DNA of 64,000 nucleotides, taken from the NCBI RefSeq assembly GCF_937123735.1, contig NZ_CAKZKL010000007.1:1-64000 (forward strand). Direction: 5' to 3'. Shown piece by piece: positions 1-64,000 of the stretch. A program made the translations under genes and the position numbers. The notes beneath the pieces are model-generated. The model searched no databases. It had not been told where the DNA came from and saw only the letters and a program-made list of their open reading frames with translations. Position 1 is the stretch's first letter. The number at the start of each line of letters is the position of its first letter. This DNA is from an uncultured Lentibacter sp. Its GTDB lineage: Bacteria; Pseudomonadota; Alphaproteobacteria; Rhodobacterales; Rhodobacteraceae.

Positions 1-69
1 GTGGTCAACGTGACCAATCGTGCCGATGTTGCAATGCGGTTTACTACGGTCAAACTTTTCCTTTGCCAT
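1..69 (-). CDS. tuf: Elongation factor Tu, N-terminal fragment (runs off window)
   Basis: Reverse complement reads [23 protein letters not shown], the canonical EF-Tu N-terminus. Confidence 0.95.
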
Positions 70-166
70 GAGGTGGCGCCCCTTCATGTTGCGGCCCGCA
101 AATGCGCAGCCTTGTTAATCTGAGCGCGCACATATGGCCTTCTGGCAGAGAAATCAACCCGCGAAT

Positions 167-718
167 TCAGCCCTGCGGCGGTTCGGAGAACCAGCCTGCG
201 CGCGTGTGCTGGCGCACAAGCCAGAGTTCTATCATCTTGGCGGCGTTTTTGCTGAGGTTTTCAAGCTGTTCCTCCGCCGATTGGGTCAGCCCCGAGCCGA
301 TCACCTGCGCGCCGGAGAGCTGTTCAAAAACCACAATCTGATGTGCCGTGTCGTTCAGCTTCTCACCGGCCGCATCATCCCAAACCGTGATCTTGAGCAC
401 CAACGCCGATTTGGGGCTCGCCACAAGCGGAATGCCCGGCTGCGCCAGCACATAGCCCTCAAGGCTGACACCGAAATGATAGAGCTTCTCGCCCTCATAG
501 CGCCCAAAGCGCTCCGCGATCCGGCTTTCAACCGCCGCGATCCACTCCGCCTTTGATTTCTCGCGGCTGAGCGGTCCTTTTTCAAACTTGGGGGCAACCA
601 CGATGTTGTGGCCCAGCCGGAAATCGCCCAAAGGCGGCGCCGGTTGCCCCAGATCGTCAGGGTTCGCGCAGCCCGCCAGCAGGCCCAAAGCCGCAAGTAT
701 AAAGAATCGGCGCATCAT
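167..718 (-). CDS. Putative lipoprotein of unknown function
   Basis: 183 aa ORF with lipobox (LGLLAGC) and intact frame. Confidence 0.7.
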   Translation of the reverse strand: MMRRFFILAALGLLAGCANPDDLGQPAPPLGDFRLGHNIVVAPKFEKGPLSREKSKAEWIAAVESRIAERFGRYEGEKLYHFGVSLEGYVLAQPGIPLVASPKSALVLKITVWDDAAGEKLNDTAHQIVVFEQLSGAQVIGSGLTQSAEEQLENLSKNAAKMIELWLVRQHTRAGWFSEPPQG

Positions 719-821
719 GGCAGCTCTCCCCCAGAAACCTGCCCCGAGGTATACCAGCGCCGCCCCGCTTGCAATTGCCCCGCCCGCTCCGTGCCCCTAT
801 ATCAGGCAGACCACCGGAGGA

Positions 822-2174
822 ATGCCCATGCCTGCCACACCGCTGCCCGTTGCCGTTGCGCTTGCCCGCGAGCCTTGGGGCATGTTGCGCAGCCTCACCG
901 AAGCGCGCCGCAATGTGCTCTCCATCATCCCTGACATTGCCACAAAGCAACCCATTGTTTCGGGCAAGACAGGCATCCGCTGGCACATGCTGATGGACCC
1001 TGACGCGATCCGCCGTGTGCTGCTCGAAGCGCTTGAGAGCTACCCCAAATCCGATGTCACCAAAAACCTGCTCCGCCCGGCCATCGGCGAAAGCCTCTTT
1101 ATCGCTGAGGGCGCGCATTGGCGCTGGCAGCGCCGCGCCGCAGCACCCGTGTTTTCGCACCGCAACGTCACCGGCCTCGCCCCCGTGATGAGCGCCGCCG
1201 CCGAGGCGAGCCTTGCCCGCGTTGAGGCCGCCGGCAAACGCGCGACAGATATCTACGCCGAGATGGTGCGCGCCACCTTTGACATCACCGCCAAGGTCAC
1301 GCTTTCGGGCGGCAACAGCTTCTCGTCCCACGAGGTCCACCGCGCGATTGACAGCTACATCGCTGCGGCGGGCAAGGTCTCGCTGTTTGATATCCTCGGC
1401 CTGCCCATGTGGGTCCCGCGCCCCTCGCGCGTCATGGCGGGCAGCTCGCTCAGGCAGATGAAAGCCATCGCCGATGATGCGGTCAATGCCCGCCGCGCCG
1501 CCGGGGCTCATGAGGTGCCCGATCTGCTCGATTTGCTGCTGGAGGGCGAAGACCCAGAAACAGGCCGCGCCATGAGCACCGCCGAGCTGCGCGACAACCT
1601 GCTCACCTTCATTGTCGCAGGCCATGAAACCACAGCGCTCACGCTCGCTTGGGCCTTCTACCTCTGCGCCTTTGACCAAAAGGTGCAGGACAAGGCCCGC
1701 ACCGAGGCGCAAACGGCTCTGCAAGGCCGCACCGCCACGGCGGAAGATCTGCCCAATCTGCCCTATTGCCGGATGATCATCGACGAGGCCCTGCGCCTCT
1801 ATCCGCCCGCCTCCATTGTCTCGCGCACCGCCCAGGCGCCCGACACGCTCGCAGGCCGCGAAGTGCAGAAGGGCGACACGGTGATGATCCCGATCTACGC
1901 CTTGCACCGCAACGCTTTGCTCTGGGACGAGCCTGACGCCTTCCGCCCCGAGCGCTTCGCCGAAAAGCCCGCGCGCTATGCCTACCTGCCTTTTGGCGAT
2001 GGGCCGCGCATCTGCATCGGCGCGAGCTTTGCGCTGCAAGAGGCGGTTATCATCCTGGCCACCCTGCTCGCCAAGCGCAAGTTCACACCCGTGGCTGGCA
2101 AAACGCCAAATCCCGTGATGATCCTCACGCTGCGCCCCGAAGGCGGTGTCTGGCTCACGTCAGAGCCGGTTTAG
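822..2174 (+). CDS. Cytochrome P450
   Basis: I-helix AGHETT, ExxR (EALRLYPP), heme-binding FGDGPRICIGASFA. Start chosen at ATG 822 after GGAGG. Confidence 0.93.
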   Translation: MPMPATPLPVAVALAREPWGMLRSLTEARRNVLSIIPDIATKQPIVSGKTGIRWHMLMDPDAIRRVLLEALESYPKSDVTKNLLRPAIGESLFIAEGAHWRWQRRAAAPVFSHRNVTGLAPVMSAAAEASLARVEAAGKRATDIYAEMVRATFDITAKVTLSGGNSFSSHEVHRAIDSYIAAAGKVSLFDILGLPMWVPRPSRVMAGSSLRQMKAIADDAVNARRAAGAHEVPDLLDLLLEGEDPETGRAMSTAELRDNLLTFIVAGHETTALTLAWAFYLCAFDQKVQDKARTEAQTALQGRTATAEDLPNLPYCRMIIDEALRLYPPASIVSRTAQAPDTLAGREVQKGDTVMIPIYALHRNALLWDEPDAFRPERFAEKPARYAYLPFGDGPRICIGASFALQEAVIILATLLAKRKFTPVAGKTPNPVMILTLRPEGGVWLTSEPV

Positions 2175-2715
2175 CCCGCGCCGCCACGCCTTCCATGGCC
2201 ACCTGCAAGTCATGCACCAGCGTCTTGGCCATGGAGCGAAAGCCCATGATCTGCCAGCTCTGAGCCTCAATGCGCGTGATCGAGCAGGCCATGTGAAAGA
2301 CCTCTGTGCGCGCCGTCGCCCCCACAGGGAAGGCCACATCGCGCATATCCAAAGGCGCCAGCCGCGCCAGCACATCGCGCGCGCCCGCGCCCTCCAGCAC
2401 CACGCAAGACCAGGCATCAGACTGATCGGTCAGCGCCGCATGGGCGGCCAGCTTGGCCGAGGCCGCAGCGCCCACAAGCACCGCCTGCTTGCGGCCAAAC
2501 CAGATCAGCCGCGCCGCGCCGCTCGCGGAGGTTTCCCCCGCCTGAGGCCAGCCCAGCCCATGTGCGGCCTCAAGCGCCTCAGTCAGTTGGGCCTCGCGCC
2601 CCATGTAAGGCGCAATCAACGTGAGCGCGGCCATCTCGGCCTCGCGCAATGTCACGCCGCCAATATCAAGCGGCAAAAGCCCCGTGGCGGGTGAAAGTGG
2701 TTTCAGCTCAATCAC
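2155..2715 (-). CDS. soxG: Sarcosine oxidase gamma subunit
   Basis: Position after soxA and gamma-subunit-like sequence; probable GTG start at 2715 overlapping the soxA stop. Confidence 0.8.
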   Translation of the reverse strand: MIELKPLSPATGLLPLDIGGVTLREAEMAALTLIAPYMGREAQLTEALEAAHGLGWPQAGETSASGAARLIWFGRKQAVLVGAAASAKLAAHAALTDQSDAWSCVVLEGAGARDVLARLAPLDMRDVAFPVGATARTEVFHMACSITRIEAQSWQIMGFRSMAKTLVHDLQVAMEGVAARAKPALT

Positions 2716-5638
2716 GGCTGCGCTCCCCTTCTGGATCAAGGAATACCGGATGGCAGACCTCGCATGTCGTGGCCACACCGCGCACATGGTCCACCATCTG
2801 CACGGTCTCGCCATGGCGCGCACGCCCCCCGCGCAAAAAGCCAAGGCCCAGATATGTCCCCAGCGTGGGCGAGAAGCCAACCGAGGTGATATAGCCCTGA
2901 TTGCTCTGGCGCACCGGCTCGGCCCCGGCATTGTAAAGATGCGCGCCCGCCATAAGCTGTTTCACCGCGCCCAGAGGCTTCAGGCCCACAAGCATCTCGC
3001 GGTCCTCCTCCAGCAAGCCCGCGCGCTGCGCCGCCGCCTTGCCGATAAAGTCTTTCTTCTTGCTCAGCATCCCCTGCATCCCGATGTCAAACGCGGTGAC
3101 ACGGCCGTGGATCTCGGCATGGGTGATAAAGCCCTTCTCGATGCGCAGCACATTGAGCGCTTCCATGCCATACACGCCGCCGCCCAGCGCTTCGGCGCGG
3201 GCCTTGAGCGTGGCAAAGAGGCTCTCGCCATAGCGCGCCGGCACAGCCACCTCATAGGCATGTTCGCCCGAGAAGCTGATGCGGAAGAGACGCCCGTCTA
3301 CGCCGCCCAGCTTCACCGGGCCACAGGCCATGAAGGGCCAGCTCTCGCCGTCAATCGGGCTGTCGAGCACCTCGTTGAGAAGCGCGCGCGCCTTCGGCCC
3401 CGCCACGGCAAACTGCGCCCATTGCTCCGTGACAGAGGCAAAGCGCATGTCCATGTCTGGCCGCAGGCCTTGGCTCACAAACTCCATGTGCTTCATCACT
3501 TCGCCCGCCGCCGCCGTGGTGGTGGTCATCACGAAATGGTCGTCAGCGAGGCGCGCGGTCGTGCCGTCATCCATCACATGCCCGTCCTCGCGCAGCATGA
3601 GGCCATAGCGCACGCGGCCCACCTTCAGGGTGGAGAACATATTGGTATAGAGAAAGTCGAGAAACGCGCCCGCATCCTTGCCCTTGATGTCGATCTTGCC
3701 GAGCGTGGACACATCGCAAATGCCCACGGCTTGGCGCACATATCCCACCTCGCGATCACAGGACTGCCGCCACGTCGTCTCGCCCTTGGCGGGGAAATAG
3801 GAGGGGCGATACCACAGCCCCGCCTCGATCTGCGGCGCATTCGCCGCCACAGTGAGCCTGTGGGAGGTGGTAAAGCGCTCGGGCGCAAAGCCCTTGTCCG
3901 CCGCCCCCGCCGCCATCGCGGCAATCGCCACAGGCGTAAAGGGCGGGCGGTAAGTCGTCGTGCCGGTTTCAGGAATGCCGCGCCCCGTGGCATCCGCCAG
4001 CACAGCCAGCGCCTGCACGTTGGAGTTCTTGCCCTGATCGGTCGCCATGCCTTGCGTGGTGTAGCGCTTCATATGCTCCACAGAGCGGAAGTTCTCGACA
4101 GCGGCCTGTTTGACATCTTTCACAGTCACATCGTTCTGGAAATCAAGCCAGGCGCGGCCCTTGCCCGCCACAGCCCAGAGCGGCGCAATCCTGTAGGGGC
4201 GGTTCTCCGCGCTTGGCAGCTTGGGCGCTTTCGCCTCAAGCCCCAGCGCCTCGCAGGCCGCCTGCGCAGCGCCCACGCCTTCGCCAAGGCAGGCCGCCGT
4301 TGAAAACGCGCCGTTGCACGCCCCCGCAGCCATGAGCCCCGGCACCATGCCCACCTTGGGCACAAAGGCAGCAATCTCCTCGCGCCACTCGGGCCGCCCG
4401 TTCATATGGCAGGTGAGGTGCAGCGTCGGGTTCCAACCGCCAGACATGCCAAGGCAGTCCACCAGCACCTTCTCAACCCCGGAGGCGCGCGCAATGCTCA
4501 CCGCTTCAAGCTGCTTGCGCCCATCCGTGCCACAAACCTGCGCACCCGCATAAAACGGCACATCCAGCGCACAGGTTGCCTCCGCGCGGCTGTCAATCAG
4601 CGCCGCGATATGCACCCCCGCTGCCAGCAGGTCAGCCGCCACATCATGGATGCTGTCGTTGTTGCCAAACAGCGCAATCTTCTGCCCCGGCGCCACATTC
4701 CAACGGTTCACATAAGCGCGCAAAGCACTCGCCATCATCACACCGGGGCGGTCGTTGTTCTGAAAGGCCACAGGCCGCTCCAGAGCGCCCGCCGCCAGCA
4801 CCGTGCGCTTGGCCGCAATGCGCCAGAAACACTCCTTGGGCAGGCCTTTGGCCAGCGGGCGGTGATGCGCCACACGCTCCAGCGCACCATATGTGCCGCC
4901 GTCATAGGCCCCCGTCACCGAGGTGCGCGTCATGAGGCGCACGTTGTCCATGCCCGCGAGCTTTTCGGCCATCGCCGCCGCCCAGTCGCGCGCAGGTATG
5001 CCGTCAATCTCGCCGCTTTCGCTCAGAAGCCGCCCGCCCAGCGCGCTGTCTTCTTCGGCAAGGAGCACATCGGCCCCCGCCTCAGCCGCCGTCAAAGCGG
5101 CCATAAGCCCCGTGGGGCCAGAGCCGATCACCAGCACATCACAATGCGCAAAGGCGCGCTCGTATTTGTCCTCTATCGGCGCGCCCGAAATCGCCCCAAG
5201 CCCCGCCGCGCGGCGAATGACAGGCTCGTAGAGCTTTTCCCAAAAGGCCTTGGGCCACATAAACGTCTTGTAATAAAACCCCGCCCCCAGGAACGGCGCA
5301 CCAAGGTCGTTCACGGCCATCACATCAAAATCAAGGCTGGGCCAGCGGTTCTGGCTCACGGCCTCCAGCCCCTCGTAGATTTCCTGCACCGTGGCGCGCA
5401 CGTTCGGGTCCTGGCTGCTGCCCTTGCCCACGGTCACCAAAGCGTTGGGCTCCTCAGAGCCCGCCGTCAGAACCCCACGGGGCCGGTGATATTTGAACGA
5501 ACGCGCCATGAGCGTCACACCATTGGCCAGCAGGGCCGAGGCGAGCGTGTCGCCCTCAAAGCCCTCATAATCCCGCCCGTCAAAGCAAAAGCGCACCCGT
5601 TTGTTGCGGTTGATCAGCCCCTTGCCTGCAAGTCTCAT
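2708..5638 (-). CDS. soxA: Sarcosine oxidase alpha subunit
   Basis: 976 aa; N-terminal 2Fe-2S-like/dinucleotide-binding region, C-terminal aminomethyltransferase (GcvT-like) domain; soxBDAG order. Confidence 0.95.
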   Translation of the reverse strand: MRLAGKGLINRNKRVRFCFDGRDYEGFEGDTLASALLANGVTLMARSFKYHRPRGVLTAGSEEPNALVTVGKGSSQDPNVRATVQEIYEGLEAVSQNRWPSLDFDVMAVNDLGAPFLGAGFYYKTFMWPKAFWEKLYEPVIRRAAGLGAISGAPIEDKYERAFAHCDVLVIGSGPTGLMAALTAAEAGADVLLAEEDSALGGRLLSESGEIDGIPARDWAAAMAEKLAGMDNVRLMTRTSVTGAYDGGTYGALERVAHHRPLAKGLPKECFWRIAAKRTVLAAGALERPVAFQNNDRPGVMMASALRAYVNRWNVAPGQKIALFGNNDSIHDVAADLLAAGVHIAALIDSRAEATCALDVPFYAGAQVCGTDGRKQLEAVSIARASGVEKVLVDCLGMSGGWNPTLHLTCHMNGRPEWREEIAAFVPKVGMVPGLMAAGACNGAFSTAACLGEGVGAAQAACEALGLEAKAPKLPSAENRPYRIAPLWAVAGKGRAWLDFQNDVTVKDVKQAAVENFRSVEHMKRYTTQGMATDQGKNSNVQALAVLADATGRGIPETGTTTYRPPFTPVAIAAMAAGAADKGFAPERFTTSHRLTVAANAPQIEAGLWYRPSYFPAKGETTWRQSCDREVGYVRQAVGICDVSTLGKIDIKGKDAGAFLDFLYTNMFSTLKVGRVRYGLMLREDGHVMDDGTTARLADDHFVMTTTTAAAGEVMKHMEFVSQGLRPDMDMRFASVTEQWAQFAVAGPKARALLNEVLDSPIDGESWPFMACGPVKLGGVDGRLFRISFSGEHAYEVAVPARYGESLFATLKARAEALGGGVYGMEALNVLRIEKGFITHAEIHGRVTAFDIGMQGMLSKKKDFIGKAAAQRAGLLEEDREMLVGLKPLGAVKQLMAGAHLYNAGAEPVRQSNQGYITSVGFSPTLGTYLGLGFLRGGRARHGETVQMVDHVRGVATTCEVCHPVFLDPEGERSRD

Positions 5639-5907
5639 GGCTTGGCTCCCTTCACATCTTCCGCGAGCCGGACCGCGCCAAATTCATGCGTCACCGTGTT
5701 GCGCTCGGCCACCAGCCAGCTGGCGCAGCCCATATCGTGAAACCACAGCTCCTGCGTCAGGCCGGCGGGGTTGTCGCGGTTGTGCAAATAGTCGTCCCAC
5801 GCCGCCACGCCCGCATCTTCCGCAGGGCGCTCCAGCGCAAGGGCATGACCCTTGTAGCTGAATTCGCGGCTGTCTCTCTCGCCACACAGGGGGCAGGCTA
5901 TACGCAT
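5635..5907 (-). CDS. soxD: Sarcosine oxidase delta subunit
   Basis: 90 aa, MRIACPLCGERDSREFSYKG zinc-binding start typical of SoxD; overlaps soxA start. Confidence 0.95.
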   Translation of the reverse strand: MRIACPLCGERDSREFSYKGHALALERPAEDAGVAAWDDYLHNRDNPAGLTQELWFHDMGCASWLVAERNTVTHEFGAVRLAEDVKGAKP

Positions 5908-5923
5908 TGTCTTTCCTTATCCT

Positions 5924-7177
5924 TCAGTGCAGGTTGTGCTGGCTGCCACGGTGCTCTTCGTCCATCAGCCCGCGCCCGGTTTCAAACCGGTCCAACCGGT
6001 GGTGCTTGGCCACCTCATGGGGCTGGCCTGTGGCCATCAGATGGGCCATGCAATAGCCCGAAGCCGGCACCGCCTTGAAGCCGCCATAACACCAGCCCGC
6101 ATTCACAAAGAACCCCTCGATATGGGTCTTGTCGATGATAAAGCTGCCATCGGGCGTCATGTCCATGATCCCGCCCCAGGAGCGCAAGACCTTGGCCTTG
6201 CCGATCTGCGGCAAAAGGCACATTGCCGCCTCCATCACATGCTCGGCTGTCGGCAGGTTGCCGCGCTGCGCATAGGAGGCGTAGAAATCCAGATCGCCGC
6301 CAAAAACAAGCCCGCCCTTGTCGGACTGGCTCATATACATATGCCCCATGCCGAAGGTCACGACATGGTCGATACAGGGCTTCAGCCCCTCGCTCACAAA
6401 GGCCTGCAAGATATGGCTCTCGATCGGCAGGCGCATCCCCGCCATCGCCGCCACCTGGCTTGAGCGCCCGGCCACAACCATACCCACTTTCTTGGCCCTG
6501 ATCGCGCCGCGCGTGGTCTGCACGCCCTGCACCACACCATTTTCGATGTCGATCCCGGTGACTTCGCAGTTCTGGATCAGATCCACCCCGCGCTGGTCGG
6601 CCCCGCGCGCAAAGCCCCAGGCCACAGCATCATGGCGCGCCGTACCGCCGCGCTTGTGGTATAGCCCGCCATATATGGGAAAGCGGATGTTGTCGTGGTT
6701 GAGGTTGGGCAGAAGCGCGCGCACCGATGTTTTATCAAGTAAAATGGCGTCATCGCCCTGGCTGATCATCATATTGGCGCGCTTTGCCGCCGCATCGCGC
6801 TGCCCGTCTGAGTGAAACAGGTTGATGATCCCACGCTGGCTCATCATGGCGTTGTAGTTCAAATCCTGCTCCAGCCCCTCCCAGAGCTTGAGCGAATGGG
6901 AATAAAACTGCGAGTTGCCTTCAAGGCTGTAATTGGCCCGCACAATCGTGGTGTTGCGGCCAATATTTCCGCTGCCGATATAGCCCTTTTCAAGCACGGC
7001 AATGTTGGTCATGCCGTGGTTCTTGGCAAGGTAATAAGCGGTTGAAAGCCCGTGCCCGCCACCGCCGATGATGATCGCATCATACGCGGGCTTTGGGGCC
7101 GGGTCGCGCCAATGCGGTGTCCAGCCCTTGTTGCCCGTCAGGCCCTCTTTGAGAATTTTCAGCGCGGAAAAGCGCAT
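5924..7177 (-). CDS. soxB: Sarcosine oxidase beta subunit
   Basis: MRFSALKILKEGLTGNKGWTPHWRDPAPKPAYDAIIIGGGGHGLSTAYYL, a FAD-binding SoxB sequence. Confidence 0.96.
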   Translation of the reverse strand: MRFSALKILKEGLTGNKGWTPHWRDPAPKPAYDAIIIGGGGHGLSTAYYLAKNHGMTNIAVLEKGYIGSGNIGRNTTIVRANYSLEGNSQFYSHSLKLWEGLEQDLNYNAMMSQRGIINLFHSDGQRDAAAKRANMMISQGDDAILLDKTSVRALLPNLNHDNIRFPIYGGLYHKRGGTARHDAVAWGFARGADQRGVDLIQNCEVTGIDIENGVVQGVQTTRGAIRAKKVGMVVAGRSSQVAAMAGMRLPIESHILQAFVSEGLKPCIDHVVTFGMGHMYMSQSDKGGLVFGGDLDFYASYAQRGNLPTAEHVMEAAMCLLPQIGKAKVLRSWGGIMDMTPDGSFIIDKTHIEGFFVNAGWCYGGFKAVPASGYCMAHLMATGQPHEVAKHHRLDRFETGRGLMDEEHRGSQHNLH

Positions 7178-7564
7178 GTGTCCCCCTTTGCCTTGCGGCA
7201 CAACCCCCAGCGCCGCGCGCTGTTCAATTGGGGTTGAGCCTATCAAGCCACACGCAAAGGGAAAGGCCCCTTTTCGACATAGACTGTCCCACAGGCGACT
7301 GGGGTTTTGAATTTTTGGTGAATGACATTCAATCCGGCTGAAACGGCGGGTGAGCGGATCAAGCTGCCTTTGGCGCAAAGGCCAACACCAGCCCTCGGGG
7401 GGGGCGCCCCAGGGAAATGACAGAGCGCTTTTTGCTTGCCAAACACATCCTCAGAACGCACGGCGCGCATAGCCCAGCCAAATCACCTGCCACGCAAAGG
7501 ATGGTCGGGACGCTTCGCGGCCATTACCCGGCCTGAGGCTGCAAACAAATGTCCCACAAACTCC

Positions 7565-7693
7565 GTAGGGTGCGCATTCACTGCGCACCTAAATCAACCT
7601 GCCTACGCATTCACTGCGCACCCCAACCAACCTGCGCATTCACTGCACACCAACCACGCAAACACCCCGTAGGGTGCGCATTCACTGCGCACC
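7565..7693. repeat. Four copies of a short hairpin repeat, core GGTGCGCA-TTCAC-TGCGCACC
   Basis: Copies at 7565-7589, 7604-7622 (degenerate), 7633-7651 (degenerate), 7669-7693; outer copies share GTAGGGTGCGCATTCACTGCGCACC. Confidence 0.9.
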
Positions 7694-7717
7694 CCAACCT
7701 GCTCAAAAATACAGCCC

Positions 7718-9151
7718 TCAGAGCCCCTTCGCGCGGTAGCTTGAGGCCACTTTGGTGATCGCCACCAGATAGGCCGCCATGCGCAAATCAGGCACATCAT
7801 CGCGCGCGTGCCAGACCTCGCGCATACTCTGATAGGCCGTGCGCATGGTGTCATCCAGCCCCGAGCGCACCAGCTCCAGCTCGTCTGCACCGCGCAGGTA
7901 GCGGGCCTTGAAGTCCGGCGTCATCGACCAAGCATCGCCCAGGTGGCGGCTCAGCCGCTCCAGCTCACTCACGATCAGCTCGTGGCGCGCCTCTTCCTGG
8001 CGGCGGCCCATGCGGCCAAAGCGGATGTGGCTCAGGTTTTTCACCCACTCAAAGTAAGACACCGTCACACCGCCCGCGTTTGCATACATATCGGGGATGA
8101 TCACACAGCCCTTCTTGCGCAAAATCTCGTCCGCCCCCGCCGTGACAGGGCCGTTGGCGGCCTCGATGATCAGCGGCGCCTTGATCCGCTCGGCGTTGGT
8201 GAGGTTGATCACCCCTTCCAGCGCCGCCGGAATCAGGATGTCGCAATCTTCCTCCAGCACAACGGCACCCTCTGCTGCGTGGGTCGCATCCGGAAAGCCG
8301 CTCACGCCACCGTGCTTCACAATCCAGCCGCGCACCGCGTCCACATCCAGCCCCTTGGGGTTAAACAAAGCGCCGTCGCGCTCGATGATGCCGGTGATCA
8401 GCGCACCGTCCTCGTCGCCAAGGAACTTCGCCGCGTGATAGCCCACATTGCCCAGCCCCTGCACGATGATGCGCTTGCCCTCAAGCGTGCCTTCCATGCC
8501 GGCCTTTTTCACATCTTCCGGGTGGCGGAAGAACTCGCGCAGCGCATATTGCACGCCCCGCCCCGTGGCCTCCGTGCGGCCCTGAATGCCGCCCGCGTTG
8601 ATAGGTTTGCCCGTCACACAGGCGGCGGCGTTGATATCGGTGGTGTTCATGCGGCGGTACTGGTCGGCAATCCAGGCCATCTCGCGCTCGCCTGTGCCCA
8701 TGTCGGGCGCCGGCACGTTCTGGCTCGGGTGGATCAGGTCGCGCTTGGCCAGCTCATAGGCAAAGCGGCGGGTGATCAGCTCCAGCTCGTGCTCGTCATA
8801 CTGGCGCGGATCAATGCACAGCCCGCCCTTGGAGCCGCCAAAGGGCGCTTCCACGAGTGCGCATTTATAAGTCATCAAGGCCGCCAGCGCCTCAACCTCG
8901 TCCTGGTTCACACCCAGCGCATAGCGGATACCGCCCTTCACAGGCTCCATATGTTCGCTGTGCACCGAGCGATAGCCGGTAAATGTCTGGATCTGGCCGC
9001 GCAGCCGCACCCCAAAGCGCACCGTATATGTGGCGTTGCACACGCGGATCTTCTCCTCAAGGCCCGGCGGCAGGTCCATCACAGCAACCGCACGGTTGAA
9101 CATCAGATCGACGCTTTCGCGAAAGCTCGGCTCATTGGCAGTGGCGTTCAT
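7718..9151 (-). CDS. Glu/Leu/Phe/Val dehydrogenase (glutamate dehydrogenase)
   Basis: PFGGSKGGLCIDPRQY and GLGNVGYHAAKFL motifs. Confidence 0.93.
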   Translation of the reverse strand: MNATANEPSFRESVDLMFNRAVAVMDLPPGLEEKIRVCNATYTVRFGVRLRGQIQTFTGYRSVHSEHMEPVKGGIRYALGVNQDEVEALAALMTYKCALVEAPFGGSKGGLCIDPRQYDEHELELITRRFAYELAKRDLIHPSQNVPAPDMGTGEREMAWIADQYRRMNTTDINAAACVTGKPINAGGIQGRTEATGRGVQYALREFFRHPEDVKKAGMEGTLEGKRIIVQGLGNVGYHAAKFLGDEDGALITGIIERDGALFNPKGLDVDAVRGWIVKHGGVSGFPDATHAAEGAVVLEEDCDILIPAALEGVINLTNAERIKAPLIIEAANGPVTAGADEILRKKGCVIIPDMYANAGGVTVSYFEWVKNLSHIRFGRMGRRQEEARHELIVSELERLSRHLGDAWSMTPDFKARYLRGADELELVRSGLDDTMRTAYQSMREVWHARDDVPDLRMAAYLVAITKVASSYRAKGL

Positions 9152-9529
9152 CTTCTTTCTCTCTCCCTGTCAGCTCTGAGGCCGCGGAGTGGCGACTCAG
9201 CTGTGCTGTGAATATTTGTCGCACCTATTGCCCTGCGAACCAACCGCGTTTCACTCAAACTACGCCGCAGGGGTTAACAAATCGCCAGCAAACCCGGCCT
9301 TGCGCGGCCTGGCCCCCTAAAATTTAACTCAAATTCGCGGAATTGGTGACAGCCCGGAAACGGTCCTGCCTTGCCGGGCTGATAGGTGCCAATCGCGGGT
9401 ATTTTTCACAAAATTGACAGAATTTGCGCCTCAATTCCGCCACAGAGAGGCTCCAGAAGAAGCTCCGGGCCAGTGTAACGCAAGCTGGTGAAGCTGCCTC
9501 TCGCTGCAGGGGCTCATGAAAGAGACAAA

Positions 9530-11137
9530 ATGGACCTGACAGCCGTGATAACCCGCTCTGGCCGTGGCAAACGGCCCGCCGCCCTTGCCGCTCTGGGGCG
9601 CTTTGCCCGAGATGAGTCGGGGGTGATCGTGGCCTTTTCCATCTATTTCATGCTGATGATCCTCTTCGTGGGGGCGCTGGGCGTCGATGTGATGCGCTAT
9701 GAATCAGAGCGCTCGCGGCTCCAGCATGTGCTCGATCAGGCCGTGCTCGCCGCCGCCGACCTGGATCAGACAAACCCGCCCGCCCAGGTGGTGGCCGACT
9801 ATTTCGTCAAGTCAAACCTGCCCAACGCCGATCTGCTGGACACCGCGGTGCAGCAAGGCCCCAATTTCCGGGTGGTCTCTGCCAGCGCCCGCGCCACTGT
9901 GCCCACCCAGCTGAGCCATATGCTGGGGGTTGAAAACATGAGCGCCCCGGCCCGCGCCACCGCAGAAGAGCGCTTTGACAGCATGGAAATTTCCCTCGTG
10001 CTTGACATCTCAGGCTCCATGGAAGGCAACCGGCTTGACAGCCTGCGCCCCGCCGCCGTCAGCTTTGTGGATGCCGTGATCGGGATCTCTGAAACCGTCT
10101 CCGTGTCGCTGGTGCCCTACTCCAACCAGGTCGCGCTCAGCCCGGAGCTGATGGGCCAGTTCAACACCTCCGATCCGCATGACTACTCCTATTGCCTCAA
10201 TTTTGAGGAAGCCGATTTCAACACGACGGCCATGACACCCGCCAGCGCCGGCAGCCGGGTCTATGAACAGGTCAAACATTTTGACGCCACCCCGCTGATC
10301 GTGGAAGATCCACACCCCGAGGGCCTGCGCGACACCCATGGCGCGCGCCCGAGCTGCTCCAACAGAGCCGCCTCGCAAATCTTGCCGCTCAGCCGTGACA
10401 GAACTGCCCTTTACGGCCAGATCAACGCGCTGGAGCGCGCCAGCACAACCAGCATCGACATGGGTGTCAAATGGGGCGCGGCGCTGCTCGACCCCAGCTT
10501 GCAACCCGCCGTCACCAACCTCATCGCCAGCAACACAATCGATCCGGGCTTTGCCGGCCGCCCCGTCGCCTTTGGCACCGGCAGCAACATGAAACTCATG
10601 GTGGTGATGAGCGACGGCCAGAACACCACCCAATACCGGCTGCGCGACCCGTTCCGCAGCGGCCTGTCCGATGTGTTTTACAACGCCAGCACAGACCGCT
10701 ACGCCGTGCTGCACAACGGCAGCTATTACAGCCAGACCGCCAGTGGCGACCACGCCATTCCGGCCAGCGGCGCAAGCGCCACCCTGCCCACAGGCTTCAC
10801 CCGCCTGAGCTTTGAGCGCCTCTTTGCCACCGCCAGCCTCAACTGGATCAACGACTACCTCTATGCCAACCTGGGCAATTACGATTGGTCCGCAAGCCCG
10901 CGCAGCTCGGTGGGCGGCAACCGCAAAGACAGCCAGCTGGACGCGATCTGCACCGCCGCCAAAAACCAGGGTGTGATCATCTACACCATCGGCTTTCAGG
11001 CCCCGATTGCCGGCCTTGAGGCGCTGCGGGCCTGCGCCTCTACGGAGAGCCATTTCTTTGATGTGCGCGGCCTGGACATCGAGGCGGCCTTCGCCGCCAT
11101 CGCCCAATCCATCACCCAACTCAAGCTCACCCAATGA
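9530..11137 (+). CDS. TadG-like pilus assembly protein with VWA domain
   Basis: N-terminal TadE/TadG-type TM segment (ESGVIVAFSIYFMLMILFVGALGVDVMR) followed by MIDAS motif DISGSM. Confidence 0.85.
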   Translation: MDLTAVITRSGRGKRPAALAALGRFARDESGVIVAFSIYFMLMILFVGALGVDVMRYESERSRLQHVLDQAVLAAADLDQTNPPAQVVADYFVKSNLPNADLLDTAVQQGPNFRVVSASARATVPTQLSHMLGVENMSAPARATAEERFDSMEISLVLDISGSMEGNRLDSLRPAAVSFVDAVIGISETVSVSLVPYSNQVALSPELMGQFNTSDPHDYSYCLNFEEADFNTTAMTPASAGSRVYEQVKHFDATPLIVEDPHPEGLRDTHGARPSCSNRAASQILPLSRDRTALYGQINALERASTTSIDMGVKWGAALLDPSLQPAVTNLIASNTIDPGFAGRPVAFGTGSNMKLMVVMSDGQNTTQYRLRDPFRSGLSDVFYNASTDRYAVLHNGSYYSQTASGDHAIPASGASATLPTGFTRLSFERLFATASLNWINDYLYANLGNYDWSASPRSSVGGNRKDSQLDAICTAAKNQGVIIYTIGFQAPIAGLEALRACASTESHFFDVRGLDIEAAFAAIAQSITQLKLTQ

Positions 11138-11667
11138 AACCACGCGCCCCCCTGTGGCTGCGCTGGCAGCACGATGAAAACGGCAGCGCGACAGTCGAAT
11201 TCGCGATCCTGTTCCCGTTCTTCATCTTCATGTTCTGCGCCGCCGTCGAACTGGGGATGATCACCTTCAACCACTCCATGCTGGAACGTGGCCTTGACCT
11301 TGCGGTGCGCGATGTGCGCCTGACAACCGGTGCCAATTTCCAGCATGATGACATCAAGATCATGACCTGCAACTACGCCGGCTTCCTGAGCAATTGCGAC
11401 ACCCAGCTGCACCTTGAAATGCAGCCCCTGGACATGCGCAATTTCACCCCCCCGCGCGACACCGCGCGCTGCACCGACATCGCCGAACTGGTCAACCCGC
11501 TGACAGAGTTTCGCAACGGCCAGCAAAACCAGCTGATGATGCTGCGGGCCTGCTATGTGTTTCAGCCCATATTTCCTTTCACGGGCCTGGGCCGCCACCT
11601 CGATTGGGATGGCAATGGCAATGCCTGGATGATCGCCACATCTGCCTTTGTGCAGGAGCCGCTCTGA
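11134..11667 (+). CDS. TadE-family pseudopilin
   Basis: ENGSATVEFAILFPFFIFMF, a pseudopilin motif G/xxxxEF; ATGA overlap with upstream gene. Confidence 0.85.
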   Translation: MKPRAPLWLRWQHDENGSATVEFAILFPFFIFMFCAAVELGMITFNHSMLERGLDLAVRDVRLTTGANFQHDDIKIMTCNYAGFLSNCDTQLHLEMQPLDMRNFTPPRDTARCTDIAELVNPLTEFRNGQQNQLMMLRACYVFQPIFPFTGLGRHLDWDGNGNAWMIATSAFVQEPL

Positions 11668-12224
11668 TGGTCGGGCGCTGGCTTCTCGCGCGCCTGCGCA
11701 CCCTGTGGGAGGACACGGGCGGCTCGGTTTCTGTCGAGTTCATCATCATGGCGCCGATTGTCTTTTGGGCCTACGCCTCCATGTTCTCGTGGTTTGATGC
11801 CTACCGCCAAGTGGGCGTCCATGAAAAAGCCGCCTTCACCATTGCCGATATGATCAGCCGCGAGACCACCCCGCTGGACGCCGCCTATATTGATGCGGCT
11901 CAGGACATGGTGCAATTTCTCACCCGCACAGCCGAGCCCCCCGAGCTGCGGGTCTCGGTGCTCCACTATTCCACCCAAACCGAAACCTACAATCTGGATT
12001 GGTCCGAGAGCCGCGGCGCCCTGCCGCCCCTGCGCGCCGCCGATGTGCGCAACTGGCACAACCGGCTGCCGCTGCTGGTCAATGGCGAACGCCTCATTCT
12101 GGTGGAAACCCAAATTACCTACACGCCGCCCTTTCTCTGGGGGCTGATGGAGCGCAATGAGCTGGGCACATTCGTCTTTGCGCGGCCCCGCTTTGCGCCC
12201 CAACTCTGCTGGGAAAGTTGCTGA
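11667..12224 (+). CDS. TadE-family pseudopilin
   Basis: TGGSVSVEFIIMAPIVFWAY motif; start overlaps previous stop (TGATG). Confidence 0.83.
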   Translation: MVGRWLLARLRTLWEDTGGSVSVEFIIMAPIVFWAYASMFSWFDAYRQVGVHEKAAFTIADMISRETTPLDAAYIDAAQDMVQFLTRTAEPPELRVSVLHYSTQTETYNLDWSESRGALPPLRAADVRNWHNRLPLLVNGERLILVETQITYTPPFLWGLMERNELGTFVFARPRFAPQLCWESC

Positions 12225-12244
12225 GCCGCCAGAGCCGCAGCACC

Positions 12245-12724
12245 CTAGAGCTGGTCCAACCCCAGATGGCGCTCAATCGCCTCGGCCAGCGGCTTGACCT
12301 GCGCACTGCTCGCCGCGCCGCCAAAGGCTGCGCGCCGTCCGGCCCGCCACCACAGCCCCATGCGCCAACAGGGCGTCACCTCGCGGCGCAGCTGCACCGA
12401 GAACCCGTTGGAAGGGCGCAGGCTGAAATGCCCCCGCTCGATGCTTTCAACGTCGGCAAGATCCAGAACCAGCTCGCCCGCGCTGTCTTCCAGCCGCGTG
12501 CCGATCAGGCGCAAATGCCGCCCCGTATCGCGCCACAGCTTCTGGGCGCTGCCCAGCAAGAGTGCGGCCAACCCCCAAAGGGCCGCCTGCAAGAGCCAGC
12601 CATGCGGCGGCGTGTTGAGCGCCGTGCTCACCAGAAGCGCGCCCGAAAGCGCCACCATCCCGGCCCCGAAAAAACGCCGGAACGGGCTGACCTTCACCTC
12701 CACCAGCGGTGTCTGCGCGTGCAT
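12245..12724 (-). CDS. Hypothetical membrane protein
   Basis: ORF start MHAQTPLVEVKVSPFRRFFGAGMVALSGALLVSTALN; two TM segments. Confidence 0.6.
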   Translation of the reverse strand: MHAQTPLVEVKVSPFRRFFGAGMVALSGALLVSTALNTPPHGWLLQAALWGLAALLLGSAQKLWRDTGRHLRLIGTRLEDSAGELVLDLADVESIERGHFSLRPSNGFSVQLRREVTPCWRMGLWWRAGRRAAFGGAASSAQVKPLAEAIERHLGLDQL

Positions 12725-12803
12725 TGCGTCTCTCCTTGGCTGTCTGCGCTGCCACCTAGCCCCAGCGGGGCAGCCCTGACAAGCCCCGCGCTGCGCACGC
12801 CGC

Positions 12804-12885
12804 GTTAACCTGGCTGCGCCACCTTTTGGGCTCTTGGGGCGGTGCACGCTTTGTGCACGCCCTGTGCACGCATATCACCCCCCGG
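12804..12885. promoter_or_regulatory. Composite repeat element copy 1: GTTAAC ... GTGCAC x3 at 11 bp pitch ... TATCACCCCCC
   Basis: GTTAAC 12804-12809; GTGCAC at 12842, 12853, 12864; same layout at 32031-32107. Confidence 0.75.
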
Positions 12886-12928
12886 TTTTGCGCAGTTTTC
12901 AGATCCTTAAGCAGGCAAACCGCAGGCT

Positions 12929-13876
12929 TTACCCTCTCTTAACCGTCACCTCTGCGCCGCGTTCCTCGGGCTCGTCATCCACCATCTCCGCCGGAAAACC
13001 CGGTGCTGTGACATCCAGCCCCGTGGCCTCCTCTAGGCGTTTGATAATATTGGGAGAAAGCTCTCTGGGGCCAAAACGGCTGATGCCATCCTGAAAGATG
13101 CTGATCAGCAAGGGGTTCAGCTCCAGCGGCACGCCCGCACGGTCGGCCACCTCCTGAAACAGCCCGATATCCTTGGCCACAAGGTCCATCGTGAAGGAAA
13201 TATCCCGGCTGCCATTCAAAATAACCTGCCCCTCCGTCTCATGCACAAAGCTCGTCCCCGAGGAAATCGCCATCGCCTCATAGGCCACGCCAAGGTCCAT
13301 GCCTGCGCCTTTGGCCACCGTCAGAGCCTCGGCCACAGAAACAAGGTTTGCGGTCGCCAGAAAATTGGTCAAGACCTTCAAAACACTGGCCGATCCCAGA
13401 TCCCCCGTGTGCAACACACGCCGCCCCATAATTGTGAGCAGCGGCAAAATCCGCTCGAATGTGGCGCGCTCACAGCCTGCAAAAATTGAGATATTGCCGG
13501 TGTCCGCACGGTGGCAACCGCCCGAAACAGGGCAGTCCACAGCGGCCCCGCCCCGCGCGATCACCTCAGCACCGATCCGCTTCACCTCGGCCTCGTCGGT
13601 GGTGCTCATTTCCATCCAGATTTTGCCTGGCCCAACCTCGGGCAACATCTCTTGCAGCACCGCCGCGCTGGCCGCCGGGCTTGGCAGGCAGGTGATAACC
13701 GAATCACACTCCCGCATCATCTGGGCCGGCGAGCCTCCGGCAAGCGCCCCGGCCGCAACCTTTGCCTTAACAAAGTCTTCATTCAAATCATGCACCCTGA
13801 GCTCAACCCCGTTTCGCAGCAGGCTACCTGACAGTTTTCCACCCACATTCCCGAGGCCGATAAAACCAACTTTCAT
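12929..13876 (-). CDS. NAD(P)-dependent oxidoreductase, 3-hydroxyisobutyrate dehydrogenase family
   Basis: MKVGFIGLGNVGGKLSGSLL Rossmann start, DCPVSGGCHRADTGNISIFAGC. Confidence 0.9.
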   Translation of the reverse strand: MKVGFIGLGNVGGKLSGSLLRNGVELRVHDLNEDFVKAKVAAGALAGGSPAQMMRECDSVITCLPSPAASAAVLQEMLPEVGPGKIWMEMSTTDEAEVKRIGAEVIARGGAAVDCPVSGGCHRADTGNISIFAGCERATFERILPLLTIMGRRVLHTGDLGSASVLKVLTNFLATANLVSVAEALTVAKGAGMDLGVAYEAMAISSGTSFVHETEGQVILNGSRDISFTMDLVAKDIGLFQEVADRAGVPLELNPLLISIFQDGISRFGPRELSPNIIKRLEEATGLDVTAPGFPAEMVDDEPEERGAEVTVKRG

Positions 13877-14172
13877 AAATCTCTCCCTGTTTTTTGCTAT
13901 GCTCGCGCTGGCGGCCTGCCTATTCTGGCCCAGAAGCGACACTTGCGCCCCAAATACCCGTCAATTGTAGCCGGCCTGCATTTGGCGGTTCGCCGGCGCA
14001 TGTTTCAACGGGCTGGCGCTCCGGGCGGCTTGCCCTCTTTGTGAACGATCTGTGCGAACCACTTGCGCCAACCATCTGTGCAATAATGCACATATCCCTG
14101 CGCAAAGCGCAGAATTGCCCGCATCCGCACCGCGCGATAGGCTTTGTTACAGGATCCAAAAGGAGTCGTCCC

Positions 14173-15084
14173 ATGTCCATCCGCCCCATTCTCGAAAAAC
14201 GTAAGGCCCAGCCCACGATGGAGGGCGCAGGCGTGCATCTGCACCGCGCCTTCGGCTTTCACGATCCCTCAGAGCTCGACCCGTTTCTGCTGTTTGACGA
14301 CTTTCGCAACGATGTGCCGGCCCATTTTGAAAAGGGCTTCCCCTGGCACCCCCACCGCGGCATTGAGACCATCACCTATGTGCTCGAAGGCGAGGTCGAT
14401 CATGCCGACAGCCTCGGCAACACCGGCAGCCTCGGCGCGGGTGATGTGCAATGGATGACAGCCGGCTCGGGCATCATGCATCAGGAAATGCCACGCGCCA
14501 ACACCGCAGGCCAGATGCACGGTTTCCAGCTCTGGGCCAATCTGCCGCGCGACCTCAAGATGACCACCCCGCGCTATCAGGATGTCGAGGCCAAGGAGAT
14601 CCCCGAAATCATCGAGGATGACGGCACCCGCGTGCGCGTGGTCACAGGAGAGTTCTGGGGCAAGCGAGGCCCCGTCGACGGAATCGCCGCAGACCCGCAA
14701 TATCTCGATGTGTCCATCCCCGCCGGCGTCAAGAAAACACTTCCCGTTGACACCTACCGCCGCGCTTTCGCCTATGTGTTCCAGGGCTCCGGTGCCTTCG
14801 CTGATGCCAGCGCCCCCTCCGGTGTGCTGCTCGAAAAAGAGGTGATGGGCGAAGAGGTCAATATCCGGGATATGTCAGGCAACCGCACACTCATCCGCTT
14901 TGGCACCGGCGATGAAATCACCGTTCAGGCCGGGGAAGATGGCATCCGCTTCCTGCTGGTGTCAGGAGCCCCCCTGCAAGAGCCCGTCGCCTGGCATGGC
15001 CCGATCGTGATGAACACCCGCGCAGAAATCCAGCAAGCCATGTCTGATCTGCGCAACGGCACCTTCATCAAACCCGCGCACTAG
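14173..15084 (+). CDS. Pirin family protein
   Basis: FPWHPHRGIETITYVLEGEVDHADSLGNTGSLGAGDVQWMTAGSGIMHQEMP. Confidence 0.95.
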   Translation: MSIRPILEKRKAQPTMEGAGVHLHRAFGFHDPSELDPFLLFDDFRNDVPAHFEKGFPWHPHRGIETITYVLEGEVDHADSLGNTGSLGAGDVQWMTAGSGIMHQEMPRANTAGQMHGFQLWANLPRDLKMTTPRYQDVEAKEIPEIIEDDGTRVRVVTGEFWGKRGPVDGIAADPQYLDVSIPAGVKKTLPVDTYRRAFAYVFQGSGAFADASAPSGVLLEKEVMGEEVNIRDMSGNRTLIRFGTGDEITVQAGEDGIRFLLVSGAPLQEPVAWHGPIVMNTRAEIQQAMSDLRNGTFIKPAH

Positions 15085-15094
15085 TGCTCAGGCA

Positions 15095-15117
15095 CTTTCT
15101 TATTGCGTCAAATATCC
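15095..15117 (+). repeat. 3'-flanking box, copy 1: CTTTCTTATTGCGTCAAATATCC
   Basis: 20/23 identical to 21291-21313; both lie 10-20 nt after a + strand stop codon. Confidence 0.7.
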
Positions 15118-15186
15118 AGACGATCCCGCGCAGCAAGTGCGCTCTATCGGTCTTCGCCTGTGCCTTGCAAAGTGCTTGGGGGAGCG

Positions 15187-15207
15187 CGAGGGGGCAAAGC
15201 CCCCTCG
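15187..15207. terminator. Hairpin CGAGGGGGC-AAA-GCCCCCTCG between convergent genes
   Basis: 9-bp perfect stem; second smaller hairpin TTTGGC-GCA-GCCAAA at 15218-15232. Confidence 0.65.
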
Positions 15208-15241
15208 CCCGCCGCGGTTTGGCGCAGCCAAAACGCAACCT

Positions 15242-15934
15242 CTAAAGCCCCGCCAGCCATCCCGGCAAATGCCCGATATCCGGCAAAACCACATCGGCCA
15301 GGGGCGCAAGATCCGCCTCCCCCGCCAGCCCCGTCAGAACCGCAACGCTGCGCATTCCAGCGGCCCGCGCCGCGTGCAAATCATGGGTGCTATCGCCCAC
15401 CATGACACAGGCCTGCGGGGCCAGGCCCACAGCCTTGCAAAAGCCCAAAAGCTGCCCGGCCTCCGGCTTGCCCCCAAAGCCGCTGTCATAGCCCGCCACA
15501 AAATCAAACAGCTCCAGAACCCCCGCACTCTGCAAATGCGCTCGCGCCGGGGCCTCGGCATCATTGGTCGCCACACCCAGCTTCAGGCCCCGCGCCCGCA
15601 GCCCGCCAAGCAAGGGCCCAAGCGGCACAGCCTGCGCTTGCGGGGCTTTGGCAGCTTCCGCATTGAGCACCGCAACAAGCGCGGCTTTGTCCCACTCCGG
15701 CAGGCTCGGCGCGAGGGCCTGCGCAATCTCGCTGGGCATCCCGGCAATGACAATCGACTCTGGCAAAAAGCTCTGGGTCTCATAAGAAAAGCCCACGGCT
15801 GCGGCCATGGCCCGCGCATGGGCCTCATCGCGCGCCAACCGCTGCAAGAAGGCCATGGCCCAGGCTTCCCAGGTGCTGGCAAAGTCAAACAATGTGCCGT
15901 CCTTGTCAAAAACAACGGCCTGAATCGGTATCAT
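15242..15934 (-). CDS. HAD family hydrolase (phosphoglycolate phosphatase-like)
   Basis: VFDKDGTLFDF, GVATNDAEA, VMVGDSTHDLHAARAAGM. Confidence 0.88.
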   Translation of the reverse strand: MIPIQAVVFDKDGTLFDFASTWEAWAMAFLQRLARDEAHARAMAAAVGFSYETQSFLPESIVIAGMPSEIAQALAPSLPEWDKAALVAVLNAEAAKAPQAQAVPLGPLLGGLRARGLKLGVATNDAEAPARAHLQSAGVLELFDFVAGYDSGFGGKPEAGQLLGFCKAVGLAPQACVMVGDSTHDLHAARAAGMRSVAVLTGLAGEADLAPLADVVLPDIGHLPGWLAGL

Positions 15935-16215
15935 GTCCAATGCACCAGCTCCCCGCCCGGAAGGGCTGCCCGCGCCCGCATGGGCTGATCATAAGCAAGC
16001 CCGCAGGCGTCGCAAAAGCCAACCACCCAAGCGTCATCCATCAGCAGAAAGTCCAGCACCGAGGCCAGAAAAGCCGTCGTGCCCGCCTGCGCTTTCAAAT
16101 CGGCCAGCGACGCGCCGCTGGCCCCGAGAAAAACCGGCAGCAAGTCTTCGTTTGCGGCCAGCCATGTGAGCGCTTTAAGGCCGATCTCCTCGGCGCGATC
16201 AAAAGAAACTGTCAT
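15931..16215 (-). CDS. DUF3572 family protein
   Basis: 94 aa, ALTWLAANEDLLPVFLGASGA...VLDFLLMDDAWVVGFCDA; overlaps downstream HAD start. Confidence 0.8.
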   Translation of the reverse strand: MTVSFDRAEEIGLKALTWLAANEDLLPVFLGASGASLADLKAQAGTTAFLASVLDFLLMDDAWVVGFCDACGLAYDQPMRARAALPGGELVHWT

Positions 16216-16300
16216 TTTTTACAGGCCTAGAAAGGTTTTCTTAACCACTTTTGCGAAATGATAAACAAAACCGCAAGCTCAAAGGGAACTGTAACCGCCC

Positions 16301-17716
16301 ATGCCCCGTAAAGTCCTCATCATTGACGACATAGCGACCAACCGGATCGTGCTCAACGTCAAGTTGTCAGCGGCGGGTTATCAGGTGGCGCAGGTGGCCT
16401 CGCTGCGCGAGGGGCTGGCCATGGTGCGCCAGGAGCGGCCCGATATCGTGCTGGCCACCGCGCGCCCTGACAAAATGAGCGCACTGGAGTTCATGCAGCG
16501 TTACACCGCCGATCCCAAGCTCTCGCGCATTCCCGTGATCATGCTCATGGAGGCCTATGACAAGGCCACGCGGCTGGTGTTGCTCAAGGCCGGTGCCACC
16601 GATGTCATGCCCAACCCGATCGAACGCAGCGCCCTGCTCGCGCGGTTCCGCTCAATCCTGCGCCGCAACGACAGCCTCGAAGATGCACGGCTGGCCAAGC
16701 AGATGTCACAGTCTTTTGGCTTTGGCGAAAGCGCGCCGGGCTACAACGCCCCGCTGCAAACCGCCATCCAAACCGCAATTCTCACGCCCAATTCCACCCG
16801 TGCCAAGGCCTGGCTCGCCAGCTTGCCGGCCTTGCCCAACACCGTGTTCAGCGCCAGCAGCGAAGCCGAGATCCTCAAAGAACACAGCGAGAGCGCACCG
16901 GATGTCGTCGCGGTTGAGGTCTCTGCCGAGGCTCCCGAAGACGGGCTCTGCCTGCTCGCCGATCTGCGCGCGCACCCCAAAACCCGCCACGCCGGCCTGA
17001 TCGCGGTGATCGCCGCGCCCAATCCGTTACTTTATTCCAATGCCCTTGACAGGGGGGCCGATGATATCCTGCCCTACGGCTATTGTCCGGAGGAACTTGC
17101 GCTGCGCATTGCCACGCTTGCCGCGCGCAAACGCAGCCAGGATCACCGTCGCGCCCATATGCACGAGGGCTTGCGCGCCGCCGTGACAGACCCTCTGACA
17201 GGGCTCCACAACCGCCGCTTTGCCCTGCCCAAACTTGAGCAGATCCTCGCCGAAGCGGCCGTGGCCGGGCAGAGCTGTGCCATCATGGCGCTTGATGTGG
17301 ACCACTTCAAACGCATCAATGATGAGCTTGGCCACACCGCAGGAGATGCGGCGCTGGTGGCGCTTGCGGGTGTGTTGCAACAAAATATCCGCAGCAAAGA
17401 CCTTGTGGCCCGGATCGGTGGCGAGGAGTTTCTCGTTCTGATGCCCAAAACATCCAGCGCAGCCGCCCAACGGATCGCAACGCGCCTGTGCAGCGTCATC
17501 GCCCGGCACCCGTTCCACCTTGCCAGCCACATCCCCGCCCAGCACCTCACGGTCAGCATAGGGGTGGCCACACAAGAGCCCCGCCTTGCACCGGGCAGCG
17601 CAGGTCAGGCCGAGGCGCTTGGCCAGGCCTTGCTCGAACAAGCCGACAGCGCGCTCTACCGCTCCAAGCGTCATGGCCGCAATCAGGTGACCATGAGCGC
17701 GCGCAGCGCCGCCTGA
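16301..17716 (+). CDS. PleD-like response regulator / diguanylate cyclase
   Basis: Two receiver-like domains then GGEEF (ARIGGEEFLVLMPKT). Confidence 0.92.
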   Translation: MPRKVLIIDDIATNRIVLNVKLSAAGYQVAQVASLREGLAMVRQERPDIVLATARPDKMSALEFMQRYTADPKLSRIPVIMLMEAYDKATRLVLLKAGATDVMPNPIERSALLARFRSILRRNDSLEDARLAKQMSQSFGFGESAPGYNAPLQTAIQTAILTPNSTRAKAWLASLPALPNTVFSASSEAEILKEHSESAPDVVAVEVSAEAPEDGLCLLADLRAHPKTRHAGLIAVIAAPNPLLYSNALDRGADDILPYGYCPEELALRIATLAARKRSQDHRRAHMHEGLRAAVTDPLTGLHNRRFALPKLEQILAEAAVAGQSCAIMALDVDHFKRINDELGHTAGDAALVALAGVLQQNIRSKDLVARIGGEEFLVLMPKTSSAAAQRIATRLCSVIARHPFHLASHIPAQHLTVSIGVATQEPRLAPGSAGQAEALGQALLEQADSALYRSKRHGRNQVTMSARSAA

Positions 17717-17762
17717 CAGAGCTGCCCCCAAACACCCCCAACACCCCCTGCGCCGCGCCAAG

Positions 17763-17779
17763 CAGCACCCAGGGTGCTG
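17763..17779. terminator. Hairpin CAGCACCC-A-GGGTGCTG between convergent genes
   Basis: 8-bp perfect inverted repeat between 17716 (+ stop) and 17822 (- stop). Confidence 0.5.
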
Positions 17780-17821
17780 GGGGGTTGGTGCGCACGCCAT
17801 GCGCGTTTTGGGCAGCAGGCC

Positions 17822-18322
17822 TCAGTCGGCCGCGCGCTCCGGCTTACGCGGCAGAGACCGGCGCATCAGGGCCTCTTGCAGCCGGTCGGCAAGGGCCAGC
17901 CGCGCCGGAGCCTCCATGGCCACAAGCCGCTTTGCCAGAGCCGCATCCGCCGCCGCACGGGTGGCACTCATATGAGCCGATTTCGCAGCCAGCGCCCCCG
18001 TGAGGGCCTCTGCCTCAAAAGGCGTTGCCCGCAGGGCAGCGACAACCTCTTGCAGCGCCTCTGTTTGGGCCGCGCGGAAAGCCCGCCGCCCGCCGCCCTG
18101 CGCTTCCTTGACCGCTGTGCCAATCGCTCGGCGGTCTTGCGGGGCCAGGGCGCGCAACAGAAGGTCGGCCCGCCCATGGGCCAGATCAGGCCGCCCGCCG
18201 TGGCTCATCACAGCGCCCAGCACAAGGCCGGCCACCGCAAGGTTGAGCGCCAGCGAAACGATCAGCACCACCTTCACGCTGCGCCGCGTCCGCGGCCTTG
18301 GTGTGCTCTGAGACATCTGCAT
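17822..18322 (-). CDS. Periplasmic heavy-metal sensor-like membrane protein
   Basis: N-terminal TM anchor plus helical Metal_resist/CnrX-like region (LLLRALAPQDRRAIGTAVKEA). Confidence 0.7.
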   Translation of the reverse strand: MQMSQSTPRPRTRRSVKVVLIVSLALNLAVAGLVLGAVMSHGGRPDLAHGRADLLLRALAPQDRRAIGTAVKEAQGGGRRAFRAAQTEALQEVVAALRATPFEAEALTGALAAKSAHMSATRAAADAALAKRLVAMEAPARLALADRLQEALMRRSLPRKPERAAD

Positions 18323-18726
18323 CAATTCTCTCCCAAATCTGCCAGATAGGCGTAATCCTCGCCCAGCCCGTCCAATACAGCCGCGCTGCCAAAGCCCTGT
18401 GCGGCAAGGGTTTCTCCCAGCCCCAACACGGGCGTCATCCCCAGCCACAGCCCAAAGGCCGAGGCCGTGGCAAGCCCGCCCAGCCCGGCCCAGCCTCCGA
18501 TCATCTCAAACAGGCCGCCTAGCCGCACCTGGGCGCGCCGCTGGGGCCGCTCAGGCCAGGCCCTGCGCGCCTCTGGCACAGCCGCAGCGGCAAACCCCGC
18601 CTGCACCTGCGCCGCATCGCTCAGCACCCGCTGCAAAAGCGCCGCATCCGGCAAGGGGGCCGTGTCTTTCGCAGTGGCAAACAACGCCTCAAGCGCGGCC
18701 TCCTGTGTGCGGTTCTGCTCAGTCAT
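18322..18726 (-). CDS. Small membrane protein, candidate anti-sigma factor
   Basis: Between ECF sigma and metal-sensor genes with start/stop overlaps on both sides; one TM region. Confidence 0.6.
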   Translation of the reverse strand: MTEQNRTQEAALEALFATAKDTAPLPDAALLQRVLSDAAQVQAGFAAAAVPEARRAWPERPQRRAQVRLGGLFEMIGGWAGLGGLATASAFGLWLGMTPVLGLGETLAAQGFGSAAVLDGLGEDYAYLADLGEN

Positions 18727-19297
18727 CTTGATACCCCAATTCTTCCTTGCGCGCGCCAAGCGCGGCTTTCAATCCCCGTTTGCCCCGCGCGGTCAGGCTT
18801 TCCACCGCATCCACAGTCAGATCCATGATCTGCGCGATCTGCGGGTTTGAAAGCCCCTCGATATGGCGCAAAACCACGGCTTGGCGTTGTCGCTCCGGAA
18901 GCCCGTCAAGCGCGCCCTGAAGCGCGTCCACACGGGCGCTGTCCTGAAGCCGGTCTGCCACGCTCGGCGCCATATCCGCCGGCTCGGCAACCGCGTCCAG
19001 CGCCACCGTGCGCCGCTTGCGCAGCCTGTCCAGACAGGCGTTGGCCACCACACGGTAGAGCCACGTCGTCACTTTGGCCTCTCCGGCGCGCCACTGCGGC
19101 GCTACCTGCCAGAGCTTGAGCATTGTCTCTTGCGCCACATCCTGCGCCTCGCCGGGCTCGCCCAAAAGACGGTAGGCATGAGCCAGCACAACCGGCGTCA
19201 AACGGGCCGTCAAGAGCTGCGCCGCCTGCGCATCGCCTTTGGCAAAGCGCAACAACAGCGCCTCATCGCCCAGCTCTCTTTGCTCATCCAACGGCAT
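18719..19297 (-). CDS. ECF RNA polymerase sigma factor
   Basis: Region 2 AQDVAQETMLKLWQ...WLYRVVANACLDRLRKRR; region 4 LPERQRQAVVLRHIEGLSNPQIAQIMDLTVDAVESL. Confidence 0.92.
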   Translation of the reverse strand: MPLDEQRELGDEALLLRFAKGDAQAAQLLTARLTPVVLAHAYRLLGEPGEAQDVAQETMLKLWQVAPQWRAGEAKVTTWLYRVVANACLDRLRKRRTVALDAVAEPADMAPSVADRLQDSARVDALQGALDGLPERQRQAVVLRHIEGLSNPQIAQIMDLTVDAVESLTARGKRGLKAALGARKEELGYQDD

Positions 19298-19380
19298 ACC
19301 TCTCATCCCACTGCCCTAGCCCGCCTCTGGCCATCTGGCAAGCGCGCGCCACCCACCATGGGCCGCGCGCGCCTCTGATG

Positions 19381-19860
19381 TCAGTCGCGGGTTTTGCCTT
19401 CACCGCGCATCTTGCCCATTTTGTGCATTTTGCGCATTTTGCGCATCTCATCCTGACTCAAGAACCCGTCCTTGTCGGCGTCCAGCTCTGCAAACATCTC
19501 GGCCTGGCGCGCAGTGTCAAGCATCTCCGCTTGGCTCAGCGCCCCGTCCTTGTCAGTGTCGCGGCGTTTGAGCATCTTCTCAAAGCGCTTTTGCGCGCGC
19601 GTGCTTGCAGCGGCAGCCGCTTCCTCGGCGGTGATCTTGCCATCGCCATTGGTGTCACCCTGCTCAAAGCGTTTCAGCGGTGCCGCCTGAAGCTCCTCAA
19701 GGCTGAGCTTGCCATCCTTGTTCAAATCCAGCTGCTCAAGGCGCATTTTGCCACGCTCGCCCCCATGGCCCTCGCCCCCCTTATGGCCACCAAAGGCATA
19801 GGCGCTGCCCCCGGCCATACTCGCCACAACAAGCCCTGCAACAATAAAAGTCCGTTTCAT
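19381..19860 (-). CDS. Secreted EF-hand calcium-binding protein
   Basis: Signal peptide, then DLNKDGKLSLEE, DTNGDGKITAEE, DTDKDGALSQAE, DADKDGFLSQDE. Confidence 0.9.
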   Translation of the reverse strand: MKRTFIVAGLVVASMAGGSAYAFGGHKGGEGHGGERGKMRLEQLDLNKDGKLSLEELQAAPLKRFEQGDTNGDGKITAEEAAAAASTRAQKRFEKMLKRRDTDKDGALSQAEMLDTARQAEMFAELDADKDGFLSQDEMRKMRKMHKMGKMRGEGKTRD

Positions 19861-20057
19861 CTTTAATCTCCTGTTTTGCGCCGCGGTCTCTGTCCTCGGC
19901 TTACGGGGCTGATACGCAGCGCCGCGCAGCTTCCGTCGCTGCGGGTTCAAAAATTCGACACCAGGATTTGCGACATCCCGCCGCAAGGACACTATGGCCC
20001 CTTTCTTCTTGCGCGCCGGAGCCGCAGTCTGGGTCAAACCTCTCTGACGGACACCCC

Positions 20058-20498
20058 ATGCCCCAAACCACCCAGCTCCTTGAGCCAGATCTTTCCCCAT
20101 CCGACTCCCCCCAGACAGCCCAGACCACTCCGCCGGTGCGGGCCGTGAAACCGGCCCTGCGCAAAGGCTGGCGGCGCAAATGCCCCAACTGCGGCACAGG
20201 CCCCCTGCTCAAAGGCTATCTCAAGGTCCATTCCGAATGCGCGGTCTGTGGGGAGGATTTCACGCCCCACAGGGCCGACGATGGCCCCGCCTATCTCACC
20301 ATTCTGGTGGTCGGCCATGTGATGATTCCCGCCCTGCATATCGCCTTTGTGCAGTATCGCCCCGAACCGCTTGTGCTGTTCACAATCTTCGCTCTTGGCT
20401 CCACCGCACTCACCCTATACCTTCTTCCCAGACTGAAAGGCGCGGTGATCGGCTTTCAATGGGCCCGCCGTATGCACGGCTTTGACAAGGCCGGTTGA
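20058..20498 (+). CDS. DUF983 family membrane protein
   Basis: GWRRKCPNCGTGPLLKGYLKVHSECAVCGEDFTPHRADDGPAYLTILVVGH. Confidence 0.88.
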   Translation: MPQTTQLLEPDLSPSDSPQTAQTTPPVRAVKPALRKGWRRKCPNCGTGPLLKGYLKVHSECAVCGEDFTPHRADDGPAYLTILVVGHVMIPALHIAFVQYRPEPLVLFTIFALGSTALTLYLLPRLKGAVIGFQWARRMHGFDKAG

Positions 20499-20535
20499 AC
20501 CGGGTGCAACACCACCGCGCCCCAAAGAGGGCCAG

Positions 20536-21273
20536 ATGACACCGAAAACACCCCCCGCCACAACAGACAAAAGTGCTCTGCGCAACGCCGCCACGGTGAT
20601 CGCGCTGCGCGACCGCTTCACAACCCCCAAGGTGCTCATGGGCCAGCGCGGCGCAGGGGCCGCCTTCATGCCCAACAAATTCGTCTTCCCCGGCGGTGCG
20701 CTGGATGAGGCCGATTTCGCCGTGCCCCTGGCCGGGGGCTTTGATCCGCTCTGCGCCAGCCGTCTCGCCGAGGGCTGCGCGCCCGGGCTCACAAACGCTT
20801 TGGGCGTCGCCGCCATCCGCGAGCTCTGGGAGGAAACCGGCCTTGTTCTGGGCACCGAGGGCCGCTGGCCCGGCCCTGTGCCGCAAGACTGGGCCGAGTT
20901 TGCCGCCGCCGGCTACCTGCCTTCGGCCCAGCCGCTCCAATTTGTCTTTCGCGCCGTCACCCCCCCGGGCCGCCCGCGCCGCTTTGATGCGCGCTTCTTT
21001 CTGGTCGATGCCGATGAGATCGCCTCTGATCTCGATGATTTCTCCCGCGCCGAAGACGAGCTCTCCCACCTGCAATGGATTCCCCTTCAGGAGGTGCGCG
21101 GCTTTGATCTGCCCTTCATCACCGAGGTGGTGCTGGCCGAAATCGCCCACCGCGCCCATGATCCAGAGCCGCCCCAAAACGTGCCCTTCTTTCACAACGG
21201 CGCCGAGGAAAGCCTCTTTTTGCGCCTCGGCGGCCGCGGCCCGCTCACCGGCAAAGAAATCGCCAACGACTGA
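20536..21273 (+). CDS. NUDIX hydrolase
   Basis: Degenerate Nudix box around AAIRELWEETGLVLG. Confidence 0.88.
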   Translation: MTPKTPPATTDKSALRNAATVIALRDRFTTPKVLMGQRGAGAAFMPNKFVFPGGALDEADFAVPLAGGFDPLCASRLAEGCAPGLTNALGVAAIRELWEETGLVLGTEGRWPGPVPQDWAEFAAAGYLPSAQPLQFVFRAVTPPGRPRRFDARFFLVDADEIASDLDDFSRAEDELSHLQWIPLQEVRGFDLPFITEVVLAEIAHRAHDPEPPQNVPFFHNGAEESLFLRLGGRGPLTGKEIAND

Positions 21274-21290
21274 CGCCAAACCAATCCGCT

Positions 21291-21313
21291 CTTTCTTATT
21301 GCTGTAAATATCC
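21291..21313 (+). repeat. 3'-flanking box, copy 2: CTTTCTTATTGCTGTAAATATCC
   Basis: See 15095-15117. Confidence 0.7.
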
Positions 21314-21320
21314 CAGGGGG

Positions 21321-21440
21321 TCTGGGGGACTGGTCCCCCAGCTAAACCTGTGGTCTGGGGGACCGCTCCCCCAGTTAAACCTGTGGTCTGGGGAGCCGCT
21401 CCCCCAGTTAAACCTGTGGTCTGGGGAGCCGCTCCCCCAG
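21321..21440. repeat. 33-bp tandem repeat, about 3.6 units, each a hairpin
   Basis: Units at 21321-21353, 21354-21386, 21387-21419, 21420-21440 (partial): TCTGGGGGACCGCTCCCCCAGTTAAACCTGTGG and variants. Confidence 0.93.
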
Positions 21441-21441
21441 C

Positions 21442-21472
21442 GGGTCGGATTGCGCGCAGCGCAATGCGATCC
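21442..21472. terminator. Hairpin GGGTCG-G-ATTGCGC-GCA-GCGCAAT-G-CGATCC
   Basis: Paired arms with internal G/G mismatch between convergent genes; related element at 24508-24540. Confidence 0.65.
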
Positions 21473-21475
21473 CCC

Positions 21476-22375
21476 TCAATACAGCCAGACCAGCGCCAGA
21501 ACAGACACCGTGATCAGCCCCATGCCAATCCACTCGCGCCGCGTGATCACCTCGCCAAAAAACCACACCGAAGCGAAGATCGAGAAGATCACTTCAACCT
21601 GCCCCACCGCAAAGACATAGGCCGCATTCATCATGGCAAAGGCCGTAAACCAGCAGATCGAGCCGCCCATCCCCGCCAGCCCCATCCAGACCGAGGTGCG
21701 CCAGGAGGCCAGCACACGGCCAATCTCCCCCGCTTCGCGCCCATAAAGCCATGCGCCCAGCGCCAGCGTCTGGAAGATCGTCACACAGGGCATCGTCACC
21801 AGCGCGCGCATCAGCGCGTCATCCGCCGCGACCGCGAGCGTCGCGCCGCGATAGGCCACCGCCGAGACAGCAAAGAAAACACCCGACAACAGCCCAAGCC
21901 CCGCCGCGCGGTTCATCGCACGGCGCAAAAGCCCGCCTGTGCCCTCGGGGATGTCGCTGAGCACCAGAACGCCCAGCAGCCCCAGCCCGATCGCGCCCAG
22001 CCCGCCGGGCGAAACCCGGTCGCCCAGCACAACAAAGCCCACAAAGGCCGTCAACATCACCTCGGTTTTCTTGAAGGTGATCCCCACGGCAAAGTTGCGC
22101 GCGGCAAAGATCGCCACGACACACCATGTCGCCAAAATCTGCGCCAGCCCGCCTGCCAGCACATAGGCCCAAAAGCCGGTGCCGATCTCGGGCACAGCCT
22201 GCCCGCGCCAGAGCAGATAGCCCGCCGCCAGCAGCGTCACGAAAGGCGCTGTGAACAGAAACCGCGCCAGCGTGGCCCCGCCCGCCGAAAGCACGCCCAT
22301 GCTCAGGGTCTTTTGCAACATAAAGCGCAGCGTCTGAAACGCCGCCGCCATCACGGAAAGGAAAATCCAGCTCAT
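21476..22375 (-). CDS. EamA/DMT family transporter
   Basis: About ten hydrophobic segments; EamA-like repeats. Confidence 0.85.
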   Translation of the reverse strand: MSWIFLSVMAAAFQTLRFMLQKTLSMGVLSAGGATLARFLFTAPFVTLLAAGYLLWRGQAVPEIGTGFWAYVLAGGLAQILATWCVVAIFAARNFAVGITFKKTEVMLTAFVGFVVLGDRVSPGGLGAIGLGLLGVLVLSDIPEGTGGLLRRAMNRAAGLGLLSGVFFAVSAVAYRGATLAVAADDALMRALVTMPCVTIFQTLALGAWLYGREAGEIGRVLASWRTSVWMGLAGMGGSICWFTAFAMMNAAYVFAVGQVEVIFSIFASVWFFGEVITRREWIGMGLITVSVLALVWLY

Positions 22376-22383
22376 GCGCCTGT

Positions 22384-23289
22384 CTACGCGCGGCCCTCAT
22401 CCTTTGGCCAGAGCGGATGTGGCACAGGGTCTTTCGCACGCCAGAGATACTTGCCGAAAATCTCGCGATACGAGCGGTAATAATAGCCGTCATTCTTGCC
22501 CAGAAACGCCGCCCGCTCCGCCCGAAACAACGCCGGCAAGCGATACCAGGGCACACCGGGGCGCTCGTGATGCACTACATGGTAATTGTTGTTGAGAAAC
22601 AGAAGCGCCAGCAGCCCACGGTCTTCCACAATCACCGTGCGCCCCTGTGTGGCCTCATGGGCACGGTGCTCCAGATAGGTCCGTATCTTGAGCACCCCAA
22701 GCGCGGCATATGTGGCCAGACAGAAGGCCCAGAGCGGCATCATATCCGCCGCCAGCACCGCCCAGATCACCGGCGCCGCCGCCGGAATATGCACAAGCCA
22801 AGCCCGCAAAGCCGCCCTGTCGCCTCCGCGTATGGCGCGCCAATCCTCGCGCATGAAGAACACCTGCCCCACAAGCGGGCCAACCAGCATCCGCCCGAAC
22901 AACGTGTTGTTAAAGTTAAGCACCGCCCGCCCCCAAGCCGGCATCCGCACCCAGACAGCCGGATCGCGGTAGTTGCTTTCGGGGTCATCATAGGGGTCGG
23001 TCAGGTTTTCGTCGCGGTGGTGAATGAGGTGCAAATCGCGAAACCGCCCGTAAGGGATAACCAGCGAGAGCTGCGGAAAGACCAGCGCCTCGTTGAGCCA
23101 GCGCAGGCGCGTCGGATGCCCGTGCAGCGCCTCATGGCAGAGGGAGGAATGCTGCACCGCCGCCAGCGCCACGCAGATCATGCCCAATGGCAGCCAAAGC
23201 GCCGCCGCCCAGCTCACACCCAGCGCCCAAAGCCCGTATGTGGCCACCAAAAGCGCCAGCGTGGGCCACTCCACCTTTGCAACCGTCAT
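22384..23289 (-). CDS. Fatty acid desaturase family protein
   Basis: Histidine boxes HEALHGHPTR, HLIHHRDE, NNNYHVVHHERP. Confidence 0.9.
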   Translation of the reverse strand: MTVAKVEWPTLALLVATYGLWALGVSWAAALWLPLGMICVALAAVQHSSLCHEALHGHPTRLRWLNEALVFPQLSLVIPYGRFRDLHLIHHRDENLTDPYDDPESNYRDPAVWVRMPAWGRAVLNFNNTLFGRMLVGPLVGQVFFMREDWRAIRGGDRAALRAWLVHIPAAAPVIWAVLAADMMPLWAFCLATYAALGVLKIRTYLEHRAHEATQGRTVIVEDRGLLALLFLNNNYHVVHHERPGVPWYRLPALFRAERAAFLGKNDGYYYRSYREIFGKYLWRAKDPVPHPLWPKDEGRA

Positions 23290-23492
23290 GGGTGAACACG
23301 CCCCCAGCTGATCCTGGCCCAGAGCCGCTCATAGCCAAAATACATGGCAAAGCCGAGACAGGTGTTCACCAGCGCAATTGCCCCGCCTGTTGCGAAAGAG
23401 CCAGTCGCCACAAAGCCAACAAGGCTCATCACGGCAAAGCCCAGAAGGTTCCATAAAACGGCTTTGGTAAAGGTGCGGCGTCGGCTGTCCAC
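23286..23492 (-). CDS. DUF2061-like small membrane protein
   Basis: RRRTFTKAVLWNLLGFAVMSLVGF...INTCLGFAMYFGYERLWARISWG-like sequence; overlaps desaturase start. Confidence 0.8.
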   Translation of the reverse strand: MDSRRRTFTKAVLWNLLGFAVMSLVGFVATGSFATGGAIALVNTCLGFAMYFGYERLWARISWGRVHP

Positions 23493-23583
23493 AATGGCTC
23501 CGGAGGTTCAAGAAAGGTGGCCTCAGAGCTAGCGCCAAAACGCGCCGCTGCGCAGTCCGAATATGATTAACATTTCTCTCTAT

Positions 23584-23604
23584 ATGTGATATTTATCACC
23601 ACAT
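23584..23604. promoter_or_regulatory. Inverted-repeat operator candidate ATGTGATA-TT-TATCAC(C)ACAT at the start codon of the XRE regulator
   Basis: Perfect GTGATA-TT-TATCAC at 23586-23599, extendable with one bulge. Confidence 0.6.
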
Positions 23605-24463
23605 GCAGAATAAAATAGACAAACGCCTCCGCGCGGCTCAGTTTCGCCTGCGCCTCGCCAGCGCCATGGCCGAGGCTGGCCAGAGCCAAACCGCCCTCGC
23701 CCGCCAGATCGGCGTCGACCGCTCCACCATTTCCCAGCTGCTCTCAGGCTCGGGCGCGCGCCTGCCCAATGCGCAAGTGGTGGGCGAATGCGCCGCTGCC
23801 CTTGGCGTCTCGGCCGATTGGCTGCTCTCGCTCTCTGACCGGCCCGAAACCGCCGCCACGCTTCTGGCCAATGCGCTCACCCTCACAGAAGCGCCGCGCG
23901 CCATGATTGATGAGCAAATCTTTGAGTGGCACAAGGAAGCGGCGGGTTACAAAATCCGCCATGTCCCCGCCGCCCTGCCCGATATGCTCAAAACCCGCGA
24001 GCTGCTCAACTGGGAATATGCCCCCCATCTTGGCCGCACCGCCGAGCAGGCCATCGGCGCGATGCAAGACCGCCTCGCCTTCATCCGCGAAGCCCCGTCT
24101 GACTACGAAATCGCCCTGCCGCTCTATGAAATCGCCAGTTTTGTGCATGGTGAAGGCTACTATCGTGGCCTGCCCACAGATGTGCGTCAGGCCCAGATTG
24201 CCCGCTTCAAGGAGCTGCACAGCCAGCTCTACCCGCGCCTGCGGATTTACCTCTTTGATGCCCGCCGGTTGTTCTCTGCCCCGATCACAGTCTTCGGCCC
24301 GCTCCTCGCCGCGCTCTATGTGGGCCGCGACTATCTCACCTTCCGTGATCGCGCGCGCGTCGCTGCCCTCACCCAGCATTTTGATGCCCTGGTGGTTGAG
24401 GCCCGGATCACAGCCCGCGATTTCCCCGATCACCTTGACAGCCTCGCCGCAGAGCTTCCCTAA
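23603..24463 (+). CDS. XRE-type helix-turn-helix transcriptional regulator
   Basis: AGQSQTALARQIGVDRSTISQLLSG HTH. Confidence 0.88.
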   Translation: MQNKIDKRLRAAQFRLRLASAMAEAGQSQTALARQIGVDRSTISQLLSGSGARLPNAQVVGECAAALGVSADWLLSLSDRPETAATLLANALTLTEAPRAMIDEQIFEWHKEAAGYKIRHVPAALPDMLKTRELLNWEYAPHLGRTAEQAIGAMQDRLAFIREAPSDYEIALPLYEIASFVHGEGYYRGLPTDVRQAQIARFKELHSQLYPRLRIYLFDARRLFSAPITVFGPLLAALYVGRDYLTFRDRARVAALTQHFDALVVEARITARDFPDHLDSLAAELP

Positions 24464-24507
24464 CCCCGGCCCTAACCCCGGCGTCTTCCCATTGAGACTA
24501 TCCCGCC

Positions 24508-24540
24508 GTGTCGGATTTTCGCGCCGCGAAAATGCGATAT
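24508..24540. terminator. Hairpin TCG-G-ATTTTCGCG-C-CGCGAAAAT-G-CGA between convergent genes
   Basis: 9-bp perfect inner stem plus outer TCG/CGA pairing across a G/G mismatch. Confidence 0.7.
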
Positions 24541-25301
24541 CAAACCTTCGGGTCAGGGTTCTCCGTGTGCCCGTCCACAGCAATCACCTGCCCGCTCACA
24601 AGCCGCGCCGCATCCGAGCCCAAAAAAACCGCCATATTGGCAATGTCTTCGGCCGTGACAAAGCTGCGCATCGAGGTGCCGGCGGCGTAGCCCTGATACA
24701 CCTCATCGCGCGTCATGCCCTTGGCGCGGGCCTCGCGCGCCAGCACGCCCTCCATGCGGTCGCCCTCTACCGCGCCGGGGCAGATCGCATTGGCGCGAAT
24801 GCCATAGGGCCCCAGCTCCATTGCAAGGGTTTTCATCAGGCCAATCACCGCCCATTTCGCCGCCGCATAGGGCGCGCGGAAGGGGTAGCCATATTGCCCC
24901 GCCGTCGAGGACGTCAGGATGATCGCGCCATGTTCTTCCGCCTTCATCATCGGTGCCGCATACTTCGCCGCCAGAAACGCGCCTTCAAGGTTCACGCTCA
25001 CGCATCTGCGCCAGTCCGCCAGCGCAATATCCTCCACAGCCGCCGTCGGCCCGGCAATGCCCGCATTGGCGCAGAGCACATCCACCCCGCCCCAGCGCGC
25101 TTTCACCTCGGCAAAAAAATCGGCCATGGCCGCCTCGTCAGAGGCGTCCACATCCGCAGCCCCCCAGCTTGCAGGCAGGCGCGCCAGCGCCTTTTTGTCC
25201 ACATCACTCACCCAGACCTGCGCCCCCTTGGCCGCAAAGGCCTCCGCCATCGCCCGTCCGATGCCCGAGGCCCCTGCAGTGATCAGAACCCGCGCACTCA
25301 C
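24540..25301 (-). CDS. SDR family oxidoreductase
   Basis: TAGASGIGRAMAEAFAAKG, YAAAKWAVIGLMKTLA, ICPGAVEGDR. Confidence 0.9.
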   Translation of the reverse strand: MSARVLITAGASGIGRAMAEAFAAKGAQVWVSDVDKKALARLPASWGAADVDASDEAAMADFFAEVKARWGGVDVLCANAGIAGPTAAVEDIALADWRRCVSVNLEGAFLAAKYAAPMMKAEEHGAIILTSSTAGQYGYPFRAPYAAAKWAVIGLMKTLAMELGPYGIRANAICPGAVEGDRMEGVLAREARAKGMTRDEVYQGYAAGTSMRSFVTAEDIANMAVFLGSDAARLVSGQVIAVDGHTENPDPKV

Positions 25302-26770
25302 CGCGGGTCTCCAATCGCACGGCCCAACCCTTCAGGGGCCGCCAGCGCGGCATGAGCCGTGGCCACCTTCACCAGCGCCGCCTCCACATGCGCCGCAGGC
25401 GGGGCCGCGCGGCGCGTGGCAAGGTCCACATGCAAAAGCATATGCTCGCCCGTCGCCAAAAGCCGCTCGCCCTCGCGCATACTGTGGAAAAGATGCATCT
25501 TCTTGCCCTCCCCCAGAACAACCTGCGTGTGCACGGTGATCTTCGCGCCGGCATGGACCTCGTCAATGTGGCGGATATGGGTTTCGGCGGTAAAGTAGCT
25601 GCCGCCACTCGCAATATACGCCGCATCACAGCCGATCTGCGCCATAAAGCGGTCGGTTGAGTCGGCAAAAGCCTGCAAATAGCGGCTCTCGGTCATATGG
25701 CCGTTGTAGTCGAGCCAGTCGAGCGGCACCACACGGTGCAGCGTCAGCACAGGCTGGCTCAGGTCGGCGATCTCGTCGATATGCGCGGCAATCCCCGCGC
25801 CCGCGCGCAGGCTCTTGTCATGGGCGTTTTGCAGCGCGCCTGCGCCCCAGTCGTTCGCGCCCAGCGCACGCATCATCCCCACAAGGTTGTCATCGCGAAT
25901 GCGCTCCAGCTCGCGGATGCTGTGCATTCCGCTCTGCGCATCGGACTGGTCGGCAATCGCGTCAATCAGCTCGTCGGTCAGCTCCGGCACATCCATGAGC
26001 TTGGTCCAGGGCCAGCTCAGGCAAGGGCCGAACTGCGCAATAAAATGGCGCATCCCCGCCTCGCCACCGGCCACGCGGTAGGTCTCAAACAGGCCCATCT
26101 GCGCCCAGCGAATGCCAAAGCCGTAGCGGATCGCATTGTCGATCTCTTCGGTGGTGGCAATCCCGTCTTTCACCAGCCAAAGCGCCTCGCGCCAGACAGC
26201 CTCAAGGAAGCGATCCGCAATATGCGCATCAATCTCCTTCTTCAGATGCAAGGGATACATCCCGATGCCCGAAATAACCTCCTTGGCCGTCGCGATAATG
26301 CCTGTAGCATTGGCCTCGGTCGTGACCAGCTCGACAAGCGGCAAAAGATAAACCGGGTTGAACGGATGCGTCACCACGATCTGCGCGGCAAGTGACATGC
26401 CCTCCTGCAACTCGCTCGGCTTATAACCCGATGTGGAAGAGCCGATCACGGCCTCCGCCCCCACACAACCGGCCAGTTGGCCATAGACCTTGTGTTTGAT
26501 GTCAAGCCGCTCCGGCACGCTTTCCTGCACCCAAGCCGCGCCGTCGCAAGCCTCGGCCAGATCGGTGTGAAAGCTCAAGCGCCCTTCCTCGGGCAGCGCC
26601 ATATTACCAAGGCCGGGCAGGCTGCGGCGCGCATTGGCGAGCACTTCGCCAATCTTGCGCTCGGCCTCCGGGTCAGGATCAAACACCCGCACATCCCAGC
26701 CATTGAGCAAAAACCGCGCGGCCCAGCCGCCACCAATCACACCACCGCCAATGATAGCCGCCCGTTTCAT
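25298..26770 (-). CDS. Carnitine 3-dehydrogenase / thioesterase fusion
   Basis: N-terminal 3-hydroxyacyl-CoA-dehydrogenase-type domain (AAIIGGGVIGGGWAARF, THPFNPVYLLPLVE), C-terminal hotdog thioesterase (VPLDWLDYNGHMTESRYLQAF). Confidence 0.85.
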   Translation of the reverse strand: MKRAAIIGGGVIGGGWAARFLLNGWDVRVFDPDPEAERKIGEVLANARRSLPGLGNMALPEEGRLSFHTDLAEACDGAAWVQESVPERLDIKHKVYGQLAGCVGAEAVIGSSTSGYKPSELQEGMSLAAQIVVTHPFNPVYLLPLVELVTTEANATGIIATAKEVISGIGMYPLHLKKEIDAHIADRFLEAVWREALWLVKDGIATTEEIDNAIRYGFGIRWAQMGLFETYRVAGGEAGMRHFIAQFGPCLSWPWTKLMDVPELTDELIDAIADQSDAQSGMHSIRELERIRDDNLVGMMRALGANDWGAGALQNAHDKSLRAGAGIAAHIDEIADLSQPVLTLHRVVPLDWLDYNGHMTESRYLQAFADSTDRFMAQIGCDAAYIASGGSYFTAETHIRHIDEVHAGAKITVHTQVVLGEGKKMHLFHSMREGERLLATGEHMLLHVDLATRRAAPPAAHVEAALVKVATAHAALAAPEGLGRAIGDPR

Positions 26771-26792
26771 CATCTTTGTCGTTCCTTTTGTG

Positions 26793-27137
26793 TTAGTCGA
26801 TACAGATCGTGGCCACAGAGCCGTTTGCCAAAACCTCGTGGCAGCCAAAAAACGGCGTGACAGGCGCGCAGCTTTGCGTCTTGGCCAGACACAGCCCCGC
26901 GCAATCGCTGTTACTGGTGCACGCCTTGCCCGCGTCCGGCTGCGGGCGCGCGCATTGCGGCCCCGCCAGCCCGAAAACAACAGTGCCGCCACCGGCCTCA
27001 CAGGCCGCAGAGTCAAGCGCTGCGCCGCGCGGGCTGGTGTTTGGCGCGCCCCCTGCACCTGTCGTCTCAAGCTGGCAAGCCGCCAGCGCCAAGACAGCAA
27101 ACAGGCCCAGCGCGCCGTGGCGCAAAACCGCTGTCAT
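26793..27137 (-). CDS. Cys-rich putative lipoprotein in carnitine operon
   Basis: Lipobox [55 protein letters not shown] overlaps upstream stop. Confidence 0.75.
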
Positions 27138-28045
27138 CCTTTCGGCGCCTGTTTGGTCAGGTTGAGCTTTTCGCGCACGGCCTCAGGGCCGATCACTTTC
27201 GCCCCCATGTTTTCAATGATGCTCACCGCGCGCTCAACAAGCTGATAGTTCTCTGCCAGAACGCCCTTGTCGAGCCAGAGGTTGTCTTCCAGCCCCACCC
27301 GCACATTGCCCCCGGCCAGCACAGCGGCGGCCACATAAGCCATCTGGTCGCGCCCCAGCGAGAAGGCCGACCAGCTCCAGCTGTCGGGCACATTGTTCAC
27401 CATCGCCATGAAGGTGTTGAGATCATTCGGCGCGCCCCAAGGCACGCCCATGCAGAGCTGCACCAGCGCATCCGGCGCAAGCACGCCATCTGCAACAAGC
27501 TGCTTGGCATACCAGAGATGGCCGGTGTCAAACGCCTCGATCTCTGGCTTCACGCCCAGCTCGGTCATCATCCGCCCCATCGCGGTGAGCATCCCGGGCG
27601 TGTTGGTCATCACATAATCAGCCTCGGCAAAGTTCATCGTGCCGCAATCCAGCGTGCAGATCTCGGGCAGGCACTCGGCCACATGGGCCACGCGCTCGGT
27701 TGCGCCCACCATGTCGGTTCCGGCAACCGTCGGCAGCGGGCTTTCCACGCCACCAAACACCATGTCGCCGCCCATGCCGGCGGTGAGATTGAGCACCACA
27801 TCCGTGTCCGCCTCGCGAATGCGGTCTGTCACCTCGCGGTAGAGCTTGAGGTCACGGCTCGGCGCGCCTGTTTCCGGGTCGCGCACATGGCAATGCACCA
27901 CAGCTGCGCCGGCCTTGGCGGCGGCAATCGCGCTCTCGGCGATTTGTTTGGGGCTGCGCGGCACATGCGGGCTGCGGTCTTGGGTGCCGCCCGAGCCTGT
28001 GACGGCGCAGGTGATAAAGACCTCTTTGTTCATAGTCAGTGGCAT
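27134..28045 (-). CDS. BKACE (DUF849) family 3-keto acid cleavage enzyme, probable dehydrocarnitine cleavage
   Basis: [36 protein letters not shown]; beside carnitine dehydrogenase. Confidence 0.88.
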
Positions 28046-28127
28046 AAGCGAATCCCTCCAATTGGGTGAGTTTGCGAAAACTATCTGCGCTCTTGTCGCC
28101 TGCCTTTTGATCTTTTACGAATATTTC

Positions 28128-29096
28128 ATGTCTATATCCGAAAAAATCGCGCCAAAGCCGCTGCACACGGCCATTCTCACAGTCAGTGACAGCAACACGC
28201 TCAGCTTTGCCGCTGCGGTTGATCCGCTGCGCGCCGCCAACCGCCGGGCCGGGCGGGCGCTGTTTCACTGGCACTTTGTCACCGCCACAGAGGCCCCGGC
28301 CCGGCTCACCTCCGGCGTTGAGGTCCACGGCACGCCGCTGGCGCGGTTGGAGAGCTGTGATTTGCTCATTCTGGTGGCCGGTTTCAACCTTGAGGCCCAC
28401 GCCACGCCGGCGCTTCTGGCGGCCCTGCGCCGTGTCGCGCCGCGCGCAGGCCAGATCGCGGCAATTGATGGCGCAAGCTGGCTTCTGGCCCGCGCCGGGC
28501 TGCTCAACGGCCACAGCGCCACAGCCCATTGGGAAGATCTGCCCGGCTTCGCAACGCGCTTTGAGGCTGTGGAAACCCTTGCCCACCGCTTCGTTCTGTC
28601 CGGCAAATTCGCCACAGCCGGTGCCGCCCTGCCGGGCCTTGATATGATGCTGCGGCTGATCGAGGAGCGGTTTGGCGCAAGGCTCGCCCAGGAGGTTGCC
28701 GGGGCTTTTCTGCACGATCCCTCTCTGCCCGCAGAGCTGCCGCAAAACCCCACGAGCCGCCAAAAGCTGGCGCGCCACCATCCTGCCGTGGCCCGGGCCC
28801 TCTCGCTCATGCAGGCCAATATCGAAACGCCCCTCACAATCGCGCGGCTCGCAGCCGAGCTCTCGCTCTCGCCGCGGGTTTTGGAGCTGCGGTTTCAGGC
28901 CGCGCTCGGGCAAAGCCCGAAAGCCACCTACCTCACCCTGCGGCTGTCCGAGGCCCATCGCCTCGCGCTGGACACGGCGCTGCCCGTGCAGGACATCGCG
29001 CTGGCGACGGGCTTTGCCTCGCAAGCCAGCTTCGCGCGCGCCTTTCGCGCCGCGCACGGCCGCTCAGTGAGCGCCCTGCGCAGCACCGCTCAGTAA
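28128..29096 (+). CDS. GlxA family AraC-type regulator (probable carnitine regulator)
   Basis: DJ-1/PfpI-like N-terminus and C-terminal AraC HTH (FASQASFARAFRAAHGRS); divergent from BKACE gene. Confidence 0.87.
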   Translation: MSISEKIAPKPLHTAILTVSDSNTLSFAAAVDPLRAANRRAGRALFHWHFVTATEAPARLTSGVEVHGTPLARLESCDLLILVAGFNLEAHATPALLAALRRVAPRAGQIAAIDGASWLLARAGLLNGHSATAHWEDLPGFATRFEAVETLAHRFVLSGKFATAGAALPGLDMMLRLIEERFGARLAQEVAGAFLHDPSLPAELPQNPTSRQKLARHHPAVARALSLMQANIETPLTIARLAAELSLSPRVLELRFQAALGQSPKATYLTLRLSEAHRLALDTALPVQDIALATGFASQASFARAFRAAHGRSVSALRSTAQ

Positions 29097-30133
29097 GGCA
29101 TCGGGTGCAGCTTGTGCGCCGCATCAATCGCGCGCAGCACCTCTTTGGAAAGGCTGACATCTGCCGCACCCAGCGCATGTTCCAGCTGGCCCAGCGTGGT
29201 TGCCCCAAAAATCGAGCTGCCCATAAAGGGCCGCGTCAGCACCCAGGCCAGCGCCATCTGCACAGGGTCCAGCCCGTGCGTCTCGGCAATCGCCAGGTAA
29301 GCCGCCACAGCGTCCAGCACCCGCGCGCTCTTGCGCCCGCCCATCTCCGGCACAAGGCTCATGCGCGAGGCTTCAGGCACTTGCCCGCCCTGATATTTGC
29401 CGCTCAGAAAACCCGCCGCAAGCGGCGAAAAGGCCAGCAGGCCCACATCTTCATTCACGCTCATCTCGGCCATATCGGTATCATAAAGGCGGCACAGCAG
29501 CGAATATTCGTTCTGCACAGAGGCCACCCTCGGTCCGCCCACGCGCTCCGCGGCCGCAAGCCACTGGCATGTTCCCCAAGCGCTCTCGTTTGAAAGGCCA
29601 AAGGCGCGGATCGTGCCGCGCGCCACCTCGCGCTGCAACGCGCCCAGCGTGTCTTCCATATGGGCCATGGTCTCGGCACGGTCCTGCCCGCTGGGGTCAT
29701 AGGTCCAGTTCTGGCGAAACATATAAGAGCCCCGATTGGGCCAGTGAAACTGGTATAGATCAATCACATCGGTCTTGAGCCGCTTCAAGCTGCCCTCAAC
29801 CGCTTCAGGGATCGTCTGAGCCGAAATCGGCGCACCATCGCGCACATTCTTATAGCCCGCGCCCGAATGTTTGGTGGCCAGAACAACCTCACCCCGGCGC
29901 CCCGTCCGTTCAAACCAGTCCCCCAGAATGCGCTCCGCATCGCCCTGGGTTTCCTTGCTCAGGGGGTTCACAGGATACATCTCTGCGCAGTCCCAGAAAT
30001 TCACCCCATGCGCCAGCGCCATATCCATCTGCGCATGGGCCTCGGCGGCGCCCGTCTGCGTGCCAAAGGTCATCGTGCCAAGGCACATCTCGCTCACAAA
30101 AATACCCGTGCGGCCCAACTCGCGCTGTTTCAT
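29090..30133 (-). CDS. Aldo/keto reductase
   Basis: MKQRELGRTGIFVSEMCLGTMTFGTQT; TDVIDLYQFHWP. Confidence 0.92.
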   Translation of the reverse strand: MKQRELGRTGIFVSEMCLGTMTFGTQTGAAEAHAQMDMALAHGVNFWDCAEMYPVNPLSKETQGDAERILGDWFERTGRRGEVVLATKHSGAGYKNVRDGAPISAQTIPEAVEGSLKRLKTDVIDLYQFHWPNRGSYMFRQNWTYDPSGQDRAETMAHMEDTLGALQREVARGTIRAFGLSNESAWGTCQWLAAAERVGGPRVASVQNEYSLLCRLYDTDMAEMSVNEDVGLLAFSPLAAGFLSGKYQGGQVPEASRMSLVPEMGGRKSARVLDAVAAYLAIAETHGLDPVQMALAWVLTRPFMGSSIFGATTLGQLEHALGAADVSLSKEVLRAIDAAHKLHPMPY

Positions 30134-30205
30134 ATCGCTGTCCTTTGCGTTGATTGAGCGCAGTCTGCCCGTCTGGCAGGGGATGTCAAATGGCCAGCCA
30201 AGGGC

Positions 30206-30251
30206 GCGCCCCGCAGTGTCCCCTCAGTGCGCCCCGCAGTGTCCCCTCAGT
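30206..30251. repeat. 23-bp tandem duplication GCGCCCCGCAGTGTCCCCTCAGT x2
   Basis: Exact copies at 30206-30228 and 30229-30251. Confidence 0.9.
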
Positions 30252-31884
30252 GTCCGCCGTCCAGAATACCGGTCTGCACATCATAATCCACCGCCAGCGC
30301 ATAATCGGGGTCATCGTCGCTATCAACCATAAGGTGCCCCGCCTTGGTCAAAAGCCTGTGGCAGTCGCGGCTCAGGTGGCGCAGCTTGATCTGCTTGCCC
30401 GCCGCCTCGTATTTCGCCGCCACAGCCTCGATCGCCTGCAAGGCCGATTGATCCACAACCCGGCTGTCCTTGAAGTCCACGATCACAAGATCAGGGTCGC
30501 CGGCCACGTCAAACAGCTCCGCAAACCCGTCTGCCGAGCCAAAGAAGAGCGGCCCCTGAATCTCATAGACTTTCGCCCCCTCATCCGTGGTCGACTCGCG
30601 CGTCACAGCATGAATGCGCGTGGCATTGTTCCACGCATAGGCCAGCGCCGAAACGATCACCCCCACAACAACCGCAATCGCAAGGTCATAGGCCACCGTC
30701 ACAATCGTCACGAGGATGGTGACAAAGGCATCCGTCAGCGGCACGCGCCGCAAAATGGTGAGCGAGTTCCACGCAAATGTGCCGATCACCACCATGAACA
30801 TCACCCCCACAAGCGCGGCCAGCGGGATCTGCTCAATAAGCGGCGAGGCAAAGAGAATAAACACCAGCAGGAACAAGGCCGCCGCAATACCGGCAATCCG
30901 CGTGCGCCCACCCGATTTCACGTTGATCATGCTCTGCCCGATCATCGCACAGCCGCCCATGCCACCGAAAAAGCCGGTCACAACATTGGCCGCGCCCTGC
31001 GCCAGACATTCCTGCGAAGCCCCGCCACGCTTGCCGGTGATCTCGCCCACAAGGTTGAGCGTGAGCAGGCTCTCGATCAGGCCAATCGCCGCCAGAATAA
31101 CCGCATAGGGCAGGATAATCTCGAAGGTCTCCCAGCTCAGCGGAACAGTCGGAATGTGAAAGCTCGGCAAGCCGCCCTTGATGGAGGCCAGATCGCCCAC
31201 GCGCGGCACATCAAGCCCCAGCGCAATCACAAGCACCGCGACAATCCCGATGCCCGCAAGCGGCGCGGGGACAAACCGTGTCACCTTGGGCATCACCCAG
31301 ATGATCGCCATGGTCAGCGCCACAAGCGAAAGCATCATCATCAGCGGCGTCCCAGAAAGCCACTCGCCCCCGCTCATGCCGTGGCCCGTGTTCACAACCG
31401 TGCCCGGCACTTTGAACTGCGTCATCTGCGCGAGGAAAATCACAATCGCCAGCCCGTTCACAAAGCCCAGCATCACTGGATGCGGCACAAGGCGGATGAA
31501 CTTGCCCCAATGCATCGCCCCCGCAATGAGCTGCAAGATCCCCATGAGCACGACGGTCGCAAAGAGATATTCCACCCCGTGCTGCGCCACGAGCGCCACC
31601 ATCACAACCGCCAAGGCCCCCGTCGCCCCCGAGATCATCCCGGGCCGCCCGCCGAAAACAGCGGTGATCAGCCCGACAAGAAACGCCGCATAAAGCCCGA
31701 CAAGCGGGTGCACCCCAGCGACAAAGGCAAAGGCCACCGCCTCGGGCACAAGCGCAAGCGCCACCGTCAGCCCCGCCAGCAGCTCGATCCTGATCCGCCC
31801 CACGCTAAAGGGCTCGTCCGGCATCAGCCTCAGGTCGGGCATGGCAAGGCGGTTGGCAAAAGCTGCCATCAGGGCGCGTTTCAT
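30247..31884 (-). CDS. SulP family anion transporter with STAS domain
   Basis: Multi-TM SulP sequence (ALVPEAVAFAFVAGVHPLVGLYAAF) plus C-terminal STAS. Confidence 0.93.
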   Translation of the reverse strand: MKRALMAAFANRLAMPDLRLMPDEPFSVGRIRIELLAGLTVALALVPEAVAFAFVAGVHPLVGLYAAFLVGLITAVFGGRPGMISGATGALAVVMVALVAQHGVEYLFATVVLMGILQLIAGAMHWGKFIRLVPHPVMLGFVNGLAIVIFLAQMTQFKVPGTVVNTGHGMSGGEWLSGTPLMMMLSLVALTMAIIWVMPKVTRFVPAPLAGIGIVAVLVIALGLDVPRVGDLASIKGGLPSFHIPTVPLSWETFEIILPYAVILAAIGLIESLLTLNLVGEITGKRGGASQECLAQGAANVVTGFFGGMGGCAMIGQSMINVKSGGRTRIAGIAAALFLLVFILFASPLIEQIPLAALVGVMFMVVIGTFAWNSLTILRRVPLTDAFVTILVTIVTVAYDLAIAVVVGVIVSALAYAWNNATRIHAVTRESTTDEGAKVYEIQGPLFFGSADGFAELFDVAGDPDLVIVDFKDSRVVDQSALQAIEAVAAKYEAAGKQIKLRHLSRDCHRLLTKAGHLMVDSDDDPDYALAVDYDVQTGILDGGH

Positions 31885-32030
31885 ATCTTCGGTCCTACTC
31901 GGGTGGTTCCGTTTCGCATTCAGCCCTGCGCCCTAACCCGCTCCGCGCCAAATGGCCACCCCCGAAGCACGCGCAGCCCTTGCCCCGTTGCAGCGCTGCA
32001 CAGGGTTTTTCTCAAAAACAGGGCCAAAAG

Positions 32031-32107
32031 GTTAACAAGTCGCCGATTCCCAAAAGGTGTTTCAGGCGGTGCACGCTTTGTGCACGGGTTGTGCACGCTT
32101 ATCACCC
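32031..32107. promoter_or_regulatory. Composite repeat element copy 2: GTTAAC ... GTGCAC x3 at 11 bp pitch ... TTATCACCCCCC
   Basis: GTTAAC 32031-32036; GTGCAC at 32069, 32080, 32091; lies in the sulP/mtnP divergent intergenic region. Confidence 0.78.
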
Positions 32108-32211
32108 CCCTGATTCTGCGGCTTCACAAGCCGGTTAACGCAGCGCGCGCCGCCTTGCCTTCGGCGCTGGCTCAGGCCACAAATGAGGCTGGAAAAGACA
32201 GGGAGAACACC

Positions 32212-33084
32212 ATGAGCGAGACAATCATCGGCGTCATCGGCGGATCAGGCATCTACGAGATCGACGGGCTGCAAAACCCTGTCTGGCAAGAGGTTGAAAC
32301 CCCTTGGGGCAAGCCCTCCGATGCGGTTCTGACAGGCAGCCTTGAGGGGGTCAAAATGGCCTTTCTCCCCCGCCACGGCCGCGGCCATGTGCACACGCCA
32401 AGCAGCGTGCCCTACCGCGCCAATATCGACGCCTTAAAGCGTCTCGGTGTGACGGATGTGATCTCCGTTTCCGCCTGCGGAAGCTTCCGTGAAGAAATGG
32501 CCCCGGGCGATTTTGTCATTGTAGATCAATTCATTGACCGCACCTTCGCGCGGGAGAAATCCTTTTTCGGCACAGGCTGCGTGGCGCATGTTTCGGTCGC
32601 GCATCCCACCTGCGCCCGCCTTGGCGCGGCCTGCCTTGAGGCCGCTCGGGACGCGGGCATCACCGTCCATCAGGGCGGCACCTACCTCGCCATGGAAGGC
32701 CCGCAATTCTCCACGCTGGCGGAGAGCCGCATGTATCGCGAAAGCTGGGGCGCCGATGTCATCGGCATGACCAATATGCCCGAAGCAAAGCTCGCCCGCG
32801 AGGCCGAGCTCTGCTATGCTTCCGTCGCCATGATCACCGATTACGACAGCTGGCATCCTGAGCACGGCGAAGTCGATGTGACTGAAATCATTAAAACTTT
32901 GATGGGCAACGCCGAGAAAGGCCGCGCTCTGGTCAGCCGCCTCCCCGCCCTACTCGGAGCCGCCCGCGCGCCCTGCCCGCACGGCTGCGACCGCGCTTTG
33001 GACTATGCCATTCTCACAGCCCCCGAGGCCCGCGATCCGGCCCTTCTCGCCAAGCTTGACGCCGTCGCCGGCCGCGTGTTGTGA
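32212..33084 (+). CDS. mtnP: S-methyl-5'-thioadenosine phosphorylase
   Basis: [49 protein letters not shown]. Confidence 0.93.
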
Positions 33085-33131
33085 TCGGCGCGCGCAGCCC
33101 TGTTACCCTTTGTTAAGAAAGCCCTGTAACC

Positions 33132-33764
33132 ATGACACCCGACACCTGGCTCGCCTTCGTCCTCGCCTCCTCGGTGCTCCTGATGATCCCCGGCCCGACG
33201 ATCCTGCTGGTGATGAGCTACGCCATCTCCAAGGGCCGCTCGGTGGCGCTGGCTTCTGCCGCTGGCGTCGCTCTGGGCGATCTGCTCGCCATGACAGCCT
33301 CGCTCGCGGGCCTTGGTGCGCTGGTTCTCGCCTCGGCCACGGCGTTTTCGGTGCTCAAATGGGTCGGCGCGGCCTATTTGGTCTACCTTGGGGTAAAGCT
33401 TCTGCGCTCCGCCCGCGAAGACAGCCTCGCGCTGCCCGAAGCGGCACAAAGCGTCACGCCGGGTGGCGTTTTCGCCCATGCCGCCGCCGTCACCGCGCTC
33501 AACCCAAAGAGCATCGCGTTTTTCATCGCCTTCGTGCCGCAGTTCATCCGCCCCGAGGCCGCCATCCTACCGCAAATGGCGCTGCTCATCGCGACATTCG
33601 TGAGCCTTGCAACCCTCAACGCACTGGCCTATGCGCTCCTCGCAGACCGTCTGCGCAGCCTCATCGCAAAGCCCAAAGCCCTTGCCTGGATGACCCGCAC
33701 AGGCGGCGCAACCCTTGTCGCCATGGGCCTGCTCACCGCCACACTCAAACGCGCAACCCCCTGA
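33132..33764 (+). CDS. LysE/RhtB family translocator
   Basis: [35 protein letters not shown]. Confidence 0.9.
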
Positions 33765-33772
33765 GGAGTCAC

Positions 33773-34303
33773 ATGAAAACCGTTAAAGACTATATCCGCA
33801 CCATCGTTGACTTCCCCCACGAGGGTATCCTCTTTCGCGATGTGACAACGCTCTTTGCCGACCCGCGCGGCTTTCGCATGGCGATTGACCAGATGTTGCA
33901 CCCCTATGCAGGCATGCAGATCGACAAGGTGGTCGGCCTTGAGGCGCGTGGCTTCATCCTTGGCGGCGCAATCGCGCATCAGCTCTCCGTCGGCTTCGTG
34001 CCGATCCGCAAGAAAGGCAAGCTGCCCGGCGCGGTGATTTCGGAAGACTATACGCTCGAATACGGCGAGGCGATTGTGGAAATCCACGATGACGCCATTC
34101 AGGCCGGCGAGAAGATCCTCGTGGTCGATGACCTCTTGGCCACAGGCGGCACAGCCGAAGCCGGCATCAAGCTCATTGAGCGTTTGGGGGGCGAAATCAT
34201 CAGCTGCGCTTTTGTGATCGACCTGCCCGATCTCGGCGGGCGCAAGCGCCTCGAGGCCATGGGCATGGACGTGATGGCGCTCTGCGCGTTTGAGGGGCTG
34301 TAA
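33773..34303 (+). CDS. apt: Adenine phosphoribosyltransferase
   Basis: [25 protein letters not shown] loop [14 protein letters not shown]. Confidence 0.95.
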
Positions 34304-34311
34304 AGCGCCTG

Positions 34312-35739
34312 TCAGCCTCCGGCGGCAGAGCCGCCTACGGTCAAACCACCAATCATGACTGTGGGTTGGCCCACGCCCACAGGCACCCACTGCCCGGCCT
34401 TGCCGCAGTTGCCCATGCCAGGGTCAAGCGCCATGTCATTGCCCAGCGCGCGGATATTCTTGAGCGCAGTCGCCCCGTCGCCGATCAGCGTGGCGCCCTT
34501 CACAGGCTCCATCACCTTGCCGTTTCTCACACGGTAAGCCTCGGTGCAGGAAAAGACGAACTTGCCGTTGGTAATATCCACCTGCCCGCCGCCAAAGCCC
34601 ACGGCCCAGATGCCATCCTTGAGGTCGGCCACAATATCGGCAGGGTCAGCCGCGCCGCCCAGCATATAGGTGTTGGTCATCCGCGGCATCGGTATGTGCT
34701 GAAAGCTCTCGCGCCGCCCGTTGCCTGTGGGCTCCACACCCATGAGGCGCGCATTCTGGCGGTCCTGCATATAGCCAACCAGAACACCGTCCTCAATCAG
34801 CACATTCTTCCCGCTTGGCGTGCCTTCATCATCAATCGTGATCGAGCCGCGCCGCTCGGGGATCGTTCCGTCATCCAGCACCGTCACGCCCTTGGCGGCA
34901 ATCTGCTGCCCCATCAGCCCCGCAAAGGCCGAGCTGCCCTTGCGGTTGAAATCGCCCTCAAGCCCGTGGCCTATGGCCTCGTGCAGCAAAATACCGGGCC
35001 AGCCCGGCCCCAGCACAATATCAAGCTGCCCCGCAGGGGCGGGCACAGCCTCAAGGTTCACCAATGCCACGCGCAGCGCCTCGCGCGCCTTGGCCTGCCA
35101 GCTTGCAGGCTCCAGAAGGCTGGTGAGCGCAATCCGCCCGCCGCCGCCCGCAGAGCCGCTTTCGCGCCGCCCGTCCTGCTCCACGATCACCCCGACATTG
35201 AGCCGCACCATCGGGCGCACATCGGCCAGCCGCTGGCCATCGACCCGCAGGATCTCGACCTCCTGATAACTCGCCGAAACCGAGGCCGTCACCTGCACCA
35301 CCCTTTTGTCCAGCGCCCGCGCATAGGCGTCGATCTCTTTCAAAATATCAAGTTTGGCCGCAAACCCGGCGCTCTCGATCGGGTCAAGCGCTTCGTAAAG
35401 CCGCGTGTTCGTGCCTTTTGGCCCAGCGGCCATCGTGCCGCCGCCCTCGCCAACGGCAAGCCGCGCGGTTTCCACAGCGCGGCGCACAGCTGTCTCGCTG
35501 ATCTCGGTGGAATGGGCATATCCCGCCACCTCTCCCCGCACAGCGCGCAAACCAAAACCTTGAGATGTATCAAAACTGGCTGTTTTGACGCGCCCGTCAT
35601 CCAAGACCAGTGATTCCGACTTGGCGCGCTCCAGAAAAAGCTCGCCATCCTCGGCCCCGGCACAGGCTTCTTTCAGCATTTCAAGGGCTTTGCCCTCGTC
35701 CAACTCGGTCTCAAAAGGGCGGAAAGGCGCGTTGCTCAT
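34312..35739 (-). CDS. tldD: TldD/PmbA family metalloprotease (TldD)
   Basis: HEAIGHGLEGDFNRKGSSAFAG. Confidence 0.95.
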   Translation of the reverse strand: MSNAPFRPFETELDEGKALEMLKEACAGAEDGELFLERAKSESLVLDDGRVKTASFDTSQGFGLRAVRGEVAGYAHSTEISETAVRRAVETARLAVGEGGGTMAAGPKGTNTRLYEALDPIESAGFAAKLDILKEIDAYARALDKRVVQVTASVSASYQEVEILRVDGQRLADVRPMVRLNVGVIVEQDGRRESGSAGGGGRIALTSLLEPASWQAKAREALRVALVNLEAVPAPAGQLDIVLGPGWPGILLHEAIGHGLEGDFNRKGSSAFAGLMGQQIAAKGVTVLDDGTIPERRGSITIDDEGTPSGKNVLIEDGVLVGYMQDRQNARLMGVEPTGNGRRESFQHIPMPRMTNTYMLGGAADPADIVADLKDGIWAVGFGGGQVDITNGKFVFSCTEAYRVRNGKVMEPVKGATLIGDGATALKNIRALGNDMALDPGMGNCGKAGQWVPVGVGQPTVMIGGLTVGGSAAGG

Positions 35740-35771
35740 GGGTTTTCCTGTCTTTGGCGGGGCGTATTTTC

Positions 35772-35785
35772 TTGATCTAAATCAA
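35772..35785. promoter_or_regulatory. FNR/FnrL-type box TTGATCTAAATCAA
   Basis: Perfect match to TTGAT-N4-ATCAA in the tldD/ctaC divergent region. Confidence 0.75.
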
Positions 35786-35934
35786 AAAAGCGTCTCTTTG
35801 ACGCAAGCTGCAATATTGTCTCTGAGCTCAGAATATGGTTTCTGAAGCTCCAAGACGCAATGGGCCGAGACGTGAGTCTCTGGTTCCTTTTGCTTTACGA
35901 CAAAACAGACATACTCAACCGATCAGGGTGAACC

Positions 35935-36777
35935 ATGCGAATTCTTTCTTCTCTTCTGGCTCTTATGACTGCCATTTTTGCCCTTCCAGCCATGGCGCAA
36001 GACGCTGTTGAGCGGGTTGGCAAACCTGTCGATGGCGCATTGAATTTCCAGCCCGCAGCCACAGAGCTTGCGCGCGATATTTTCTGGCTCGACACCGCCA
36101 TCAACTGGATCATTTTTGCAATCTGCCTTCTGGTGATCGGCCTCGTGGCCTGGATCATCCTGCGCCACAACCGCAAGGCCAACCCTGTTCCCGCCACCTT
36201 CACCCACAACACCCCCATCGAGGTGATGTGGACGCTGGTGCCCGTTCTGATCCTTGTGTTCATCGGGGCGTTCTCGCTGCCGGTTCTGTTCAAGCAACAG
36301 ATCATCCCTGAAGGCGAAGTGAACATCAAAGTGACCGGCTACCAATGGTATTGGGGCTATGAATACACCGACGAAGAGTTCGAATTCGAGAGCTTCATGG
36401 TCGCGCGCGATGAGCTGGCAGACTATGGCTATTCCGATGACGAATACCTCCTCGCCACCGACACGCGCATTGTTGTGCCGGTTGACAAGGTTGTCGTGAT
36501 GACCGTCACAGGCGCCGATGTCATCCACTCCTGGACGATCCCTGCCTTCGGCGTGAAACAAGACGCCGTGCCAGGCCGCCTCGCGCAACTCTGGTTCAAG
36601 GCCGAGAAAGAAGGCCTCTACTTTGGCCAGTGCTCCGAGCTCTGCGGCAAGGACCACGCCTATATGCCCATCACCGTCGAAGTGGTGAGCCAAGAGGCCT
36701 ATGACGCCTGGCTCGTGGGCGCCAAAGAAGAATATGCCGGCATCACAGCCCCCGTTGCTGTGGCCTCTGCCGATTGA
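35935..36777 (+). CDS. ctaC: Cytochrome c oxidase subunit II
   Basis: Cu-A site [26 protein letters not shown]. Confidence 0.96.
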
Positions 36778-36839
36778 TCTTTTGGCCGGGGCGGTGCGCC
36801 GCCCCGAGTTTCCCCCTCACCTGATCCTTGAGAGAGACG

Positions 36840-37781
36840 ATGAGCGACACCTCTATCAACACACACATAGACACGGGCGACGCGGGCTTTGGCGATTATT
36901 TCGCCCTGCTCAAACCGCGCGTGATGTCGCTTGTTGTGTTCACCGCGCTGGTGGGTCTGTTGGCCGCGCCCGTGCCGGTGCATCCGCTGTTGGCCTTTGC
37001 CGCGATCCTTTTTATCGCGATTGGCGGGGGGGCCTCCGGCGCGCTGAACATGTGGTATGATGCCGACATCGACCGCATCATGCGCCGCACCCAGAGCCGC
37101 CCCATTCCCGCCGGCAAAATCTCCGAGAGCGAAACCTTCGCCTTCGGTATGTTTCTCTCGGTGTTTTCTGTTGTCATGCTCGGGCTGGCCGCCAACCTCG
37201 TTGCCGCGGGCCTGCTGGCCTTCACCATCTTCTTTTACGTCGTGATCTACACCATGTGGCTCAAACGCTGGACCCCGCAGAACATTGTGATCGGCGGCGC
37301 GGCCGGCGCTTTCCCTCCGATGATCGGCTGGGCCGTGGCCACAGGCGGCATCAGCGTAGAGAGCGTGCTGATGTTCACCCTGATCTTCATGTGGACCCCA
37401 CCACACTTCTGGGCGCTGGCGCTGTTTATGAAATCCGATTACCGCGATGCTGGCGTGCCGATGCTCAACGTGACCCATGGCCGCCGCGTGACCCGCGCCC
37501 ACATCCTTGTCTACACCCTGCTTCTGGCCCCGATCGCTGTGGGGATCGGCTTTACCAGCATTGGTGGGCCGCTCTACCTGATCAGCGCCTTGGTGCTCAA
37601 CGCCGTCTTCCTCAAAGGCGCATGGGACATCTGGCGCCGCCCCGAGGCCACCGCCGAAGCCGACAACTACAAGACGGAGCGGCGGTTTTTCACCGTTTCG
37701 CTGATTTACCTTTTTGCACATTTTGTTGCAATTCTGCTTGAAAAGGGCCTTGCGCCCTATGGCTTTGGAGGCTGGACATGA
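36840..37781 (+). CDS. ctaB: Protoheme IX farnesyltransferase
   Basis: NMWYDADIDRIMRRTQSRPIPAG. Confidence 0.96.
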   Translation: MSDTSINTHIDTGDAGFGDYFALLKPRVMSLVVFTALVGLLAAPVPVHPLLAFAAILFIAIGGGASGALNMWYDADIDRIMRRTQSRPIPAGKISESETFAFGMFLSVFSVVMLGLAANLVAAGLLAFTIFFYVVIYTMWLKRWTPQNIVIGGAAGAFPPMIGWAVATGGISVESVLMFTLIFMWTPPHFWALALFMKSDYRDAGVPMLNVTHGRRVTRAHILVYTLLLAPIAVGIGFTSIGGPLYLISALVLNAVFLKGAWDIWRRPEATAEADNYKTERRFFTVSLIYLFAHFVAILLEKGLAPYGFGGWT

Positions 37782-38008
37782 GCACGGCACCGCGCGTTGA
37801 ACATGAAATCCACGGCCGCCGCAAAAGCCGCAACGTGGGCCTGGGCCTTGTGTTGGGCAGCTTTGTTATTCTCATCATGGGCATGACCTATGTGAAACTC
37901 ACCGCGCAAAACGCGGCAATGGCCGAAGAACGGGCCCAAACAGACGCGGCCAACGCTGCCGCAACCGGGACAGCCACATCAACTTCTTCACAGGAGACAA
38001 GTGACTGA
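37778..38008 (+). CDS. Small single-TM protein in cta operon
   Basis: 76 aa; one TM; overlaps ctaB stop, abuts ctaG start. Confidence 0.75.
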   Translation: MSTAPRVEHEIHGRRKSRNVGLGLVLGSFVILIMGMTYVKLTAQNAAMAEERAQTDAANAAATGTATSTSSQETSD

Positions 38009-38583
38009 TGGCATTGAACGGCAAAAACAAGACACTGGCGCAAACCGTGGGCGTCGTTTTGGTGATGGGTGCGCTCGCCTGGGCCTCTGTGCCCTTTTAT
38101 GATTGGTTCTGCCGGGTCACCGGCTTTGGCGGCGTGACAAACACCGCCGATGCAGGCTCCGATGTCATTCTGGATCAAACCATCAAGATCCGCTTTGACG
38201 CCTCGATCGAGCGGGACTTCCCCTGGAGCTTCAAGCCCATGCAACGCGAGATGGAAATGCGGATCGGCGAAACGGGCCTGGCCTTTTATGAGGCCTATAA
38301 CCCCACAGATCTGCCCGTGGCCGGCTCTGCATCTTACAATGTAACACCCTATGAAGCCGGCAGCTTCTTCACCAAGATTGATTGCTTCTGCTTTGAAGAG
38401 CAGGTGCTTCAACCGGGTGAGCGGGTGCAAATGCCTGTCACCTTCTTCGTTGACCCGGAAATCGTGACAGACCGCGAAGGCCAGTATGTCCATACGATCA
38501 CACTGGGCTACACATTCTACGAAATTGACCTGCCAGAAGCGCAAGCCGCACTGGACACAGGTGATAAAACCAACCTTAACTAA
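38008..38583 (+). CDS. ctaG: Cytochrome c oxidase assembly protein CtaG/Cox11
   Basis: [25 protein letters not shown] copper motif. Confidence 0.96.
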
Positions 38584-38611
38584 TCACAAACAGCCTCCGG
38601 CGAGGGACATC

Positions 38612-39412
38612 ATGGCGCACGAAAAAAATCACGATTATCACATCCTACCCCCATCAGCATGGCCGCTTCTGGGCTCCTTGGCTTGCTTTGTCTTGCTGTT
38701 CGGCGCGGTGCTTTATTTCCACGACATCACCTCTTTCGTGATGATCGCCGGGTTCCTCTTCACCTTTTATGTCATGTATGGCTGGTGGTCCGAAGTTGTC
38801 CACGAAAGCAACACAGGCGATCATACGCCCGTTGTGCAAATCGGCCTGCGCTACGGCGTGGTGCTCTTCATCATGTCCGAAGTCATGTTTTTCGCGGCCT
38901 GGTTCTGGAGCTTCTTCAAACACGCGTTCTACCCGATGGGCCCGGAAAGCCCGATGGTTGACGGCCAGTTCCCCCCTGCCGGCATCGAAACATTCGACCC
39001 CTGGCACCTGCCGCTGATCAACACGCTGATCCTGCTCTGCTCAGGCGCGGCGGCAACTTGGGCGCACCACGCAATGGCCCATGAAAACAACCGCGAAGAC
39101 ATGAAATGGGGGCTGATCATCGCCGTTGTCCTCGGGGTAATCTTCACTGGCTTTCAGGCCTATGAATACAGCCACGCCGCCTTTGGCTTTGCTGGCAACA
39201 TCTATGGCGCCAACTTCTTCATGGCCACCGGCTTTCACGGCTTCCATGTTGTGATCGGCACCATCTTCTTGGCCATCTGCCTGTTCCGCCTGCAAGCGGG
39301 TCACTTCACACCCGAGCGCCATGTCGGCTTTGAAGCTGCCGCCTGGTATTGGCACTTTGTGGATGTGGTCTGGCTCTTCCTCTTTGCGGCGGTCTACGTC
39401 TGGGGCCAGTAA
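38612..39412 (+). CDS. ctaE: Cytochrome c oxidase subunit III
   Basis: [38 protein letters not shown]. Confidence 0.96.
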
Positions 39413-39436
39413 GCCTGCCTCGTAAGTTTCCACAGC

Positions 39437-39470
39437 AGCGCCCCGCTCTTTTGCGGGGCGCTTTGCGTTT
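39437..39470 (+). terminator. Intrinsic terminator after ctaE
   Basis: AGCGCCCCGC-TCTTTT-GCGGGGCGCT followed by a T-rich tail. Confidence 0.75.
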
Positions 39471-39512
39471 GCGCCCTTGCGCGCGCCCCCTCTCTCGCCC
39501 TACTGCTCGGAC

Positions 39513-40187
39513 ATGAAAAAAAACTGGCCCTTCCTCCTGCTTTCCCTGCTCGTGCTTGGCGCGCTGATCAGCCTTGGCAACTGGCAAGTTGCCCGCATGG
39601 CCGAGAAAAGCGCCTATCTCGCCGCGATTGACGCCCGCCTTGAGGCCGCACCCGTGGCTGTGCCCGCCAAGCCCGATCCGGTGGCCGACCAGTTCCTCAC
39701 CGTCGCAGCACAAGGCGTGCTCACAGGCCCCGAGGTGCGCGTGCTTGTCTCCACCCGCGATCAGGGCGCCGGTTACCGGATCATTCAAGCCTTTGAAACA
39801 GAGGGTCGCCGGCTGCTTGTGGATCGCGGCTATATCCGCGTCGCCGCAAAAGACACGCCCCGCCCGGCGGGGGCAGCCACTGTGGTTGGCAATCTGCACT
39901 GGCCCGACGAGCGCGACAGCTACACACCGGACAATGACCTGGCCGCAAACATATGGTATGCCCGCGAGGTCCCGGCGCTGGCCGCAGCCCTTCAGACCGA
40001 GCCGGTGCTCATCATCACCCGCAGGGTGACACCCAACAGCCCCGCGCTCAAACCCTTGCCACTTGACACCAGCACAATCCCGAACAACCACCTCGAATAC
40101 ATCATCACTTGGTATGGATTGGCCGCTGTTTGGGTGCTAATGAGCGCCTACTTTCTCAAACGCCGAAACGCGAAAGCGACGCCATGA
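39513..40187 (+). CDS. SURF1 family protein
   Basis: LGALISLGNWQVARMAEK; C-terminal HLEYIITWYGLAAVWVLMSAYFLKRR. Confidence 0.92.
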   Translation: MKKNWPFLLLSLLVLGALISLGNWQVARMAEKSAYLAAIDARLEAAPVAVPAKPDPVADQFLTVAAQGVLTGPEVRVLVSTRDQGAGYRIIQAFETEGRRLLVDRGYIRVAAKDTPRPAGAATVVGNLHWPDERDSYTPDNDLAANIWYAREVPALAAALQTEPVLIITRRVTPNSPALKPLPLDTSTIPNNHLEYIITWYGLAAVWVLMSAYFLKRRNAKATP

Positions 40188-41572
40188 AATATATTTCCAC
40201 CCGCGGCCAAGCGCCAGAACTCACCTTTGAAGAGGCCATGCTCACCGGCCTTGCGCGCGATGGCGGGCTGTATCTGCCCAAAGACATCCCGACCCTGACG
40301 CAAGCCGAGATCGCCGCCCTTGCCGGGCGGTCCTATGAAGAGGCCGCTTTCGCCATCATGCGCCCCTTTATCGGCGAGACATTTTCTGACGCGCAGTTCA
40401 AAGAGCTTATCGCCCGCGCCTATGCGGGCTTTGGCCATGCCGCCCGCGCGCCGCTGGTGCAGCTGGGCAGCGGGCATTTCCTGCTCGAGCTGTTCCACGG
40501 CCCGACGCTGGCTTTCAAAGACTTCGCCATGCAGATCATCGGTCAGATGTTTCAGGCCGCCCTCAGCCGCTCGGGCAAGCGGATCACAATCGTCGGCGCA
40601 ACGTCTGGCGACACAGGCTCCGCCGCCATCGAGGCGTTTCGCGGGCTGTCCAATGTCGATGTGTTTATTCTTTATCCCCACGGCCGCGTCTCCGAGGTGC
40701 AGCGCCGCCAGATGACAACGCCGAGCGAGAGCAATGTCCACGCCCTCGCTGTGACAGGTGACTTTGATGACTGTCAGGCGCGTGTGAAAGACATGTTCAA
40801 CGACTTCGCCTTCCGCGATGGTGTGTCGCTTGCGGGGGTTAACTCGATCAACTGGGGCCGTGTGCTCGCGCAGGTGGTCTATTACTTTTCCTCCGCCGTG
40901 GCGCTCGGCGCGCCGCACCGCAAGGTGAGCTTCACTGTGCCCACAGGCAACTTCGGCGATATTTTCGCAGGCTATATCGCCAAGCGCATGGGCCTGCCGA
41001 TTGATCGCCTCGTTGTCGCCACCAACCAGAACGACATCCTGCACCGTTGCCTCTGCACAGCCGAATACCGCCCCGATGGGGTCACCCCCTCAATCAGCCC
41101 CTCGATGGACATTCAGGTCAGCTCCAATTTCGAGCGCGCGCTGTTTGAGGCCTATGGCCGCGACGCCGCCCCGGTGGCGCAGCTCATGGCCGAGCTGAAG
41201 CAGTCGGGCTTCTCCGTCAGCCAGGGCGCGCTGCAAGCCCTGCGCGAAAGCTATGACAGCGGCAACTGCTCCGAGAGCGAGACCAGCGAAACCATAACCC
41301 GCACTCTGGCGGCAACGGGCGAGCTCCTTTGCCCGCATTCCGCCATCGGCGTCAAAGTGGCCGAAGAGCACCTTGCGCCCGATACGCCGATGATCACCCT
41401 GGCCACGGCGCACCCGGCCAAATTCCCCGATGCGGTGGAAGCCGCCACAGGCATCCGCCCGCCGCTGCCGCCCCGGATGAGCGATCTGTTTGAGCGCGAA
41501 GAGCGCGTCACCCGCGTCGAGAATGATCTCGCCGCCCTGCAAACCCTTATCAAAGAACGGATCGCGCATTGA
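40184..41572 (+). CDS. thrC: Threonine synthase
   Basis: MKYISTRGQAPELTFEEAMLTGLARDGGLYLP; PLP site LAFKDFAMQ. Confidence 0.96.
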   Translation: MKYISTRGQAPELTFEEAMLTGLARDGGLYLPKDIPTLTQAEIAALAGRSYEEAAFAIMRPFIGETFSDAQFKELIARAYAGFGHAARAPLVQLGSGHFLLELFHGPTLAFKDFAMQIIGQMFQAALSRSGKRITIVGATSGDTGSAAIEAFRGLSNVDVFILYPHGRVSEVQRRQMTTPSESNVHALAVTGDFDDCQARVKDMFNDFAFRDGVSLAGVNSINWGRVLAQVVYYFSSAVALGAPHRKVSFTVPTGNFGDIFAGYIAKRMGLPIDRLVVATNQNDILHRCLCTAEYRPDGVTPSISPSMDIQVSSNFERALFEAYGRDAAPVAQLMAELKQSGFSVSQGALQALRESYDSGNCSESETSETITRTLAATGELLCPHSAIGVKVAEEHLAPDTPMITLATAHPAKFPDAVEAATGIRPPLPPRMSDLFEREERVTRVENDLAALQTLIKERIAH

Positions 41573-42831
41573 GCATCCAGACCCACACTCTCAAAAACGG
41601 CTTTCGCATCGTCACCGAGCATATGCCGGGGCTTCAGTCGGCCTCGGTCGGCATCTGGATCACCGCAGGTGCGCGCCACGAGAGCGCGCCGCAAAACGGG
41701 ATCGCGCATTTTCTGGAGCATATGGCCTTCAAAGGCACCAAGACCCGCTCAGCTCTCGACATTGCCGAAGCCATCGAAAATGTCGGCGGCTATATCAACG
41801 CCTACACCAGCCGCGAGACAACTGCCTATTACGCCCGCGTGCTGGCAGGCGATGTGCCCCTCGCGGTGGATGTGATCGGCGATATTCTGGTGAACCCGGT
41901 GTTTGATCCGCGCGAAATCGAGGTGGAGCGCGGGGTGATCCTGCAAGAGATCGGCCAGGCACTGGATACACCGGATGATGTGATCTTTGACTGGCTGCAA
42001 GAAGAGGCCTACCCCGAGCAGGCCCTCGGGCGCACCATCCTTGGGCCGGCCGAGCGCGTGCGCGCCTTCTCGCGCGACAACCTCAAGGAATTTGTTGCGC
42101 AATATTATGGCCCCCAAAACATGATCCTCGCCGCCGCAGGCGCTGTAGATCATGATGTGCTGGTGCAACAGGCCGAGGCGCTCTTTGCCGCCCTGCCGCA
42201 GGGCACGGCGCAAAGCGAAACGCCCGCGCAGTTCGCGGGCGGAGAGCGGCGCGTTGTGAAAGACCTTGAGCAAGCCCATCTTGCAATGGGCTTTGAAGGC
42301 CCTGCTTATCGGGATGATGCCATCTTCACCGCACAGATCTACGCCTCCGCCCTTGGCGGTGGCATGTCCTCGCGCCTGTTTCAGGAAATCCGCGAGAAGC
42401 GCGGCCTCTGCTACACAATCTTTGCCTCCGCCGGGGCCCATGCCGATACAGGCATGATGACAATCTACGCCGGCACCTCCGGTGAGCAGGTCGGCGAGCT
42501 GGCGGAAATCACGCTCGCGGAAATGGCCCGCGCCGCCGAAGATATGTCCCAAGCCGAGGTCGACCGCGCCCGCGCGCAGATGAAGGCCGGTATGCTCATG
42601 GGGCTCGAAGGCCCGTCAAACCGCGCCGAGCGCCTCGCCCGCATGACCCAGATCTGGGGCCGCGTGCCCGCCTTGGAGGAGGTCGTGCAGAAGATCGACG
42701 CCGTGACAGCCCAAGGCGTGCGCGATTTTGGCGCAGAAATGGCCACCTCGGCCAAAACCGCGCTTGCGCTTTATGGCCCCGTGGCCGATGCGCCCGAGCT
42801 GGGCAGCTTGTTGCAAAAACGGGCCGCCTAA
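41569..42831 (+). CDS. M16 family peptidase (processing-peptidase-like)
   Basis: HFLEHMAFKGTKTR zinc motif; apparent TTG start overlapping the thrC stop. Confidence 0.93.
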   Translation: MSIQTHTLKNGFRIVTEHMPGLQSASVGIWITAGARHESAPQNGIAHFLEHMAFKGTKTRSALDIAEAIENVGGYINAYTSRETTAYYARVLAGDVPLAVDVIGDILVNPVFDPREIEVERGVILQEIGQALDTPDDVIFDWLQEEAYPEQALGRTILGPAERVRAFSRDNLKEFVAQYYGPQNMILAAAGAVDHDVLVQQAEALFAALPQGTAQSETPAQFAGGERRVVKDLEQAHLAMGFEGPAYRDDAIFTAQIYASALGGGMSSRLFQEIREKRGLCYTIFASAGAHADTGMMTIYAGTSGEQVGELAEITLAEMARAAEDMSQAEVDRARAQMKAGMLMGLEGPSNRAERLARMTQIWGRVPALEEVVQKIDAVTAQGVRDFGAEMATSAKTALALYGPVADAPELGSLLQKRAA

Positions 42832-42832
42832 C

Positions 42833-43420
42833 ATGCTGATGCGGGCGCGCAAGAAACTCAGGATAGAGACCGAGCGTCTCACCCTGCGCGCGCCCCAGCA
42901 TTCCGACTTTCACAGCTGGGCCAGCCTCCGGCGCGCCTCCGAAGCGTTCCTCACGCCCTGGGAGCCGAGCTGGAGCAGTGATCACCTCTCGCGGCGCGCC
43001 TTCACCAACCGGGTCTACTGGGCCCAACGCTCGCTGGCGGGCGACACCGCAGTGCCCCTCTTTCTGATCCGCCGTGCCGATGCCCAGCTGCTCGGCGCCA
43101 TCACCCTTGACACCATCCGCCGTGGCCCTGCCCAGGCCGCCACCGTGGGCTATTGGACAGGCGAGGCCTTCGCCCGTCAGGGCTATATGCAAGAGGCCAT
43201 CCGCGCGGTCGTCCATCACGGGTTCACCGCCATGGATCTCTCCCGCATAGAAGCCGCCTGCCTGCCGGAAAATGCGGCCTCGCGCGGCCTGCTGGAGCGC
43301 TCCGGCTTCAAATATGAGGGCGTCGCGCAGAGCTATCTGCAAATCAACGGGCGCTGGCGCAACCATGTGCTCTATGCGGCCCTGCGGATGGACCGCCGTG
43401 GCAAAACAGATATAGGCTAA
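42833..43420 (+). CDS. GNAT N-acetyltransferase (RimJ/RimL type)
   Basis: IETERLTLRAP; GEAFARQGYMQEAIRAVVHHGF; ENAASRGLLERSGF. Confidence 0.9.
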   Translation: MLMRARKKLRIETERLTLRAPQHSDFHSWASLRRASEAFLTPWEPSWSSDHLSRRAFTNRVYWAQRSLAGDTAVPLFLIRRADAQLLGAITLDTIRRGPAQAATVGYWTGEAFARQGYMQEAIRAVVHHGFTAMDLSRIEAACLPENAASRGLLERSGFKYEGVAQSYLQINGRWRNHVLYAALRMDRRGKTDIG

Positions 43421-43424
43421 GGCC

Positions 43425-44840
43425 ATGCTCACGCCGCTCACGCCCGATCTTCTTGATGCTCTCGCCAGCAAGCTGCCCCAAGGCACGCTGCGCGCGGTGG
43501 CGCCGCGCTACCTTGAAGAGCCGCGCGCCAAATGGCAGGGCGTCGCCGCCGCTGTCGCCGCGCCGCAATCGGTGGCTGAGGTCAGCATCATTGTCGCCTT
43601 TGCCGCTGCGCATCGCGTCGCACTTCTGCCCTATGGCGGGGGCACAGGGCTTGTGGGTGGACAGCTCACGGCCGAGGGCGCACCGCTCCTGCTCTCGCTG
43701 GAGCGCATGAACCGGGTGCGCGAGGTGCTGCCCTCCGAGAATGCCATCGTGGTCGAGGCTGGCTGCACCCTTCAGGCGGTGCAAGACGCAGCCCTTGCCG
43801 CAGAGCGCCTGTTTCCGCTCTCCATCGGCTCCAAAGGCACAGCCCAGATCGGCGGCAACCTTGCCACCAATGCCGGTGGCATCAATGTGCTGCGCTACGG
43901 CAATGCCCGCGATCTGGCGCTTGGCCTTGAGGCTGTTCTGCCCGATGGCCGCGTCTGGAACGGCCTCACCCGCCTGCGCAAGGACAACACCGGCTATGAC
44001 CTGCGCAACCTGCTCATCGGCTCCGAAGGCACGCTGGGCGTGATCACCGCTGCGGCGCTCAAGCTCTTTGCCCGCCCCGCCCAAACCGGCACTGCGCTCT
44101 TTGCCGTGCAAAGCCCCGCCGCCGCCCTGAGCCTGCTTGCCCACCTGCGCGCCATCGCCGGAGAAACCGTCAGCGCCTTTGAGCTGCTGCACCGTCAGGG
44201 GCTGGAGTTTGTGGCCGAGAAGCTGCCCGATCTGCGCCAGCCCTGGCCCCAGCCGCCCGAATGGATGGTGCTCACCGAGCTGGGCCTTGCGCGCGGCCCC
44301 ACACCGCAAGCGCTCTTTGAAGAGCTGTTTGAAACCGCGCTGCAAGAGGGGCTCGCCAGCGACGGCATCATCGCCCAGAGCGAGGCGCAGTCCGCCGCGC
44401 TCTGGAGCCTGCGCGAGGCCATCCCGATTGCCAACAAAGCCGTTGGCAGCCTGTCCAGCCATGACATTTCGCTGCCGTTGGGAGACGTCGCTGGTTTTAT
44501 TCCCGAGGCCAATGCCGCGCTCGCCGCCCATGGCGATTATCGCATCAACTGTTTTGGACATCTCGGCGACGGCAATCTGCATTACAACGTCTTTCCCGCC
44601 GCAGGCCGCAACCGGGCCTCTTACGGGGCGGCCGCAGAAGAGGTGCAAAGCCTGGTCCATGAGCTGGTGGTCCGGATGGGCGGCAGCTTCTCGGCCGAGC
44701 ACGGGCTGGGCCGGCTGAAAACCGCAGATCTTGAACGCTATGCAGACCCGGCCAAGCTCACGGCCATGCGCGCCATCAAATCCGCGCTCGATCCGCAAGG
44801 AATTATGAACCCCGGCGCCGTTCTGCGCCAAAAAGGCTGA
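43425..44840 (+). CDS. FAD-binding oxidoreductase (D-2-hydroxyacid dehydrogenase / GlcD family)
   Basis: LLPYGGGTGLVGGQ; GGNLATNAGG; GEHGLGRLK-like C-terminus. Confidence 0.9.
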   Translation: MLTPLTPDLLDALASKLPQGTLRAVAPRYLEEPRAKWQGVAAAVAAPQSVAEVSIIVAFAAAHRVALLPYGGGTGLVGGQLTAEGAPLLLSLERMNRVREVLPSENAIVVEAGCTLQAVQDAALAAERLFPLSIGSKGTAQIGGNLATNAGGINVLRYGNARDLALGLEAVLPDGRVWNGLTRLRKDNTGYDLRNLLIGSEGTLGVITAAALKLFARPAQTGTALFAVQSPAAALSLLAHLRAIAGETVSAFELLHRQGLEFVAEKLPDLRQPWPQPPEWMVLTELGLARGPTPQALFEELFETALQEGLASDGIIAQSEAQSAALWSLREAIPIANKAVGSLSSHDISLPLGDVAGFIPEANAALAAHGDYRINCFGHLGDGNLHYNVFPAAGRNRASYGAAAEEVQSLVHELVVRMGGSFSAEHGLGRLKTADLERYADPAKLTAMRAIKSALDPQGIMNPGAVLRQKG

Positions 44841-44903
44841 AGTGATTCAGAAGCTGTTAACCAACAAAGGGTAATGATGATTCTGTAAGAGAACGGAGTC
44901 GCA

Positions 44904-46070
44904 ATGTCTGAAGGTTTACATCCTTCCACTCACCCCCCACTCCCACCCACCACGGAAGATGATCAGGTGTTGTGGCTTCGTCTCTTACGCTCCCGCCGTG
45001 TTGGCATTTCCACCTTTTTCCGCCTTCTGAGCGAGACCGGCAGCGCCGCCGCCGCGCTCAAGGCTCTGCCCGAGACCGCCCGCGCCGCGGGCCTTGAAAA
45101 CTACCAGCCCTGCTCTGAAGCCGCCGCCCGCGCCGAACTGGCCCGCGGGGCCGCCGCCGGGGCGCAGTTGCTGTGCTATGGCACGCCCCAATACCCGCAG
45201 GCGCTTTATGATCTGTCCGATCCGCCGCCGCTGCTCTGGGTGCGCGGCAATCCGGCGCTGTTTCAGCGCCCCGCCATCGGCATGGTGGGCGCGCGCAATG
45301 CCTCTTCTCTGGGCGGGCGCACCGCCCGGATGCTGGCAGGCGAGCTCTCCAAAGAAGGCCATATCATCGTATCAGGCCTTGCCCGCGGGATTGACACCTC
45401 GGCGCATCTCGCCAGCCTTGAGGGCGGCACCATCGCCGTGCTCGCAGGCGGGGTGGATGTGATCTACCCGTCCGAAAACGCCCACCTGGCCCATGACATT
45501 GCCCAAAAGGGCCTGTTGATCAGCGAGCAACCCATGGGGCTGGCCCCGCAGGCGCGGCATTTTCCGCGCCGCAACCGGCTCATCTCCGGCCTCGCACAGG
45601 CGCTTGTGGTGATAGAGGCCGCCGCCAAATCAGGCAGCCTCATCACCGCGCGCAACGCGCTTGATCAGGGCCGCGAGGTGCTTGCGGTGCCCGGCCACCC
45701 CTTTGATGCCCGCGCCTCGGGCTGCAATATGCTGATCCGCGACGGCGCCACACTCATCCGCGCCACCGGCGATGTGCTTGAGGCGCTTGCGCCCCTTGCC
45801 CCTGCCGCGCCGGCTCCACAAGCCGAGCTTGGGCTTGAGCTGCCAGCAGCCGCACCCCAAAAGCGCAGCCTTGCCGAAACAGCGGCGCTGCACCAGCAGA
45901 TCCTGTCGCGCCTTGGCCCTTCGCCTTTGCCCGAAGACCAGCTCATCCGCGATCTGGATCAGCCCGCCGCCCGGGTGGCCCCCGCGCTTGTGGAGCTGGA
46001 ACTTGATGGCAAGATCAGCCGCGCGCCCGGCGGAATGCTGTCAAAAGAGCTGGAAAACCAACCGCAATAA
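44904..46070 (+). CDS. dprA: DNA processing protein DprA
   Basis: GMVGARNASSLGG, SGLARGIDTSAH, RFPRRNRLISGL-like motif. Confidence 0.95.
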   Translation: MSEGLHPSTHPPLPPTTEDDQVLWLRLLRSRRVGISTFFRLLSETGSAAAALKALPETARAAGLENYQPCSEAAARAELARGAAAGAQLLCYGTPQYPQALYDLSDPPPLLWVRGNPALFQRPAIGMVGARNASSLGGRTARMLAGELSKEGHIIVSGLARGIDTSAHLASLEGGTIAVLAGGVDVIYPSENAHLAHDIAQKGLLISEQPMGLAPQARHFPRRNRLISGLAQALVVIEAAAKSGSLITARNALDQGREVLAVPGHPFDARASGCNMLIRDGATLIRATGDVLEALAPLAPAAPAPQAELGLELPAAAPQKRSLAETAALHQQILSRLGPSPLPEDQLIRDLDQPAARVAPALVELELDGKISRAPGGMLSKELENQPQ

Positions 46071-46180
46071 ACCACCTGTCTCAGCAATTTAGGTGCAAGT
46101 CACAATCACCGCATTGACATTCCCTCCCCTCTGGCCACATTTTGCGCGGCCATTGCTGATGCACATTTGAGAGGAAGTTT

Positions 46181-48763
46181 ATGCCCGTTGTTGTTGTCGA
46201 ATCTCCGGCCAAGGCCAAAACGATCAATAAATATCTGGGCTCCGATTACACCGTGCTGGCCTCTTATGGCCATGTGCGCGACCTGCCTCCCAAAGACGGC
46301 TCGGTGAACACCGACCAAGACTTTGAGATGACATGGGAGGTCGGCGTTGACAGCCGCAAACACGTCAAGGCCATCGCCGACGCGCTCAAGGATGATCCCA
46401 ATCTGATCCTTGCAACCGACCCCGACCGCGAGGGAGAGGCAATCAGCTGGCATCTGGAAGAGGCGTTGCGCAAGCGCAAGGCGCTCAAGAAAGACACCCC
46501 CGTCAGCCGCGTTGTCTTCAACGCCATCACCAAGGCCGCCGTCACCGAGGCCATGCAAAACCCCCGCGAAATCGACGCGCCGCTGGTGGAGGCATACCTC
46601 GCCCGCCGCGCGCTTGATTATCTCGTGGGCTTCAATCTCTCTCCCGTGCTCTGGCGCAAACTGCCCGGCGCGCGCTCTGCCGGGCGGGTGCAGTCGGTCT
46701 GCCTGCGCCTCATTGTCGAGCGCGAAATGGAGATCGAAGCCTTCAACCCGCAGGAATACTGGACGGTCAAGGCCATGCTCAGCACACCGCGCGGGCAGGC
46801 CTATGAGGCCCGTCTCACCGTGCTCGCCGGCAAGAAGCTCGAAAAATTCGACATCGTGAACGCAACACAGGCCGAGCTCGCCGTGCAGGCAATCACCAGC
46901 CGCGAGCTGTCCATCACCTCGGTCGAGGCCAAGCCCGCCGCGCGCAACCCTGCCGCACCGTTCATGACCTCCACGCTCCAGCAAGAGGCCTCCCGCAAGT
47001 TCGGCATGGGCGCGCGCGCCTGCATGAGCACCGCCCAGCGCCTCTATGAAGCGGGCCACATCACCTATATGCGAACCGACGGGATCGACATGGCGCCCGA
47101 GGCGGTTTCAGAGGCCCGCAGCGCCATCGCCGCGCGCTTTGGCGAAAACTATGTGCCCAAAGAAGCGCGCATCTACAAGAACAAGGCCAAAAACGCCCAA
47201 GAGGCGCATGAATGTATCCGCCCCACAAACCTTGCCGCCGATGCCGCTTCGCTCGGGCTGCGCGACGCCGACCAGGCCAAGCTCTATGATCTGATCTGGA
47301 AGCGCACGCTGGCCTGCCAGATGGAAAGCGCCCGTATGGAGCGCACCACCGTCGAGATCGGCTCGCAAGACGGCCAAGTCGGCCTGCGCGCGACTGGTCA
47401 GGTGGTTTTGTTTGACGGTTTCATGGCCGTTTATGAAGAGGGCCGCGATGATGCGGTTGTGGATGACGATGACAAGCGCCTGCCGCAGATCTCTCAGGGC
47501 GAGCCTGCCGCGAAAAAATCGGTGACACCGGAGCAGCACTTTACACAGCCGCCCCCCCGCTACACCGAGGCCACGCTGGTGAAGCGCATGGAAGAGCTGG
47601 GGATCGGCCGCCCCTCGACCTACGCCTCTGTCATCACCACGATCCAGGACCGTGAATATGTCCGCAAAGAGCAGAACCGCCTCTTCCCCGAAGACAAAGG
47701 CCGCATTGTCACGATCTTTCTGCTGAATTTCTTCCGCAAATATGTCGGCTATGAGTTCACTTCCAGCCTCGAAGACGAGCTTGATGATGTCTCTGCTGGC
47801 AACCGCGATTACAAGGCGGTGCTCTCGCGCTTCTGGCGCGATTTCTCCGCCGCCATCGCCGAAACCAGCGAGCTGCGCATCTCCGAGGTGCTCGATGTGC
47901 TCGATGAGGCGCTTGCACCCCAGCTCTATCCGCCGCGCGAAGACGGAACTGACCCACGCATCTGCCCCAAATGCGGCAACGGCCAGCTGCACCTAAAATC
48001 CTCGCGCACTGGCGGCTTTGTCGGCTGTGGCAACTACCCCGAATGCACCTACACCCGCCCCATCGCGGGTGAGGGCGCCGATGGCGACGAGCGCGTGCTC
48101 GGCGAGGATGCGGGGGACGAGATCTGGCTCAAGTCGGGCCGCTTTGGCCCCTATGTTCAGCGCGGTGAGCCCACGCCCGAAAACAAGAAACCGCCCCGCG
48201 CCTCTCTGCCCAAAGGCTGGGACAAAGACGCGATGGACCTTGAAAAGGCCCTCACGCTTCTTTCCCTGCCCCGCCAGATCGGCGAACACCCGGAAGGTGG
48301 GATGATCACAACCAATTTCGGCCGCTTCGGCCCCTATGTGATGCACCAGCTCCCCGAGGACGCCAAACCGACCTATGCCAACCTCAAAGACCCCAATGAT
48401 GTCTTCGAGCTGGGTATGAACCGTGCCGTGGAGCTTCTGGCCGAAAAGCGCGCCAACCCGGGCCGTGGCCGCTCGGCGGCGGCCAAGCCGCTCAAGGAGC
48501 TGGGCGAGCATCCCGAGCATGGCGGCGCTGTCAATGTCATGGAAGGCCGCTATGGCCCCTATGTCAAATGGGAGAAGGTCAACGCGACCCTGCCCAAAGA
48601 CACACAGCCCGAGGAGCTGACCATGGCGCAGGCCGTGGAGCTGATCGACGCCAAGGCCGCCAAGGGCGGCAAGAAAAAAGCCGCCCCCAAAAAAACCGCT
48701 GCCAAAAAGCCTGCTGCTAAGAAAAAGGCCGCCCCCAAGAAAACAGCGGCCAAGAAAGCCTGA
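46181..48763 (+). CDS. topA: DNA topoisomerase I
   Basis: MPVVVVESPAKAKTINKYLG; TYMRTDG active site; Zn motif; Lys-rich tail. Confidence 0.97.
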   Translation: MPVVVVESPAKAKTINKYLGSDYTVLASYGHVRDLPPKDGSVNTDQDFEMTWEVGVDSRKHVKAIADALKDDPNLILATDPDREGEAISWHLEEALRKRKALKKDTPVSRVVFNAITKAAVTEAMQNPREIDAPLVEAYLARRALDYLVGFNLSPVLWRKLPGARSAGRVQSVCLRLIVEREMEIEAFNPQEYWTVKAMLSTPRGQAYEARLTVLAGKKLEKFDIVNATQAELAVQAITSRELSITSVEAKPAARNPAAPFMTSTLQQEASRKFGMGARACMSTAQRLYEAGHITYMRTDGIDMAPEAVSEARSAIAARFGENYVPKEARIYKNKAKNAQEAHECIRPTNLAADAASLGLRDADQAKLYDLIWKRTLACQMESARMERTTVEIGSQDGQVGLRATGQVVLFDGFMAVYEEGRDDAVVDDDDKRLPQISQGEPAAKKSVTPEQHFTQPPPRYTEATLVKRMEELGIGRPSTYASVITTIQDREYVRKEQNRLFPEDKGRIVTIFLLNFFRKYVGYEFTSSLEDELDDVSAGNRDYKAVLSRFWRDFSAAIAETSELRISEVLDVLDEALAPQLYPPREDGTDPRICPKCGNGQLHLKSSRTGGFVGCGNYPECTYTRPIAGEGADGDERVLGEDAGDEIWLKSGRFGPYVQRGEPTPENKKPPRASLPKGWDKDAMDLEKALTLLSLPRQIGEHPEGGMITTNFGRFGPYVMHQLPEDAKPTYANLKDPNDVFELGMNRAVELLAEKRANPGRGRSAAAKPLKELGEHPEHGGAVNVMEGRYGPYVKWEKVNATLPKDTQPEELTMAQAVELIDAKAAKGGKKKAAPKKTAAKKPAAKKKAAPKKTAAKKA

Positions 48764-48767
48764 CAGA

Positions 48768-48800
48768 CGCGGCAGGGGGCTAAGTAGAAACCCTGCCGCG
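48768..48800 (+). terminator. Hairpin after topA
   Basis: CGCGGCAGGG ... CCCTGCCGCG, 10-bp perfect stem; no strong T-run. Confidence 0.5.
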
Positions 48801-48861
48801 ATTGACTCTGAAGCACGCGCGCGCCACAACTCGGCCAACGCTTTCACTTCAGGAGTTTCCC

Positions 48862-49572
48862 ATGAAAAAAGTCTACGGATCAGCCTCCGAGGCGCTGGAC
48901 GGCCTTCTCTTTGACGGCATGTTCATCGCCTCCGGCGGCTTCGGTCTTTGCGGTATCCCCGAGCTGCTTTTGCAGGCCATCAAAGAGGCCGGCACGAAAG
49001 ACCTCACCTTCGCCTCCAACAACGCGGGCGTGGATGATTTCGGCATTGGCATCTTGCTGCAAACCAAGCAGGTCAAGAAAATGATCAGCTCCTATGTGGG
49101 TGAAAACGCCGAGTTCATGCGCCAGTATCTTTCCGGCGAGCTTGAGCTTGAGTTCAACCCGCAAGGCACTCTGGCCGAGCGTATGCGCGCCGGCGGCGCG
49201 GGCATTCCGGGCTTTTTCACCAAAACAGGTGTCGGAACCGTGATTGCCGAGGGCAAGGAGCACAAAAACTTCGTCGGCCCGGACGGCAAGGAAGACACCT
49301 ACATCATGGAAAAAGGCATCTTCGCCGATCTGGCCGTGGTCAAAGCGTGGAAAGCCGACACGACAGGCAACGCCATCTTCCGCAAGACTGCGCGCAACTT
49401 CAACCCGCCCGCCGCCATGTGTGGCAAGGTCTGCGTGCTGGAAGTTGAAGAGATCGTGGAGCCGGGCCAGCTTGATCCGGACAACATCCACCTGCCCGGC
49501 ATCTATGTGCATCGCATCATTCAGGGTGAGCACGAAAAACGCATTGAACAACGCACAGTAAGGAGCGCCTGA
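48862..49572 (+). CDS. 3-oxoacid CoA-transferase subunit A
   Basis: [45 protein letters not shown]. Confidence 0.94.
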
Positions 49573-49573
49573 T

Positions 49574-50200
49574 ATGCCTTGGGATCGCAATCAAATGGCG
49601 GCACGCGCCGCGCAAGAGCTTCAGGACGGCTGGTATGTCAACCTCGGCATCGGCATTCCGACACTGGTCAGCAACTACATCCCCGAGGGGATGACCGTCA
49701 CGCTGCAATCAGAAAACGGCATGCTCGGCATGGGCCCTTTCCCCATCGAGGGCGAGGAAGACGCCGATCTGATCAACGCGGGCAAGCAGACCATCACAGA
49801 GCTGCCCCACACCTCCTATTTTGACAGCGCCACAAGCTTCGGCATGATCCGCGGCGGCAAGATCGCCATGGCCATCCTTGGCGCAATGGAAGTTGCCGAA
49901 AACGGCGATCTGGCCAACTGGATGATCCCCGGCAAGCTTGTCAAAGGGATGGGCGGCGCGATGGACCTTGTGGCAGGTGTTGGCCGCGTGGTTGTGGTCA
50001 TGGATCACACCAACAAGCACGGCGAGAGCAAAGTGCTCAAGGAATGCACCCTGCCGCTCACAGGCAAGGGCGTCGTGGATCGTATCATCTCCAACCTCGG
50101 GGTGCTCGATGTGGTCGACGGCGGGCTCAAGATTGTCGAGCTGGCCGAGGGTGTCACCGAAGAAGAGATGCGCGCCGCAACCCAGGCCACCCTGGTCTGA
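49574..50200 (+). CDS. 3-oxoacid CoA-transferase subunit B
   Basis: [27 protein letters not shown]. Confidence 0.94.
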
Positions 50201-50222
50201 GCCAAAGCAATCACAGCTTTTC

Positions 50223-50254
50223 AGCGGGCCTTTCCTGTGGGAGGCCCGCTTTTT
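50223..50254. terminator. Intrinsic terminator between convergent genes
   Basis: AGCGGGCCT ... AGGCCCGCT then TTTT. Confidence 0.75.
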
Positions 50255-50296
50255 CATTTCAATTTCATACCAGCGCCTTATGGCGCAGGCCTGACC

Positions 50297-51109
50297 CTAT
50301 TGAAACCGGAAGACACAGCCATCACTGGCCAGTTCGGGCGGCGTGAGGCACAGGCCCCGGGCCGTCTTGAACGCGGCCAGAACCTTGGGCACATAGGCCC
50401 GGGTCTCGGCATAGGGCGGCACACCCGCTGCGCGCAGCACCGCGTTTTCCCCCGCATTATAGCCCGCCAGCGCCAAAATGGGGTCGCCCTCAAAGCGTTT
50501 CATCAGAAAATCAAGATAGGCCACACCGCCGGCAATATTCTGGGCCGGATCAAAAACATCCTGCACCCCAAAACGCGCCGCCGTGGCCGGCATGAGCTGC
50601 ATCAACCCCTGCGCGCCCGCCGCGCTCTGGGCCTCGACTTTACCGCCAGATTCCACCGCAATCACCGCCAGAACCAGCGCCGGAGACACCGCCGTGCCCA
50701 CCGTGGCGCGCAAAATATCCACGCCCCGCGCCGCCACGATCTGTTGCAAACTGTCCAGACGCGGGCTTTGCACCGCCCCCCCCGGCGGGCCATTGCCCAG
50801 CCGCAAAAGCGCCGGGCCAAGCCGTCCGGGGCCACTGGCGGCAAGCTCTGGTGAAATGTCCTGCCAAAACCAGCCATAGGCAGCCGGCTCTTGTTGCGGC
50901 TCAGGCCCCTGAGGTGTTGGCGGCGGGGTCTCTCCACGCTGGCGCGCCATATCCTGCGGCGCAATCTGGATGGTGATGCGTTTCTTGGTGCCCGCTTTGG
51001 GCGGCGTCACACTCTTGAAGGCAGAGCCTGTCCCGCGGCCTGTGGCTTCTGCCGCAAGCTCGGCAGCCCAAAACACCGCCACAAGACTCATCATAAATAG
51101 CGCGCGCAT
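50297..51109 (-). CDS. Lytic transglycosylase (SLT domain)
   Basis: AVIAVESGGKVEAQSAAGAQGLMQLMPATAARFGV; AGYNAGENAV. Confidence 0.92.
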   Translation of the reverse strand: MRALFMMSLVAVFWAAELAAEATGRGTGSAFKSVTPPKAGTKKRITIQIAPQDMARQRGETPPPTPQGPEPQQEPAAYGWFWQDISPELAASGPGRLGPALLRLGNGPPGGAVQSPRLDSLQQIVAARGVDILRATVGTAVSPALVLAVIAVESGGKVEAQSAAGAQGLMQLMPATAARFGVQDVFDPAQNIAGGVAYLDFLMKRFEGDPILALAGYNAGENAVLRAAGVPPYAETRAYVPKVLAAFKTARGLCLTPPELASDGCVFRFQ

Positions 51110-51463
51110 GGTGCGGCCTGCTCTGCCTGTTCAACTGCGCTGACTATCGCAGACCCGGTAAAAATGGGCCAGCCTTGAAGCGCTTGCGGCCCAAATCAGG
51201 CCAAAGCAACGCCCAATCCGGCCCCGGCACCCGGCCCTATGTAAAAAAATTTAATAAAAATTTCACGCAATTCAACCACTTAAGTCAGGCGACAGGGGTT
51301 AAAGGCAAAAGAACAAAAAATGCTCAATTCGCGCCCAATTCCTGCCTTTTTCCGCTGGCTATATTTGCACATCCCGAGACGGTGATGCGCTGAAGAGAGA
51401 GACAGCCCATCGAAACACTGGAGCGGTGACATCAAACCTAATGATCCTTTGGAGGGATACACT

Positions 51464-51652
51464 ATGATCAAATTTTTCAAACATTTCAGCCAGGACGAAT
51501 CTGGCGCCGTCACGGTGGACTGGGTTGTTCTGACAGCTGCGGTTGTTGGCCTTGCCGTTGCTGCCTACGGGTCAATCCGCACAGGCGCCATGGATCTCAC
51601 ATCGCGCACAAACACCTATATGGACACCCGCACACCGGGCGGCTTCCGCTAA
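51464..51652 (+). CDS. Flp family type IVb pilin
   Basis: MIKFFKHFSQDESG/AVTVDWVVLTAAVVGLAVAAYG. Confidence 0.85.
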   Translation: MIKFFKHFSQDESGAVTVDWVVLTAAVVGLAVAAYGSIRTGAMDLTSRTNTYMDTRTPGGFR

Positions 51653-51670
51653 GAACCACCACACCGATCA

Positions 51671-51706
51671 GGGCCGCTCCCCCACCCCGGGGGCGGCCCT
51701 TTTTTT
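51671..51706 (+). terminator. Intrinsic terminator after first Flp gene
   Basis: GGGCCGCTCCCCCACCCCGGGGGCGGCCC then TTTTTTT. Confidence 0.85.
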
Positions 51707-51735
51707 GTTTCAGCCCCCAGCTGCGAAGAGATTTC

Positions 51736-51975
51736 ATGAAATTCTCCATTCATTTTCGAAAAATTTTCCACAAGCGTTTCCGAGAGACGATTGGGGGAAA
51801 TGTCAGGGCATTTGCCAGAAAAGATGCGGGGGCTGTCACAGTAGACTGGGTGGTTCTGAGCGCCGCTGTGGTCGGGCTTCTGGCCGCCGGTTACGGCTAT
51901 TTGCGCAGTGGCACCCTTGACCTTGCCGATGGCACCGAGAGCTATCTTGGCGCCACTGGCCCGCGCGACTTCTGA
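51736..51975 (+). CDS. Second Flp-like pilin with long leader
   Basis: MKFSIHFRKIFHKRFRETIGGNVRAFARKDAG/AVTVDWVVLSAAVVGLLAAGYG. Confidence 0.8.
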   Translation: MKFSIHFRKIFHKRFRETIGGNVRAFARKDAGAVTVDWVVLSAAVVGLLAAGYGYLRSGTLDLADGTESYLGATGPRDF

Positions 51976-52136
51976 TCTGCCCAAGGGCTTTTGGCAGCCC
52001 GTGGGGCACAGGGCCACAGGCCCCCTTTCACGCGAATGCCCCGCCACCACCATGATCTCGCCATATTCACCGCTTATTAAGGCTTTTGATGCGCAGCGCT
52101 TGCACCTGCGCCAGAACAAAGTTTGAGGAACATATC

Positions 52137-52985
52137 ATGCGCGCCGTTTTCGGATTGGTTCTTGTCATTGGCCTCGGTCTTGCCGGCTTTGCCGTTTATC
52201 TGGCCAAGGGCTATATCGAAGGCTACCAACATGCGCTCGCAGAAGAACGCTCCAAGGGCGGCTCCATAGAAACCGTCGAGATTTTCGTGTCCCGCAAATC
52301 GGTCACCTACGGCGAGCAGCTCGCCGCAGAAGATGTGCGCCTGGTGCACTGGCCCGTCGCCTCTTTGCCCGAGGGGGTGTATACGGTCCCCGAAGAGCTT
52401 TTTCCCGAGGGCTTTGACAAGCCCCGCTCTGTGCTGCGCTCCATCGAGGCCGGCGAGGCCATCCTAGAGGTCAAGCTGACCAAACCGGGCGAGGCCGCCG
52501 GGCTCACCTCCTTGCTCAAACCGGGCGAGCGCGCCTTTACAATCGAGGTCAATGTGTCCTCGGGCGTATCCGGTTTCTTGCGGCCCGGCCATAAGGTTGA
52601 TGTCTATTGGACCGGCAATATCAAGAGCCAGGGCGAGAGCACGGATGTCACCAAGCTGATCCAGTCCAGCCTGCCCCTGATTGCCATTGACCAATCCGCA
52701 AATGAAGAGGTCGAAAGTTCCGGGATCGCCCGCACCGTCACAGTCTCGGCCTCGCCCCAACAGGTGGCCGCGCTGGCCCAGGCCCAATCCACAGGCCAGC
52801 TTTCGCTCTCGCTTGTCGGCTCAGGCGACACCCATATCAGCGAAGCCATTGAAGTGGACCAGAACAGCCTGCTTGGCATTGTCAAAGTGCAAGCACCGGT
52901 CGAAGCCGCCCCCGAGGAGGTCTGCAAAATCCGCACCCGCCGCGGCGCCGAAGTGGTGGAAATCGAGATCCCCTGCACCAATTGA
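52137..52985 (+). CDS. cpaB: Flp pilus assembly protein CpaB/RcpC
   Basis: SAF-like region followed by RcpC/CpaB sequence; locus context. Confidence 0.88.
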   Translation: MRAVFGLVLVIGLGLAGFAVYLAKGYIEGYQHALAEERSKGGSIETVEIFVSRKSVTYGEQLAAEDVRLVHWPVASLPEGVYTVPEELFPEGFDKPRSVLRSIEAGEAILEVKLTKPGEAAGLTSLLKPGERAFTIEVNVSSGVSGFLRPGHKVDVYWTGNIKSQGESTDVTKLIQSSLPLIAIDQSANEEVESSGIARTVTVSASPQQVAALAQAQSTGQLSLSLVGSGDTHISEAIEVDQNSLLGIVKVQAPVEAAPEEVCKIRTRRGAEVVEIEIPCTN

Positions 52986-53009
52986 GCGCTGAGCGCCCAC
53001 AAAGCCACC

Positions 53010-53039
53010 GGGCTGCGCTTTTGCGCGGCCCTGTTTTTT
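53010..53039 (+). terminator. Intrinsic terminator between cpaB and cpaC
   Basis: GGGCTGCGC-TTTT-GCGCGGCCC-TG-TTTTTT. Confidence 0.8.
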
Positions 53040-53210
53040 GTGGCGGCCCGGCCCTCTGTGGCGGCCCAGGGGCAATCTGTTGCAGCTTATCAACACAAAC
53101 AGCCGCTGCGAAACCTTTGATTCTTGCAATAAAATTCAATCTGACGCATTGTCACGGCAATAAAGGGCGAAAAGCCCGTAATGGTAATGTGATCAGAGAG
53201 GCAGGTCACA

Positions 53211-54635
53211 ATGATGTTGAGCAAATCCTTCAAGGCCGCCGCCGCATGTCTTGCGTTGGCGTTGTCGTCCGTTCCCCACACGGCTATTTCCGAGTCGCTG
53301 CGCGTTGTCAAACGTGGCACATCCAGCACCCTTGACGTGCCGATGAACCGCGCCGTGGTGGTCGAAAGCGAACAACCCTTTGCAGAACTTTCAATCGCAA
53401 ACCCCGCGATTGCAGATATCTCTTCGCTGTCTGACCGCACCATTTATGTGCTGGGCAAATCGCCGGGCCTCACAACCCTGACAATCCTTGACGCCAATGG
53501 CCGCCTGATCACCAATGTTGATGTGCGCGTCGCGGCCGATATTTCCGAATTTAAAGAGCGCCTGCGCCAGGTCTTGCCGGGCGAGAAAATCGAAGTGCGC
53601 ACCGCCAATGATGGGATCTTGCTGTCCGGCACCGTCTCCTCGACGGCCCGTTTGCAACGCGCCCTCGATCTGGCCGAGCGCTACGCGCCCGAGCGGGTCT
53701 CCAACCTGATGGTTGTCGGCGGCATCCAGCAGGTCATGCTCAAGGTGCGCTTTGCCGAAATGCAGCGCTCGGTGTCAAAGTCGCTCAGCGCCTCGCTGGC
53801 GCTCAACGGGTCTGCCGCGAGCGGCAACCTCGGCCTCAATGGCGGCACCAACAGCACCAACAATTCCGGCGCCATCACCTCAACGCTCGGCGGCGCCGTG
53901 CCGGCTGTCAATGACAACAACGCCGCCTTGCTCTTTGGCTTCAACGCCGGCTCTGTCGAGGTCGGCGTTCTGCTCGAAGCCCTTGAAACAAAAGGGGTTG
54001 TGCGCACATTGGCCGAGCCCAACCTCACCGCGCTTTCCGGCCAGGAAGCCAAGTTTCTCGCCGGTGGAGAATACCCCATTCCCGTATCCCAAGAGGGGGG
54101 CACCGTATCGGTGGATTACAAACCCTTCGGCGTGGAGCTCAATTTCATCCCCCGGGTCGTGGATGGCGATCTGATCAATCTTGAGCTGGAGGCGGCTGTC
54201 TCCTCGCTGGACCCCACCAACGGGGTGACCTTCAACAACTTCTCCATCGACGCGTTCAAACGCCGCGAAACCAAAACAACGGTCGAGCTGCGGGATGGCG
54301 AAAGCTTCGCCATCGCCGGGCTGCTGCAAGATGATTTCATCGACACCGCAGGTCAGGTGCCTTGGCTGGGTGATCTGCCGGTGCTGGGCGCGCTGTTTCG
54401 CAGCGCCGACTACCAGCGCTCCCAATCTGAGCTGGTGATCATCATCACCGCCCATCTTGTCACCCCGACACGGGGCGAGGCTCTGGCCCTGCCCACCGAC
54501 CGGGTGCGCCCACCCTCCGAGAAAGACCTGTTCTTGCACGGCCGCGTTGCGGCCACGGGCCAAGAGCAGGGCGGCGTTGTCGACGAGGTTGCCAAACAAG
54601 ACTTCAACGGCTCTTATGGGTATGTGATGGAGTAA
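53211..54635 (+). CDS. cpaC: Secretin CpaC/RcpA
   Basis: Type II/III secretin motifs (LAEPNLTALSGQEAKFLAGGEYPIPV; VPWLGDLPVLGALFRS). Confidence 0.93.
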   Translation: MMLSKSFKAAAACLALALSSVPHTAISESLRVVKRGTSSTLDVPMNRAVVVESEQPFAELSIANPAIADISSLSDRTIYVLGKSPGLTTLTILDANGRLITNVDVRVAADISEFKERLRQVLPGEKIEVRTANDGILLSGTVSSTARLQRALDLAERYAPERVSNLMVVGGIQQVMLKVRFAEMQRSVSKSLSASLALNGSAASGNLGLNGGTNSTNNSGAITSTLGGAVPAVNDNNAALLFGFNAGSVEVGVLLEALETKGVVRTLAEPNLTALSGQEAKFLAGGEYPIPVSQEGGTVSVDYKPFGVELNFIPRVVDGDLINLELEAAVSSLDPTNGVTFNNFSIDAFKRRETKTTVELRDGESFAIAGLLQDDFIDTAGQVPWLGDLPVLGALFRSADYQRSQSELVIIITAHLVTPTRGEALALPTDRVRPPSEKDLFLHGRVAATGQEQGGVVDEVAKQDFNGSYGYVME

Positions 54636-54639
54636 GAGT

Positions 54640-55323
54640 ATGGTGAGGTTTACGAGTATGAAGAACGCGCGCAAGAGTTTCACCATGTTTCTGGCCTGCA
54701 CAGCCCTCACAGCCTGCGCCAGCAGCCCTGATATGATGCGCTTTGAAAGCGAGGCCGGCCTTCTGCTGCGCGGTGCCGATTTTGGCAACGCCACGCGCAA
54801 CAACACCCAGATCATGTCCGGTGAAAAATCATATGCCATTGATCTGGCCAACCGCTTTGCCGCCGAAGTGATCACGACAGTGCATTTCAGCTTCAACTCC
54901 GCAGCGCTGGATGCCGGCGCGCGCGATGCCCTGCGTGAGCAGGCCAATTGGATCCGCCAGTTCCCGGAAATCACCTTCCGGGTCTTTGGTCATGCCGATG
55001 CCCCCGGCACCAACGCCTACAACAAGGCTCTGGGCCTGCGCCGCGCCCATGCGGTGGTGGCCTTCCTGAGCAGCCAGGGGATCAGCCGCAACCGGCTGGA
55101 GGCCGTGTCCTCGCTGGGCGAAACCCAGCCGCTGGTGGCCACAGAGGCCCGCGAGCGGCGCAACCGGCGCGCTGTCACCGAGGTCTCAGGCTTCCTGCGC
55201 AGCCATCCTTCGGTTCTGGATGGGAAATACGCCCAGATCATCTTCCGCGATTATGCCAGCTCCGCAGAGGCCGCAATTGGCACCTCCGGCATTGCCGGCT
55301 CAGAGCTCGCAACCGACAATTAA
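54640..55323 (+). CDS. OmpA family lipoprotein
   Basis: Lipobox TALTAC; VHFSFNSAALDAGARDALREQANWI ... RVFGHADAPGTNAYNKALGLRRAHAV. Confidence 0.85.
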   Translation: MVRFTSMKNARKSFTMFLACTALTACASSPDMMRFESEAGLLLRGADFGNATRNNTQIMSGEKSYAIDLANRFAAEVITTVHFSFNSAALDAGARDALREQANWIRQFPEITFRVFGHADAPGTNAYNKALGLRRAHAVVAFLSSQGISRNRLEAVSSLGETQPLVATEARERRNRRAVTEVSGFLRSHPSVLDGKYAQIIFRDYASSAEAAIGTSGIAGSELATDN

Positions 55324-55589
55324 CCCCTCGCCAAACCCGCCGGGACAGCCTGCAAAGGGCTTTTCCAGCGGGTTTCACGCCGGCTCTGACACGCCATGGG
55401 CGCACAGATTTTTCCTGAAAAACCAGTGAAATTCGCAGAAAAGCGGATTTTTGGCCCCAATTCTGCCCCAGTCTCACGCGACAGTCTCTGAAAAGCAGTT
55501 GTGAGTCTTGTTGCAAGCAGGGCCACAGGGCTATGGGGGCCAAAACGGCAAAATGCCAGCCCTCTTTGCTCAAAAATGAGGAAAAGGCC

Positions 55590-56825
55590 ATGACACGTTC
55601 AAATTCCCCCGCACAGGAGCTCGCCCCGCTCAGGGCCTGCACGGTGAGCCGTGATGTGCAAGAATTTGATCTGCTGATCGAAGATATGGAGCATATTCTC
55701 GGCGAGGCCTGGGGCGATATCGGCTTTGGCGAGGCCCGCCATTTCTTTGAGCAGCCCGAGGCGCGCACGCTGGAGTTTGTTGCGCTGGCGCTTGACAGCC
55801 AAGACGAGGAGAAGGTCGTCTTTCTCAGCGAGATCGTCAAAGCCGCCAAGCAAAAAAATATCAAGGTCATCGTGATCGCCGAAGATGTGACCCCGGTGGC
55901 GCTGCACCAGCTTTTGCGCGACGGAGCCGATGAATTTCTGCCCTATCCGCTGCCCGAAGGCGAGCTGGAGGCCGCAATCGCCCGCCTCAACACCCCCGCG
56001 CCGGGCCAGGAGCCCAGCGCAGCCCCCGCCCCTGTGCCCGTGGGGCGCAAAGATGGTGTCGTGCTCGCGGTGCATGGCCTCGCCGGCGGCACAGGCGCCA
56101 CCACATTGGCCGTGAACCTGGCTTTCGAGCTGGCCACACTCGACAAGAAAGCGCCGCCCAAGGTCTGCCTCATTGACCTTGATTTGCAGTTTGGCTCGGT
56201 CGCCACAGCGCTTGATCTGCCGCGCCTTGAGCCGGTTTTTGAGCTTTGGTCCGATACGGAGAGCATGGACGCCGAAATGTTTCATGCGGCCCTTGTGAGT
56301 TATGAGGAAAAACTCAGCGTTTTCACCGCGCCCGCCGATATGGTGCCGCTTGATCTGATTTCGCCCACCGATGTCGAACGGCTGCTTGAGATGGCCAGCA
56401 CCCAGTTTGACTATGTGATCGTGGATATGCCCAAAACCCTGGTGCAATGGAGCGAAACAGTCCTGCGCAAGGCGGCCGTCTATTTCGCGCCGCTCGAACT
56501 TGATATGCGCTCGGCGCAAAATACGCTGCGCTTCTTGCGCGCGCTGCAAGCCGAGGAGCTGCCCAGCGCCCAGCTGCGGTATGTGCTCAACCGCGGTCCG
56601 CGCTTCACCGATCTCAACGGCAAGGCGCGTATCAAGCGCATGGCCGAGAGCCTTGACATCAAAATCGAGGTGATCCTGTCAGATGGCGGCAAGGCCGTCA
56701 CCCAGGGCGCTGATCACGGGCTGCCGCTGGCCAGCGCCGCCGCCAAGAACCCGCTGCGCAAGGAAATCTCCAAACTGGCTGCCGAGCTGCACGCTCTGGG
56801 CCAGACCCGCGCCGAAGCCGCTTAG
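55590..56825 (+). CDS. cpaE: CpaE/TadZ-like ATPase
   Basis: VLAVHGLAGGTGATTLAVNLAFELA (Walker-A-like); CLIDLDLQFGSVATALDL. Confidence 0.9.
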   Translation: MTRSNSPAQELAPLRACTVSRDVQEFDLLIEDMEHILGEAWGDIGFGEARHFFEQPEARTLEFVALALDSQDEEKVVFLSEIVKAAKQKNIKVIVIAEDVTPVALHQLLRDGADEFLPYPLPEGELEAAIARLNTPAPGQEPSAAPAPVPVGRKDGVVLAVHGLAGGTGATTLAVNLAFELATLDKKAPPKVCLIDLDLQFGSVATALDLPRLEPVFELWSDTESMDAEMFHAALVSYEEKLSVFTAPADMVPLDLISPTDVERLLEMASTQFDYVIVDMPKTLVQWSETVLRKAAVYFAPLELDMRSAQNTLRFLRALQAEELPSAQLRYVLNRGPRFTDLNGKARIKRMAESLDIKIEVILSDGGKAVTQGADHGLPLASAAAKNPLRKEISKLAAELHALGQTRAEAA

Positions 56826-56839
56826 GAAAGAGACAGCAG

Positions 56840-58312
56840 ATGTTTTCCCGCTACAAGAAAAACACCACCGCCACCCCCAAGGTGACCACGCTGCCCCCAA
56901 AAGGCGCAGCCCCCGCCGCTGCGCCCGCGCACCCGCCTGCACAGGCCGCGCCCGCAGAGCCGCCCAAACCGGTGAGCCTGCGTCGCCCCACCAAGGCCCA
57001 GCCCGCAACCGCCGCGCCGATGGACAAGGAAGCCAAACGCCGCGAGCGGATCGGAGAACTCAAACTTGAGCTGCACCGCGAGCTGTTGGACAGCCTCAAT
57101 CTGGCCGCGCTGGAGAACGCCACGGAAAGCGATCTGCGCGCCGAAATCAACGCCATCACCGATGAGGTTTTGAGCCAGAAAAACGTGGTGCTCAACCGCG
57201 ATGACCGCAGCACGCTCAACAAGGAGCTGTTTGATGAGGTCAAAGGGCTTGGCCCGCTCGAAACCCTGCTGCAAGACGAAACGGTCAACGATATTCTCGT
57301 CAACGGTCCCAAGCAGATTTTTGTGGAACGCGCCGGCAAGCTCCAGCTCACCAATGTGACCTTCAAAGACGAAAAACACCTGATGCGGATCATCGACAAG
57401 ATCGTCTCCGCCGTGGGCCGCCGTGTGGATGAAAGCAACCCCTATGTTGACGCCCGTTTGCAAGACGGCTCGCGCTTCAACGCCATGGTGCCGCCGATTG
57501 CGGTTGATGGCAGCCTTGTCTCCATCCGGAAATTCAAGAAAGACAAGCTCGGCATTGACGATCTGGTGGCCTTTGGCGCCTTCTCCGAGGAGATGGCCGC
57601 CTACCTTCAGGCCGCCGTCTCCACCCGTCTCAACGTGATCGTTTCGGGCGGGACAGGCTCGGGCAAAACCACCACTCTCAACGCGCTGTCCAGCTTCATC
57701 GCCGATGACGAGCGCATCCTCACCATCGAAGACACCGCCGAACTCCAACTCCAGCAGACCCATGTGGGCCGCATGGAAAGCCGCCCCCCCAATGTGGAAG
57801 GCAAGGGCGAGGTTTCCCCCCGCGACTGTCTGAAAAACGCCCTGCGGATGCGCCCGGACCGGATCATCGTCGGCGAAACCCGTGGCGAGGAGGTGATCGA
57901 CATGCTCCAGGCCATGAACACCGGCCACGACGGCTCCATGACCACCATCCACGCCAACAACCCGCGTGATGGGATCTCACGCCTTGAAAACATGGTCGCC
58001 ATGGCCGGAATCGAAATGCCGCTCAAAGCGGTGCGCAGCCAGATTTCTTCGGCCGTCAACCTGCTGGTGCAGGCCTCGCGCCTGCAAGACGGCTCGCGCC
58101 GCATGACCTCGATCACCGAGATCACCGGCATGGAAGGCGATGTCATCTCGATGCAGGAAATCTTCCGCTTCCAGCGCGTCGGGCTGACCCCGGACAACAA
58201 GATCATCGGTCACTTCACAGCCACCGGCGTGCGCAGCCATTTCTCCGAGCGCTTCCGCCTCTGGGGCTATGATCTGCCCACGTCCCTCTTTGAACCTGTC
58301 GCAGCGGAGTAG
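56840..58312 (+). CDS. cpaF: CpaF/TadA secretion ATPase
   Basis: [58 protein letters not shown]. Confidence 0.96.
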
Positions 58313-58316
58313 CCCC

Positions 58317-59285
58317 ATGGCCATCAGTGCAGAACCGATCATCTACGGCCTGATCTTTGTCGGCGTGCTTGTGCTCGTGGAAGGGCTCTATCTGACCCTG
58401 TTTGGCCGCTCCATCTCGCTCAACAGCCGCGTCAACCGTCGCCTCGAGCTGCTCCAGAAAGGCAGCAAACGCTCTGATGTGATGGACAAGCTGCGCAAGG
58501 AGATGAACCAGCATGGCCGCTCCATGGGCATCCCGCTTTATTCCATCCTGGCCACCAAGGCCCAGAAGGCGGCGCTGGCCTTCTCCCCCGGCCAGCTCAT
58601 CCTGATCATCGCCGGCGTCAGTGTTCTGGCGTTTTTGGGCCTGACCTTCGCAACCGAGTCCGCTTTGGCGGTGCGCGCCGCCCTGGCCCCGATGATGGGC
58701 ATTGGCGGGGTGTATTTCTGGGTCAATTCAAAAGCCAAGAAGCGCATCTCCATGATCGAGGAGCAGCTTCCAGACGCGGTCGAGCTGATGGTGCGCTCCC
58801 TGCGGGTGGGGCATCCCTTTGCCTCTGCCGTGCAAATTGTCTCCAAAGAAATCAAAGATCCGCTGGCCTCGGAATTTGGCATTATCGCCGACGAATGCGC
58901 CTATGGGCGCGATGTGGGCGATGCGCTCAAGGATATGGCCGAGCGGATCGGCCTGCAAGACCTGCGCTTTCTTGCCGTCGCCGTCACCATCCAGCAGCAG
59001 TCCGGCGGCAACCTCGCCGAAATTCTCGCAGGGCTTGCACAGGTGATCCGGGCGCGCTTCCGGCTGTTTCGCCGCGTCAAAGCCATCACCGCCGAGGCGC
59101 AATGGTCGGGCAAGTTCCTGTCCTCCTTTCCCGTCGTGGCGCTGATCGTGATCAATGTGGGCAAACCTGACTATTACGACGAAGTTCTCGACCACCCCTA
59201 TTTCATTCCCGCCTGTATCTTTGTGGCCGTCTTCCTCACCCTCAATCTCGTGGTGATGCGGATCCTCACAGATATCAAGGTCTAA
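58317..59285 (+). CDS. tadB: TadB-like inner membrane platform protein
   Basis: T2SSF domain; locus order. Confidence 0.92.
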   Translation: MAISAEPIIYGLIFVGVLVLVEGLYLTLFGRSISLNSRVNRRLELLQKGSKRSDVMDKLRKEMNQHGRSMGIPLYSILATKAQKAALAFSPGQLILIIAGVSVLAFLGLTFATESALAVRAALAPMMGIGGVYFWVNSKAKKRISMIEEQLPDAVELMVRSLRVGHPFASAVQIVSKEIKDPLASEFGIIADECAYGRDVGDALKDMAERIGLQDLRFLAVAVTIQQQSGGNLAEILAGLAQVIRARFRLFRRVKAITAEAQWSGKFLSSFPVVALIVINVGKPDYYDEVLDHPYFIPACIFVAVFLTLNLVVMRILTDIKV

Positions 59286-59296
59286 GGAGCCAGCCG

Positions 59297-60262
59297 ATGG
59301 ACCCACTTCTCACCGCTCTCACAGAGGCCCTCGGGCCCTTCGGCCCGCTGATCGCTCTGGGTGTGCTCGGGCTGATCCTTGTGTTGGTGGCCCTCTCCTT
59401 GATGATTTCCCAAAAGCGCGATCCGCTGGAACGGCTCAAGCAGGACACGCGCCTGCCGTCCAACGCGCGTGAGGTCAAACAGGCCCTGCGTGCATCGCAA
59501 CACAACGAAAAGCTCGAGCGCTACGCCACCTTTCTGGAGCCGCAAGACGAGGCCGAGCTGGCCGGCATGAAGCTCAAACTGATGCAGGCCGGCTATCGCG
59601 GCCGCGATGCTGTGCGCTATTTCCACTTCGCCCAGTTTGCGCTTGGTATTGGCTGCCTTGTGCTCGGAGTCTCCTATTTTGTGCTGTTTGTCCAAAACGA
59701 CCAGACAACCACCCAGCAGACGGTTCTCTATATTCTGGGGCCGGGGGCGTTTGGCTATATGTTCCCCAAATATTGGGTCACCAAACGCATGGGCAAACGC
59801 CAGGAAAACCTCACCAACGGCTTTCCCGATGCGCTCGACATGCTGCTGGTCTGTGTGGAAGCGGGGCAATCCATGGAGCAATCTATCGTGCGCGTGTCCA
59901 AGGAAGTGCGCCCCTCCTGCCCGGATCTGGCCGATGAGCTTGAAATCGTCTCTCATGAAATGAAAGCCGGCAAGGACAAGTCCACAGTGCTCAACGATAT
60001 GTCCGAGCGCTGCGGATCGCAGGATATTTCCAGCTTCGTGACAGTGATGAACCAGAGCCAGTCTTTTGGCACACCTATTTCCGATGCGCTGCGGGTCTAT
60101 TCCGCCGAAATGCGCGACAAACGGGTGATGCGCGCCGAAGAGGCCGCGAATAAGTTGCCAACCAAGATGACACTTGCCACAATGATGCTGACGGTGCCGC
60201 CGTTGCTGATCATCCTGATCGGGCCTTCGGTGCATGGCATCACGCAATTGGGCAATTTGTAG
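59297..60262 (+). CDS. tadC: TadC-like inner membrane platform protein
   Basis: T2SSF domain; locus order. Confidence 0.92.
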   Translation: MDPLLTALTEALGPFGPLIALGVLGLILVLVALSLMISQKRDPLERLKQDTRLPSNAREVKQALRASQHNEKLERYATFLEPQDEAELAGMKLKLMQAGYRGRDAVRYFHFAQFALGIGCLVLGVSYFVLFVQNDQTTTQQTVLYILGPGAFGYMFPKYWVTKRMGKRQENLTNGFPDALDMLLVCVEAGQSMEQSIVRVSKEVRPSCPDLADELEIVSHEMKAGKDKSTVLNDMSERCGSQDISSFVTVMNQSQSFGTPISDALRVYSAEMRDKRVMRAEEAANKLPTKMTLATMMLTVPPLLIILIGPSVHGITQLGNL

Positions 60263-60269
60263 GGTCTTT

Positions 60270-60842
60270 ATGATTAATCGCCGCTTCGGGCTGTTGCTGG
60301 CATCCCCCCTTGTTCTGTCGCTTGCGGCCTGTGCGCCCAGCGGGCTGGGCGCCGCCAAGGACAGCCCCTATGCCCCCGGTCGCAAGGCCGGGGCGGCGGC
60401 GGTCGATGGCTTGCTGGTGGGCCACCGTCTGATGGCCGCGGGCGAATATGAGCTGGCCTTGCAAGCCTTCACGAGGGCCGCCGGTCAGCAGGGGCTGAGC
60501 GTTGATGTGCTGTCGGCTCTGGGCTCGGCCAATATCGGGCTGGGGCGGCTTGGCCAGGCCGAAAAGCTCCTGCGCCGCGCGATCGAGACCGACGAAGCCG
60601 TGCCCGAAGCCTGGAACAACCTCGGGGTGGTTCTGATGGAGCGCGGCCAATATGCCGAGGCGGCCCAGATTTTTCAGCGCGCTTTCGCGCTGGATGATGG
60701 CAAAAGTGACTCAATTCGCGATAATTTGCGCTTAGCGCTCGCCAAAACCGACAATTCAGACTATGCTGGCCAGCAAGAAGAGCAGATATATAAGTTGGTT
60801 CGGCGCGGAAGCAGCGACTTCCTCATAAGATCGATACCATAA
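60270..60842 (+). CDS. TPR lipoprotein, TadD-like (1)
   Basis: Lipobox LSLAAC; TPR repeats. Confidence 0.82.
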   Translation: MINRRFGLLLASPLVLSLAACAPSGLGAAKDSPYAPGRKAGAAAVDGLLVGHRLMAAGEYELALQAFTRAAGQQGLSVDVLSALGSANIGLGRLGQAEKLLRRAIETDEAVPEAWNNLGVVLMERGQYAEAAQIFQRAFALDDGKSDSIRDNLRLALAKTDNSDYAGQQEEQIYKLVRRGSSDFLIRSIP

Positions 60843-60872
60843 CGAGTTGTGGCAGTAAGAGGACGCAGGCAT

Positions 60873-61730
60873 ATGCGCCATCACAAGTTTATTCCCCTAT
60901 GCTTTCTGGGCATGGTTGCTCTGGCCGGCTGCCAGACCCCCTCAAACCAAGATGTCGACCGCGCCTTTCAGGATGTGAATGTCGTCGACGAGAGCAATCT
61001 CAACGACATCATGCTCACTGTGGCCGACCCCAATGAAGCGGTCAATTATTTCAAGCGGGCCGTGGCCGATGCCCCTGAGCGCCCTGATCTCTTGCGCGGC
61101 CTTGGCCAGTCCCTGATCCGCGCCAAACGCGCCAGCGAGGCGGTGCCCGTCTATGCCCGCCTGCTCCAGACGCCAGAGGCCAGCAACGAAGACCGCGTCG
61201 ACTATGCCGATGCCCTCATCCGCGCCGGCGATTGGGCAGAAGCCGAGAAAACCCTCAACAGCGTGCCGCCCACCTTTGAAACCTTCAAGCGCTACCGCCT
61301 GGAGGCCATGGTGGCCGACAGCAACAAGCAATGGCAGAAGTCTGACAGCTTTTACGAAACCGCCGTCGGCCTCACCACCCGCCCCGCCGGGGTGCTCAAC
61401 AACTGGGGTTACTCCAAGCTGACCCGCGGCGACTACAAGGATGCAGAGCGCCTCTTCGCCGATGCCATCCGCCAGGACAACTCGCTTTTCACCGCCAAGA
61501 ACAACATGGTGCTCGCGCGGGGCGCCCAGCGCGATTACAATCTCCCGGTGCTGCCCATGACACAGGTGGAGCGCGCGCAGCTTTTGCACACCCTCGGGCT
61601 CTCGGCCATCAAGCAAGGCGATGTCGAGACAGGCAAGGGGCTCTTGCGCGAGGCCATCAGCACCCATCCACAGCATTTTGAAGCCGCCGTGCGGGCCCTG
61701 CGCGCCCTTGACAGCTCCGTCAGCAACTGA
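60873..61730 (+). CDS. TPR lipoprotein, TadD-like (2)
   Basis: Lipobox MVALAGC; TPR repeats. Confidence 0.82.
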   Translation: MRHHKFIPLCFLGMVALAGCQTPSNQDVDRAFQDVNVVDESNLNDIMLTVADPNEAVNYFKRAVADAPERPDLLRGLGQSLIRAKRASEAVPVYARLLQTPEASNEDRVDYADALIRAGDWAEAEKTLNSVPPTFETFKRYRLEAMVADSNKQWQKSDSFYETAVGLTTRPAGVLNNWGYSKLTRGDYKDAERLFADAIRQDNSLFTAKNNMVLARGAQRDYNLPVLPMTQVERAQLLHTLGLSAIKQGDVETGKGLLREAISTHPQHFEAAVRALRALDSSVSN

Positions 61731-61738
61731 GCCCCGTG

Positions 61739-62233
61739 ATGGCCCTCTCTGCACAGGCGGCCTGGCTCTTCCTGCCCTTTGTGCTGCCCATCTGCCTCTG
61801 GGTGGCCTGGAGCGATCTGCGGGCGATGAAAATTCCCAACAAGGCCGTGCTTGCGCTCGTGGCGGTGTTCTTGCTGCTCGGTCTCTGGGTGTTGCCGCTT
61901 GAGGCCTATCTTTGGCGGCTGCTCCAGCTGCTCGTGGTGCTGCTCGCCGGGGTGCTGCTCAACGCACTCGGCGCGATCGGCGCAGGGGATGCCAAATTCG
62001 CCGCCGCCGCTGCGCCCTTTATCGCCCTGGGCGACATCCGCCTGCTTCTGGCGCTCTATGCCGCCAATCTGGCCGCCGCGTTGCTCACCCACCGCCTCGC
62101 CAAACACAGCCCCCTGCGCCACCTCGCGCCCGAGTGGAAAAGCTGGGCCGCCAGTCCCGAATTTCCCATGGGTTTCAGCCTCGGCGGCACGCTCGCACTC
62201 TATCTGGCTCTGGGCACGGTCCTGGGCCAATAG
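61739..62233 (+). CDS. Prepilin peptidase CpaA/TadV (A24)
   Basis: WVAWSDLRAMKIPNKAVLAL; GAIGAGDAKFAAAAAPF. Confidence 0.92.
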   Translation: MALSAQAAWLFLPFVLPICLWVAWSDLRAMKIPNKAVLALVAVFLLLGLWVLPLEAYLWRLLQLLVVLLAGVLLNALGAIGAGDAKFAAAAAPFIALGDIRLLLALYAANLAAALLTHRLAKHSPLRHLAPEWKSWAASPEFPMGFSLGGTLALYLALGTVLGQ

Positions 62234-62362
62234 GCGCAAAAACCGCGCCCCAAGGCCCGATCACCACAATCTTTCCATATTTTCTGCACTTTGTTCTGCC
62301 AATCTGCACACAACGGCCCCCACCCAAGGGCTCCCCTACCCCTATGCAGATTTGAGGCCCGC

Positions 62363-63670
62363 ATGACACTCCAACCCACCGCCATCATGGCGCCACCGCC
62401 GCCCAAAACCCTGACGGAAATGCAACTTCCGGTGGTGATGATGCGCGATATTGCCCTCAAAACCATGTTTCGCAAGAACATCACCGAGGTGAGCGCCCTG
62501 GCCAGCGCCCTCTGCCTGCCCCGCCAGGTGACCCAGGAGCTGGTCGACCTTGCGCGCGAAAACAAACTGTTGGAGGCCACCGGAACACTCAACGCCGGGT
62601 CGGGCAACGAAATGGGCTACCAGCTCACCGAGGCCGGCAAATCGCGCACGCTGGATGCGCTGTCGCAGTCTGAATACTTCGGGGCCATGCCGGTTCCGCT
62701 CGATGTCTATCGCGCCCAGATCAAGCGCCAGTCGATCCGCAACATCCAGGTCACGCGCGCGCAGCTTACCGGGGCCATGGGCCATCTCATCCTCCCCGAG
62801 GATCTGCTCAACCACCTTGGCCCGGCCGTTTCTGCGGGGCGCTCCATCCTGATGTATGGCCCCCCCGGCAACGGCAAATCCTCCATCTCCAACGGCATCC
62901 GCGATGCCATGGGCGATAAGGTCTTTGTGCCGCGCGCCATAGAATATGCCGGCCAGGTGATCACCGTCTATGATCCGATCGTGCACACCGCCGCCCCTGA
63001 AGAGGCCGAAGACCCAAACGCCCTGCGCCGGCGGGTGAGCTTTGACACCCGCTATGTCAAATGCGACCGCCCCACAGTGATCACCGGCGGCGAGCTCTCG
63101 CTTGATATGCTCGATCTGGTCTACAACCCCACAGCGCGCACCTATCAGGCACCACTCCAGCTCAAATCCACCGGCGGTATCTTCATCGTCGACGATTTGG
63201 GCCGCCAGAAGGAATCGCCTCAAGCGCTGATCAACCGCTGGATCGTTCCGCTCGAAGAGGGCAAGGACATCCTCGCGCTGCAATCGGGCGAGAAATTCGA
63301 GGTGCCCTTTGACACGCTGGTGATTTTTTCCACCAACTTTCACCCCAACGAGATTTTCGATCAGGCCGCCCTGCGCCGGATCTTCTTCAAAATCAAGATC
63401 GACGGCCCCGATCAGGAAAATTTCCTCAAGATCTTCGCCATGGTTGCACGCGCCAAGAAAATGGAACTCAACGAAGCCGCCTTGCTGCACCTGCTCAAGG
63501 TCAAATACCCGACGATTGGCAACGTCTACGCCAATTACCAGCCGGGCTTTCTGATTGATCAGATGCGCGCCATCTGTGATTTCGAGGGCATCCCCTACAA
63601 GATGTCCCCCGAGCTGATCGACCGCGCCTGGGCCAATATGTTTGTCAAAGACGAAAAGATCGTCTGCTAA
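62363..63670 (+). CDS. AAA+ ATPase terminating tad locus, function unknown
   Basis: Walker A MYGPPGNGKSS; Walker B GGIFIVDDLGRQ; N-terminal winged-helix-like region. Confidence 0.85.
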   Translation: MTLQPTAIMAPPPPKTLTEMQLPVVMMRDIALKTMFRKNITEVSALASALCLPRQVTQELVDLARENKLLEATGTLNAGSGNEMGYQLTEAGKSRTLDALSQSEYFGAMPVPLDVYRAQIKRQSIRNIQVTRAQLTGAMGHLILPEDLLNHLGPAVSAGRSILMYGPPGNGKSSISNGIRDAMGDKVFVPRAIEYAGQVITVYDPIVHTAAPEEAEDPNALRRRVSFDTRYVKCDRPTVITGGELSLDMLDLVYNPTARTYQAPLQLKSTGGIFIVDDLGRQKESPQALINRWIVPLEEGKDILALQSGEKFEVPFDTLVIFSTNFHPNEIFDQAALRRIFFKIKIDGPDQENFLKIFAMVARAKKMELNEAALLHLLKVKYPTIGNVYANYQPGFLIDQMRAICDFEGIPYKMSPELIDRAWANMFVKDEKIVC

Positions 63671-63697
63671 ACCGCCTGCGCCCGCCGGGCCGCTGTC

Positions 63698-64000
63698 TCA
63701 CGCGGTCAGACCCTCCGGCTCGGCCAACCCGTTGGCACGGCACGCCGCTGTCACCGTATTGGCCAGCAAGCAGGCAATGGTCATCGGCCCCACACCGCCC
63801 GGCACAGGGGTGATCGCCCCGGCCACGGCGGCGCAGCTTGCAAAGTCCACATCGCCAACAAGCTTGGTCTTGCCGTCGCGCTCGATGCGGTTGATGCCCA
63901 CATCAATCACCGTCGCCCCCGGCTTGATCCAATCGCCCGGCACCATCTCGGGCCGCCCGACAGCGGCCACAACAATATCCGCACGGCGCACCACATCGGC
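63698..64000 (-). CDS. folD: FolD bifunctional methylenetetrahydrofolate dehydrogenase/cyclohydrolase, C-terminal part
   Basis: [56 protein letters not shown]. Start lies outside window. Confidence 0.96.

Follow-up and report, generated by a model that had tools for sequence, protein, structure and literature searches.

A polar, phased repeat array of Rhodobacteraceae accompanies one-sided changes in strand composition

Between the genes for a SulP-type sulfate permease and an MtnP-like phosphorylase, an uncultured Lentibacter sp. carries three GTGCAC hexamers at an exact pitch of 11 bp. Phased palindromes of this kind are usually read as an operator array for the flanking genes. Here, we ask whether that reading holds for this array and, if it does not, what the array marks. 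The locus lies in a 64,000-nucleotide stretch of contig NZ_CAKZKL010000007.1 (positions 1 to 64,000; hereafter the window), which also contains a second copy. The initial annotation of the window had described GTTAAC at 32031 followed by GTGCAC at 32069, 32080 and 32091, with a copy of matching layout at 12804 (GTGCAC at 12842, 12853 and 12864), and the sequence is as described. The spacing between GTTAAC and the array, given as constant, is equal in both window copies, but this N38 distance varies across the copies of the genome. Three features come in addition: a second TTAA/GTTAAC at about +66, a near-invariant TNTCACCCCCC tail and a polarity of the whole element. The layout is as follows.

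32031..32036, +, GTTAAC preceding the array of copy 2; belongs to a TTAA-rich, loosely conserved arm at about -38
32065..32110, +, core of copy 2: GGCG, three GTGCAC at 11-bp pitch and the tail GCTTATCACCCCCC; highly conserved
32069..32074, +, GTGCAC unit 1 of copy 2
32080..32085, +, GTGCAC unit 2 of copy 2
32091..32096, +, GTGCAC unit 3 of copy 2
32097..32110, +, tail GCTTATCACCCCCC of copy 2; TNTCACCCCCC is nearly invariant among 50 copies
32134..32139, +, downstream GTTAAC arm of copy 2, at about +66
12804..12809, +, GTTAAC preceding the array of copy 1
12838..12883, +, core of copy 1: GTGCAC at 12842, 12853 and 12864, then GCATATCACCCCCC
12908..12911, +, TTAA arm following the array of copy 1, at +66
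30247..31884, -, SulP-type sulfate permease gene (Sulfate_transp and STAS), flanking copy 2
32212..33084, +, MtnP-like phosphorylase gene (PNP_UDP_1), flanking copy 2

The genes adjoining the window copies are the SulP permease/MtnP pair and an NAD-dependent dehydrogenase gene; gene functions were annotated for these window copies only. No Rfam family matched the window above its gathering score, and the reading as an RNA element was dropped on that ground.

The array is not confined to the window. The exact full triple occurs 50 times in the Lentibacter genome itself (2.92 Mb in 50 contigs), where the reversed pattern used as a control gave no match, and the window contains four GTGCAC-N5-GTGCAC pairs against none in 100 shuffles; triplets at this pitch are thus well above the chance frequency that the initial annotation had named as a possible objection. 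The 50 oriented copies give the consensus GGCG-GTGCAC-GCNTK-GTGCAC-GNNNT-GTGCAC-GCATNTCACCCCCC, with TTAA/GTTAAC about 37 bp before and about 66 bp after the array. The upstream arm, at about -52 to -27, is C/G-rich and then TTAA-rich and is loosely conserved, its best column being a T at -37; there follow TTNGGCG, the three GTGCAC units with their GCNTK and GNNNT spacers, TGTGCACGCATNTCACCCCCC, an NNTTT patch and the TTAA arm at about +66. Column conservation among the 50 copies was absent outside about -52 to +72. Within the array the spacers vary while the core is constant, a pattern that suits protein-binding sites better than freshly duplicated DNA. The flanks contain TTAA repeats whose commonest spacing in the congener G005 is N6, judged by eye, compared with TTAA-N7-TTAA in the CtrA box. 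A separate imperfect palindrome, GGTGCGCA-N-TGCGCACC, which is possibly a terminator or a REP-like repeat, lies beside the copies at loci L032, L041, L047, L048, L060, L067, L071 and L073.

Related genomes retain the element, as the initial annotation had proposed to check. In G001, a congener species with a single-contig genome and roughly 80–90% protein identity, at least 45 of the 50 copies have matching neighbours and the same relative orientation. The array upstream of mtnP is found at one common place in all eight congeners, with the GTGCAC unit in four of them. In the congeners G002, G004 and G005 the element positions are kept despite a changed unit: they carry TGCAC-type, non-palindromic units at 11, 12, 12 bp, without the C-run, in roughly 46–65 or more copies genome-wide; G004 is identical to Lentibacter algarum B3M08 across the shared mtnP locus. 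In G007 the mtnP array consists of two GGTGTAC units. Since related species have non-palindromic units, the palindromy of GTGCAC is incidental and the units are direct repeats; the helical phasing noted at first stands, and recognition of a GTGCAC hairpin or palindrome is ruled out. A unit that changes at kept sites points to a co-evolving DNA-binding protein, which likely reads the array, and drift in the specificity of this putative protein would be the simplest cause of the concerted change. Beyond the genus, a GGTGYAC form with a CACCCC tail was found, at the stringency used, in 25 of 397 genomes of the family, some of which gave no more than one or two weak matches. Among these 397 genomes most other genera gave no match to the GGTGYAC-type pattern; they may lack the element or carry a unit of an unrecognized type. 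Two named Leisingera strains have about 20 copies each, and in Leisingera sp. ANG1 the array also occupies the mtnP position. Copy numbers per genome range from 20 to 75. Some copies of clade B, which takes in L. algarum B3M08, lie one gap away from their clade A counterparts and point the other way (L156 and L162 versus L115 and L116), which indicates local turnover of copies.

The gene context does not favour a role in the expression of the neighbouring genes. Genes were called with a home-made, simple codon-model gene finder for 101 copies from two species (the window's own genome and G001), and every copy is intergenic. Convergent gaps make up 37 of the 101 element-bearing gaps but only 17 of 152 other gaps of 100 bp or more, whereas divergent gaps make up 11 of 101 against 62 of 152. 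Copies in tandem gaps run with the genes in 25 cases and against them in 28, so that gene direction is without influence. The two parts of the earlier reading therefore separate. A cooperative protein-binding array is well supported by the phasing, the constant core, the variable spacers and the unit that changes in concert at kept positions. The data do not support a regulator of the flanking genes, because convergent 3' ends are favoured, divergent regions are avoided and orientation follows the replication arm instead; on this gene context a promoter or regulon element was ruled out.

The orientation of the copies was examined in G001, where GC skew and the GGGNAGGG motifs alike change direction close to 1.46 Mb and again close to 3.0 Mb; the dnaA gene, at 1.1 kb, is about 280 kb away from the second of these skew switches. 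With the arms defined by skew and GGGNAGGG, the strand that bears the C-run is the C-rich strand of its arm in 45 of the 51 elements, a figure matched by none of 2000 orientation permutations. The G001 copies are also spaced more evenly than at random (CV of 0.67 against a random range of 0.76–1.24). In G005, 14 of 20 copies follow the replication arm. The motifs GGGNAGGG/CCCTNCCC are themselves almost perfectly polar by arm in G001 (loci L081–L140) and, to judge from this distribution, are a likely KOPS of Lentibacter. Around the terminus skew switch of G001 (1187–1530 kb) there is one copy in about 340 kb, where about five would be expected. Two complete Leisingera repABC replicons have two full copies flanking repABC with their 5' sides outward; NZ_CP083554.1 had no full-pattern copy within the 100 kb examined. 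Matches on plasmids are very few overall, a few chromid-like replicons carry the array, and it occurs in a single viral contig and in no phage record. All four copies on Sulfitobacter plasmids (L211–L214) lie in one common segment adjoining a RidA gene, which indicates that one chromosome-like piece has spread among plasmids.

The element also coincides with a change in base composition. On its 5' side, over tens of kilobases, the DNA is C-rich on the element strand and richer in GC. The window provides a local example: between 28000 and 40000, raw GC skew is about -0.14 ahead of copy 2 and about -0.07 immediately beyond it. At the six G001 copies that are discordant with their arm, the sign of the skew flips at the element and stays flipped for at least 20 kb on the 5' side, while the KOPS keep the orientation of the arm. 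Local inversions behind these copies are disfavoured, since the KOPS are unflipped and the orientation relative to neighbours is common to both species. In a regression on fourfold sites of sampled G001 genes, with gene strand included, the effect of lying 5' of an element (+0.196, t = 18) exceeded that of the replichore (+0.074); the G001 composition data come from part of the chromosome. Read on the element strand, the base change in G001 is mostly T to C, and fourfold GC is 0.69 on the 5' side compared with 0.56 in intervals bounded by two 3' sides. For all 51 copies of G001, skew within 3 kb differs only slightly, and not significantly, between the two sides (-0.281 versus -0.264), whereas the step in GC is clear (0.694 versus 0.630); at the concordant copies a clear step is limited to GC content, and the data by interval look close to what plain fork direction would give. 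In G000 the skew step within 3 kb is significant. Two genomes of other genera, G217 and G388, have 5' skews of -0.14 and -0.24 within 10 kb, compared with 3' skews of about -0.04 and -0.02, the direction of the step agrees in 19 of their 20 copies, and their upward skew change points fall mostly within a few kilobases of an element; in G005 the change points are looser, with a median offset of 4 kb. In the Leisingera repABC replicons, skew is weak between the paired elements and stronger outside them. Synonymous divergence, used as a test of recombination, was near saturation and was accounted for by composition.

The array is thus a multicopy, intergenic, position-conserved and arm-oriented element whose units change in concert and at which strand composition shifts on one side. 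It looks like an unrecognized signpost for the copying or repair of the chromosome rather than a gene switch. Tentatively, and as the account we prefer, we take it to be a polar chromosome-maintenance site of Rhodobacteraceae at which one-sided DNA re-synthesis or recombination starts, with an effect resembling that of Chi although the site is not Chi. A putative fast-evolving protein would bind the 3–5 phased direct repeats, and the bound array would stop or redirect DNA-processing machinery that reaches it from its 5' side, such as a nuclease or helicase engaged in resection and moving from a broken fork in the direction of the origin. Synthesis of DNA would then restart at the element towards its 5' side, which is normally towards the terminus, and repeated rounds of such one-sided, recombination-linked synthesis would leave a footprint that is greatest next to the element on its 5' flank and weakens farther away. 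The logic would be that of Chi, except that a long site bound by protein would replace the short word. Extra strand asymmetry and raised GC that begin at a polar site and fade away from it are what is expected if the 5' DNA has repeatedly been re-synthesized or converted from the element outward. We infer that such a stop-and-restart boundary covers most of the observations together; the compositional footprint is a historical trace, which does not directly show the process. A wider proposition, that much of the GC skew of chromosomes and chromids stems from one-sided re-synthesis or recombination at 20–75 fast-evolving, putatively protein-bound arrays acting as polar restart or repair boundaries and not from origin replication, seems to us doubtful.

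The array does not have the full set of defining features of Chi, KOPS, Ter, pac or operator arrays. Chi is a word of 5–8 nt, present in thousands of copies and read by RecBCD/AddAB itself. Both are polar with respect to replication (the G-rich strand is mostly the leading one; 45 of 51 copies in G001 and 14 of 20 in G005) and have a one-sided effect, tied here to a rise in GC, but the array is neither short nor numerous: it is roughly 45 bp of phased repeats in 20–75 copies with a fast-changing unit. KOPS, which are 8-mers that act with FtsK, share the orientation by replication arm and occur in the same genomes; the array, unlike an arm-polar octamer, is long, rare, intergenic and accompanied by a compositional step, its sequence is another one, and GGGNAGGG fills the KOPS role. 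The Ter/Tus system likewise consists of polar, protein-bound DNA sites (the protein being putative for the array), but the array, rather than clustering at the terminus, is spread round the chromosome and is if anything sparse near the terminus, and forks normally enter it from the C-run side. With pac and cos sites it shares phased repeats as a possible target of a protein ring and a processive consequence in one direction; it differs in having no phage copy and in being chromosome-wide and arm-oriented, and the small terminase of gene transfer agents (GTAs) has, by eye, no evident DNA-binding domain. Human replication origins show upward skew jumps that decay with distance, as those here do, but here a defined bacterial sequence marks each jump, and most of the asymmetry lies on one side. 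We found no published description of the array in the open-access papers searched.

If the preferred reading is correct, bacteria have a long, protein-read, polar signpost along whole replicons, and part of the GC skew, usually credited to origin replication alone, has a concrete local cause. That the unit has changed in concert among congeners while its positions stayed fixed amounts to a natural experiment for identifying the protein, and the question is testable in culturable L. algarum and Leisingera strains.

The composition could also reflect secondary unidirectional origins or restart sites, from which forks would run 5'-ward so that skew simply records fork direction. Nearly all steps are indeed upward, origin-like skew jumps, skew is nearly uniform in the concordant intervals of G001, as expected with one-way forks, and GC is lower in the intervals predicted to replicate last. 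Nevertheless, the 3' sides in G388 and G217 are almost free of skew although ordinary forks pass there, and the Leisingera origin region between the elements is weakly skewed despite ordinary fork passage. Near-zero 3' skew in some genera puts a model based on fork direction alone in difficulty, and to our knowledge no bacterial chromosome with multiple origins of such a kind has been described. We regard this explanation as unlikely.

Packaging by GTAs is likewise an improbable source, though one that accounts for the one-sidedness and range of the effect: the arrays would be pac-like starts from which headful packaging runs 5'-ward, and recurrent transfer with single-strand uptake would leave the footprint. 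Phased repeats resemble phage packaging sites, the footprint of tens of kilobases corresponds to about ten headfuls of 4–4.5 kb, and the PF13547 GTA gene family was present in 21 of 21 genomes tested, nearly all of them element-bearing; GTA genes are, however, common in the family, which makes their presence weak evidence. A study of D. shibae describes GTA packaging as non-random, with discrete peaks, and this is suggestive only; the peaks are there described as symmetrical, which speaks against the packaging account (PMC11841831). GTA small terminases diverge fast, and that of RcGTA is a coiled-coil protein with weak, non-specific DNA binding (PMC6854486); the terS-like open reading frames upstream of terL look coiled-coil as well, as judged by eye only. 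Nor does packaging explain the orientation by arm and the outward copies around repABC, and the near absence of the array from viral sequences also counts against it.

A site of chromosome architecture or segregation, such as an SMC roadblock, a nucleoid-occlusion site or an FtsK/KOPS-like signal, would have an indirect link to skew. It would suit a chromosome-wide, polar and evenly spaced element that is intergenic at the 3' ends of genes and present on a few chromid-like replicons but on very few plasmids overall; by itself it explains neither the one-sided footprint nor the reversal of sign at discordant copies, and the KOPS-like GGGNAGGG is already there and separately polar, so that we hold this alternative to be quite improbable.

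An operator array for the flanking genes, which the phased direct repeats and the place of copy 2 upstream of mtnP would fit through a cooperative regulator, is very improbable given the varied flanking genes and the gap preferences described above, which are not those of promoters of a coherent gene set. Equally improbable is a functionless dispersed element of the MITE or REP type: copies are many and similar, can shift to an adjacent gap between clades and on Sulfitobacter plasmids all come from one segment, but there is no identity beyond the motif columns, positions are long conserved rather than differing, the unit has changed in concert at fixed sites with orientation by arm, and no strains with and without a copy at one site, together with target duplications, were seen.

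A further genus may hold a variant. G025 contains 26 GTGCAC triples at 11-bp pitch with at most one mismatch, almost never followed by the CACCCC tail; these triples may represent an alternative form of the array. The GTA_TIM gene of G025 is interrupted by in-frame stops.
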